Of a stretch of DNA of 39,783 nucleotides, positions 1 through 39,783 are shown piece by piece; the stretch's first letter is position 1, and every line of letters starts with the position of its first letter. The translations under genes were made by a program, and so were the position numbers. Origin of the DNA: a virus; the IMG/VR virus record IMGVR_UViG_3300030107_005730, positions 1 through 39,783 of that record; one strand, written 5' to 3'. The notes under the pieces were generated by a model. The model made no database searches. It was not told the DNA's origin and saw only the letters and a list, made by a program, of their open reading frames with translations.

Positions 1-299
1 CTGGAAAAATAAAAAAAACATCTTTAGTGTATCCTGGTCATCAAAAATTTCCAGCTATGATACAAGATGAAAAAGGAAATGGCACCGTTGTTGAGGTTCA
101 TGAAGTTAATAGCCAGCAACTTAAAGAATATGATATGTATGAAGGAATCAATACTGGACTCTATAAGAGGGTCAAGGTAAAAGTTGATATGGATAATGGT
201 GACAATATAGAGGCATGGACTTATGTTGCTGGGCCAGAGTTAGTCAGACTTACAAATATATTTAAAGAAGTCCCAAACGGAGATTGGTACAATAGATAA
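1..299 (+). CDS. Gamma-glutamylcyclotransferase-like (AIG2/GGCT fold) protein, 5'-partial
   Basis: The frame is open to the left edge, so the N-terminus, including the usual YG-x-L substrate loop, lies outside the window. The visible part reads G-K-I-K-K-T-S-L-V-Y-P-G-H, then FPAM, a V-x-E-V-H-E-V strand, the segment MYEGINTGLYKR and EAWTYV. This order of strands and the E-G-x-x-x-x-x-Y-x-R element, which holds the conserved acid, is the AIG2-like/GGCT pattern. Family members release 5-oxoproline from gamma-glutamyl amines or peptides, or remove gamma-glutamyl protecting groups. The GTG at 27 is an internal codon and not a likely start. The gene is followed closely by the terminase. Its physiological role in the phage is unknown; an amidoligase-like gene at the other window edge suggests a shared pathway. 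Confidence 0.75.
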   Translation, partial: GKIKKTSLVYPGHQKFPAMIQDEKGNGTVVEVHEVNSQQLKEYDMYEGINTGLYKRVKVKVDMDNGDNIEAWTYVAGPELVRLTNIFKEVPNGDWYNR

Positions 300-321
300 T
301 TTTAATATAATACCAAATGAC

Positions 322-1863
322 TTGAATGAAAAAGAAAGGGTGCTGAACATGGTATCAAAAGACCTTGTGGCTTTTGGTCAACTGTTTTTGCCAGAAGACT
401 TTATGAAGTCTAAGCCAGCACCGTTCCATCATGAGGTTGGAGAAAAGTTTTTAGATAATGGTATAAGAAGACTTTGTGTTGTTCTTCCGAGAGGTCATAC
501 AAAATCTACAATGGCTAAAGCAGCTATTTTACATCGAATCTATTTTAATGAAAAAGGTAAGAATGAATTTGCTGCTTGGGTATCAGAAGAACAAGGTCAA
601 GCAGTGGATCATTTAAAATATATTAAAACACATATAGAGCTTAATCCTGCTTTGCATTATTATTTTGGCGACCTTACTGGAAACAAATGGACTGAAAAAG
701 AAATAACGACTTCAAAGGGTGATAGGATTATAGCTAAGGGAACTAGCCAAAGACTTCGTGGTAGGTCGGAGTTAGGACTTAGATATACAAAAATTATCCT
801 TGATGACTTTGAATCTGAGTTAAATACAAAAACTCCAGAGAGAAGAAAAGAAATTAAAGAATGGCTTATGTCAACTGTTTATCCAGCCTTAGAAGAGTCC
901 AAAGGAAATGAAGGTGCTATTTGGCTCATTGGAACTATAGTGCATTATGACTCTGCTTTACAGGGTATATATGATGGATACTTAGATGCTAAAGAAAAGG
1001 GAGAAGAGTATACTTGGCAAATGATATTTCATAGGGTAATGGAAAACGATATTCCTTTATGGCCATCTTATTTCCCTAAGAAAAAAATAGCAAGTATAAG
1101 AAAAGATTATGAAAATGTAGGGCAGCTTCATAAATTTGCCCAAGAGTATATGAATGATGCTCGAGATTTAGATAGCGCTAAATTTAAAATAGATAAAGTT
1201 AATTACTATGATGGAGAATTCAAATCTAAAAACAATCAAGCTTATATTGTTACTAGGGAAGATGCGATTCCTGTTAATATATATATGGGTGTGGACTTGG
1301 CTTATGAGTCTTCCGCCCAACATGATTACCAAGTTATTGTTGTTGCTGGTATTGATAGCGATAAAAATATTTATGTAATAGATTTATTTCACGAGCATAT
1401 ACCTTTATATGATATGCCTAGAAAAATATTTCAATATGCAAAAGATTATCAACCAATAAGAAGAGCAAACGTAGAGCATGTTGGTGCGCAGGGTATAATT
1501 AAAGATGCTGTTAATGAGTTATCTGGCAAAGATAGAAAAATGGCACCTGGAATAGCTAGGGGAGTAAGACCTCCAACTGGTATAAAGAAAGAAGATAGGT
1601 TGGAATCTTTACTATGCCCGATAGTTAATAGAGGAAAGCTTTATATAAAAAAACATCATTCAGAGTTAGTTGATGAAATGTTTCATTTTCCAAAGGGAAA
1701 GAATGATGACTTACTTGATGGTCTATGGTATTCGGTTATTAATGCTCGATCTCCAATAAGCAAAAGATTTGATGCGGAAAATTTTGAAGAAGCTATGGAG
1801 AAAAAAGAAGAATATATGGCAAAAAGAATAATGAGAAGCTGGATTACTGGGCAAAGAATTTAA
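322..1863 (+). CDS. terL: Terminase large subunit (packaging ATPase and nuclease)
   Basis: This is the DNA-packaging motor and headful or site-specific nuclease that docks on the portal. The ATPase half has a Walker A-like PRGHTKST at residues 56-63 and a Walker B IILDDFE at about 158-164. The RNase H-like nuclease half has GVDLAYESS (Asp325), a conserved VEHVGAQG segment (Glu385) and NDDLLDGLWYS near residues 461-471. The length of about 513 residues is normal for TerL. The start is not certain. TTG at 322 has no clear ribosome site, while the ATG at 349 (MVSKDLVAFG) follows AAGAAAGGG at a usable distance. No small terminase subunit is visible; it may lie left of the window. Confidence 0.96.
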   Translation: MNEKERVLNMVSKDLVAFGQLFLPEDFMKSKPAPFHHEVGEKFLDNGIRRLCVVLPRGHTKSTMAKAAILHRIYFNEKGKNEFAAWVSEEQGQAVDHLKYIKTHIELNPALHYYFGDLTGNKWTEKEITTSKGDRIIAKGTSQRLRGRSELGLRYTKIILDDFESELNTKTPERRKEIKEWLMSTVYPALEESKGNEGAIWLIGTIVHYDSALQGIYDGYLDAKEKGEEYTWQMIFHRVMENDIPLWPSYFPKKKIASIRKDYENVGQLHKFAQEYMNDARDLDSAKFKIDKVNYYDGEFKSKNNQAYIVTREDAIPVNIYMGVDLAYESSAQHDYQVIVVAGIDSDKNIYVIDLFHEHIPLYDMPRKIFQYAKDYQPIRRANVEHVGAQGIIKDAVNELSGKDRKMAPGIARGVRPPTGIKKEDRLESLLCPIVNRGKLYIKKHHSELVDEMFHFPKGKNDDLLDGLWYSVINARSPISKRFDAENFEEAMEKKEEYMAKRIMRSWITGQRI

Positions 1864-1879
1864 AATTTTTAAAAAAACC

Positions 1880-1908
1880 TTGACATTTAGTGTTTTTAGC
1901 CTTATATT
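1880..1908 (+). promoter_or_regulatory. Sigma70-type promoter for the late (virion) operon
   Basis: A perfect -35 TTGACA at 1880-1885 is followed by a 17-base spacer and TATATT at 1903-1908, one base from consensus. It sits in the short gap between the terminase stop and the portal ribosome site. The five bases before the -10 are AGCCT. Two other promoters in this window have AGNCT at the same place, which suggests a phage-specific variant of the motif. Confidence 0.72.
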
Positions 1909-1934
1909 TATAATAAGGCAAATTGTATATAACT

Positions 1935-1950
1935 AGGAGATCTTAAAATA
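1935..1950 (+). promoter_or_regulatory. Ribosome binding site and AUA start of the portal gene
   Basis: AGGAG at 1935-1939 is followed by eight bases and then ATA at 1948-1950. The in-frame stop TAA at 1930-1932 bounds the frame on the left. Between that stop and position 2563 the portal frame contains no ATG, GTG or TTG, so this site decides the start. Confidence 0.7.
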
Positions 1951-3987
1951 GCTAGCGAAACAAAAAACGTCGAAAATATAGAAAAAGACGAAGCACAAAA
2001 CAATTTAGACCTTTGGAAAAGATGGCGTGATGCGCGCGGAGAATGGGAAGACGAAGCCAGAGATGCCATAGATTTTGTTCTTGGCAATCACTATACCAAG
2101 GAAGAATCTGACGCATTAAGCGCTGTTGGGCAAGGTGACTTTATTATTGACAGGGTATATGCTGCTGTAGATAAGTTAAAGTCTCTTTTAACATCTAAAA
2201 ATCCAAAGTACTCTGCGGTTGCAAGGGAAGATTCCGATAATAAAATAGCTAATGTTTGGAAAACAATATTAGAATATTGTTGGGATATATCTGACGGTGA
2301 CACAGAGTTTAAGCAAGTAGTACATGATTATTCAATATCAGGTCTTGGGTATTTCTATACTTATGTAGACCCAGAAGATGATTTTGGCAGAGGTGAAGTA
2401 AAATTTACGCATATTAATCCTTTCAGGGTTTATGTTGACCCTGCTGCTAGAAATAGATATTTTACAGATGCATCTTCTATAATACTATCTACGATCATTA
2501 CAAAAGATCAAGCTATTAACTTATATCCTAAGTTAGAAGATGTTATAGATAATATTGATACTATGTCAAATGAAGAAGATTATCCTTCTTCTTCTATGAA
2601 AAATCATTCTCAATCTTTTACACCAGATGTCGTTAAAGATAAAGATTCTGGTGGTTATGAAAAATACAGAATATTAGAAAGATTTGAAAAAATTAAAGTT
2701 CCTTTCTACAGATTGTTTAATAAACAAACTGGAGAAGAAAAAATTATTTCTCTTGAAGAATATGAAATTGTAACCCAAGAAAATGCTCATTTGTTACAAT
2801 CGGGACTGGTTGAAGCCATTGAAATTATGCAAACACGTATCAAGGTGGTTGCTACAATGGGTCAATATCTACTGTATGAGCAAATGCTCAATACTGACAT
2901 CTATCCTATAATACCAGTCCCAAATATTTGGACAAATACACCCTATCCTAAATCAGACGTAATGAAAGTAAAAGATTCGCAACGTCTCTTAAATAAATTA
3001 TTTTCATTAACATTAAGTCACGCACAAGCTTCTGCAGGTTTAAAACTCCTTGTTCCAGAAGGCAGTGTTGATGACGTTCAGCAGCTAGAAAAAGATTGGG
3101 CTAATCCAAATGCTGTTTTAGAATATAATCCAGAATTTGGAGAACCTCATTTTCCAGCGCCCCAGCCTTTAGCTTCGCAATTTTATGCATTGATAGATAG
3201 GGTAGAGCATTATATAGATTTAAATTTTGGAATCCCAGAATTAATGCAGGGATTTCGCGAAAAGGCTCCAGATACAGTAAGGGGAACTGCTATGCTTTCA
3301 GAAATGGGAGAAAGCAGAGGGAGATCTAAATTAAAAGATATAGAAGCTAGCTTAAACCAGCTAGGAAAGTGTATGTATAATCTTGCAAAAGGTCACTATA
3401 CATATCAAAAAACTTTTAGAATCGTACAACCTAACAATGATCTTACTGAATTTTCAGTAAACAATAGAATGTATGATGATAAGACGAAAGAACTTGTTGC
3501 TATAAATAATGATATTTCATTAGGGCAACATGACGTTCGTATAATATCGGGCTCAACATTACCGTCTAACAAGGTAGCAGAATACGAAATGTACCTTGAG
3601 GCGTATAAGTTGAATTTGGTAGATGATGTCGAGGTCTTAAAGAAAACTGAGATCTTTGACAAAGAAGGTGTACTTAATCGGAAAGGTATGATAGCGCAAA
3701 TGCAGTCGTATATTTCTAAACTTGAAGGCGAAGTGAAGGAACTCAAAGGTGACTTGCAAACAGCTGACCGTGAAGCGGTTCATGCTAAAAAACAAGTTAT
3801 TACTGAGAAATTCAAGACTGATCTAAGCAAAGCTCTTGCTGATGCTAAGCAAAAAGAGCAAGGCAGACTTAATCAGTTGGAAAATGTGATTGATAAAGCG
3901 TCTGTTCGTGCCGAAGCCGAATTGAAAGTACAAAAGGCGAATAAAGGGAGTTCCTCAAATAAGGGGAACGCACAATCAAAACAATAA
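1948..3987 (+). CDS. Portal protein, apparent AUA initiation
   Basis: The portal forms the dodecameric ring at the capsid vertex through which TerL pumps DNA. The full frame encodes about 679 residues, a normal portal size. Its first 205 codons carry conserved-looking sequence such as LWKRWRDARGEWEDEARDA, LGNHYTKEESDAL, FIIDRVYAAVDKLKS, GLGYFYTYVD and NPFRVYVDPAAR. A conventional start at ATG 2563 would delete all of this and is rejected. The C-terminus, from about residue 585, is a long charged coiled coil ending in a Ser/Asn/Lys-rich tail. The gene lies between terL and the scaffold-like gene, the classical order. A base error changing ATG to ATA cannot be excluded. Confidence 0.9.
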   Translation: MASETKNVENIEKDEAQNNLDLWKRWRDARGEWEDEARDAIDFVLGNHYTKEESDALSAVGQGDFIIDRVYAAVDKLKSLLTSKNPKYSAVAREDSDNKIANVWKTILEYCWDISDGDTEFKQVVHDYSISGLGYFYTYVDPEDDFGRGEVKFTHINPFRVYVDPAARNRYFTDASSIILSTIITKDQAINLYPKLEDVIDNIDTMSNEEDYPSSSMKNHSQSFTPDVVKDKDSGGYEKYRILERFEKIKVPFYRLFNKQTGEEKIISLEEYEIVTQENAHLLQSGLVEAIEIMQTRIKVVATMGQYLLYEQMLNTDIYPIIPVPNIWTNTPYPKSDVMKVKDSQRLLNKLFSLTLSHAQASAGLKLLVPEGSVDDVQQLEKDWANPNAVLEYNPEFGEPHFPAPQPLASQFYALIDRVEHYIDLNFGIPELMQGFREKAPDTVRGTAMLSEMGESRGRSKLKDIEASLNQLGKCMYNLAKGHYTYQKTFRIVQPNNDLTEFSVNNRMYDDKTKELVAINNDISLGQHDVRIISGSTLPSNKVAEYEMYLEAYKLNLVDDVEVLKKTEIFDKEGVLNRKGMIAQMQSYISKLEGEVKELKGDLQTADREAVHAKKQVITEKFKTDLSKALADAKQKEQGRLNQLENVIDKASVRAEAELKVQKANKGSSSNKGNAQSKQ

Positions 3988-4058
3988 TCATAGGTTAAAC
4001 TTCTTCGGGATATTTAACGGTATTGTCCGATAATAGAAGAAATCTAAAAGGAGGTTAT

Positions 4059-4931
4059 ATGGAAGAACAAGTGCAAAGTGAAGTGGTTGAAACCGCTGAG
4101 GCAAGTTCTGCTGTAAATACAAGAGAGGGTATGGATGTTTCCATGCCAGATGTTGAACTAGCATCAGATGTGCCTAGCGTTCAAGATGCTGTAATTGACG
4201 AAGCCAATAAAAGAGCACCTAATTTAATTACTAAAGAAGGTGACGAAGGCCAAATAGATTACGGAACTGACTGGGAAAATGAAACTCGCAAGTTTCAATC
4301 TATGTATGATAAGCAAAAAGCTGATTATGATAGTTTAAAATCTCAGTACGAAGAGCTTGCTCCAATGAATGATCTACGAAAGGTTCTTGACGAAAGACCT
4401 GATGTAGTCGAAATGATGAGGAACAAGCTTGAGGGGAAACAAGCTCAAGAAACTATACAACCACAAGATGATTCTAATATTGTTGACGAATCATCATTTG
4501 ACCCATGGGAGGCCTATTACAAGCCTGAGTCTCCTTCGTATAAAATGAGAATGACTCAGGAAAAAGCCTTGGTAGATGAGGCTGTTGGAAAACATATGTC
4601 TCAAATACAAGGACAAGTTGCATTGCAAAATTTGCGTAACGAGTTATCTACAAGCTATGATATGCAGGATGAAAAAGATATCAATGAATTTATTGAATTT
4701 GCAACGACACCTAGAGATCAATTACCAATGGATTTGTTAATTGACGTGTATCGTAAATATTATAATAAATCACCAGATGCTGTTTCTCCAAATATGGAAG
4801 CTGTAAAAGCAACTCAAAACATGCCTAAGTCGGCTGGTATACTTCAAGGTGGTGAACCACCTAGAAAGAACGAGCAAGAGTCGGCCTGGGATAGAATTTT
4901 GCAAGCAGGGCAAGCAGGGAGAATTCCCTAA
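4059..4931 (+). CDS. Scaffold-like capsid assembly protein
   Basis: The ATG at 4059 was chosen because AAGGAGG at 4048-4054 lies four bases upstream; the frame extends further left but without a better site. The 290-residue product is very acidic and mostly helical in appearance, with a disordered N-terminus rich in Glu, Ser and Val, a coiled-coil-like centre (FQSMYDKQKADYDSLKSQYE) and a C-terminus GRIP. Its place between portal and major capsid protein, its acidity and its predicted helices are typical of head scaffolds. There is no protease motif. The assignment rests on position and composition rather than on a recognised domain. Confidence 0.7.
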   Translation: MEEQVQSEVVETAEASSAVNTREGMDVSMPDVELASDVPSVQDAVIDEANKRAPNLITKEGDEGQIDYGTDWENETRKFQSMYDKQKADYDSLKSQYEELAPMNDLRKVLDERPDVVEMMRNKLEGKQAQETIQPQDDSNIVDESSFDPWEAYYKPESPSYKMRMTQEKALVDEAVGKHMSQIQGQVALQNLRNELSTSYDMQDEKDINEFIEFATTPRDQLPMDLLIDVYRKYYNKSPDAVSPNMEAVKATQNMPKSAGILQGGEPPRKNEQESAWDRILQAGQAGRIP

Positions 4932-4960
4932 TAACTATAATCAAATAGGAGGTAACACAA

Positions 4961-6415
4961 ATGGCTGTTACAAGTGGAGTAAAATCCAGTTATGATATTA
5001 CAGCTGCTGCTACCAGTGCTGGAGTTGGGCAAGCGCCCGACCGCAGAAGATTATACGATTTCTCAGATAGAGTTGCCGAACTGGCACCAGAGGAATCTCC
5101 GTTTTTTGTATATCTTTCAAAAGTTGCAAAAGTACCTACGGACGATCCTGTATTTCGATTCTTAGAAAATCGTTCCAAAATTGATTGGACTACTCGTAAT
5201 TTTAAGATGGCTGCTGATGTAAATGGAGGTTCTGCTGTTAGCGCAGGAAGTACCTATACATTTACAGTTGACGCAGATGGCGCTACGGGTGGAACATCTG
5301 CAGGCGGAGCTTCAGTAGATTTCCTTGTAAAAGGAATGGTCTTTGCGGTTAATACCGTAAGTGGAGCAACTGGATACTCACAAACTCTGGTAAGAGTTGA
5401 TTCATCACCAACAGATGCTGGAACAACTACTACCTTTAATGGTAAAATCATTGACATTTCTAATACTACCACTGCTGGCGATAGCGCTATAAGCGGTGAA
5501 GATATTATTTCTAATAATGATGATTGCCAAGTAATCGGTACATCCTTCGCAGAAGGAACTGGCTCACCAGATGCATGGTCAAGCGATATTGAAGATGACT
5601 TCGGTTATACTCAAATCTTTAAGACTGCAGCTGAGATGTCAAATACGGCAATTGCTACTCGCTATAGAGGATATGCAAACGAATGGGAGCGCATTTGGGC
5701 TCTTAAACTTCGTGAACATAAAGTTGATATCGAACGTGCAATGCTATTTGGACAAAGAGCTAGAGTAAGTTCAGTTCAATACTCGGAAGGTATTGTTGGT
5801 CATATTCTAAAGAATGGTCAAGCTGTTCTTAACACCAATGACTTTACATACTCTTCTGGAGCACCTTACTTTAGAAGTGTTTCAAGCGCAGAGTTAACAT
5901 ATGATAGACTGCTTTCAGATATGGAAGTAATCTTCGATCCAGCTCGCGGTGGTGCAAGCGAAAAACTAGTTCTTGCAGGTTTACCTGTAGTAAGCTATTT
6001 TAACAAGCTTGGTTCAAGTTCATTCTTGGCTACAAGTATGTCACATAGCAAAAACACTAGTGAGGCAGCATCTCCAACAGCAACTGGTGCTAACCAATTC
6101 CCATATCGTATGAATATGGAAGAACGCGCAGGTGCTTTTGGACACAAAGTTATGACAATCGAAACAATTCATGGTACAATGCATTTAGTAAAAGAACCAC
6201 TATTCCGTGGTATTTCTGCTAACTTCATGGCTATGGTTGATATGAGTAAAGTAGCTTATCGTCCATTGGTAGGAAATGGTATGAATCGTGATACTGCAAT
6301 TTTAACTAACGTACAAAATTCTGATGAAGACTTAAGGAAGGATATGATCCTTACTGAAGCTGGCTTAGAGGTAACTCTACCAGAAGCTCACGCTCTTTAT
6401 CAAGTAGAATTATAA
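4961..6415 (+). CDS. Major capsid protein
   Basis: This 484-residue protein should form the icosahedral shell. It starts at ATG 4961 behind AGGAGG (TAGGAGGTAACACAAATG), one of the strongest ribosome sites in the window, as expected for the most abundant virion protein. The N-terminal segment with DRVAELAPEESPFFVYLSK and the order of strands resemble the SU10-like/DUF5309 group of HK97-fold capsid proteins. The central region, residues about 80-200, is rich in Gly, Ser, Thr and Asp and could be an inserted surface domain. The gene follows the scaffold-like gene and precedes a decoration-like gene. The family name is an inference from memory of the pattern. Confidence 0.88.
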   Translation: MAVTSGVKSSYDITAAATSAGVGQAPDRRRLYDFSDRVAELAPEESPFFVYLSKVAKVPTDDPVFRFLENRSKIDWTTRNFKMAADVNGGSAVSAGSTYTFTVDADGATGGTSAGGASVDFLVKGMVFAVNTVSGATGYSQTLVRVDSSPTDAGTTTTFNGKIIDISNTTTAGDSAISGEDIISNNDDCQVIGTSFAEGTGSPDAWSSDIEDDFGYTQIFKTAAEMSNTAIATRYRGYANEWERIWALKLREHKVDIERAMLFGQRARVSSVQYSEGIVGHILKNGQAVLNTNDFTYSSGAPYFRSVSSAELTYDRLLSDMEVIFDPARGGASEKLVLAGLPVVSYFNKLGSSSFLATSMSHSKNTSEAASPTATGANQFPYRMNMEERAGAFGHKVMTIETIHGTMHLVKEPLFRGISANFMAMVDMSKVAYRPLVGNGMNRDTAILTNVQNSDEDLRKDMILTEAGLEVTLPEAHALYQVEL

Positions 6416-6427
6416 GGAGGTTGAAAT

Positions 6428-6913
6428 ATGTATAATGCTTCATTAAATGAAAATAGTGGAAGTTATCAAACTGGCGAAAAAGCCTATCAGAAGATTTCTA
6501 ATGCTGCAGCAGTTACTAGAACATTGACAGCTGCAGAGTCTGGAACTCTTTTCGCGGTAGATATGTCTGCGGTTGACAACAATGTTACATTAACATTGCC
6601 AACAGCTTCAGATGATGTAGCTGGTGTTAATTACGATTTCTGTTTTACGGTAAATTGTGATGATGATGCTGATTTTATTATAACTACTGGCGCAGATGGA
6701 ACAGATATTTATGGATATATTGTTGCTGGTGCTGCTAATAGTACGGTTGACGATGTTGATGGACTATCTAAATTAACAATTGACGGTTCTGTTTCTCAAG
6801 CAATTGAGGGATTAAGACTGACTTTTGTTTGCGATGGAACTAATTGGCATCTATCTGGATATGTTCCAGTTGCTATTGGTACGGTTGTTGTAGTAGAAAG
6901 CGCTTCTGCTTAA
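6428..6913 (+). CDS. Capsid decoration or head-fibre-like protein
   Basis: The gene starts twelve bases after the capsid gene behind AAGGAGG and encodes 161 residues. The sequence is a compact beta-rich domain: a TRTLTAAESGTLFAVDMS strand pair, VTLTLPTA, a YDFCFTVNCDDDADFIITT strand and a final LRLTFVCDGTNWHLSGYV. The TLPTA and CDGTNWHLSG motifs are common in small phage surface and fibre domains. Immediate coupling to the capsid gene suggests a stoichiometric head component. The function is inferred from position and fold-like pattern only. Confidence 0.55.
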   Translation: MYNASLNENSGSYQTGEKAYQKISNAAAVTRTLTAAESGTLFAVDMSAVDNNVTLTLPTASDDVAGVNYDFCFTVNCDDDADFIITTGADGTDIYGYIVAGAANSTVDDVDGLSKLTIDGSVSQAIEGLRLTFVCDGTNWHLSGYVPVAIGTVVVVESASA

Positions 6914-6914
6914 T

Positions 6915-6981
6915 AATCCGAATAAATAAGGATTAACAGTATTGGATACTGTGGGGCTATTCGTATAAAGGTTTAGCCCCA
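6915..6981 (+). other. Three consecutive RNA hairpins between head genes
   Basis: Directly after the decoration-like gene the mRNA can form AATCC/GGATT (6915-6919 with 6930-6934), then a perfect 6-bp stem CAGTAT/ATACTG with a 3-base loop (6937-6951), then an 8-bp stem TGGGGCTA/TAGCCCCA with a 14-base loop (6952-6981). No run of T follows the last stem, so it is not a canonical terminator. It may be a 3'-end stabiliser, processing site or partial attenuator that keeps capsid mRNA more abundant than downstream message. Confidence 0.55.
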
Positions 6982-7014
6982 AACATCCAATTAAATTAAA
7001 ATAAGGAAATAGAA

Positions 7015-7224
7015 ATGGCAGATTATAATTCATCAAACACAGATGTAAAAGTATTTATTCATGATCCTATACCTGGAACTAAAACACAAAGTTCTGGTCA
7101 GATAGCTAAGGATGTATATGATTATATAGCTGGATTAGATTCAACTAATAACAAAGTTATATCTATATCCCATTGTGCTTTAAAAGGTGATAAAATTATG
7201 ACTATGGTTGTATCAGGTGCCTAA
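7015..7224 (+). CDS. Small hypothetical protein (69 aa)
   Basis: I do not recognise this protein. It starts at ATG 7015 behind a weak AAGGAAA site after the hairpin spacer. The sequence is mixed alpha/beta with a FIHDPIPG turn and a helix around QIAKDVYDYIAGLD. There is no signal peptide or membrane segment. It overlaps the next gene by 17 bases, so the two are probably co-translated. Being among head-completion genes, a minor structural role is possible but unproven. Confidence 0.65.
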   Translation: MADYNSSNTDVKVFIHDPIPGTKTQSSGQIAKDVYDYIAGLDSTNNKVISISHCALKGDKIMTMVVSGA

Positions 7225-7435
7225 AATCTCTTGTCAACATTGTGATAAACCTAATCCTGAAAATTGGTTTTATTGTAGAGAATGCGGCAAAAGAGCCTCG
7301 GCTCCAAAGTTTACAACAAATAGTTGGATGAGAACAGAGGCTGGCAAAAGAACTGATGTTGAATTTAATAGCATTTCAATTGACGAAAGCGCGAAAAGAA
7401 TGAATAAAGCGGATCCCCGCTGGAAAGGATTTTAA
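7208..7435 (+). CDS. Zinc-ribbon protein
   Basis: A four-cysteine zinc ribbon occupies the N-terminus: C-x2-C in ISCQHCDKP and C-x2-C in FYCREC, separated by about ten residues. The rest is a short tail with no recognised domain. The start is TTG 7208 or GTG 7217; both lie within the end of the previous gene, which points to translational coupling. The nucleic-acid or protein target is unknown. Zinc ribbons of this size occur in many phages without known function. Confidence 0.7.
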   Translation: MYQVPKISCQHCDKPNPENWFYCRECGKRASAPKFTTNSWMRTEAGKRTDVEFNSISIDESAKRMNKADPRWKGF

Positions 7436-7436
7436 T

Positions 7437-7532
7437 ATGCCTAAAGGTAAAGGAACTTACGGAAGTAAAGTTGGTAGACCTAAAAAGAAAAAAGGTAGAA
7501 AAAAATCTTCCAAAAAGTCTAGGAGATATTAA
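7437..7532 (+). CDS. Tiny basic Lys/Arg-rich protein (31 aa)
   Basis: ATG at 7437 opens a 31-codon frame, beginning MPKGKGTYGSKVGRPKKKK and ending SRRY. The peptide is about half Lys and Arg, with a GRPKKKKGRKK stretch that resembles DNA minor-groove binding or nuclear-protein-type basic tails. Its stop TAA shares a base with the ATG of the following gene. Small basic peptides with this opening sit among structural genes in many phages, to my recollection. A virion-associated DNA-binding role is plausible but not shown. Confidence 0.7.
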   Translation: MPKGKGTYGSKVGRPKKKKGRKKSSKKSRRY

Positions 7533-8014
7533 TGGCTGGTACATTAAAAGTTAAAATCGAAGAAGATATTATACTTGATAATCAAGACTACGGCTCTAAA
7601 CGTACATTAGAAATTGGAAGTATTGCATCTATAGTAAAAAGAATTGTTAATATAGGTACTAATGAAATTGGATTGCTTGGATTTGGAACAGCTTATAATA
7701 CTGAATTATCTAAATCTTATTTAGCAGGTCAATTTGATGAAGACAATGTTAGATATATAAGAATTACAAATTTAGATGGCACTAATCATATTGCATTAGT
7801 TTTGAAAAATGAAAATAATGATGAATTTGGGGTAAAAGTTGATAAAGGATGTTCTTTTTTATATTGTGCTGATTTAGCAGGTGGCGTTGTGGATACTATG
7901 GATTCTGCGGATGCCGCTGGAATAACTCCTAATTCATTTGGCGATTTGGTTGATATCACTTGTGCCGCTGATACAGCTGCTTGCGATGTTGAAGTCTTTG
8001 TAGCGAGTACATAA
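7532..8014 (+). CDS. Probable virion structural protein (160 aa)
   Basis: The gene begins at a TAATG overlap with the basic peptide gene and ends by overlapping the next ATG, so it is firmly in the late operon. The product is rich in beta-strand patterns (LKVKIEEDIILD, IASIVKRIVNIG, VRYIRITNLDGT, IALVLKNENNDEFGVKV) and has a C-terminal Ala/Asp/Thr-rich section. This alternating pattern fits a small capsid-surface, neck or fibre-base domain. No named family is recognised. Confidence 0.6.
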   Translation: MAGTLKVKIEEDIILDNQDYGSKRTLEIGSIASIVKRIVNIGTNEIGLLGFGTAYNTELSKSYLAGQFDEDNVRYIRITNLDGTNHIALVLKNENNDEFGVKVDKGCSFLYCADLAGGVVDTMDSADAAGITPNSFGDLVDITCAADTAACDVEVFVAST

Positions 8015-9033
8015 TGGCTACTTTTGAAGCACAAGTAGAAGGTTTAACAAGTTTATCTATTGATGGGAGTAGTGCGCCTACTCAAACTGAGTTAACACAA
8101 TTTTTGACTGATGGCGCAAAAGAAATTATAAATTCTCTTCCAATGTCATTGCTTCCACTTTGTACAGCTCAAGCTACGTTTACCTCTATGGCTCCAGGAA
8201 GCGAAGCTGAAACATTAAATACTGGAAAAATTCTTAATGTATTTAGAAATGATGGAGATATAGATCAGCCTTGCAGGCAGATTAGTGCAGAAGATAAAGG
8301 AAGAGTATCTGATGAATCAGATATGTCTTATGCAAAAATAACCGATCCTGTTTATTATATTGAAAATAATAAAATAAACGCATTGCCTTCTGGAGGTTCA
8401 TGCAAGTATTCAGAAGTTCAATATCCAGCTGTTGCATATGGTGAGTCTGCTATATCAGTTTTTCCAGATGAAGCAGAATATTTAGTTGCTTTATATGCGT
8501 CTATAAAATCATTGCAAAATGCGATGTCAGCTAAGGCAAGTGACACAGCAGTAAGCACAGCTTTGACAGCTATGACAAATGCAGTAGAAGCTGCTGAGGC
8601 CATAATTGACACAATGGACGACTCTTCTAGTTCTGTATTTGGTGATTCAGATACTTTTACAGCTGCAAGTTCTCAATTAACAAGAGTAAAAGCTGCTATA
8701 GATAATGCTGAAGATGTTATAAATACTAATCAACCATCCGCAACAACCGATGCTTATGGAGCTCAAGCCAATGAAGATATTGAATTAGTTACATCTGCGT
8801 TAAATATTGCGCAAACAGAATTATCCAGAGCTCAAATGCACTTATCAGAATGGGTTGCTATCGGAGATATGAGAATAAAGCAAATCAATGCTTCCTTATC
8901 TGAAGCTCAAGGATATGGTAGTGAAATTCAAGCTAGGTTATCTGTATTAACAATGGAATATAATTGGATGGAAAAACAGCAAGTAAAGTTAGAATCTGAT
9001 TATGAAAAAGGCTTGCAAAGGTTAAGAGGTTAG
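8014..9033 (+). CDS. Virion structural protein with C-terminal coiled coil (339 aa)
   Basis: The N-terminal 150 residues look globular and beta-rich (LTQFLTDGAKEIINSLP, ILNVFRNDGDID, YAKITDPVYYIENN). From about residue 160 the protein becomes Ala/Ser-rich with long heptad-like helices, ending in MEYNWMEKQQVKLESDYEKG. Proteins of this design occur between capsid and neck genes in marine short-tailed phages. The location suggests a head-tail connection or head-vertex component. It starts at an ATG overlapping the previous stop and ends two bases before the next ATG. Confidence 0.6.
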   Translation: MATFEAQVEGLTSLSIDGSSAPTQTELTQFLTDGAKEIINSLPMSLLPLCTAQATFTSMAPGSEAETLNTGKILNVFRNDGDIDQPCRQISAEDKGRVSDESDMSYAKITDPVYYIENNKINALPSGGSCKYSEVQYPAVAYGESAISVFPDEAEYLVALYASIKSLQNAMSAKASDTAVSTALTAMTNAVEAAEAIIDTMDDSSSSVFGDSDTFTAASSQLTRVKAAIDNAEDVINTNQPSATTDAYGAQANEDIELVTSALNIAQTELSRAQMHLSEWVAIGDMRIKQINASLSEAQGYGSEIQARLSVLTMEYNWMEKQQVKLESDYEKGLQRLRG

Positions 9034-9034
9034 T

Positions 9035-9391
9035 ATGGCTGTACATGGATTAACAGTTAAAGAAATAGTATCAAGAGTTAGACAAGTATTTCCGAATGCT
9101 CCAGAAAATTATATTATTAATTTAATAAATGATGCTTTAGTTGATTTAGGTAAATATAATTCAAAAGTCGTTACTGCAAAAATAAATGCAGTTGCAGATC
9201 AAATGTATTATGATTTAAGCGATGTTTCTGAAGATTCTTCAAATAATAAATTAGAATTAAATAAAGTTTTACAAGTTTTTATATTAGACAATGAAGATGA
9301 TTATATAAAGATACCAAGATTATTGAATACCGATTTACTATTAACTGACGCAAGTAGCGAATCTAAATTAGAAACTCCAGACTCAAAGTAA
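9035..9391 (+). CDS. Head-tail adaptor-like protein (118 aa)
   Basis: The opening GLTVKEIVSRVRQVFPNAPENYIINLINDALVDLGKY is a helix-turn-helix arrangement typical of small neck or adaptor proteins that bind the portal. The length fits the head-completion class. It starts one base after the preceding stop. The 55 bases between this gene and the next hold only a 12-codon frame (9396-9434) that is too short to judge. The assignment is by pattern and position. Confidence 0.5.
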   Translation: MAVHGLTVKEIVSRVRQVFPNAPENYIINLINDALVDLGKYNSKVVTAKINAVADQMYYDLSDVSEDSSNNKLELNKVLQVFILDNEDDYIKIPRLLNTDLLLTDASSESKLETPDSK

Positions 9392-9446
9392 AGATATGTT
9401 TTTTATGTTATGGATTAAAAAGAAATCTTGGTAAATAGGAAAAATT

Positions 9447-9878
9447 ATGGCAAGTAATATTAAATACCCAGAAGATGAAGCTATGTATTATATAGAGGGA
9501 AACAATTTAGCCCTTATAACAAATGTAGATAGTTCTGGTAATAGAAGTACAACAGACAGAAAAAATTGGAAGGCTATACGGGAATCAGTTACTGATGGTA
9601 TAATGATAAAATATCAAGCCGAGCCAAATCCAGTTTCAAAACTTTCCGATACACCAGATGTAGATAATGCGTGCCATTCTGGTATAGTTGATTATATTAA
9701 ATCAAGATTGTATATGGATAGAGCTGGAAGCTCATCTGATCAAAATGTATCTGCTGTAGCATTAAATCTTTCAGCAGGCCATGAAAGCAAATGGAAAGAA
9801 ATGGTTAGAAGAATGGGAATGAAGAAAAGAGATAAAACTGGAGGTACTAGGTCTATAGTACCTTATGACATAATTTAA
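9447..9878 (+). CDS. Hypothetical structural or neck protein (143 aa)
   Basis: I do not recognise a domain. The start ATG 9447 follows TAGGAAAA. The sequence contains Y-P-E-D-E-A-M-Y-Y-I-E-G, a stretch SDTPDVDNACHSGIVDYIKS and a basic C-terminus (KEMVRRMGMKKRDKTGGTR). The DVDNACHSGIVDYIKSRLY pattern recalls small proteins encoded next to neck genes. Position among head-completion genes suggests a virion connector component. Confidence 0.5.
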   Translation: MASNIKYPEDEAMYYIEGNNLALITNVDSSGNRSTTDRKNWKAIRESVTDGIMIKYQAEPNPVSKLSDTPDVDNACHSGIVDYIKSRLYMDRAGSSSDQNVSAVALNLSAGHESKWKEMVRRMGMKKRDKTGGTRSIVPYDII

Positions 9879-9901
9879 AATTAATTTAAAAAGGAGAAAA
9901 A

Positions 9902-10270
9902 ATGAAAGTAAAGTTAGCTCAAATAGTAGGCAGTGTAGATGCACTTAATAAAGTTGCGCAGCAACCAATGAAAGCTGCTGCAAGTTTTAGAGTTGCAAAA
10001 AATCTAAAACAATTAAGCGAAGAACTTGCTGTTTATGAACAATCAAGAGGCGATTTAATTCGTAAATATGGTAAAGAAAATAAAGAAGATGGCAGTTTTG
10101 CAATAAAGCCAGATTCAAAAGATTTACCTGTTTTTCAAAAAGAATTAAATGAGTTATTAAATGTAGAAGTTGATTTGAACGGCTTTAAGAAAATAAAACT
10201 TAGTCAATTGTCTAAATGTGAATTATCACCACAAGATATGGCTAATATGGAATTTGCAATAGAGGAATAA
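9902..10270 (+). CDS. DUF1617-like small phage protein (122 aa)
   Basis: The gene begins behind AAGGAGAAAAA, a good ribosome site. The order of elements is a short LAQIVGSVDALNKV segment, a helix AASFRVAKNLKQLSEELAVYEQSRGDLIRKYG, and a C-terminal LSPQDMANMEF. This matches the layout of the DUF1617 family, a small helical protein found in phage structural clusters. Its molecular role is not known. The family call is from pattern memory and moderately secure. Confidence 0.5.
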   Translation: MKVKLAQIVGSVDALNKVAQQPMKAAASFRVAKNLKQLSEELAVYEQSRGDLIRKYGKENKEDGSFAIKPDSKDLPVFQKELNELLNVEVDLNGFKKIKLSQLSKCELSPQDMANMEFAIEE

Positions 10271-10273
10271 AAT

Positions 10274-10609
10274 ATGGCAGATATTAATAAGTTTAAAACA
10301 AGTGAAGCTGTAAATATTGAAGCTGCTGCTGAATGGGATGTGCAAACAAGATTGGATATAAGTGATCAAGGTCATGTATATTCAGACGTAAGTGGCACAC
10401 ATCAAATTGGCGTATATAGTGATTCAGATATAAAATTTAGATTTGATAATTCTACATCAGATACTATAAGTGCTAACAATGATTTGGTTTTACCATCTCA
10501 AACGCTTACATTTGTTAAGATACCACAAGGTGTTGGAGGAACAATATATGTTCATTTCAAACAAGTATCATCGGCTGCAAGTAAATATCTTTGCTTGGTA
10601 CACATGTAA
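10274..10609 (+). CDS. Small beta-rich structural protein (111 aa)
   Basis: This frame starts three bases after the preceding stop. The sequence alternates polar and hydrophobic residues, with IGVYSDSDIKFRFDNS, TISANNDLVLPSQTLTFVKIPQ and IYVHFKQV strands, typical of a small jelly-roll or decoration-type domain. It directly precedes the first fibre gene. No named family is recognised; a virion surface role is inferred. Confidence 0.5.
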   Translation: MADINKFKTSEAVNIEAAAEWDVQTRLDISDQGHVYSDVSGTHQIGVYSDSDIKFRFDNSTSDTISANNDLVLPSQTLTFVKIPQGVGGTIYVHFKQVSSAASKYLCLVHM

Positions 10610-10617
10610 GGAGAATT

Positions 10618-12360
10618 ATGGGTTACGGACAAGTAATAAGTAAAAATTTTAGTGCTGGTGGAACAATGGGTGGCGACCTAACGCTAGAAGGTGATTTAGT
10701 AGTACAAGGTGACGGATCAGGAAATTACGACGAGATAGTTAATGGTAATTTAGCTATATCTTCTACAAATAAGTTAGTATTAGGTGGAGATGGAAGTGAT
10801 AGTTACATACAAGAATCGGCAGCTGACGCATTAGATTTTTATGCTGGCGGTGTTCAAATGCTACAACTTTTAGAGGGTGCATCTGATTATGTATGGGTTC
10901 CACTTGATGCTACGAAATTTGCGATAGGCGCAGGTAAAGACTTGCAAATATATCACGATGGGTCACACAATTATATAGATGCTGTGACTGGCGACCAATC
11001 TATTATATTTAAAGGAACCGATAGTAGCAGTGACATTACTGCTTTAACTTTAGATATGGCGAATGCAGGGAACGCTACATTTAATGCCGATATAATTGTT
11101 GGTGCTTTATTTAAAATGCCTGATGTTACTAATAATAAAATTTTAGTATCAGATGGAACAAGCTATCAAGAAGTTGCTTTATCTGGTGATGCTACAATAG
11201 CAAATACAGGTGCAATTACTCTAGCCTCTACAAATACCAATCTTACTACATTAGCAAACGTTACAACCGTTGGAGCTCTTAATGCTGGTTCTATTACATC
11301 AGGGTTTACATCAATAGATGTAGGTAGTGGCGCTATAACAACCACAGGCACAGTAACTGGTGGTCAAATATCGGTAGATGATATTACTATAAATGGTTCT
11401 ACTATTTCTGATAGTGGCGATTTTACCCTTGATATTGGAGGCGATATAACAATAGATGCTGGAGGCGGACAAGTCAATTTTAATGATGATACTGCAACAC
11501 ATTTCTTATTAGATTGCGATAATACAAAGTTTGTAATTTATGATGACCAAGATACTGGTGATTTATTTTCAATTACAGTAGCACAACATGGAGCAACAAC
11601 AATTGCTACAGTTGATGATGATGCTACAGCTGGTAATCTTACACTAGATATTGATGGTAATATTACTATAGATGCAGATGGAGGTACTATTACATTTGCT
11701 GATGCAGGTTCTAGTTTAGGAACTATTACAAGCTCAGGGTATTCTGGTACAGCAGCAGTAGCTACAACGGTAACAATTGCTGATGAATCTAGTGATACTT
11801 CTTGTAATGTTTTATTCACAGCAAGTGCAAGTGGCGACTTAGCTGTTAAAAGCGGAACTAATTTAACATTTAATTCAAGTAGTGGTGTGTTAACTGCTAC
11901 TGGATTCGCTGGAGATATAACAGGTGATGTTACAGGTAATTGCAGTGGAACAGCAGCTACGGTAACAACAGCAGCTCAAAGCAATATTACATCTCTTGGA
12001 ACATTAACAACTTTAACAGTAGATAATGTTATTGTTAACGGAACTACTATTGGTCATACTTCCGATACAGATTTAATGACACTTGCAAGTGGTGGATTAA
12101 CATTAGCTGGCACAATTACAGTTGGAGTTGACGACACTGGGCACGATGTTAAATTTTTTGGCGCAACATCTGGCAAATATATGCAATGGGATGAAAGCGC
12201 AGATAAATTAATAGTAGCAGGTACAATACAAACAAATGATCTTGAATTACAAAATGACAGAGGTCATTATCTAATAGTAGAAGAAGAAGAATACTTATCT
12301 ATTAGAAATGAAAAGACAGGTAAGCTTTATAAATTTGTACTAGAGGAAATTGATGAGTGA
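10618..12360 (+). CDS. Tail fibre or appendage protein with repeated beta modules
   Basis: The ATG at 10618 follows AAGGAGAATT and is preferred over the in-frame TTG at 10591, which lies in the previous gene. The 580-residue protein is Gly/Ser/Thr/Asp-rich with phage-fibre repeats such as GGDLTLEGDLVVQG, DLQIYHDGSHNYI, GDITIDAGGGQVNF and GNITIDADGGTITF. The C-terminal module VGVDDTGHDVKFFGATSG recurs in the fibre gene at 15534-17027. The final 30 residues form an acidic Y-L-I-V-E-E-E-E-Y-L-S-I-R segment. It has no S74 chaperone. The next gene overlaps its stop by eight bases. Confidence 0.75.
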   Translation: MGYGQVISKNFSAGGTMGGDLTLEGDLVVQGDGSGNYDEIVNGNLAISSTNKLVLGGDGSDSYIQESAADALDFYAGGVQMLQLLEGASDYVWVPLDATKFAIGAGKDLQIYHDGSHNYIDAVTGDQSIIFKGTDSSSDITALTLDMANAGNATFNADIIVGALFKMPDVTNNKILVSDGTSYQEVALSGDATIANTGAITLASTNTNLTTLANVTTVGALNAGSITSGFTSIDVGSGAITTTGTVTGGQISVDDITINGSTISDSGDFTLDIGGDITIDAGGGQVNFNDDTATHFLLDCDNTKFVIYDDQDTGDLFSITVAQHGATTIATVDDDATAGNLTLDIDGNITIDADGGTITFADAGSSLGTITSSGYSGTAAVATTVTIADESSDTSCNVLFTASASGDLAVKSGTNLTFNSSSGVLTATGFAGDITGDVTGNCSGTAATVTTAAQSNITSLGTLTTLTVDNVIVNGTTIGHTSDTDLMTLASGGLTLAGTITVGVDDTGHDVKFFGATSGKYMQWDESADKLIVAGTIQTNDLELQNDRGHYLIVEEEEYLSIRNEKTGKLYKFVLEEIDE

Positions 12361-13717
12361 ATCAATATTTAATGAAGGTAGCATTGATGTCGATTTTAGA
12401 ATAGAAGGTAATGGCTCTACCCATGCTTTCTTTGTTGAAGGAGAGACAGATAGAGTTGGATTGCTTACTAGTGACCCGACACACACATTGGTTGTAAAAA
12501 CTGATTCAGGTGGAAGTACAAACGTATTAAAAATTGAAGAAAAAGATTCTACTGATACTCTTGTACAACTTTCATTTGGAGGTGATTACGATGAAGGCTC
12601 AATTCATGTTTATAATGGTGGAACATCTAAAATAAATTTAAGAGGAAACGGTTCATCTTATATTAACGGAGGTTCGTTGGGAATTGGTACGGATAGCCCA
12701 GACCAAACTTTGCATGTGCATAAGGGTTCAGCGGGAAGCATAGCAAGTTCAAGTGATTCAGTTTTAACTCTTGAAAATAGTGGAACTGCTATATTACAAT
12801 TTTTAACACCAAATAGCAATAGTAATCAAATTAGATTTGGAGACCCTCAAGATAATGGTGCAGGTTATATAGATTATAATCATAATACTAGTGTTTTATC
12901 AATTGGTGTAAATGGGCCTGAAAAAATGCGTATTGATAGCTCTGGCAATATTGGTATTGGTACGTCATCAATAAACTCTAATGCTAAAGTGCATATTAGA
13001 GATGGAGATAGTGGGCAAACATCTTCAAGCAACAATACTCAGTTAACTGTAGAAGATAGTGGTACAGCAGGTATTCAAATATTGACAGGCTCAACAAATG
13101 TTGGTGGTTTTTGGATTGGAGATTCGAATGGTTCAGAAACAGGTGGAAAACTTTATTATAGCAATAATGATGATAGTTGGCAATTTTATAATGGAGGAAG
13201 CACAAACTCTGTATCTATTAATTCTGATGGTGAATTTATAATAAGAGCAAATAGAAATGGACTTGCTTTAAATGTAGTAAGTGACCATAGTTCTACACCT
13301 TATGGTATGAAAATTGATTTTGATAGTGCTACACCTAATAATACAACGCAATATTTTATAACTTGTCAAGATTCTACAAATGATAAATTTATTGTTCTTT
13401 CTAATGGAAATGTCCAAAGTAGGACAGATTCTTATGGTGGAGTTTCTGATGAAAGACTAAAAGACAATATTGTAGATGCTACTTCAAAATTAGATGATTT
13501 AAATAAAGTTAGAATTGTTAATTATAATTTTAAAGATGAACCTAATCAAAAACAACTTGGTGTTATTGCTCAAGAACTGCAAAAAATATTTCCTAAAATG
13601 GTTTATGATTATGGAGAAGATAAACATTTAAGTGTAAAGTATTCAATTTTTGTACCAATGTTAATTAAAGGAATACAAGAATTATCAGCAAAAGTAACAG
13701 CATTGGAAGGTAACTAA
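12353..13717 (+). CDS. Tail fibre protein with C-terminal S74 self-cleaving chaperone
   Basis: This is one of two tandem fibre genes sharing an N-terminal F-N-E-G-S-I-D-x-D-F-R-I-E module. The start is ATG 12353 (MSESIFNEG). A trimeric-fibre-like body is followed by a Peptidase_S74 intramolecular chaperone from about residue 360. The motif SDERLKDNI supplies Ser365 and Lys370 of the Ser/Lys dyad, followed by VIAQELQKIFP and a last helix GIQELSAKVTALEGN. The domain helps trimerise the fibre and then cuts itself off. The body carries repeats of the form LGIGTDSPDQTLHV. Confidence 0.85.
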   Translation: MSESIFNEGSIDVDFRIEGNGSTHAFFVEGETDRVGLLTSDPTHTLVVKTDSGGSTNVLKIEEKDSTDTLVQLSFGGDYDEGSIHVYNGGTSKINLRGNGSSYINGGSLGIGTDSPDQTLHVHKGSAGSIASSSDSVLTLENSGTAILQFLTPNSNSNQIRFGDPQDNGAGYIDYNHNTSVLSIGVNGPEKMRIDSSGNIGIGTSSINSNAKVHIRDGDSGQTSSSNNTQLTVEDSGTAGIQILTGSTNVGGFWIGDSNGSETGGKLYYSNNDDSWQFYNGGSTNSVSINSDGEFIIRANRNGLALNVVSDHSSTPYGMKIDFDSATPNNTTQYFITCQDSTNDKFIVLSNGNVQSRTDSYGGVSDERLKDNIVDATSKLDDLNKVRIVNYNFKDEPNQKQLGVIAQELQKIFPKMVYDYGEDKHLSVKYSIFVPMLIKGIQELSAKVTALEGN

Positions 13718-15246
13718 TGGCAGAAACAGTATTTAATGAAGGAAGTATAGACGGAACAGATTTTCGTATAGAATCTGACACTAATGTGAATATGTTTTTT
13801 GTTGATGGTGCTGATAATAGGGTTGGTATAGGAACCTCAAGCCCAGCAGCGGCTTTAACCATTAAAGGCGGAAGTAGTGAATATGTAAATATTGGTACAG
13901 CTACCGAAAGTGTAAGTGGTAGAAAATCATTAAATATAATGTACGACACTTCAGCTAATATGTCTAAACTTCAATCGCACCATCAAGGTTCTGCATATAC
14001 ACCAATCGCTTTACAGCCAAATGCAGGTTTAGTTGTTGTAGGCAGCACAGTTGATGAAACAAGGGTAGGTCAGAACTTAGCATTAACAGCGCATGGTGGC
14101 ACAAATAGGGGAGGTATGGCAATAAACTGTTTCCTTGCTTCTAATAATGGGCCTCTTTTTGATTTTAATAAAAGCAGAAACAGTACAGCAGGTTCTCATA
14201 CTGTCGTTCAAGACGATGATGCGTTAGGTACTTTTATTTGGCGAGGAGATGACGGTGATGAATTTTTAGATGCCGCTGCAATAGAAGCTAATGTTGATGG
14301 TACACCTGGAAATGGTGATATGCCAGGAAGATTAGTTTTTTATACATCAGCAGATGGTGGGAGTAGTTTAACTGAAAGAATGAGAATTACATCAACTGGA
14401 TATATTGTTGCTAATGGTGCAACTGATACTGGCAGAGTTACTCGTGGAAATGTCTTTAGGTCAAGTGCGAATGGTAAAGCTGCTATAACATTATTATCAC
14501 CATCTAATGTTACCGCAGGTGTTGGAAATGAAATTGTAGCTTTAAACTTTGCAGCTAACAACTATTGGGCTGATGCTAAAGATTCTGTTTATGCACAAAT
14601 AAGATGTGAGGGTGGTCATGGTAGTTATGGCGATAGAGGTCAATTAGTTCTTGCTACTGGATATGATGGTGATACTGTAAACGATAGAATGCTTATTGCA
14701 GAAGATGGAAATGTTGGTATAGGTGAAGATGACCCCGCAAATCTTTTAAATATTAAAAGAGCAGATGATAGCTATCCTTTGTTACACGTTAATCAAAATG
14801 GCAATTCAGGTGGAATATTACTAAATATGCACGATGTAACTACAGCAAGGTCTATTGAATGCATGAATAGCTCAGAAACAACACAATGGTACATTAGAAT
14901 GAGTGGAGATTATTCACTTGGTTCTTCTGTTTCAGATAAAGATTTGAAAAAAGATATAAATGATATACCTAACGGTTCTTTAGAGTTGGTTAATAAGTTA
15001 AATCCAAAAACTTTTAAATGGAAAGAATCCGAAAACAGAGGAGATACTACTAAAACAGGATTTATAGCCCAAGATATTGCAGGTGCATTTGGTTTAAATG
15101 AAGGTATGGCAACAGGTACAGATGGAGAGAAAGATATGGGGATTGATACAACGGGTATAGTTGCTCATTTAACAAAAGCAGTACAAGAACTATCAGCAGA
15201 AGTAGAAGATTTAAAAAAGAAAAATGTAATGAGATTTGGTAATTAA
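13717..15246 (+). CDS. Second tail fibre protein with C-terminal S74 self-cleaving chaperone
   Basis: The start ATG overlaps the previous stop (TAATG). The first 50 residues match the preceding fibre in layout: VFNEGSIDGTDFRIE, a FFVDG element and VGIGTSSPAAALTIKG. The middle is different, which suggests a shared attachment module with separate receptor-binding bodies. The C-terminal S74 domain has SDKDLKKDI with Ser406 and Lys411 as the presumed dyad, then GFIAQDIAGAFG and the closing helix AVQELSAEVEDLKKK. The 509-residue product is expected to form a trimer and to release its chaperone. Confidence 0.85.
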   Translation: MAETVFNEGSIDGTDFRIESDTNVNMFFVDGADNRVGIGTSSPAAALTIKGGSSEYVNIGTATESVSGRKSLNIMYDTSANMSKLQSHHQGSAYTPIALQPNAGLVVVGSTVDETRVGQNLALTAHGGTNRGGMAINCFLASNNGPLFDFNKSRNSTAGSHTVVQDDDALGTFIWRGDDGDEFLDAAAIEANVDGTPGNGDMPGRLVFYTSADGGSSLTERMRITSTGYIVANGATDTGRVTRGNVFRSSANGKAAITLLSPSNVTAGVGNEIVALNFAANNYWADAKDSVYAQIRCEGGHGSYGDRGQLVLATGYDGDTVNDRMLIAEDGNVGIGEDDPANLLNIKRADDSYPLLHVNQNGNSGGILLNMHDVTTARSIECMNSSETTQWYIRMSGDYSLGSSVSDKDLKKDINDIPNGSLELVNKLNPKTFKWKESENRGDTTKTGFIAQDIAGAFGLNEGMATGTDGEKDMGIDTTGIVAHLTKAVQELSAEVEDLKKKNVMRFGN

Positions 15247-15261
15247 AGATTAGGAATAAAT

Positions 15262-15531
15262 ATGTTATTTGATAACTATAAAACTAAAAAAGCAAATGAA
15301 ACTATAAAGTTTAAGAAAGAAATAGAAGGTGTTTTTTTGTATGTAAGTGAATATGATAAAGATACTGGTCAATTAAAAGATGTAATGAAAAAAAGAATTA
15401 CTTCTGAGAGTATTGAAAATGGTATTGCTAAGATTGATTCTGAAATTAAAGTATTGCAACAACGAAGATTAAACTATAAAGATGCTTTATACGATCTAAA
15501 ACAACAAGAAGCAATAATAAATCCTGAGTAA
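15262..15531 (+). CDS. Small coiled-coil protein in the fibre cluster (89 aa)
   Basis: The product has an N-terminal half with strand-like segments (FKKEIEGVFLYVSEYDKD) and a C-terminal helix with heptad spacing (IAKIDSEIKVLQQRRLNYKDALYDL). It starts behind TAGGAATAAAT and ends three bases before the next fibre gene. I do not recognise it. A fibre-assembly chaperone or a small trimeric connector would fit, but nothing in the sequence proves this. Confidence 0.6.
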   Translation: MLFDNYKTKKANETIKFKKEIEGVFLYVSEYDKDTGQLKDVMKKRITSESIENGIAKIDSEIKVLQQRRLNYKDALYDLKQQEAIINPE

Positions 15532-15533
15532 AA

Positions 15534-17027
15534 ATGTCTGATATAATAATAGATAGTGATTCTGGTAAATTTAAAGCTGGCGATGGTCAAGATTTAAATC
15601 TGTATCATAATGGTACTAATTCATTTATAGAAAATGAAACTGGTATTCTATATGTTACGAATAAAGCTAATACAAGCTTAATACTTGGTACTAATAATAC
15701 TACTGCCCTTACTATAGATAATTCACAAAACGCTACTTTCGCAGGTAATTTAATAGTTGGGGCAGATGACGCTGGCCATGACGTTATCTTTTATGGCGAT
15801 ACAGCAAGCTCTAATATGACATGGGATACTTCAGGAGATGAATTAGCTTTAAATGATGCTCGGTTATTTATAGACCAAGATGATAATAAGCGTTCGATTA
15901 TGATTGATTCTGAAGCAACGACTGTAAATACAATAGATGCTCAATGCGATGCTTTAACAACGGGAGGTGTAGCGTATTTTTATTCTAATTCAGATAGCAA
16001 TAGCTCAAGACAGCTTGTTCGTATTATAAACGACCATGCAAGCGCTGTTAATACAATTCCTTTAAAAATACAACAAGATAGTACAAATGTTGTGGTTGCA
16101 ATAGATGACCCAAAAACTACAGCAGATAATATTATGCAAATTACCAATGCTGACGCATTAACCAGTGGAGGTATGTTATACTTAGAATCAGGTTCAACTA
16201 GCACAGGTTCAAGAAAACTTCTTCATGTTGTAAACAGCAATTCTTCTGCAACAGGAGCAACAGTTCTTCATCTACATCAAACCGCTGGTTGTGAGGCATT
16301 AGTAATAGACCAAGATGGTAACTCAAATGCTATATATATAGATGGTGAAAATACCACTACTCCAGCTGTTAATATTGCTTGTGATGCATTAACAAGTGGA
16401 GAGGGATTAAGAGTATATTCTAATTCAGGTGATGGTAGTAATAGAAATCTTGTAGAAATTATAAATGACCACGCTTCTGCTGACAATACAAGAGGATTGT
16501 ATATTCAAAACGATGGTGCATTATATGGTATTGAAATGGCAGGAGGCTGTGGAATACGATTTGATAGCACAGTTGCAAGTGCTGATGCTAGTACCCTTGA
16601 TGATTATGAAGAAGGTACTATAACACCTTCAATGTCTGGTGCAACTTCACACCCAACAAACACTTTTCAAGCAAGAGGTGGAAAATATACTAAAATTGGT
16701 GATAGGTGCTATTGGTCTATTAGAGTTGAGATGAATGGTAGTGGCATAACGCCTGGTAGTGGAACTTTAAGTGTTGATGGATTACCATTTACTGTTTTAA
16801 GCGATGATAATAATCAAGGAGGAATATCAGTTGGGCATACGGCTAATTGGTTAACAGGACAGCATGGCGCACCTACAGGTGGATTTTACAATACTAATTC
16901 AACTGCATTTTTTTTAGTGGTTTACGATAATGATGCAGGCAATATTGCTGGTATGTCTTACGCAGATGCAGCAGATGTTGATGATAGCACAACCTTTACT
17001 GCCTCTGGTCATTATAAAGTAGCATAA
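15534..17027 (+). CDS. Tail fibre protein with tandem repeats and distal beta domain
   Basis: The N-terminal part repeats modules of the 10618 fibre: DGQDLNLYHNGTNSFI, TALTIDNSQNATFAGNLIVG and VGADDAGHDVIFYG. The central part holds three copies of a repeat of roughly 70 residues that starts D-A-L-T-[ST]-G and runs through SR-x-L-V-x-I-I-N-D-H-A-S-A. The C-terminal part opens with YEEGTITPSMSGAT and GGKYTKIGDRCYWSIRVE, a frequent phage fibre tip domain. There is no S74 domain. The likely role is receptor binding or fibre extension. Confidence 0.75.
   Translation: MSDIIIDSDSGKFKAGDGQDLNLYHNGTNSFIENETGILYVTNKANTSLILGTNNTTALTIDNSQNATFAGNLIVGADDAGHDVIFYGDTASSNMTWDTSGDELALNDARLFIDQDDNKRSIMIDSEATTVNTIDAQCDALTTGGVAYFYSNSDSNSSRQLVRIINDHASAVNTIPLKIQQDSTNVVVAIDDPKTTADNIMQITNADALTSGGMLYLESGSTSTGSRKLLHVVNSNSSATGATVLHLHQTAGCEALVIDQDGNSNAIYIDGENTTTPAVNIACDALTSGEGLRVYSNSGDGSNRNLVEIINDHASADNTRGLYIQNDGALYGIEMAGGCGIRFDSTVASADASTLDDYEEGTITPSMSGATSHPTNTFQARGGKYTKIGDRCYWSIRVEMNGSGITPGSGTLSVDGLPFTVLSDDNNQGGISVGHTANWLTGQHGAPTGGFYNTNSTAFFLVVYDNDAGNIAGMSYADAADVDDSTTFTASGHYKVA
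15948..16560 (+). repeat. Three-copy tandem repeat in fibre gene (about 204-231 bp units)
   Basis: Copies begin at about 15948, 16152 and 16383 with GATGCTTTAACAAC, GACGCATTAACCAG and GATGCATTAACAAG. At the protein level each unit reads DALT(T/S)G, then a Y-S-N-S-like strand, R-x-L-V-x-I-I-N-D-H-A-S-A and an L-x-I-Q-x-D strand. The first and third copies are closest to each other. The units are expected to stack along a fibre shaft. Confidence 0.6.
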
Positions 17028-17068
17028 ATTTTTAATTGGATAATTAAATGGAAAAACAGGAGTAAAAA

Positions 17069-17320
17069 ATGGCTTTAACAAAAGAATATTCAGTTGATTA
17101 CGAAATAAGAACTGAGTATAGGCATATACAAATAAGAGAAAAGACTTCTATTATGGAAGATGGTAAAGAATTATCTCATTCTTTTCATCGTAGGGTTTTA
17201 ACTCCAGATGCAGATGTTTCAAATGAAACAGATGAGATTAAAGGTATGACAGATGTACTTTGGACAGATGCTGTTAAAAAAGCATGGGATGATAAATTGA
17301 AAGCGGATGCAGGTAGCTAA
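17069..17320 (+). CDS. Small hypothetical protein (83 aa) next to fibre genes
   Basis: The gene starts behind CAGGAGTAAAAA. The sequence YSVDYEIRTEYRHIQIREKT suggests a beta hairpin, followed by a helical C-terminus with DVLWTDAVKKAWDDKLKA. No domain is recognised. The stop overlaps the ATG of the following lipoprotein-like gene (TAATG). A small structural protein exported into the virion is one possibility, and I cannot choose among roles. Confidence 0.55.
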   Translation: MALTKEYSVDYEIRTEYRHIQIREKTSIMEDGKELSHSFHRRVLTPDADVSNETDEIKGMTDVLWTDAVKKAWDDKLKADAGS

Positions 17321-17547
17321 TGAAAAATTCATTTATTAAGGGAATGCTTACTGCTTGTGTATTAACACTAATTGGTGTCTATTCTTGCGAAGAATATTAT
17401 ATTGGTAAAAGTCAAGAAGAATTAGCAAAAGAAATGTGGGAAGTTGATTCATTAATGCAAAGAATACAGTTAGAGCTTGATAGTACTGCTATGGATTTTA
17501 ATAGATTATATATAAATGCACAACGTATTAACAATGGAAGTAATTAA
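17320..17547 (+). CDS. Small lipoprotein-like or membrane-anchored protein (75 aa)
   Basis: The N-terminus has a basic start (MKNSFIKG), a hydrophobic stretch LTACVLTLIGVYS and a Cys at residue 23, so GVYS-C could be a weak lipobox. The remainder is a soluble helix (KSQEELAKEMWEVDSLMQRIQLELD). A small lipoprotein with a helical arm in a lysis region is the design of an outer-membrane spanin, but no inner-membrane partner is clear. It starts and ends in TAATG overlaps, so translation is coupled on both sides. Confidence 0.5.
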   Translation: MKNSFIKGMLTACVLTLIGVYSCEEYYIGKSQEELAKEMWEVDSLMQRIQLELDSTAMDFNRLYINAQRINNGSN

Positions 17548-17861
17548 TGATTGAGTTTATAGTTGGTCTTTTTTTTGGATATGTTATTAGCGGAGCTGAT
17601 TTAGGTGAACCTGTGCCATCTGAAATAATTACTTATAATGATAGTGGTAGGGTAGTTAAGATATATAGAAGTGATTTTCATGGACATAGGTATTACCCAA
17701 ATTCAATTGCTATAGGATGGAATACACATGATTATAGTTATTGGGAAACAAGGCCAGATGTTACTCCTATCTATAGTAAAAGTGTGGTTATAAAAAGAAA
17801 ACCAAAAAAAAGTGGTGAATACAGAAGAAAAAAAGATAGTAAAAAAGGTAAAGAAAAATGA
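17547..17861 (+). CDS. Membrane-anchored basic protein (104 aa)
   Basis: One N-terminal hydrophobic segment (MIEFIVGLFFGYVISG) is followed by a soluble part with YNDSGRVVKIYRSDFHGHRYYPN and a C-terminal tail that is strongly basic, with KRKPKKSGEYRRKKDSKKG. The short anchor with a basic tail suggests contact with a membrane and with nucleic acid or acidic lipid. It belongs to the dense block of membrane genes upstream of the endolysin. The function is not known. Confidence 0.5.
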   Translation: MIEFIVGLFFGYVISGADLGEPVPSEIITYNDSGRVVKIYRSDFHGHRYYPNSIAIGWNTHDYSYWETRPDVTPIYSKSVVIKRKPKKSGEYRRKKDSKKGKEK

Positions 17862-17938
17862 ATGAAATAATTTTAGGAATAATAGCAGTTGCTGTATTAG
17901 CAATTGGTATATATTGTATGTGTAAAAATGATGAATAA
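17858..17938 (+). CDS. Tiny single-pass membrane peptide (26 aa)
   Basis: ATG at 17858 overlaps the previous stop (ATGA) and opens a 26-codon frame. It is nearly all one transmembrane helix, ILGIIAVAVLAIGIYCMC, ending KNDE. The frame ends inside the start of the next gene. The ATGA coupling and the clean hydrophobic helix support it as a real gene. A holin-like, pinholin or membrane-peptide role is possible. Confidence 0.5.
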   Translation: MNEIILGIIAVAVLAIGIYCMCKNDE

Positions 17939-18200
17939 ACCAATAGGGCAAGATTCAAGTCTCAATATTTCATTACCTATGCTTTTGCAAGCAGTTGGTT
18001 TTATAGCAGCAATGGTCTGGGGCTATGGACAGCTAAATACTAGAATATCTTTTGTAGAGCATCAAGCCAATAATAATGAGCAAGCAATAAAAGAAATGAA
18101 GGCGATGCAAAATTTACCTATTCCAAGTGATGTGCGCCAAGATGAAAAGCTCCAAAGAATTGAAGAAGAAATTAAAAGATTAAGGAATAAAAGGAAATGA
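17928..18200 (+). CDS. Holin-like single-pass protein with coiled coil (90 aa)
   Basis: ATG 17928 (MMNKPIGQDSS) was preferred to an earlier in-frame GTG within the preceding peptide gene. Residues 13-35, with LPMLLQAVGFIAAMVWGYG, form one membrane helix. The rest is a charged coiled coil ending in EEEIKRLRNKRK. This small N-anchored architecture, beside an endolysin, is like several phage holins. The gene at 18345 has the same layout and may be a diverged duplicate. Confidence 0.5.
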   Translation: MMNKPIGQDSSLNISLPMLLQAVGFIAAMVWGYGQLNTRISFVEHQANNNEQAIKEMKAMQNLPIPSDVRQDEKLQRIEEEIKRLRNKRK

Positions 18201-18361
18201 CATGGTTTTATACATTATGTGTGACTGCAATTGCGATAATAATTGCGGATGCAAAAGGAACACTGGAGCCAGCTGTTAATAAGTTTGAAAAAAAAATTGG
18301 AATTAGAACAGAGTTACCACCAGATACCACGGAGTTTGAAATAGATGTCGAAAGGTATTAG
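18197..18361 (+). CDS. Small membrane or exported protein (54 aa)
   Basis: ATG at 18197 sits in an ATGA overlap with the previous stop, behind AAAAGG. The N-terminus MTWFYTLCVTAIAIIIADAK looks like a signal anchor or cleavable signal peptide; A-D-A could be a processing site. The rest is polar with an acidic end (PPDTTEFEIDVERY). The frame ends within the start of the next gene. No homologue is recognised. Confidence 0.45.
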   Translation: MTWFYTLCVTAIAIIIADAKGTLEPAVNKFEKKIGIRTELPPDTTEFEIDVERY

Positions 18362-18605
18362 TGAAGATGCACAAATCCACATTAGTGTGGCTTTTCTTAT
18401 TAAAGCTATGGCAGCTGTAGCTATTGTTACTGGTAGTTGGTATCAAGCTCAAATGAAATTTGCAGAACAAGAGAGGCGAATAAAAAATTTAGAAGATAAA
18501 GTTTTAGTTATTCAAGCTTCTATTGAGGGGATGGAAACGCAACACATAGAAGAGCTAGAAGAACAAAACAGAACATTAATGCAGAGATTGGGTATAAAAA
18601 AATAA
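18345..18605 (+). CDS. Second holin-like single-pass protein with coiled coil (86 aa)
   Basis: The layout repeats that of the gene at 17928: a short polar start (MSKGISEDAQIHIS), one membrane helix (VAFLIKAMAAVAIVTGSWYQ) and a heptad-patterned tail, RRIKNLEDKVLVIQASIEGM. The shared pattern I-S-x-x-[FM]-L-[IL]-x-A and the matching length suggest duplication and divergence. One may act as holin and the other as antiholin. The stop is followed directly by the next gene (TAATG). Confidence 0.5.
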   Translation: MSKGISEDAQIHISVAFLIKAMAAVAIVTGSWYQAQMKFAEQERRIKNLEDKVLVIQASIEGMETQHIEELEEQNRTLMQRLGIKK

Positions 18606-19066
18606 TGATTGTAAGAAAATGTAGTCAAGGTCATATGGTAAGAATTTACAGGAATACAACTCCTGGTATAAAAAGAACTAAAAAGTATACCGATGGAACT
18701 ATAGAAGATATTATATATCCAGATTCAGAAACTTATTTTGTAAGCGTTGATGGAAAATCAATATTTTCAACTGATAATTTTGAAGAAGCTGAAAATAAAT
18801 ATACCGATGAATGCAAAAAAAAGCATCCAGACAAAGTTTCCCACGGAAGACTTAATATGGGTAAACATAAAAGCATTAATCACGTAGCGACTCAAAAATC
18901 CGACTACCCAACTTCTTCTAATACGGTAGACGAAATTAAGTTTTTTTTAGACGTAAGAGATGTTAATTATGATTCTAAAAGTAAAAAAGCAGATCTTTTA
19001 GAAATTGTTGAAGAGTTAAAAAATAAAAAAGTAAAAATAACTGTAAAGGGCGTTTTGCATGATTGA
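18605..19066 (+). CDS. Protein with C-terminal HeH/LEM (SAP-like) domain (153 aa)
   Basis: The C-terminal 50 residues, with TVDEIKFFLDVRDVNYDSK and KKADLLEIVEEL, fit the HeH/LEM helix-extended-helix pattern, a small nucleic-acid or protein-binding fold seen in phage proteins. The N-terminus has C-x2-G-H and a probable beta domain (SETYFVSVDGKSIFST). Because it lies in a block of lysis and structural genes, a virion or host-DNA contact role is possible. The stop overlaps the next ATG. Confidence 0.55.
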   Translation: MIVRKCSQGHMVRIYRNTTPGIKRTKKYTDGTIEDIIYPDSETYFVSVDGKSIFSTDNFEEAENKYTDECKKKHPDKVSHGRLNMGKHKSINHVATQKSDYPTSSNTVDEIKFFLDVRDVNYDSKSKKADLLEIVEELKNKKVKITVKGVLHD

Positions 19067-19364
19067 AACATACGCTGAATATGGCGCGATTGGCGTTATT
19101 GTATCTCTTTTCATTATGTTAATTATGAATTTAATGAAAAGCCAGAAAGCGCAAAATGAAGACTTAGATTCCATCAGGCAAGCAATTGCTAAAATAGAGT
19201 CCAAAGTTCAAAATGTAGAAGGAATAGTTATAAAGCTTATTGAGAGATGGAATAAGTCTGATGATATTTCTCAAAGGCATAGAGAAGATATTGTTAAAGA
19301 ATTAAACGATGTAACGGACGATCTTGCGTATTTAAAAGGTCGTATAAATGGAAAAGGTAATTAA
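19059..19364 (+). CDS. BhlA/UviB-like holin candidate (101 aa)
   Basis: The N-terminus MIETYAEYGAIGVIVSLFIM forms a single membrane helix and is followed by a long amphipathic helix with DLDSIRQAIAKIESKVQNVE. This helix-plus-coil design is that of the BhlA/UviB small holin or bacteriocin-related proteins. It overlaps the previous gene by eight bases and lies three genes before the endolysin. Several proteins in this cluster share the design, so which is the working holin is not settled. Confidence 0.5.
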   Translation: MIETYAEYGAIGVIVSLFIMLIMNLMKSQKAQNEDLDSIRQAIAKIESKVQNVEGIVIKLIERWNKSDDISQRHREDIVKELNDVTDDLAYLKGRINGKGN

Positions 19365-19366
19365 TA

Positions 19367-19516
19367 ATGCTGGATACAACAAAAGCAGTAGCTAATGGCG
19401 TGGTCGGAGTAGGAGTATGGTGGGTGAATTTGCCAATGATTCTGCAAATGGCTGTGTCTATTGCTACTTTAATATATTTAATAATTAAAATAAATAACGA
19501 GATTAGGAGAAAATAA
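19367..19516 (+). CDS. Small hydrophobic holin candidate (49 aa)
   Basis: ATG 19367 opens a 49-codon frame with one or two hydrophobic segments, KAVANGVVGVGVWWVNL and MILQMAVSIATLIYLIIKI, and a basic tail NNEIRRK. Two short membrane spans and a charged C-terminus are the class II holin layout. The frame ends in a TAATG overlap with the next gene, only one gene before the endolysin. It is the best-placed holin candidate in the cluster. Confidence 0.55.
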   Translation: MLDTTKAVANGVVGVGVWWVNLPMILQMAVSIATLIYLIIKINNEIRRK

Positions 19517-19743
19517 TGGGTTTAAAAGAAATGTTAATGGCAGCTGCTGAATCGCAAGCAGATTCTATTAAAGAAAAAATGGTTAGTCAGTTAAGTTCAG
19601 ATGAAATGACTAAAATGATTGCAACTAAAATAAATGAAAAAATTGATATTCCATTTGTCAGTGAAGAGAAAGAACAAGTTTTTTTTGAAAAATGCGTTGA
19701 TGTTGTAACTGATATTGTTGAAAATCTTATTAAAGGTAAGTAA
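19516..19743 (+). CDS. Small hypothetical helical protein (75 aa)
   Basis: The protein is all helix in appearance, with segments LMAAAESQADSIKEKMVSQL, MTKMIATKINEKI and a final VDVVTDIVENLIKG. There is no membrane span or cysteine motif. It is translationally coupled to its neighbours on both sides by TAATG overlaps and lies immediately before the endolysin. I do not recognise it; an accessory to lysis is a guess from location. Confidence 0.5.
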   Translation: MGLKEMLMAAAESQADSIKEKMVSQLSSDEMTKMIATKINEKIDIPFVSEEKEQVFFEKCVDVVTDIVENLIKGK

Positions 19744-20135
19744 TGCCAAGGTTTAGCAGAAAAAGTAAATCAAAGCTTGATACTTGTGATAAAAGATTAG
19801 TAAAACTTTTTGAAAAGGTAGTAAAAAAATATGATTGCACAGTTATTGAAGGTCACAGAGGCAAGGAAAGACAAAATGAAGCTTACCGCAAAGGGAATAG
19901 TAAAGTTAAATACCCTAATGGTAAACACAATAAAACTCCTAGTATTGCTGTTGATGTGGCTCCCTATCCCATTGATTGGGATGATCGTGATAGGTTTCAC
20001 TACTTTGGCGGGTTTGTTCTCGGCATTGCGTCGGAAATGGGATTAAATATTCGTTGGGGCGGAGATTGGGATCAAGACACACAAACAAAGGATAATAGGT
20101 TTGATGACCTAGTACATTTTGAGATAAAAGAATAA
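19743..20135 (+). CDS. Endolysin, peptidase M15 family
   Basis: This 130-residue enzyme should cleave peptidoglycan cross-bridges or stem peptides (D-Ala-D-Ala carboxypeptidase or L-Ala-D-Glu endopeptidase type) at the end of infection. The zinc-binding elements are visible: G-K-H62, P-S-I-A-V-D71-V-A-P-Y-P, and the closing D-D-L-V-H125-F-E. The IRWGGDWDQD segment before the last histidine is typical of the phage subgroup. There is no signal peptide, so release depends on a holin from the genes just upstream. The start shares a base with the previous stop. Confidence 0.9.
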   Translation: MPRFSRKSKSKLDTCDKRLVKLFEKVVKKYDCTVIEGHRGKERQNEAYRKGNSKVKYPNGKHNKTPSIAVDVAPYPIDWDDRDRFHYFGGFVLGIASEMGLNIRWGGDWDQDTQTKDNRFDDLVHFEIKE

Positions 20136-22357
20136 TGCCAAAAACAATTGCAACATTAAGAAATTTTTCAGGTGGGATTAATAATCAATACAGCCCTAGA
20201 GATATTCAAGATAATGAATTTCCATACGCTACTGATATAGTAGCGGATAGAATAGGAGTTATTAGAACTATGGGTAATGGAGAAGGTACGCCTAAGCAAA
20301 TAGCTGATTATTCATCTAATAAGAGTATAAATACATTGTCCACTACGGATATATCAAGTTCTACTGGATACGGATTTAAACATTTTGAATTAGATTGGAA
20401 TGAAGGCGGCAGTAATACAGGTGAACATTATCTTGCTGTTGTTGATGAGGGCGGAGAATTAAATATATGGGACTATACTAATAATAGTTGGGCTGTTCCA
20501 TCTGGCGCAGATCTAGGAAGTGACAGTGATTGCAAAGCTATTATAACCGCAATAGACAACGGTATAAGAATAACTGACACGGATTTAACAAATTCTAGTC
20601 AAATAAAATATTATATGTATGTTAAAAGGGATCAGCTTGGGCGAGATAGATCTGGTTTTTATGTTGGAAATAATACTTTAGCAGCTCCGTCTTCTGGTAA
20701 TTTAGTTACCTCTAATACTTACACCGATGGAGCTATAAATTTTAAAATAGATTCACAGGTAAGTGGGGAAGGAAGCTGGGAAAGAGATAACTATGCTTTT
20801 GCATATACGTTTGTATATGATGGGAACCAGGAATCCGCACCCTATGCAGTAAGCTCCGCTAAAGCATCAAGCACTGTAAACGCTAATAGACCATTTAAAG
20901 TTACGGTGTATGCTGCTAATGCTACCGCAGTTACCGATTATGACGCAAGAATAAGTGGAGCAAGAATATATTGGAAAAAATATGATTCTACTAACAGTAA
21001 GGTTGCTCAAGGAGAATGGAATTTACTTGTAGACGTTGATTTAACTGGGTCTACATCAGATAACCATGCTTATGGAATTAGATCTAAGCTTGGTGATAAA
21101 TTTACAAATTGGAGTGAGTCTAGTAATGACGCGATTGCAACTATTATAATAAATGATCCACCTATTGATACCTATGCCACATTAAATGGATATAGAAGTA
21201 GTGATGGTGCCTTAATAATTGGAAATTCTGGCGACGGTTATAAAACTGCTGTGTTTGCCAATAGAAGAATGTTTGTAGCTAATATAAAAATGACTGGATC
21301 CGATGGGGAACAAGTTCACCATGCGGATAGAATAATGTATTCGCCAGTTAACAAGCCAGATATTTTCCCAGAAAGTCAATTTATAGATATAATAAAAGGT
21401 GATGCTGAAGAATATATTAAACTTGAATCTGTTGGCGATAGGCTATTTGCGTTTAAAAAAGATAATCTTTTTATACTTAATATAGCAAGCCCGAGCCCAT
21501 CTGGTTGGTTTTTGGAATCATCCCATAGAAGTATGGGCGTATTGCATCCAGCAGCTGTTTTTAAAACTGATTTTGGAATAACTTGGGTTAATAGAAAAGG
21601 ATTATTTGTTTATCAAGAAGGTGGAGGAATTTCAGAATTAACAGAAGGCAAGATACTTAATGGCGACACTACGGATTCTTATGGTCTTAATTCTTGGGCA
21701 AAATATATTGATAATGATACAATAATTGGATATTCTCCTCAAGATAAAGAAATTATAATTAATATAAATTCTTCTATTATAACTGATAGCGCAAATTTTG
21801 GTTCAAGTGGAGGCGACGTAATACTTTACGATTTAGAGACAAGATCTTTTTGGTACGGAGAACAAAGACTTAAGGGTTCTGCTGTTTCTAGTAACTTTGA
21901 TTACGATTGGAATGGAGATTTAATATATGCTTCAGAAGCATCAGACACTGTAACAATTAGGTCATGGCAATCAGCAAGTCAAAACTCTGGAAATATATTG
22001 TTCAGTACAAAAGATTTTGATTTTGGAACTCCAGCAAAAAAGAAAAAGATATATAGTGTTTTTATTACTTATGAGCATTCAGACTCCACCAGTATAAGCA
22101 ATTTTCTTAGTTACGCAACTAATGGGGTTAATACGTGGGCAACTACGGATGGTGATGGTTCTACCGCTATTGGCAATAATACTTTAGATCAAGCCACCGT
22201 TCCAGAAATACATAAATTTACATTTACTACTCCAATTGAATGTCAAAGTATAGCTTTTAAATTTAACGGGCCATCTACGTCACAACCTACTAAGTTAGAA
22301 ATACAAGATATATCAATTGAGTATAGAGAATTGCACGGAAGGGTTTCTTCTACATAA
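20135..22357 (+). CDS. Large virion structural protein, possible tail nozzle (740 aa)
   Basis: The opening T-L-R-N-F-S-G-G-I-N-N followed by YSPRDIQDNEFPYATDI is a motif I associate with large tail-hub or nozzle proteins of short-tailed phages. The body is beta-rich (YAFAYTFVYDGNQESAPYAV, ERVGDRL-like and FAFKKDNLFIL segments), consistent with a beta-propeller and peripheral domains. In short-tailed phages the nozzle lies near the adaptor genes; here it follows the endolysin. The gene is flanked by TAATG overlaps. The name is inferred from sequence pattern and length. Confidence 0.5.
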   Translation: MPKTIATLRNFSGGINNQYSPRDIQDNEFPYATDIVADRIGVIRTMGNGEGTPKQIADYSSNKSINTLSTTDISSSTGYGFKHFELDWNEGGSNTGEHYLAVVDEGGELNIWDYTNNSWAVPSGADLGSDSDCKAIITAIDNGIRITDTDLTNSSQIKYYMYVKRDQLGRDRSGFYVGNNTLAAPSSGNLVTSNTYTDGAINFKIDSQVSGEGSWERDNYAFAYTFVYDGNQESAPYAVSSAKASSTVNANRPFKVTVYAANATAVTDYDARISGARIYWKKYDSTNSKVAQGEWNLLVDVDLTGSTSDNHAYGIRSKLGDKFTNWSESSNDAIATIIINDPPIDTYATLNGYRSSDGALIIGNSGDGYKTAVFANRRMFVANIKMTGSDGEQVHHADRIMYSPVNKPDIFPESQFIDIIKGDAEEYIKLESVGDRLFAFKKDNLFILNIASPSPSGWFLESSHRSMGVLHPAAVFKTDFGITWVNRKGLFVYQEGGGISELTEGKILNGDTTDSYGLNSWAKYIDNDTIIGYSPQDKEIIININSSIITDSANFGSSGGDVILYDLETRSFWYGEQRLKGSAVSSNFDYDWNGDLIYASEASDTVTIRSWQSASQNSGNILFSTKDFDFGTPAKKKKIYSVFITYEHSDSTSISNFLSYATNGVNTWATTDGDGSTAIGNNTLDQATVPEIHKFTFTTPIECQSIAFKFNGPSTSQPTKLEIQDISIEYRELHGRVSST

Positions 22358-24030
22358 TGTCTTTTTTAAAAATAAATACATCAAAATTAAATAGCAGGTA
22401 TGGAAGAGGAGGGCCAGCTCAAAAATCTATGAGGGTTAGCGAATTTAATACCTTGGATAAAAATAGAGCTCCAGAAATTCCAAAAACCGAAGCTAAAGAA
22501 GGTGATAACTTAAGTTATTTTGACGAAGACAAGGGAAAAGTTTTGACATATTTTGATGGAGGATACCAATCTTCTAATACATTTAAAGTTTCTGATAAAG
22601 CGAGATATGATATTGGTCAATACGTATCTAATATTAAAGGTGATTTTAACTCTATTGTTGATTTTCAGGGTGTCGTTAAAGCTGGATTGATTAGAACAAG
22701 TCTAGTCCAAGTAACCGACGATACTGAGCATAAATATCTTAGGAGATTTACTGATAATACTTGCGATACTTCAAGCGGAAGCACTCTTGTAACGTGCGAA
22801 GAAGAGGTTTATCATAAGTTATGGGACGCTTTAAAAATGGGTGACGATGGAGAAGGAAGAGATATTATTGAAGTTTCTGGAACTGGAATTCCTTCTGGTT
22901 GTTTGGTTAGTGGCATAGGAAATTATAATGGAGGAGATGGAAGTTCTTCTAATAGCGGTAAAAACTTTACATTGTCAAGTAATGCAACGGCTAGCAACAC
23001 TAATGTAACATTAACATTTAAAGGTCAAGCTCTGCATTTGGATGGGAGTCTTGGAGGAGATGTTGGTAGTGTGGCGTGGATAACGCTTTCGAATGATCCT
23101 GTAGTTTCTATTATAAGAACTGATAAAAGAGAAAATGATAACCCTGAGCCAACCGAGGGGGTAACAGTTGCAAGCGCTGAAGTTACTATTGTTACAAAAA
23201 ATGGAGGATTTTATATCGGAACTGATGCTGGTAGTAATGGTATAAGGGGACAAGATTTTAACGATACTCATTTTATACTTACTTCTACTTATGCAACTGG
23301 TTATTCAGCATCTAATTACGCTCGCGTTGGTGGTGAAAATATGGTTAAATTTACCAAGGGTGTTGATGGTTGGTATATAACTAGTATGCGTGATTATAGA
23401 CTTGAAGATTCAAATGGGCTTAAAATTGATATGCCTGTTAGAATGGGAAGTATTTTCCCGATGGGAGTGGAAGACGGAGTAACAAGTACATTGGGAACCT
23501 CTGCTTTTCCTTGGCAATCGGTTACATCTAACAATGTTGTTATCGGTTCAAAATCTGGGACATCTGCAACTAATCCATGTGGAAAACATATTATGTCGGA
23601 AGAAGTAACCGTGCTACCTGCGCATAGCGGAGATAATACGGTTTCTAAACAAGCTTCGAGTTTAAAAATTCCAGCATATGCTATAATAACAAGGGTTGTA
23701 GCGGTGGTTAAAACGGCTAGCAATTTATCAACACACAATGTTAATATACAATTATCTGCTACGTCTGGAACTTCTGCGGATGCAAGTATATCTTCTGGAA
23801 CAGAAATATTGGGAGCTGGTGTAGCAAATACTGATAGTAGTGATAGTACAAGCACATCAGATATAGATTTAAAAAACGATGCAAAAAAAGTATGGATATG
23901 TAATGATCAAGTAATAAACGGAGCATCTGATCAATATGTATATGTATGTAATGCTGGCACTGGAAATGGAACAACAAATTCCAACGCTAGTGCCTTAACA
24001 GTAATTATTGAATATTATGGAATTGATTAA
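22357..24030 (+). CDS. Virion structural protein (557 aa)
   Basis: The N-terminal 60 residues are extended and basic (SKLNSRYGRGGPAQKSMRVS). Residues about 60-390 are Gly/Ser/Asp-rich with alternating strands. The C-terminus contains a compact beta domain (IPAYAIITRVVAVVKTAS, HNVNIQLSATSGTSADA, VIIEYYGID). Its pairing with the preceding structural gene, shared operon and composition suggest a tail or virion-surface component. No named family is recognised. Confidence 0.55.
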   Translation: MSFLKINTSKLNSRYGRGGPAQKSMRVSEFNTLDKNRAPEIPKTEAKEGDNLSYFDEDKGKVLTYFDGGYQSSNTFKVSDKARYDIGQYVSNIKGDFNSIVDFQGVVKAGLIRTSLVQVTDDTEHKYLRRFTDNTCDTSSGSTLVTCEEEVYHKLWDALKMGDDGEGRDIIEVSGTGIPSGCLVSGIGNYNGGDGSSSNSGKNFTLSSNATASNTNVTLTFKGQALHLDGSLGGDVGSVAWITLSNDPVVSIIRTDKRENDNPEPTEGVTVASAEVTIVTKNGGFYIGTDAGSNGIRGQDFNDTHFILTSTYATGYSASNYARVGGENMVKFTKGVDGWYITSMRDYRLEDSNGLKIDMPVRMGSIFPMGVEDGVTSTLGTSAFPWQSVTSNNVVIGSKSGTSATNPCGKHIMSEEVTVLPAHSGDNTVSKQASSLKIPAYAIITRVVAVVKTASNLSTHNVNIQLSATSGTSADASISSGTEILGAGVANTDSSDSTSTSDIDLKNDAKKVWICNDQVINGASDQYVYVCNAGTGNGTTNSNASALTVIIEYYGID

Positions 24031-24056
24031 TATCAATCCAACGAAAGGGAATTATT

Positions 24057-25181
24057 ATGGCTAACGGAGGCCCAAGTTTTGCAGAACTATTATCAAGTTT
24101 AAATGTAGGAGGTAGAGTTGGCGGTGCGTTTGGTAGTACAAAATTAGCTAAAAGCGCTTTTGATGATTTGCAAAAAATATTAAAACTGGAAGATTTGTAT
24201 AGAGATCAAGAGAAAGAAAGGCGAGAGCAAGCAAGGGAACGTGATAAGAAAAGGGGTAAAGGAAGAACTATAGGTGCTCTTGTTGGCGGAACAATAGCCA
24301 CCATTTTAACAGGTGGTCTTGCAGCGGTACCACTTGCTGCGGGAGTTGGAGCTGGAAGTTATATAGGACAAAGAGCAGCAGCTGGTGGAGTTTCTTTAAG
24401 AACTCCATTAGGAAACCAGAGAAAAGCAAGATTAAAAGAAATTGTTAAAGGAGATACTTCTAATATATTTTTTAGACAAGACGCTTTAAGAAAAACTGAA
24501 CAATGGAGAAGCGACATAAATGAATTTTTAAAAGATGCAAATCAGAGGTATGACCAATCTATTGTTTCAAGTGCTTTGTCCGATACGTTAACAGCGTATC
24601 AACTTGGAGGATTGGATTATAGTAAAGCTACAGCTGCGCTTAAAAACCTTAAACATCTTCCAGCGGTTGCTAAAGGTGACATGAGTGTGCAAACATTTAG
24701 AGGTTTACAGGATATGGCTGCAGGAAAAACATCTGATCAGGTTTTAAAAGATAGATTTAAGGTAACTGCAAAAAAAGAAATTCCTAAAAAACTTAAATTT
24801 GATCTTGCAAAAGCTCCCGTACCAGATACATTTAAAGGGACGGCAAGAATGTCATTAAATCCTGTTGCTCATTTAACAAAAACGGGTACAGATAAATTGA
24901 CACCTCAGGATTTATTTAATAAAGCTTTTAATGTTAGTAAAACTAGAACATCAATGTCTCCGTTTAAAAAAGCATTACCTCTTTCAAGTAAATCGCAAGT
25001 AGGTTCAGATTTTATGTTTGGAGGGGATATGAGTAATTTGACCAACTTGCTATTTGAAGGCGGAAGAAGAGATAAAAAATTAAACATAAGAAATATTCTT
25101 GGTTCTGGAATGCAGAGGCAAGCAGACCTTAGGGGTATATTAAGTCAAGCATACCCTTCAAGATATTTTAAAGTAGATTAA
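24057..25181 (+). CDS. Internal virion (ejection) protein with glycine-zipper helix (374 aa)
   Basis: The start ATG 24057 follows GAAAGGGAATT. A strongly charged helix (YRDQEKERREQARERDKKRG, residues 48-67) leads into a Gly/Ala-rich hydrophobic segment with TIGALVGGTIATILTGG and VPLAAGVGAGSYIG at residues 71-105. Such glycine-zipper spans with helical flanks are frequent in ejection proteins that insert into the host envelope when DNA is injected. The remainder is helical and basic. The role is inferred from this design and from position. Confidence 0.5.
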   Translation: MANGGPSFAELLSSLNVGGRVGGAFGSTKLAKSAFDDLQKILKLEDLYRDQEKERREQARERDKKRGKGRTIGALVGGTIATILTGGLAAVPLAAGVGAGSYIGQRAAAGGVSLRTPLGNQRKARLKEIVKGDTSNIFFRQDALRKTEQWRSDINEFLKDANQRYDQSIVSSALSDTLTAYQLGGLDYSKATAALKNLKHLPAVAKGDMSVQTFRGLQDMAAGKTSDQVLKDRFKVTAKKEIPKKLKFDLAKAPVPDTFKGTARMSLNPVAHLTKTGTDKLTPQDLFNKAFNVSKTRTSMSPFKKALPLSSKSQVGSDFMFGGDMSNLTNLLFEGGRRDKKLNIRNILGSGMQRQADLRGILSQAYPSRYFKVD

Positions 25182-25198
25182 AGATAGGAGAACGGAAA

Positions 25199-26833
25199 AT
25201 GCCACCACGATCAGAAAGCGACGCACCAGCTTTTATAAATTTACCAGATGCATTAGAAAATGCATTAAGAGATGCTGGATTATCTGATTACAGAGATATG
25301 TTTACAGGTACAGCTGGAGCAGCTCGGCAATTAGGTTTAACTGGGCAGCAAGCGGAAATGTTTTCAAAGTTTGCTTTGCCTTTCCAGCAAAAAAGATTTT
25401 CGGATTTAATGGCTTCTTTGAAGCCGTACGAAGAGCGTGAAACGGGATTTATAGATAGACAATATGATATAGGTGCTCAAAATTTACAAAATCAATTTAT
25501 GCAAGGTAGAACCAGCTTAACTCAAAGATTAATGTCTGGAACAGCTGGGGCTGAGCAACAAACCGCAAGAAGTGGATTTGCTGGTTCTGGTGCTGCGCAA
25601 TCAAGTTTACAGCAACTAAGGGAAGCTACTCAAGGAGCGTACAGTGGAATGGCAGGCAGAAGAGGAACTGGATTAACAAGTCTCGGTTTGGGTAAAGACA
25701 GGTCTATGGCTGCGCTTCAAGACCAAATAGGAGCTAGAAGAGGACAAGCTTTTGGACTACTTGGAGATTATTTACAAAGAATAATGGGTATCGGAAGAGA
25801 GTTTCTTTCTTATTCCCCTGGTGGAAGTGCTGGAACAGGTGGCACGGGAGGTACAGGCGGAACAGGCGGAACAGGTGGCGCAGGTGGAAGCGGTGTTCCA
25901 GCTACACAGACTACCGTTGCAGATGCTGCGACAGGAGATCAATCTGGTTCAACTGGAGGTTTTCAATCTGGAGGTACTGGCGCTGGCATGGGTGATACTG
26001 GCGATCCAACTGGACAAACTACTTTGGGAGATACTGGAAGCGGATACACGGATCATGGGCAAAGTATGGATGAAACTCAGCTTACTGGCGACGAATACGA
26101 TGATTATATAGATGAATTACAAACTAGTGCAGATAAGTTACAGGCTTTAACTGGGCAAAAACAACCAGGTGCAACTGAGACAGCAGCTGAAGAAGCAGCT
26201 AGAAGGCAAGCAAACGCTGAAAAAGATACGATAAAAGATACTGTTGGTCTTGACGAAATGGGCAATACATATCAAGGATCTGCTCCTCTTGCAGATTTAG
26301 TTAATCAATCTGCTAGTGGTAGTCCACTTGGAACACCAGCACCTCAAACTCAATATGCTCAAAATTGGCAACAAAATATAGCTACATCACCAGAGTTAAC
26401 AGGTGACACTAGTGACTTTGGCAAAGACACAAATGAAGATGGTGGCAGGGATCCTGGTTTTGTTCCTACGCCAGTTGCGCCAAGTGACCCAGATCCAGGA
26501 TATCAAGTTCCTAGTGACTTTACACCGTTATCTGGAAGTCCAGCAAATCAGGATGTAGACCCAGTTCAGGGCGATACAGATCCAGTCGGCAATGAAGGCG
26601 AATCTGGAAATGTAAATACGGCTTCATCTGCGGTATCTTCAACTGGATCAAATGTATCTGGCACACCAGCAACGTCGGTAACTAATACTGCAACTGGAAA
26701 TCAAGCAGTTGATTTTGCTGGCGAAGAGGAAGAAGAGGGTTCTCCTCCGCTATTTAATATGCAAGGACAAAACTCTTTACAGCAAATTATACAAGCTTTA
26801 ACAAATTTCACACCAGAAAAGGAGGTGGGTTAG
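25199..26833 (+). CDS. Low-complexity virion protein with Gly-Thr repeats (544 aa)
   Basis: The N-terminal 200 residues are helical (NLPDALENALRDAGLSDYRD, GLTGQQAEMFSKFALPFQQ). A Gly-Thr-Gly tandem repeat at about residues 212-232 separates them from a long, acidic, Pro/Gly/Ser/Thr/Asp-rich tail that looks disordered. The end is LQQIIQALTNFTPEKEVG. Extended low-complexity tails occur in internal virion proteins that must unfold to pass through the tail. The gene starts behind TAGGAGAACGGAAA. Confidence 0.5.
   Translation: MPPRSESDAPAFINLPDALENALRDAGLSDYRDMFTGTAGAARQLGLTGQQAEMFSKFALPFQQKRFSDLMASLKPYEERETGFIDRQYDIGAQNLQNQFMQGRTSLTQRLMSGTAGAEQQTARSGFAGSGAAQSSLQQLREATQGAYSGMAGRRGTGLTSLGLGKDRSMAALQDQIGARRGQAFGLLGDYLQRIMGIGREFLSYSPGGSAGTGGTGGTGGTGGTGGAGGSGVPATQTTVADAATGDQSGSTGGFQSGGTGAGMGDTGDPTGQTTLGDTGSGYTDHGQSMDETQLTGDEYDDYIDELQTSADKLQALTGQKQPGATETAAEEAARRQANAEKDTIKDTVGLDEMGNTYQGSAPLADLVNQSASGSPLGTPAPQTQYAQNWQQNIATSPELTGDTSDFGKDTNEDGGRDPGFVPTPVAPSDPDPGYQVPSDFTPLSGSPANQDVDPVQGDTDPVGNEGESGNVNTASSAVSSTGSNVSGTPATSVTNTATGNQAVDFAGEEEEEGSPPLFNMQGQNSLQQIIQALTNFTPEKEVG
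25832..25887 (+). repeat. GGT/GGA/GGC-ACA short tandem repeat
   Basis: The coding sequence repeats a six-codon-long Gly-Thr-Gly-Gly pattern built from GGN-ACA-GGN units, giving G-T-G-G repeats. The third-position bases vary, so selection appears to act on the protein and not on the DNA. It forms a flexible linker in the 25199-26833 product. Confidence 0.65.
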
Positions 26834-26837
26834 AAAG

Positions 26838-28085
26838 ATGGCAAACGGAAGATACGATTATGAATCACCATTAAATGCTTTTTTAAGTAGGTCTTTACCT
26901 GCTATAGTTGGAGGCATAGCAGATAGGCAAGCTAGAGAAAGAATGGCTTTGAAAGAAATGGAATATCGCACCGCTAGGGACGAAGCTGACAAAGCATTTA
27001 GAATTGAAGAAAACAGGAAATCTAGAGAACAGAATCAAAGTCAATTTGAAACTAAATTATCTGAAGAGAGAAAAAGACATTTAGATAGTTTGGAATCACA
27101 AGGCAGGCGAGAAAGGATGCAGAGAAAAAGAGAAGACAGGGCAAGCGATATGGCAGTTATTTCTGCTTTTTCAGACTCTAGTTGGAGCGAGTTAAGTAGA
27201 TTAAATGACAGTTATCAATTTCGCACAATCTATGGTGAGGACTTAGCTAATGCTTTAGAAGGCAAGGCTAAGGTTAGCTATGATATGATGGAAAGTGTAA
27301 TGGATCCAAATTCTCCTGCTTATACCTTATTAAGCGAATCTAATAGAAACGTATTAAGCAATCTTAGAAAAGCAGGAAATGAACAAAGATTTTTTGATAC
27401 GTATGATAAATTTATATCAAATTTTGCTAAAAATAGAGGATTAGATAATATATCAATTATGGAGGTAGAAAATGCTTGGACAAATATAAGATCTTATAAT
27501 AAGCAATTAATAGAGGCTGGGCAGCTGGGTGAGACTCCAATGCAGAAAAAGAGAATAAGTTCTTTGACTTCTGCGATAGCAGAAGAAAACGCTAAAATAG
27601 GTAAAATATTGGGAACTGGCGGAACTCAAGGTAGCCCCAAAAACATTTTCGGTACAAAGGAAGAGAGAAACGAAGTTTTATTGACAAAAATGATAAATAC
27701 AGCAGTAACATTTCATGGTAAAGATAAAAAATATTTTCAAGAAGGTGGTGAAGGAGCAAAGATTCTTCAAGATTTTATAAAAGAGAACTCTGGTATGCAA
27801 AATGAAGTAGAGGCAATGAAAAAATGGACAAGTTTTCACAAAAGTAGAATTGGCCCTGCTGGATCGCCAAAAGCTGTAGATAAAGGACTGGAAGCTTTGA
27901 AAACGAGAAGTGAAAGAAATAAAATACAATCTTTGAAAGATAAAATTTCAAAAAAGATTGAAAGAAGAAATGAAAATGCTGTTGGAAGTGAAAACTGGAA
28001 CTTTAGAGAAAGCGAAATTAAACAAATTCTTGATAATAATCCTTCTCTTAAGGAATGGTATAACGAAACTTACATAGGTAAATAA
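26838..28085 (+). CDS. Coiled-coil internal virion protein (415 aa)
   Basis: ATG 26838 (MANGRYDYESPLN) lies twelve bases after AGGAGG, which overlaps the end of the previous gene, a long but usable spacing. Residues 30-100 form a highly charged helix (DRQARERMALKEMEYRTARD, SEERKRHLDSLESQ). The rest is helical without cysteine or metal motifs. The cluster of three helical structural genes here has the layout of short-tailed phage internal or ejection proteins. No enzyme motif is visible. Confidence 0.55.
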   Translation: MANGRYDYESPLNAFLSRSLPAIVGGIADRQARERMALKEMEYRTARDEADKAFRIEENRKSREQNQSQFETKLSEERKRHLDSLESQGRRERMQRKREDRASDMAVISAFSDSSWSELSRLNDSYQFRTIYGEDLANALEGKAKVSYDMMESVMDPNSPAYTLLSESNRNVLSNLRKAGNEQRFFDTYDKFISNFAKNRGLDNISIMEVENAWTNIRSYNKQLIEAGQLGETPMQKKRISSLTSAIAEENAKIGKILGTGGTQGSPKNIFGTKEERNEVLLTKMINTAVTFHGKDKKYFQEGGEGAKILQDFIKENSGMQNEVEAMKKWTSFHKSRIGPAGSPKAVDKGLEALKTRSERNKIQSLKDKISKKIERRNENAVGSENWNFRESEIKQILDNNPSLKEWYNETYIGK

Positions 28086-28086
28086 C

Positions 28087-31000
28087 ATGTCTCAATTTGA
28101 TTATTTATTTGAAGATGAGTTAAGTAGTCCAAGTAAAGGACAATACGATTATCTTTTTCAAGATGAACCAGCTTCGTTGCCAAAAGGTGAAAAAGATTAT
28201 TCTATGCTAGACAAGCTTCCCGACTGGGTAAAGCAAGGATATAATCAATCTATGACTGGTCTTATACAGCAAGCTGCTACTGGGGAAATTCCATACGATC
28301 TTTCCAGTCTTGAACCAAACGTTATGAGGGATTTTGGAGCTGGTCTTATAAGCTTTTTTATGCCTGCTGACTTAGTAACTTTTGTTGGTGGATTTGGACT
28401 TGGTGGTCAAGCAGCAAAAACAGCTGGTAAACAAGCTTTAAAACAATTAATAAGAGGTGGGGTAAATAAAAAACTTGCTAAAAAAATAACATCTGAAGGA
28501 ATGAAAGATGTTATAGAAAAAAGTGGTATTGCAGCTGCAGGCGGTGGAACAGGTCTTGGAACTATGGGCGGTATAAATGAGTCTTTAAGGCAATATATAG
28601 ATAAAGGTGAAGTTGATATTTCTCAATCAGCAAAAAGAGCTGGTAAGGATTTTGTTCTAGGGGCAGCAACCACTGGAATAGGTGTCGGTTTGAGCGCTAA
28701 GGGATACAGTGCCCTTAGTCAAGCTGGTGCAGAAACTTTTACATTTGGCACTTTAGAGCCAGCTTTAGAGGGCAAGCTTCCAACGCCTCAAGATTATGTT
28801 CAAGCTGGAGCAACTATACTTGGGATAAGAGGAACTATGGGAGTAGCTGGCGGTACTTATAGAGCTGCTACTGGGCAACCAATTATAAAACCTAAGATTT
28901 CTAAATCAAAACCTGCTTCAAAAGAATTTAAAGAGGAAGTTGCAGAAAAATTACAAAAACAAAGAGAAGCAGATAGAACTGACAGAAAAAAGCAAAAATG
29001 GACTTCTGAAAGAAAAGGGTTTCAAGATACAGAAATAGTAAACGAAAGAATAGCAAAAAATAATCGTGGAATGTTTGACCTTAAAGACAGGGTTTCTGGA
29101 AAAACATTATCTTTGAGCAAAGAAGTATTTTATAAAGAATTTGATTTGTATGGTAAGGGGTATGGTAGGGAAGCCCTTGCTAAGAAAAGATTAAGAGAAG
29201 TTGCTTCAATATCAAAACAATTATTGTCCAAAAAATATGGACTTACTAAGCAGTTTTTATCTGAAAAGAAAAAAGAATTATTTGGCACAGATAATATTGC
29301 AAGTAAAAATATGACTTCTCGACAATTATTTAAATATAGAGAAGCCATAAGAAAAGAAAAAGAATTAATACATCTTAAAAAATATGATCCAATTATAAAA
29401 AATTTAAGAGAGTTTGAACCTGGAAAAACTTTATTAGAAAAAGTTCTTCCATCTTCTATTTATGACAGAGTTGTTGCCGCTGAAACATTGGCTAGGGGAA
29501 ATAAATATTCTGATAACCTTATTAATCGAATTCTTCCAAAAGCAAATCAACGAAGAGCTGAAATAGTTAGTAATTTTGTAGAAAATTCTGTAAGAAAAAC
29601 TGGTTTATTAAGATATAAAAACCAAGAAGCCGTTAGCTATGCATTAGAGGGTAAAAAAGGAAAAGCTGAATATTATAAAAACACTGGTAAAAGAATTCCA
29701 AAAGAAGCTGAGAAAATAGCTAATCAAATAAGAAAAGAATTAAGAAAAGGTTATCTTTTGGCAAAGAAAAGTGGAGTAGATGTAGCTGGATATATAGAAG
29801 ATTATTTTCCTAGGATGATGAAAAGGGATATTCAAGAAATTATATTTGATGACTTGATGCCGTTCTACGATAAGAATAAAAAGCTTTTTGATAAAAAGAT
29901 TTACAAGAAAAAAGATTTAGCAGTGCTAAATAATATGATTAAAAAAGCTCGAGACAGGGGAGAGTTTAGCAGGGATACTAGTAGGGCTATTGACAAACTT
30001 GTAAAAGAATATAATTTAAGCTACAAAGAAGCTTTAGATTTTATGAAAACAGAAGGCATGAAAGAAATGTATTCTCCTTTTGGCAATTTGGAAAAAAGCA
30101 GAAAATATGAATTACCAGCTGATTTTTATGAAAGAAATGCTAAAGAAGTTCTTGTTAGGTATTTTGAAAAACTTGGTAAAAGGGTAGGTAATGCAGAATA
30201 TTTTGGCGCTAAAGGTCAAAAAGCTAAAGCTCTTTTTAAATTAATGAGAAACGATCCAAAGTCTCTTAATATTTCAAAAACTATATACAATAATTATACT
30301 GGATTATCAAGCATAGACCCAGCTATGAATTTTAAAAATCCTTCTACAAGAAAGATAATGCAAGGCTACATGTCTTTTGAGTATGGAACTAAAATAGGTC
30401 TTGGATTTTCAACTATACCTAACGTTACTCAGTCTCTTATATCTACTATAGTAGAAGCTGGCCCTTGGAGATTTATGAAGGGAGCTGTTAGATTATTTAA
30501 TCCTAAGACATTGGAAAAAATAAGAAGATCTGGTGCAACCCTTAGCGATGTAAAAGATATTCTTATGGGTACAGATATGGGAGTTAATCCAAGAACTTGG
30601 AGAGAAACTGGAAGAAGATTTATTTCAGAAAAAGGAGCAGTTAAAAGATTGGCTAATTTAGCAGATATACTTACAACCGTAAGTTTATTTAAAGGAATGA
30701 ACTACCTTAACCAGTTATTAGCTGCTTCAACAGCTGAGATTTTTGCAAGAGATTTACATAGAATAATAAGGAATACTCCTAAAAATTTAAAAGGAAAGAC
30801 AGCTAAAGGTAAAAAGCTCAGCGTAAAAGACGCTTATGCCAAAGCGCGATATAACTGGGCTACTAAAAATTTACAAAAAATGGGAATAACTGATTATAGT
30901 AAGGCGAAATTAAGCAATAGAAATATACAAAACGCTATGTTTAACTTTGCAACAGAAAGTCAATTGCAAAGAAATATATTAAAAGAGCCTATGGCTTTTA

Positions 31001-31710
31001 ATGACCCAAGATTAAGACCTCTTTTTATATTTAAAAGATTTATTTATAGGCAGGCAAAGTATCAAAAAGATTTAATGAATAGAGAAGTTTCAAGTGGAAA
31101 TGTTTTAGCTCCACTTAGGCTCGCAGCAGGAGGTCTGCTTGGCGCAGGATTTGTTAATTGGGCAACAGATGGATTGGTAAGATTCTTTAGTGGTGAAAAA
31201 GCCATAAGGGAAGACAAAGAATGGTATGATTTAATTGATGCTATGGGAACAGTTGGTGCTTTAGGTTTCTTTTCTGATTTATTAAGCGCAGATGAAAAAC
31301 TTCCAGCTTTCTTTTTCGCAGTTACGCCAACAATGCTTTCCACTCTTGATGACGGAGCTAAAGCAGCTTATGCTGTTGGGTCAAATTTAGACACTTATGG
31401 GTATAACACATGGGCTCCATTCCAGAGAAGTTTAAAGCAAATTTCAAAATTTGGTGGATCAGTAACAAAGCAAGCAGCTAAAAGAGTAGAGACACCATCT
31501 CAAAAGAAAAACAGAATTGCACAAGAAAAAGGTAAAATAAGAAAAAGAGTTTTTGAGCTTTATTCTGAAAACAATCCAGATAAAGCTATGAAGTTAGTGG
31601 AAAAATTTAACAACGCAAGACCTTCAAATCCAATATTCTTTGAAGAAATAAATTTTACAGAATATTATAAATGGTATATGAGAAAAGAAATTAAAAAGCA
31701 GAATCCCTAA
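28087..31710 (+). CDS. Very large internal virion (ejection) protein (1207 aa)
   Basis: The longest gene in the window begins at ATG 28087. The N-terminus carries two near-identical short repeats (FDYLFEDELSSPSKG and YDYLFQDEPASLPKG). Hydrophobic Gly-rich stretches follow (FGAGLISFFMPADLVTFVGG, about residue 85-105, and LRLAAGGLLGAGFVNW near residue 1015), separated by long basic helices. Its size, last place in the structural operon, helical character and several membrane-prone segments fit the large internal proteins ejected into the host by short-tailed phages. No lytic transglycosylase motif was seen. Confidence 0.6.
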   Translation: MSQFDYLFEDELSSPSKGQYDYLFQDEPASLPKGEKDYSMLDKLPDWVKQGYNQSMTGLIQQAATGEIPYDLSSLEPNVMRDFGAGLISFFMPADLVTFVGGFGLGGQAAKTAGKQALKQLIRGGVNKKLAKKITSEGMKDVIEKSGIAAAGGGTGLGTMGGINESLRQYIDKGEVDISQSAKRAGKDFVLGAATTGIGVGLSAKGYSALSQAGAETFTFGTLEPALEGKLPTPQDYVQAGATILGIRGTMGVAGGTYRAATGQPIIKPKISKSKPASKEFKEEVAEKLQKQREADRTDRKKQKWTSERKGFQDTEIVNERIAKNNRGMFDLKDRVSGKTLSLSKEVFYKEFDLYGKGYGREALAKKRLREVASISKQLLSKKYGLTKQFLSEKKKELFGTDNIASKNMTSRQLFKYREAIRKEKELIHLKKYDPIIKNLREFEPGKTLLEKVLPSSIYDRVVAAETLARGNKYSDNLINRILPKANQRRAEIVSNFVENSVRKTGLLRYKNQEAVSYALEGKKGKAEYYKNTGKRIPKEAEKIANQIRKELRKGYLLAKKSGVDVAGYIEDYFPRMMKRDIQEIIFDDLMPFYDKNKKLFDKKIYKKKDLAVLNNMIKKARDRGEFSRDTSRAIDKLVKEYNLSYKEALDFMKTEGMKEMYSPFGNLEKSRKYELPADFYERNAKEVLVRYFEKLGKRVGNAEYFGAKGQKAKALFKLMRNDPKSLNISKTIYNNYTGLSSIDPAMNFKNPSTRKIMQGYMSFEYGTKIGLGFSTIPNVTQSLISTIVEAGPWRFMKGAVRLFNPKTLEKIRRSGATLSDVKDILMGTDMGVNPRTWRETGRRFISEKGAVKRLANLADILTTVSLFKGMNYLNQLLAASTAEIFARDLHRIIRNTPKNLKGKTAKGKKLSVKDAYAKARYNWATKNLQKMGITDYSKAKLSNRNIQNAMFNFATESQLQRNILKEPMAFNDPRLRPLFIFKRFIYRQAKYQKDLMNREVSSGNVLAPLRLAAGGLLGAGFVNWATDGLVRFFSGEKAIREDKEWYDLIDAMGTVGALGFFSDLLSADEKLPAFFFAVTPTMLSTLDDGAKAAYAVGSNLDTYGYNTWAPFQRSLKQISKFGGSVTKQAAKRVETPSQKKNRIAQEKGKIRKRVFELYSENNPDKAMKLVEKFNNARPSNPIFFEEINFTEYYKWYMRKEIKKQNP

Positions 31711-31826
31711 TGCCAAACAGAGGAGCAAAAGAAAGAAAAAGATTGCGTAGGAAATTAGCTATGCAGAACAAACTCCGTAAGAGAGAGTTGAAAAAAATAG
31801 AAAAGGAAAAGAGAAATGAATATTAA
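31710..31826 (+). CDS. Tiny basic protein (38 aa)
   Basis: ATG 31710 shares its first base with the previous stop (TAATG) and opens a 38-codon frame, MPNRGAKERKRLRRKLA and then a Lys/Arg-rich helix ending KRNEY. It overlaps the next gene by eleven bases. The M-P-N-R-x-A-K-x-R-K-R opening recurs in small basic phage proteins to my recollection. A DNA- or RNA-binding packaging accessory is possible. Confidence 0.6.
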   Translation: MPNRGAKERKRLRRKLAMQNKLRKRELKKIEKEKRNEY

Positions 31827-32145
31827 TGAACTTGTAAATCAAATAGTAACAAGAAGAAATCAGGCGCAAGGTACTGTTGGAGGAAGTAAATCTATAGATG
31901 ATCTTTTACAGGCAGCAGATATTGCTACGTTTTTATCGTCTTCACCAGCAGATGCAACAAGAGCAGTTGGGCCAGATAATGTTAGGCCAGAAAATATAGG
32001 AACGATGGATAAGGATACATTAACAAGGATTCTTACTTCAGATCAGGAACCAGTTATGGAGCCTCAGCAGCCTGATAATGTTGGTACAATGACACCAGAA
32101 ATGTTAGACATGATTTTAAAAGAGATGTCTACGAGACCTAGATAG
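31816..32145 (+). CDS. Last gene of the late operon, repeat-containing (109 aa)
   Basis: The gene starts inside the preceding basic peptide gene. The product has two similar motifs, P-E-N-I-G-T-M-D-K-D-T-L-T-R-I-L and P-D-N-V-G-T-M-T-P-E-M-L-D-M-I-L, each a turn followed by a short amphipathic helix. Between them is a proline-rich, acidic linker. The two helices may bind two equal surfaces, for instance neighbouring subunits. The function is unknown. A terminator lies 47 bases after the stop. Confidence 0.55.
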   Translation: MNINELVNQIVTRRNQAQGTVGGSKSIDDLLQAADIATFLSSSPADATRAVGPDNVRPENIGTMDKDTLTRILTSDQEPVMEPQQPDNVGTMTPEMLDMILKEMSTRPR

Positions 32146-32150
32146 AATAA

Positions 32151-32381
32151 TTAAAACCCTTTTTTATCTTCTCTCCGTTGTCTCTTCATAAGGAGGCGGG
32201 TTTTCTTCTTTTCCCGCCTCTTTTTTTCAGATTTCTTTTCATAGTATCTGTTTTCTTTTAGCTTTTCTATTACACCACTTTCGTTAAATACCTTTTTAAA
32301 GCGCGAAATTAGCCGTTGTACGCTTTCATTTTTCTTTTTTGATACTTGTATAGGCTTTGCTTGAAAAGTTTCTAATTTCAT
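32151..32381 (-). CDS. rpsU: Ribosomal protein bS21, phage-encoded
   Basis: The 76-residue product matches bS21 in order and spacing. N-E-S-V-Q-R-L-I-S-R-F-K-K is the counterpart of the family's helix with RRFKR. S-G-V-I-E-K-L-K-E-N-R-Y-Y-E-K follows it like the family's A-G-V-x-x-E-x-R-x-x-x-F-Y-E-K, and then comes a very basic tail with KKRREKKKTRLLMKRQRRE. bS21 sits on the small subunit near the Shine-Dalgarno/anti-Shine-Dalgarno helix and aids initiation. A phage copy could steer host ribosomes to phage mRNA. It begins with an ATGA overlap behind GAGG and is last in the leftward operon. Confidence 0.9.
   Translation of the reverse strand: MKLETFQAKPIQVSKKKNESVQRLISRFKKVFNESGVIEKLKENRYYEKKSEKKRREKKKTRLLMKRQRREDKKGF
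32193..32227 (+). terminator. Rho-independent terminator of the late operon
   Basis: A perfect 8-bp stem GAGGCGGG (32193-32200) and CCCGCCTC (32213-32220) with a 12-base T/C-rich loop is followed directly by seven T. This is a textbook terminator on the plus strand, 47 bases after the last rightward gene. It lies within the coding sequence of the convergent bS21 gene. Confidence 0.9.
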
Positions 32382-32578
32382 TTTTCCTCAAATTGTTTTC
32401 TTAATTTATTTAAATGTTTTTCGCAAGAAGTTCCTAGGCTTATAGTTTTAGTGGGAAAAGATTTTGGGTCTACCTTAATGATATCAGTAAACTCGTAAAG
32501 AGCTACGCTATTGCAATCTTTATAATCGCACAAAGGTCTTTTAACGTTCCTAATGCTTACTTTACTTGGTGTAGTCAT
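32378..32578 (-). CDS. Small cysteine/histidine protein, zinc-finger-like (66 aa)
   Basis: ATG at 32578 was chosen because AGGAGA lies seven bases upstream; a longer frame lacks such a site. Likely metal ligands are C-x4-C (PLCDYKDCNS) and C-x2-H (TSCEKHLNKL) some 32 residues apart. This resembles small phage zinc fingers with unknown targets. The stop overlaps the bS21 start (ATGA), so the two may be translated together. Confidence 0.6.
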   Translation of the reverse strand: MTTPSKVSIRNVKRPLCDYKDCNSVALYEFTDIIKVDPKSFPTKTISLGTSCEKHLNKLRKQFEEK

Positions 32579-32813
32579 TTGTATATCTCCTATTATCATA
32601 ATAATCAAGGCTAGGTTTTTTATTATTTTTTGCCCCAGATGGATATTTTGTTGGGGAGCAGTGGCAAACTTTTTCTAGCCCTTCTTTTATAGCTTTGCCT
32701 AATTTTATATTTTTTTTCATATTTTCAGTCATACTGTGAAACGGGATTAAGGGTTTTTTACAAAAACTGCAAATATCAAATAATTCAATCAATAATAATC
32801 TAAATTTTCTCAC
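32562..32813 (-). CDS. Small cysteine-rich protein (83 aa)
   Basis: A GTG start at 32813 lies in a GTGA overlap with the DnaB stop, behind GGAGG. The product has C-x2-C (DICSFCKKPLIPF) and a later C-H-C cluster (EKVCHCSPTKYPSG). These four cysteines and one histidine could bind zinc. The C-terminus is polar and Asn/Tyr-rich. It overlaps the next gene's start by 17 bases. The function is unknown. Confidence 0.6.
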   Translation of the reverse strand: MRKFRLLLIELFDICSFCKKPLIPFHSMTENMKKNIKLGKAIKEGLEKVCHCSPTKYPSGAKNNKKPSLDYYDNRRYTNDYTK

Positions 32814-34153
32814 CCAAGTTCCTCCATTTCTAATTGTTTTTTATCTTTTTCGTGCGATTTAGCTGCTTTTAAATCATCAAATAGCTTGCAACTATCACCA
32901 GAATACCCAACTTCTACCGAGCCAGTAGTCCCATATCTATTTTTAGACACTACTAGTTGTAGTTCATTCTGTGTCCAAACCCTTCCAGTAGAATCCTCTT
33001 CTCCGTATCTTGATATATACGGATAATGTGTAAATGCTACTATTTCAGCATCTTGTTCCAGATTGCCAGACTCAGCAAGATCGGAAAGCCTGGGAACCGC
33101 ATCCACCCTATATTCTATATTTCTATTTAATTGTGATACAAGTATAACGCACATATCCTCGGCTTTGGCAAGCCATTTATATTTCTTGGTTGTTTCACCT
33201 ATTTTATGTCTTAAATCTCTCCTGTCATTAGATGAGTATTCTATCAATCCTATATGGTCATCAATCACTACATCTGGCTTCACATTTTTTATTTCTTGGA
33301 AAGTATCTGATAACGTCCTTATATCATCATACATAAAAAGTTTATCTTTGTAGTTTTTGTGTATAAAATCCATCGATTCGTGTACTTTTGTTTTGCTTGA
33401 TGGTACTCCGTGCCTTAGATTTCTATATGAAATACTATCACTTTCCATAGCTATGAATTTTTTCATCATCTCGGTATTTGGCATTTCCCTATTAAACATG
33501 CAAACTTTTTTACCAGCCATAACAAGATTCCTAGCTATATTTGCAGCCACAGTTGTCTTGCCGTTTGCTGGCCGACCTGCTATTATTGTTATCTCGCCCC
33601 TAGTCATTCCAGATACGACCATATCAAATTTAGGTATACCAGTTTTTATATTGGTTTTTCTGTTAAATATTGACTGTCTAGTTTCTTCTAATACTTCGGC
33701 AATATCAAAATCTTTAGTAGGCTGAAGTTTTATAAGGTTGCCTATAAGGGTATGCGAGTCATTAAGAAGTTCGGCAACGTCATTTGTGTTGTCTTCAGCT
33801 AACATAGAAAGCTTCTTGGAGTGATCACCAAGCTCCCTTCTAAGCCAGTATCCGTGTAGCATTTTGGCATAGTATTCAGCTTTAGATGGTGTAATCTCTT
33901 CAGTCGCTATGCAAGTAATGTCATAAGCAAGAGATTTTTTTACATTGTTTTTTTGTGGAAAATTATGAACAATGCTTACTGGGTCTATTTGCTCTTTATT
34001 TTTTTCTAACCTTAGAATTGTTTCCCATATACTTTTATGGAAATCAAAATAAAAAACATCACTTTTTTCTACCCATTTTTTTGCCAAATCTAATTGAAGA
34101 GGCTTATTCATTAGAGCCCCTAACAAAGCTCTTTCTGTTGATTCACTATACAA
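32810..34153 (-). CDS. dnaB: Replicative DNA helicase, DnaB type
   Basis: The 447-residue product has the DnaB N-terminal helical domain (ERALLGALMNKP, residues 7-18) and the RecA-like helicase domain. Walker A is GRPANGKTT at residues 193-201, Walker B is VVIDDH at 295-300, and VSQLNR (339-344) and ESGNLEQDAE (361-370) are the H4 and arginine-finger-region motifs. It unwinds DNA 5' to 3' as a hexamer at the phage fork. The start is TTG 34153, overlapping the methyltransferase end by eight bases. No primase gene is visible, so the host primase or another gene must supply primers. Confidence 0.95.
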   Translation of the reverse strand: MYSESTERALLGALMNKPLQLDLAKKWVEKSDVFYFDFHKSIWETILRLEKNKEQIDPVSIVHNFPQKNNVKKSLAYDITCIATEEITPSKAEYYAKMLHGYWLRRELGDHSKKLSMLAEDNTNDVAELLNDSHTLIGNLIKLQPTKDFDIAEVLEETRQSIFNRKTNIKTGIPKFDMVVSGMTRGEITIIAGRPANGKTTVAANIARNLVMAGKKVCMFNREMPNTEMMKKFIAMESDSISYRNLRHGVPSSKTKVHESMDFIHKNYKDKLFMYDDIRTLSDTFQEIKNVKPDVVIDDHIGLIEYSSNDRRDLRHKIGETTKKYKWLAKAEDMCVILVSQLNRNIEYRVDAVPRLSDLAESGNLEQDAEIVAFTHYPYISRYGEEDSTGRVWTQNELQLVVSKNRYGTTGSVEVGYSGDSCKLFDDLKAAKSHEKDKKQLEMEELG

Positions 34154-34886
34154 ACAAATAACCCTGCCTTTCTATTTTTTCTATTCTTGTTAGTGATATT
34201 TCGTAATAGGTTTCATCTATCTCGGAACCAATATATTTTCTTTCCGTACAATAAGCAGCTTCAGCTGTTGTACCAGATCCCATAAAAGGGTCATATATAA
34301 TTTCACCTTTATGAGAACTTTTTTCTATTAAATAGGATATCAAATCAACTGGTTTTTGAGTTGGATGTAGCTTGTTACCAGTTCTTGCAAACTTTATTAT
34401 ATTAGGGTCTCTACCTCCATTAAGCAATCTTCTACCCTTGGTACAATATAATATCATTTCATATTTGGGTGCATAGTCGCCCTTAAGGTCGCCCATACTT
34501 GTATTGTTCTTTTCCCATATCAATATATTCTTTATATTAAACTTGGATTGTATTTGTTGTTTAAATATATCTACATTATGAAAAGAACAAAATACGTACA
34601 TATGGCTAGAATCAGATAAAACCCTATGAGACTCTTCAGCCCAACCCTCAAGCCAATCAAGATTATTGTCCCAATAAATATTTTTATACCGCTTACCTCT
34701 GTGGTTGCTTCTAAAATTCATACCATACGGAGGATCTGTAACTATAAGGTCAATTGATTCATCAGGCATCTTAACCATAGTTTTCATACAATTCTCATTG
34801 TGTATTTTATTTATCAATTTTTGGTGGGATTCTGTCAAGCGACTTCCTTTCATATTCTTTTTTAAGACCATAAGCTGAGTTTTCAT
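34146..34886 (-). CDS. DNA adenine-N6 or cytosine-N4 methyltransferase, beta order
   Basis: The DPPYG motif IV is at residues 51-55 of the long form, HPTQKP at 174-179 and the S-adenosylmethionine-binding F-M-G-S-G-T at 201-206, followed by I-G-x-E-I-D (219-224). Motif IV before motif I makes it the beta type. No restriction partner is adjacent, so protection from host restriction or regulatory methylation is likely. The frame begins at 34886, overlapping the previous gene by 80 bases. Starts at 34853 (ATG) or 34838 (TTG behind AAGGAAG) are more economical, since the true product needs only a few residues before INKIHNENC. Confidence 0.9.
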   Translation of the reverse strand: MKTQLMVLKKNMKGSRLTESHQKLINKIHNENCMKTMVKMPDESIDLIVTDPPYGMNFRSNHRGKRYKNIYWDNNLDWLEGWAEESHRVLSDSSHMYVFCSFHNVDIFKQQIQSKFNIKNILIWEKNNTSMGDLKGDYAPKYEMILYCTKGRRLLNGGRDPNIIKFARTGNKLHPTQKPVDLISYLIEKSSHKGEIIYDPFMGSGTTAEAAYCTERKYIGSEIDETYYEISLTRIEKIERQGYLFV

Positions 34887-35181
34887 TCTTTATCATACCA
34901 GTAAGATATCTTAATTTATACCCTTGCTCATAGTATTTTTCAAGACAATATTTCCTTATCATTTTTCTTACTACAATATCCTGTATTTCTTCTATTTCAG
35001 AATAGAAAGAAAACTTATCTATATCTGTTATTTTATGATAATTAGACATGGAAGACATCATTTCATCAATCATAGACAAAGTAGTTTTGTCTCTTGAAAG
35101 CCTTTTTTTCTCTATTCTTTTTGTATAGTCTTCTATCTTTATTCTGCTATTGCAGGTTGGACATCTTTGCACTTTAGGCAT
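34807..35181 (-). CDS. Hypothetical protein with N-terminal zinc knuckle (124 aa)
   Basis: The N-terminus MPKVQRCPTCNSRIKI holds C-x2-C, possibly half of a zinc site. The rest is helical and charged, with KITDIDKFSFYSEIEEIQDI and a Y-x-x-x-Y-x-L-R-Y-L motif. The ATG at 35181 lies in the preceding gene behind GGAG. It ends inside the methyltransferase frame. I do not recognise the family. Position between two DNA enzymes suggests a nucleic-acid role. Confidence 0.6.
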   Translation of the reverse strand: MPKVQRCPTCNSRIKIEDYTKRIEKKRLSRDKTTLSMIDEMMSSMSNYHKITDIDKFSFYSEIEEIQDIVVRKMIRKYCLEKYYEQGYKLRYLTGMIKNENSAYGLKKEYERKSLDRIPPKIDK

Positions 35182-35480
35182 ATACTTTTCTCCATAGGAA
35201 TGTTTTTAAACAGATCAACATCATAATATTCTGGTTCTTTAGTGTCACTGTCAGACCAAGGCTTCTCACAAGATGTACATCTATATGGTTGCTTAGCTAT
35301 CGCAACGTACTTCTTGTCTCTTTTTTGAATAATTAATTGCAATTGATATTCAAAATCAAACCATTCGTCATCAAAATAATTAACTAAAGTCTCCATATAT
35401 GCATAATGGTATCTTTGATATTCGTGTTTCCTGGTAGTTTGACTTAAAGCGTTTCTTCTCATTTTACTAACTGGAGTCAT
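35139..35480 (-). CDS. Zinc-ribbon protein (113 aa)
   Basis: ATG 35480 (MTPVSKMRRN) lies in an ATGA overlap with the resolvase-like gene and is preferred to the long form starting at 35600, which would overlap that gene by 124 bases. The C-terminal half holds C-x2-C (RCTSCEKPW) and C-x2-C (ICLKCKD) about 36 residues apart, a probable zinc ribbon. The N-terminal half is helical and Tyr/His-rich (TRKHEYQRYHYAYMETLV). Function unknown. Confidence 0.65.
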   Translation of the reverse strand: MTPVSKMRRNALSQTTRKHEYQRYHYAYMETLVNYFDDEWFDFEYQLQLIIQKRDKKYVAIAKQPYRCTSCEKPWSDSDTKEPEYYDVDLFKNIPMEKSICLKCKDVQPAIAE

Positions 35481-35788
35481 TTCTGCGCTTGGAGATATTT
35501 CACCATTTCTAACCATTTCTCTAAAGTTAGTATCGCAAAAACCTCCCCGTAGTCCTCCTTTACGAGCTGGACGTCTACTTCTTTTCCTGGTTTCAACCAT
35601 TTTGCTATCCTCTTTCTAGTTTTACATTGTGCTTTGTAAGATTCTATTTTTATATCTACTTCTGAATGCTCACCCATAGACCTACCATCAGATCCCCAAG
35701 CTCTTTGAGCTTCAAGTCCCTCTGATTTAGCCAGTTCAACACATAAGCGTTCAAATCTGTTTCCCTTAGCTTTACTTTTGCTTGACAT
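35477..35788 (-). CDS. Holliday-junction-resolvase-like PD-(D/E)XK nuclease (103 aa)
   Basis: ATG 35788 (MSSKSKAKGNRFE) has GGAG nine bases upstream and fits the family's N-terminal G-x-x-F-E motif. The catalytic set is Glu13, Asp45 (SEVDIKIE) and Gln54-x-Lys56 (KAQCK), the E/D/E-x-K-like arrangement of archaeal Hjc-type and phage resolvases. The size of about 103 residues is normal. It would resolve branched DNA before packaging or during recombination. It lies in the replication operon next to the methyltransferase and annealing genes. Confidence 0.7.
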   Translation of the reverse strand: MSSKSKAKGNRFERLCVELAKSEGLEAQRAWGSDGRSMGEHSEVDIKIESYKAQCKTRKRIAKWLKPGKEVDVQLVKEDYGEVFAILTLEKWLEMVKYLQAQK

Positions 35789-35915
35789 AATAATGTCTCC
35801 TTGATTCTCTTCTAAGTATTTTTGCACATTTGATGCATATGTCGTCAGCTACTTCGCTTTTATAGTAGTATTCTTTATGACCACAAAGCATAGTTTTCTT
35901 TTTAAGTTTTCTCAT
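35772..35915 (-). CDS. Tiny zinc-knuckle protein (47 aa)
   Basis: ATG 35915 opens a 47-codon frame through an ATGA overlap with the upstream membrane peptide gene. Likely ligands are C-x-H (MLCGHKEYY) and C-x2-C (DICIKCAKIL). The ends are basic. The frame ends within the start of the resolvase-like gene, so the genes are closely packed. Too short for the usual gene-calling limits, but coupling and the Cys/His pattern support it. Confidence 0.5.
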   Translation of the reverse strand: MRKLKKKTMLCGHKEYYYKSEVADDICIKCAKILRRESRRHYYVKQK

Positions 35916-35992
35916 CTTTTTTCAGTGTACCAATATAAAGCTACAAAAGTTAAAATAACTCCTATAACCATACCAAGTAAAAACTCAGCCAT
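35912..35992 (-). CDS. Tiny single-pass membrane peptide (26 aa)
   Basis: ATG 35992 is preceded by AGGAGG, one of the best ribosome sites on this strand, and opens a 26-codon frame, MAEFLLGMVIGVILTFVALYWY ending TEKR in two parts. It is essentially one transmembrane helix with a basic end. Its stop overlaps the next ATG (ATGA). A similar 26-residue membrane peptide is encoded in the late operon at 17858. Function unknown. Confidence 0.6.
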   Translation of the reverse strand: MAEFLLGMVIGVILTFVALYWYTEKR

Positions 35993-35993
35993 A

Positions 35994-36218
35994 TTAACCT
36001 CCTGTATTTAAAATACTTTCGTTTTTTATTCCGTCCATATACTCCTTCTGAAGCCATCTTCTTCCACTGCTGTCCAGACAATCATAACTAGGGTAACAAG
36101 AATCACATAAGATATAATTATCTGTGGTGGATAAAACGATAGTATAATTTTCTTTTTCCTTTGTACATAACGAACAATAGGGTTTAAACTGACGATTTTT
36201 CATTCCTTTTATTTTCAA
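35994..36218 (-). CDS. Zinc-ribbon-like small protein (74 aa)
   Basis: The start is TTG 36218, behind AAGGAAAAGAGC, or ATG 36203. The product has two C-x2-C pairs, YCSLCTKEK and ILCDSCYPS, about 20 residues apart, and thus a complete four-cysteine zinc ribbon. The C-terminus is basic and helical (SGRRWLQKEYMDG). It lies downstream of the internal terminator of the operon. Confidence 0.6.
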   Translation of the reverse strand: MKIKGMKNRQFKPYCSLCTKEKENYTIVLSTTDNYILCDSCYPSYDCLDSSGRRWLQKEYMDGIKNESILNTGG

Positions 36219-36405
36219 GCTCTTTTCCTTTTTCTTTTATATAATTAACTAATTTATCCTCATCTTCATTCATCTGGACATAGCTTTCGAAAAGTATGCC
36301 AAGTTGCTCAAGATATCCTTTGTAGTAAAGAACTATATTCTCTATATTTTTTATTTTATCTATAAGTTCTTTGTAGCTTTTTTTATTTTTTATTTTTCTT
36401 TTCAT
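36184..36405 (-). CDS. Small coiled-coil protein (73 aa)
   Basis: The gene starts behind TAGGAGAATAA, right after the terminator hairpin's T run. The protein is one long charged helix with KELIDKIKNIENIVLYYKG and KLVNYIKEKGKELENK heptads, likely a homodimer or trimer. No other motif is visible. It is the first gene after the terminator at 36416-36458, so its expression depends on readthrough or on antitermination. Confidence 0.6.
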   Translation of the reverse strand: MKRKIKNKKSYKELIDKIKNIENIVLYYKGYLEQLGILFESYVQMNEDEDKLVNYIKEKGKELENKRNEKSSV

Positions 36406-36415
36406 TTATTCTCCT

Positions 36416-36458
36416 AAAAAAAAGCTGGGGAATTTACTATTACAGTATAAACCCCAGC
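36416..36458 (-). terminator. Rho-independent terminator inside the leftward operon
   Basis: On the minus strand GCTGGGG (36458-36452) pairs with CCCCAGC (36430-36424), with an inner TACT/AGTA pairing in the loop, and is followed by eight T (36423-36416). This is a strong terminator, located between the 36568 gene and the 36184 gene. It would end transcripts from the promoter at 39216-39244 unless read through. It lies in a 162-base gap with no gene. Confidence 0.85.
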
Positions 36459-36567
36459 CTAACCAGACAGATAGGATAAGTCGCCAAACTCAATTATCTT
36501 TTTTCAAAATGTCAACCACTCCACTTACCATAAAGACCTTTCAATTTTTATGTTATAGGGTAGTTTG

Positions 36568-36789
36568 TTAATCTCTATCTGCATTGATATTTTTATTTCT
36601 TTCTTTGTACTCTAAATAGCTTTTTCTGAGTCTAAAAATTATTTTTCTATCTTCTCTTTTGCTAAACTCATAAATAGGTTTTTTAGGAGCAACTTCGTGG
36701 TGCATTTCGCACATAACTTCTATTCCTTTTTTCCAGCCCATAAGATCAGTCATAGACTTTTCTATTTTAACCCATTCCTTTATCTTCAT
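36568..36789 (-). CDS. Small hypothetical protein (73 aa)
   Basis: The frame starts at ATG 36789, inside the end of the previous gene, with only a weak ribosome site. The product is basic and helical, with MGWKKGIEVMCEMHHEVAPK and REDRKIIFRLRKSYLEYK. The C-x2-M-H-H segment might bind metal but is not a known motif. It is the last gene before the internal terminator. No family is recognised. Confidence 0.5.
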   Translation of the reverse strand: MKIKEWVKIEKSMTDLMGWKKGIEVMCEMHHEVAPKKPIYEFSKREDRKIIFRLRKSYLEYKERNKNINADRD

Positions 36790-36949
36790 CTACATATCTT
36801 ACAGTAAAGCCAAGTCTTTCTGCTTTTCCACAAATCCAAGCACAAAAATCCTCCACATCTTTTTCTGTCATTTCTTCTGATTTTTCTATTCTTATTTTTT
36901 TAAGCATAGATTCTGTTTTTTCTATATTTTTAAACTTCAAATTACTCAT
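36767..36949 (-). CDS. Small hypothetical protein (60 aa)
   Basis: ATG 36949 follows AAAAGGTAAAT. The protein is charged and helical with MLKKIRIEKSEEMTEKDVED and ends in a strand-like FTVRYVDEDKG. The two cysteines (FCAWICG, C-x3-C) could be a redox or metal pair. It overlaps the next gene by 23 bases. Function unknown. Confidence 0.5.
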   Translation of the reverse strand: MSNLKFKNIEKTESMLKKIRIEKSEEMTEKDVEDFCAWICGKAERLGFTVRYVDEDKGMG

Positions 36950-36951
36950 AT

Positions 36952-37026
36952 TTACCTTTTAGCTAAAGGACTCAGCATAGGCGTTAATTCGCTGTCCACT
37001 AGCTCTTTATCGCTTACGTGGAACAA
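36952..37026 (-). CDS. Candidate micro-gene (24 aa)
   Basis: In the 103-base gap between the SSB-like gene and the 36949 gene, a TTG at 37026 preceded by AATAGGG opens a 24-codon frame, MFHVSDKELVDSELTPMLSP and then LAKR. Its last codons form the ribosome site of the next gene. The sequence reads like a short helical protein but its reality rests on weak evidence. Confidence 0.3.
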   Translation of the reverse strand: MFHVSDKELVDSELTPMLSPLAKR

Positions 37027-37052
37027 CTGAGCCCTATTGTTGTTATGGCAAT

Positions 37053-37622
37053 TTAAAAGGGGAGTTCTTCCTCTTTTTTCTCGCCATCTTCCCAAGAAAA
37101 TACCATAGAAGCCTTTGGTGTAGACCTCTCTTCGCCCTCGCTATCTAGCCAAGTTTCGTGATAAACTTTCACGATAACAGGCAACCCTTCAATGTCGCTT
37201 ATATCTAATTCTGGGAGAAAAAACTTCCCATCATTTTCTTCTAAGTCTAGGTTAAAGCTATTTACAAGTTCCATATATGACCTATTAGAACCCATATTTT
37301 CACTTAAGTTTGGGTATTCGCTTTTATTTGGCTTTTTAAATCTAAAAAAGCCTTTTGATTTGATATCCCTTCCTACAAAAGTAGAGCCACTTATTGGTTC
37401 TCCTTTTTCAGATTGGTATTCCATAGTACTATTCTCTTCGGCAACCGTAAATACAACTTCATATATATCTGAAAGAAACTTACTTTTAACAACTATGTTT
37501 CTTTTGACATTAAGAGATTTTACGTGAACCTTGTAATCACCCTCTGGCATTGGCCCAGAGAAGTCTTGCGTAGGGTCATACCAAGAGTCCTTGCTGTTTA
37601 GTACTGAAGAAGCATCAGCCAT
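37053..37622 (-). CDS. ssb: Probable single-stranded DNA-binding protein (189 aa)
   Basis: The C-terminus is acidic and ends E-E-E-L-P-F, like the D-D-D-I-P-F tip of bacterial SSB that recruits other replication proteins. The body has beta-strand patterns (EGDYKVHVKSLNVKRNI, FLSDIYEVVFTVAEEN, LPVIVKVYHETWLDSEGEE) compatible with an OB-fold. The start ATG 37622 overlaps the annealing gene's stop, behind AGGAG. Its place after an exonuclease and an annealing protein supports the role. An OB-fold cannot be proven from sequence alone. Confidence 0.65.
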   Translation of the reverse strand: MADASSVLNSKDSWYDPTQDFSGPMPEGDYKVHVKSLNVKRNIVVKSKFLSDIYEVVFTVAEENSTMEYQSEKGEPISGSTFVGRDIKSKGFFRFKKPNKSEYPNLSENMGSNRSYMELVNSFNLDLEENDGKFFLPELDISDIEGLPVIVKVYHETWLDSEGEERSTPKASMVFSWEDGEKKEEELPF

Positions 37623-38256
37623 TATTATTCTCCTGTTCTTCTGTTATTATTTGTTCTATTCTATTTATGACTTTCTCCAAGTCAGGTTTTATTACCTCAC
37701 CATTGTTAACCATATTCATAATCTTATCTTTCCATTCGTCAGATAGCTTTTCCATTTTTTCTTCTAACAGCTCTACATCTTCATCTGAAAGGGTAAGGTC
37801 TTGTTTTCTATAAACATCATCGGCTATATTGCCAAGTCTGTTTACAGCTCTTTTAAACGCATTGGTATTAGCACTCGCCAAGTTCTTATCTATATCAATG
37901 ACGTTTTCCGCTGTGTGTGGTTTGCCTCTTTTGAATTGCACTCGTGCAGATCCAGGAGAAAAGAATTCCCTAACCACTCCATTGTCTTCTATCCTCAACT
38001 TACCTGAAACTATAACCCATTCCGCTCCTAAAAACTGAACTGGGTTTTCCCCTGCTTCAGACCAAGACCATACTGGATATTCTTTAGTCAGTTCGTTTCG
38101 CATATATGCTTCATCTACATAATCGAATCCATCTGGTCTTTGCTTAATGTAGGCTCTTGGCGTTGTTCGCTGAGAAATACTCTTGTGTTTTCTAGTTAGA
38201 GACTGCTCTACAGTCTCATCTTCTACTTTAACTATTTCTTTTTTCTTATCAGACAA
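37615..38256 (-). CDS. Rad52-like single-strand annealing protein (213 aa)
   Basis: The segment S-A-N-T-N-A-F-K-R-A-V-N-R-L-G-N-I at residues 128-144, followed by ADDVYRK, is the conserved A-x-T-x-A-x-K-R-A-x-x-x-L-G motif of the Rad52/Sak-type annealases. The preceding beta strands (GAEWVIVSGKLRIEDNG, SPGSARVQFKRGKPHTAENV) fit the Rad52 core. The start is TTG 38256 with AAGGAG seven bases upstream. The product should anneal complementary single strands made by the neighbouring exonuclease and pair with the SSB-like protein for recombination-dependent replication. Confidence 0.75.
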   Translation of the reverse strand: MSDKKKEIVKVEDETVEQSLTRKHKSISQRTTPRAYIKQRPDGFDYVDEAYMRNELTKEYPVWSWSEAGENPVQFLGAEWVIVSGKLRIEDNGVVREFFSPGSARVQFKRGKPHTAENVIDIDKNLASANTNAFKRAVNRLGNIADDVYRKQDLTLSDEDVELLEEKMEKLSDEWKDKIMNMVNNGEVIKPDLEKVINRIEQIITEEQENNNG

Positions 38257-38267
38257 TATTTAACTCC

Positions 38268-39143
38268 TTAAAGTTCTTCTTTAATGTATGGGCATAAGTC
38301 CCTGACATCACAATAAAACTCACATTTTTTACCATACCAAGTTTCTTCTTCGCTGCATTTATTTGGCAGCTTATCTAAATTTATAGCTTCTAAGAGCAAA
38401 TCTCTTTTAGTCATAAACTTTTCTTCTATGTGGTCATTATGAATATATGGAACTTCAATTAAATAGATTTTATTTTCCACACCTCTATCTCGAGCTGCTT
38501 GTATTCCTCCGTCCCTAACTGTAATCTGGACATACATACTATTTACTTCTTTTCCCTGTTTTTCAAGCATATACCTGTAACAATTTATTTGCCAATCCCA
38601 ATCTCCCAAATCTACTTTTTCTGGATTAGCCCAATATCTTTTAACCTTTTTAGGCTGTCCTTTTCTTCCCCACTTACCATTACGGAGGTATACTGCACCA
38701 CTAGGGTCATCTTCTAAATAGAAGTCTAAGCCTAAAGCCTGAGCTACTTTGAACGATCCTGCATTCTTGTAATCTATGAGTGATTTAGACTCTTCGTCAT
38801 ACAGGTCTACGATACCTGTTATGTCCATACCCTCTAGTGAAAGTTCTGCCGATTCTTCTTTTGCATTATTTTCTAGTCTAGCGTGATGCAGTGTACCTGC
38901 CAGGGCAAATGCATGCTCTTGTGGGTCTATATAATATTCTTTTTTTCTTTTTAGATATGCCTCGCAAGTGCCTGTGAGACATTCGGTTACGGAAGGTTTC
39001 CTATCTGGGTCTCTTTGCTTAGCCAATTCTCTTAACATTGGCATAACAATACCCATTCTTTTTAAGTCTAATTTATTTTCTTCGAAAATTTCCTCGAAAG
39101 TAATTAAACCTCCATCTGGGTATTTAAAGCCTATAGCTGGCAC
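38268..39143 (-). CDS. Cas4/RecB-like PD-(D/E)XK exonuclease, probable Fe-S protein (291 aa)
   Basis: The motif order fits the PD-(D/E)XK exonuclease superfamily. It has G-T-L-H86-H at 83-87, G-I-V-D113 followed by I-D124-Y-K126 for the core, and Q185-I-N-C-Y-R-Y at 185-191. Cys55 and Cys60 near the N-terminus and C263, C274, C278 and C284 at the C-terminus resemble the four-cysteine iron-sulfur clamp of Cas4 and AddB nucleases. The start is GTG 39143 with AGGG eight bases upstream. It is the first full gene of the operon and would resect DNA ends for the annealing protein. Confidence 0.8.
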   Translation of the reverse strand: MPAIGFKYPDGGLITFEEIFEENKLDLKRMGIVMPMLRELAKQRDPDRKPSVTECLTGTCEAYLKRKKEYYIDPQEHAFALAGTLHHARLENNAKEESAELSLEGMDITGIVDLYDEESKSLIDYKNAGSFKVAQALGLDFYLEDDPSGAVYLRNGKWGRKGQPKKVKRYWANPEKVDLGDWDWQINCYRYMLEKQGKEVNSMYVQITVRDGGIQAARDRGVENKIYLIEVPYIHNDHIEEKFMTKRDLLLEAINLDKLPNKCSEEETWYGKKCEFYCDVRDLCPYIKEEL

Positions 39144-39184
39144 AGCAGTAACCCTATGTTTTTTCTGTCTATTTTATATTTCAT
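39131..39184 (-). CDS. Candidate leader peptide (17 aa)
   Basis: ATG 39184 behind AAGGGATAG opens a 17-codon frame, MKYKIDRKNIGLLLCQL, whose stop lies inside the start of the exonuclease gene. It overlaps the exonuclease GTG by thirteen bases. It could couple translation of the exonuclease, but peptides this short arise by chance. Confidence 0.3.
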   Translation of the reverse strand: MKYKIDRKNIGLLLCQL

Positions 39185-39215
39185 CTATCCCTTTGAAATT
39201 TTATTTATTTGCATA

Positions 39216-39244
39216 AATATAAGTCTTATAATAAAGTACATCAA
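39216..39244 (-). promoter_or_regulatory. Promoter of the leftward replication operon
   Basis: On the minus strand TTGATG (39244-39239), a 17-base spacer and TATATT (39221-39216) lie upstream of the exonuclease. The five bases before the -10 are AGACT, like AGCCT and AGGCT in the other two promoters. Confidence 0.65.
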
Positions 39245-39267
39245 GTAAATATTTATTTATTTTTTCC

Positions 39268-39296
39268 TTGACGTTATGCAGTTTAAGGCTTATATT
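39268..39296 (+). promoter_or_regulatory. Rightward promoter pointing at the amidoligase 3' end
   Basis: TTGACG (39268-39273), a 17-base spacer and TATATT (39291-39296), with AGGCT before the -10. It is almost the same as the promoter at 1880 but transcription would run antisense to the amidoligase-like gene. No plus-strand gene of useful length follows within the window. Confidence 0.5.
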
Positions 39297-39319
39297 GTTA
39301 ATACCTGTTCTGGTTGGTC

Positions 39320-39351
39320 GTATATATATATTATATATTATATATATTTAA
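39320..39351. repeat. TA-rich alternating tract
   Basis: About 30 bases of almost pure alternating T and A overlap the 3' end of the amidoligase-like gene, directly downstream of the rightward promoter. Such tracts melt easily and often lie near origins or promoters. They may also be a weak hairpin or slippage site. Confidence 0.6.
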
Positions 39352-39783
39352 ATACTCTATATCTTGTTCTATCATATTATCTTTATTGAACGAATAAAAC
39401 TTATGAAATCTTTTAATTATATACTCTTCAATATCTTCTAATTCAAGGTACTTTATAAATTTTTCTATACCAAGATCTCCATTAGTAAACAGGATTTCTT
39501 TTGTTGCCTTGTCATACTCAGTCAGTTCAGCTTTATATTCCCTTCCTACTTCAATACCTTTCTGCACAATGGCTTGACATATAGTAATCCAGTTCTTTAT
39601 TTTAGTAGGGTTATTAGTTCCAGAATGGTATCTAAATTCAATAGTTCCAAGGTAAACTCTTGCGTGCAGATTGAGTCCGTGATACCTTGAGTCATTGTAT
39701 TTATCGGAAGATGGCATTTCACCAGTATGGTCATACCACCTTGAGATAAAATCGCTGTCATCATAAATTCTTCTTATTGTATT
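39331..39783 (-). CDS. Amidoligase-like enzyme (COOH-NH2 ligase), 5'-partial
   Basis: The frame is open to the right edge, so the N-terminus is missing; the nominal ATG at 39717 is internal. The visible 150 residues hold W-Y-D-H-T-G-E, S-R-Y-H-G-L-N-L-H-A, G-T-I-E-F-R-Y-H-S-G-T-N-N and K-I-K-N-W-I, the conserved C-terminal part of the putative amidoligase family (ATP-dependent carboxylate-amine ligases of the glutamine-synthetase-like fold). Such enzymes are predicted to form peptide-like bonds on proteins, peptides or the cell wall. The stop falls in a TA-rich tract. Its promoter lies outside the window. Confidence 0.75.
   Translation of the reverse strand, partial: NTIRRIYDDSDFISRWYDHTGEMPSSDKYNDSRYHGLNLHARVYLGTIEFRYHSGTNNPTKIKNWITICQAIVQKGIEVGREYKAELTEYDKATKEILFTNGDLGIEKFIKYLELEDIEEYIIKRFHKFYSFNKDNMIEQDIEYLNIYNI

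Follow-up and report, generated by a model that had tools for sequence, protein, structure and literature searches.

Why would a phage carry a gene for ribosomal protein bS21 as the last gene of its replication operon, and does the protein favor the phage's own messages? This locus, in IMG/VR virus record IMGVR_UViG_3300030107_005730 (46,669 bases with two scaffold gaps), raises both questions; the window that we analyzed is the whole stretch of 39,783 nucleotides at positions 1–39,783 of that record. Phage-encoded bS21 has ample precedent (Mizuno 2019; Buchholz 2021; Chen 2022), also in phage genomes of ∼48 kb (Kolga; PMC8163748). What is new here is its occurrence in a clade of uncultured phages, with the apparent terminator embedded in the gene the less expected part.

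The locus encodes a genuine bS21

The bS21 ORF occupies exactly 32151–32381 on the minus strand and is a complete ATG-to-stop frame of 76 aa. In profile searches, the window protein matches both Pfam PF01165 (Ribosomal_S21; 38.8 bits, E = 7.5e-10, curated cut-off 27) and NCBIfam TIGR00030 (30S S21; 36.3 bits, E = 3.6e-9, curated cut-off 28.95); PHROG 21469, ‘ribosomal protein S21’, also matches (E = 1.3e-7), and all 38 of the PDB sequences returned by phmmer are bS21 chains or homologues from bacteria, chloroplasts, and mitochondria. The family assignment made in the original prediction is borne out by these matches; its claim of a match along the whole length goes slightly too far. The family core spans residues 13–62; the first 12 residues and everything beyond approximately residue 62 are lineage-specific. 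Within the core, the motif Y-x-K-x-S-x3-R is invariant in all of the phage bS21s that were aligned.

The AlphaFold model, built from 22 phage sequences, predicts the helices (residues 21–45 and 50–75; mean pLDDT 83.7, pTM 0.50) with basic tail that characterize the bS21 fold. Foldseek identifies six PDB matches to this model, all in ribosome entries and all bS21-sized chains (24–30% identity; probability 0.90–0.98, E = 0.065–0.36); E-values greater than 0.05 are expected because the bS21 chain is so short. The window protein resembles cellular bS21 (rpsU; PF01165, TIGR00030) in family core, predicted fold, and motif but differs in having an N-terminal extension of ∼10 residues and a tail of its own and in grouping with viral sequences. 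That 32151–32381 (minus strand) encodes a genuine bS21 is confirmed.

Genomic context of the bS21 gene

The plus strand of the window encodes a terminase, a portal, and a major head protein, which places the bS21 gene in a phage genome and not on a host contig; the minus strand encodes a DnaB helicase, a DNA methylase, and a PD-(D/E)XK nuclease. No tRNA genes were found. The features at the locus are as follows:

31816..32145 (+): gene that ends the rightward structural operon; converges on bS21, conserved in the clade
32151..32381 (−): gene for ribosomal protein S21 (bS21), 76 aa; residues 13–62 form the family core
32191..32227 (+): terminator-like hairpin and T run, stem of 9–11 bp and 12-nt loop, within the bS21 frame on the opposite strand
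32378..32608 (−): small cysteine-containing ORF (76 aa) preceding bS21, with which it overlaps by ATGA
32562..32813 (−): 83-aa ORF between dnaB and bS21, no family match
32810..34153 (−): DnaB-type replicative helicase (PF03796, E = 1.5e-49); operon partner of bS21 across the clade

As originally described, bS21 is the last leftward gene: it ends its operon facing the rightward gene at 31816–32145 across 5 bp. This convergent arrangement recurs in the relatives, in which we found 46 reading frames matching 31816–32145, in every case on the strand opposite bS21. Of the two small ORFs, that at 32378–32608 has no family match and a relative only in L002/L117, and no counterpart of that at 32562–32813 was found in the relatives.

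The position of bS21 differs from those in the known systems. In the Bacteroidetes jumbo phages (Chen et al. 2022, PMC9723584), bS21 is also on the strand opposite the structural genes but is located among them and read as late, whereas that in the window ends the replication operon; its place in the dnaB operon points to early or middle action, unlike the late one put forward for the Bacteroidetes phages. The pelagiphages HTVC008M, Kolga EXVC016S, and Aegir EXVC013S (the latter two siphoviruses) likewise are aquatic phages with bS21, and Kolga is of similar size (48.7 kb); however, their bS21s are placed apart from the window clade in the bS21 tree. In HTVC008M, bS21 is located ∼2 kb before the sliding-clamp genes; in Kolga, it follows an RNA polymerase gene instead of dnaB and, unlike that in the window, has no long N-terminal extension.

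Several ORFs elsewhere were noted from reading their translations. Two tail proteins at 12350–15246 (plus strand) have intramolecular-chaperone-like ends (DERLKDNI and DKDLKKDI). The minus-strand ORFs L007:12762–13493 and L007:14945–16828 (record 39761–40492 and 41944–43827) have a common cysteine-rich region and share a CGLHVH.DA motif reminiscent of amidoligases; between them, at record 40794–41924, is a class-II glutamine amidotransferase-like ORF (MCGLFGF start).

Distribution and descent in the phage clade

A scan with two patterns located 158 viral places related to the window bS21, and the literature describes bS21 as the commonest phage-encoded ribosomal protein (PMC9723584, PMC9976891); the earlier statement that phage bS21 is uncommon is too strong. 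A tblastn search of isolate phages with the window bS21 found no match; with the L095 relative as the query, isolate-phage bS21s were found. The best 80 of the 158 places were taken as loci. Separately, 80 helicase loci were compared for the presence of bS21. When the DnaB is at least ∼58% identical to that of the window, bS21 is located shortly downstream, except on contigs that end early and on four (L099, L100, L104, and L118) that contain the site but lack bS21; the gene is thus not essential to the lineage. bS21 is found just downstream of dnaB on every untruncated contig belonging to the window's subclade and in most of a second, compact subclade. No bS21 was found in the relatives examined with 50–55% identical DnaBs, using both a whole-record Pfam search and a six-frame search with a clade bS21 model on records that may be incomplete.

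On the helicase tree, this distribution requires two state changes (mean of 13 when shuffled), for which one gain and one loss of bS21 is the simplest reading. The clade contains two forms of the protein, that is, a long form that starts with MKLExFQAKPI or similar (the window, L002–L006, and L093–L096) and a compact form of 58–59 aa. The bS21 tree is poorly resolved; in it, the clade is located with other viral bS21s, apart from the sampled cellular and pelagiphage sequences. The pairwise dN/dS values between the window bS21 and its five nearest relatives are 0.15–0.27; the gene is maintained by purifying selection.

Throughout the compact subclade (L097–L119), bS21 is preceded by an ORF of ∼125 aa with an HExxH motif, located between dnaB and bS21 (e.g., L105:6334–6711, plus strand); it is zincin-like, has no Pfam match over the cut-off, and remains where bS21 has been lost. 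The idea that this putative metallopeptidase is a partner of bS21 that might clear host bS21 is not supported: it stays after the loss of bS21, and it is not adjacent to bS21 in the window.

Shine-Dalgarno usage and the anti-Shine-Dalgarno mechanism

With its bS21-positive members, its members that have lost bS21, and its bS21-less relatives, the clade offers a natural contrast for testing why phages carry bS21. We called genes by a mechanical rule (every ORF of 90 aa or more with an ATG start) and scored a 4-base Shine-Dalgarno (SD) word at −4 to −18. The window phage does use SD sites, as had been proposed: 66% of its ATG-start genes have such a word, compared with 17% at a mock position. 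The further proposal that strong SD sites accompany an exchanged S21 did not survive the comparison. The 4-base words precede 139 of 253 genes (0.55) in seven bS21-positive records, 51 of 101 in three records that have lost bS21, and 193 of 337 (0.57) in ten bS21-less relatives, with SD words at 11–12% of mock positions in these records; five-base words give 0.32, 0.32, and 0.34, respectively. The bS21-positive and bS21-less groups do not differ by Fisher's test (p = 0.62 and 0.66), a comparison limited in that the two groups may infect different hosts. In this phage group, SD use is independent of bS21, and the contrast argues against the simple idea that bS21 goes with a different SD usage.

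In Flavobacterium johnsoniae, bS21 helps to hide the anti-SD, with Tyr54 contributing (PMC9976891), and an aromatic residue is retained at this position by every Bacteroidetes phage bS21 in Chen 2022 (PMC9723584). The equivalent residue in the window bS21 is Leu63, with Phe76 the only aromatic residue after the motif (ungapped count from the motif). The window phage therefore has neither the aromatic residue nor the SD-poor messages of the Bacteroidia type; Leu63 and the SD-rich genome weigh against a mechanism of the Bacteroidia type and, to a lesser degree, against a Bacteroidia host. An anti-SD-like word in the bS21 message, CCTCCTTA, was also considered; only CCTCC is shared, and this is accounted for by the hairpin (vide infra) and the codons.

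Proposed function of the phage bS21

We consider it likely that the window encodes a functional phage bS21 that was gained once in the ancestor of the clade, is retained as the last gene of the dnaB operon, and probably replaces or supplements host bS21 on the 30S subunit. Judged from its operon position, the protein probably is made together with the replication proteins; bS21 occupies a loosely held, exchangeable position on the 30S, and its exchange there would keep or bias initiation capacity during infection, perhaps with a preference for phage messages. Homology makes incorporation into host ribosomes plausible, as does a published experiment with another phage, pelagiphage HTVC008M, whose bS21 is taken up into E. 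coli 70S ribosomes (PMC6375957). Phage bS21 also is transcribed in nature (PMC9723584). Three observations weigh against the proposed role: in the only in vitro experiment published, E. coli ribosomes with phage bS21 translate GFP at ∼5% of the wild type level (PMC6375957), four contigs in the clade are without the gene, and SD use is unchanged.

The first of these observations can also be read as an effect in its own right, that is, host shut-off: the phage bS21 would act dominantly to depress the translation of host messages, with a smaller effect on those of the phage. Tagged E. coli bS21 retained ∼75% of the GFP translation that pelagiphage bS21 reduced to ∼5% (PMC6375957), and the C-terminal tail and N-terminal extension of the window protein are unlike those of the sampled cellular bS21s; however, the authors of that work note that the decrease may reflect host mismatch, and the start-site signals of the phages do not change with the presence of bS21, so we regard shut-off as improbable. 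Less probable still, and in our estimation quite unlikely, is an extraribosomal role, in which the protein would bind RNA or regulate its own operon and its ribosomal ancestry would be incidental; bS21 does occur in other RNA complexes, for example the OLE RNP (PMC12054373), and the gene is always within the replication operon, but the ribosomal core motif has been kept, under purifying selection.

A terminator-like hairpin within the bS21 frame

On the plus strand, the 3′ third of the bS21 gene contains a hairpin, AGGAGGCGGG-TTTTCTTCTTTT-CCCGCCTCTT followed by TTTTT, that is entirely within the bS21 ORF, ∼45 nt past the last late gene, and oriented to end the convergent rightward late operon. 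The predicted folding energy of the region is −20.6 kcal/mol (z = −5.2), lower than in any of 200 shuffles, and the hairpin is the top-scoring terminator-like site on both strands of the 46.7-kb record; a general consensus terminator scanner, limited to loops of at most 8, did not pick up the full hairpin. Its score is reached by 1 of 1000 synonymous codon shuffles, which keep the bS21 protein but not regional bias. Thus, a GC-rich hairpin with a T run, as in intrinsic terminators, is present above chance at 32191–32227. It resembles intrinsic terminators between convergent operons in its location downstream of the last late gene; it differs in being wholly within the opposing coding gene.

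The hairpin is kept in seven of eight long-form genes, which are related and so do not represent seven independent cases; in L002, L004, L005, L006, L093, and L094, its score is reached in 1–9 of 1000 synonymous shuffles. L093 and L094 have a different hairpin in the same place, and L004 and L005 have a both-sided change from G-C to A-U together with a G-U pair that pairs only in the plus-strand RNA, a covariation that is weak (four distinct sequences; 28 of 500 shuffles).

From its sequence and location, the hairpin seems to be one that would act as the late-operon terminator, with part of the bS21 gene doubling as a stop signal; if true, coding and regulation would be compactly combined in one stretch of DNA. 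Because the putative terminator is in the basic-tail codons, late transcripts would end inside, and antisense to, the bS21 message. We suggest only tentatively that these codons are constrained as an opposite-strand terminator and that late transcripts ending antisense in bS21 could silence it, confining the protein to the replication phase. Conservation of the hairpin might also be taken to mean that bS21 is a decaying passenger kept mainly for the terminator in its DNA, but this reading, to which we assign a negligible probability, is largely refuted by dN/dS values well below 1 and by L003, which, like the compact subclade, keeps the bS21 protein without that hairpin.

The host

The tree that was expected to identify the host from cellular bS21s did not do so: none of the cellular sequences sampled falls with the phage clade, in an alignment of few columns and with Bacteroidota, Cyanobacteria, SAR11, and other marine phyla thin or absent in the sampling. 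Isolate relatives were not a route to the host either, the terminase and helicase being less than 30% identical to those of isolate phages among the matches listed. From the company that it keeps, the phage, which is uncultured, probably is marine.

Two MAG entries deserve mention. L168 (JABJCZ010000474.1), a 4.7-kb contig in an alphaproteobacterial MAG, encodes a second bS21 beside the MAG's own and may be viral; its bS21 is preceded by an unrelated-looking HEILH ORF. L175 (G048), from a MAG titled Saccharospirillaceae, encodes a Bacteroidota-like bS21 that groups with that of F. johnsoniae, which suggests mislabeling or contamination.
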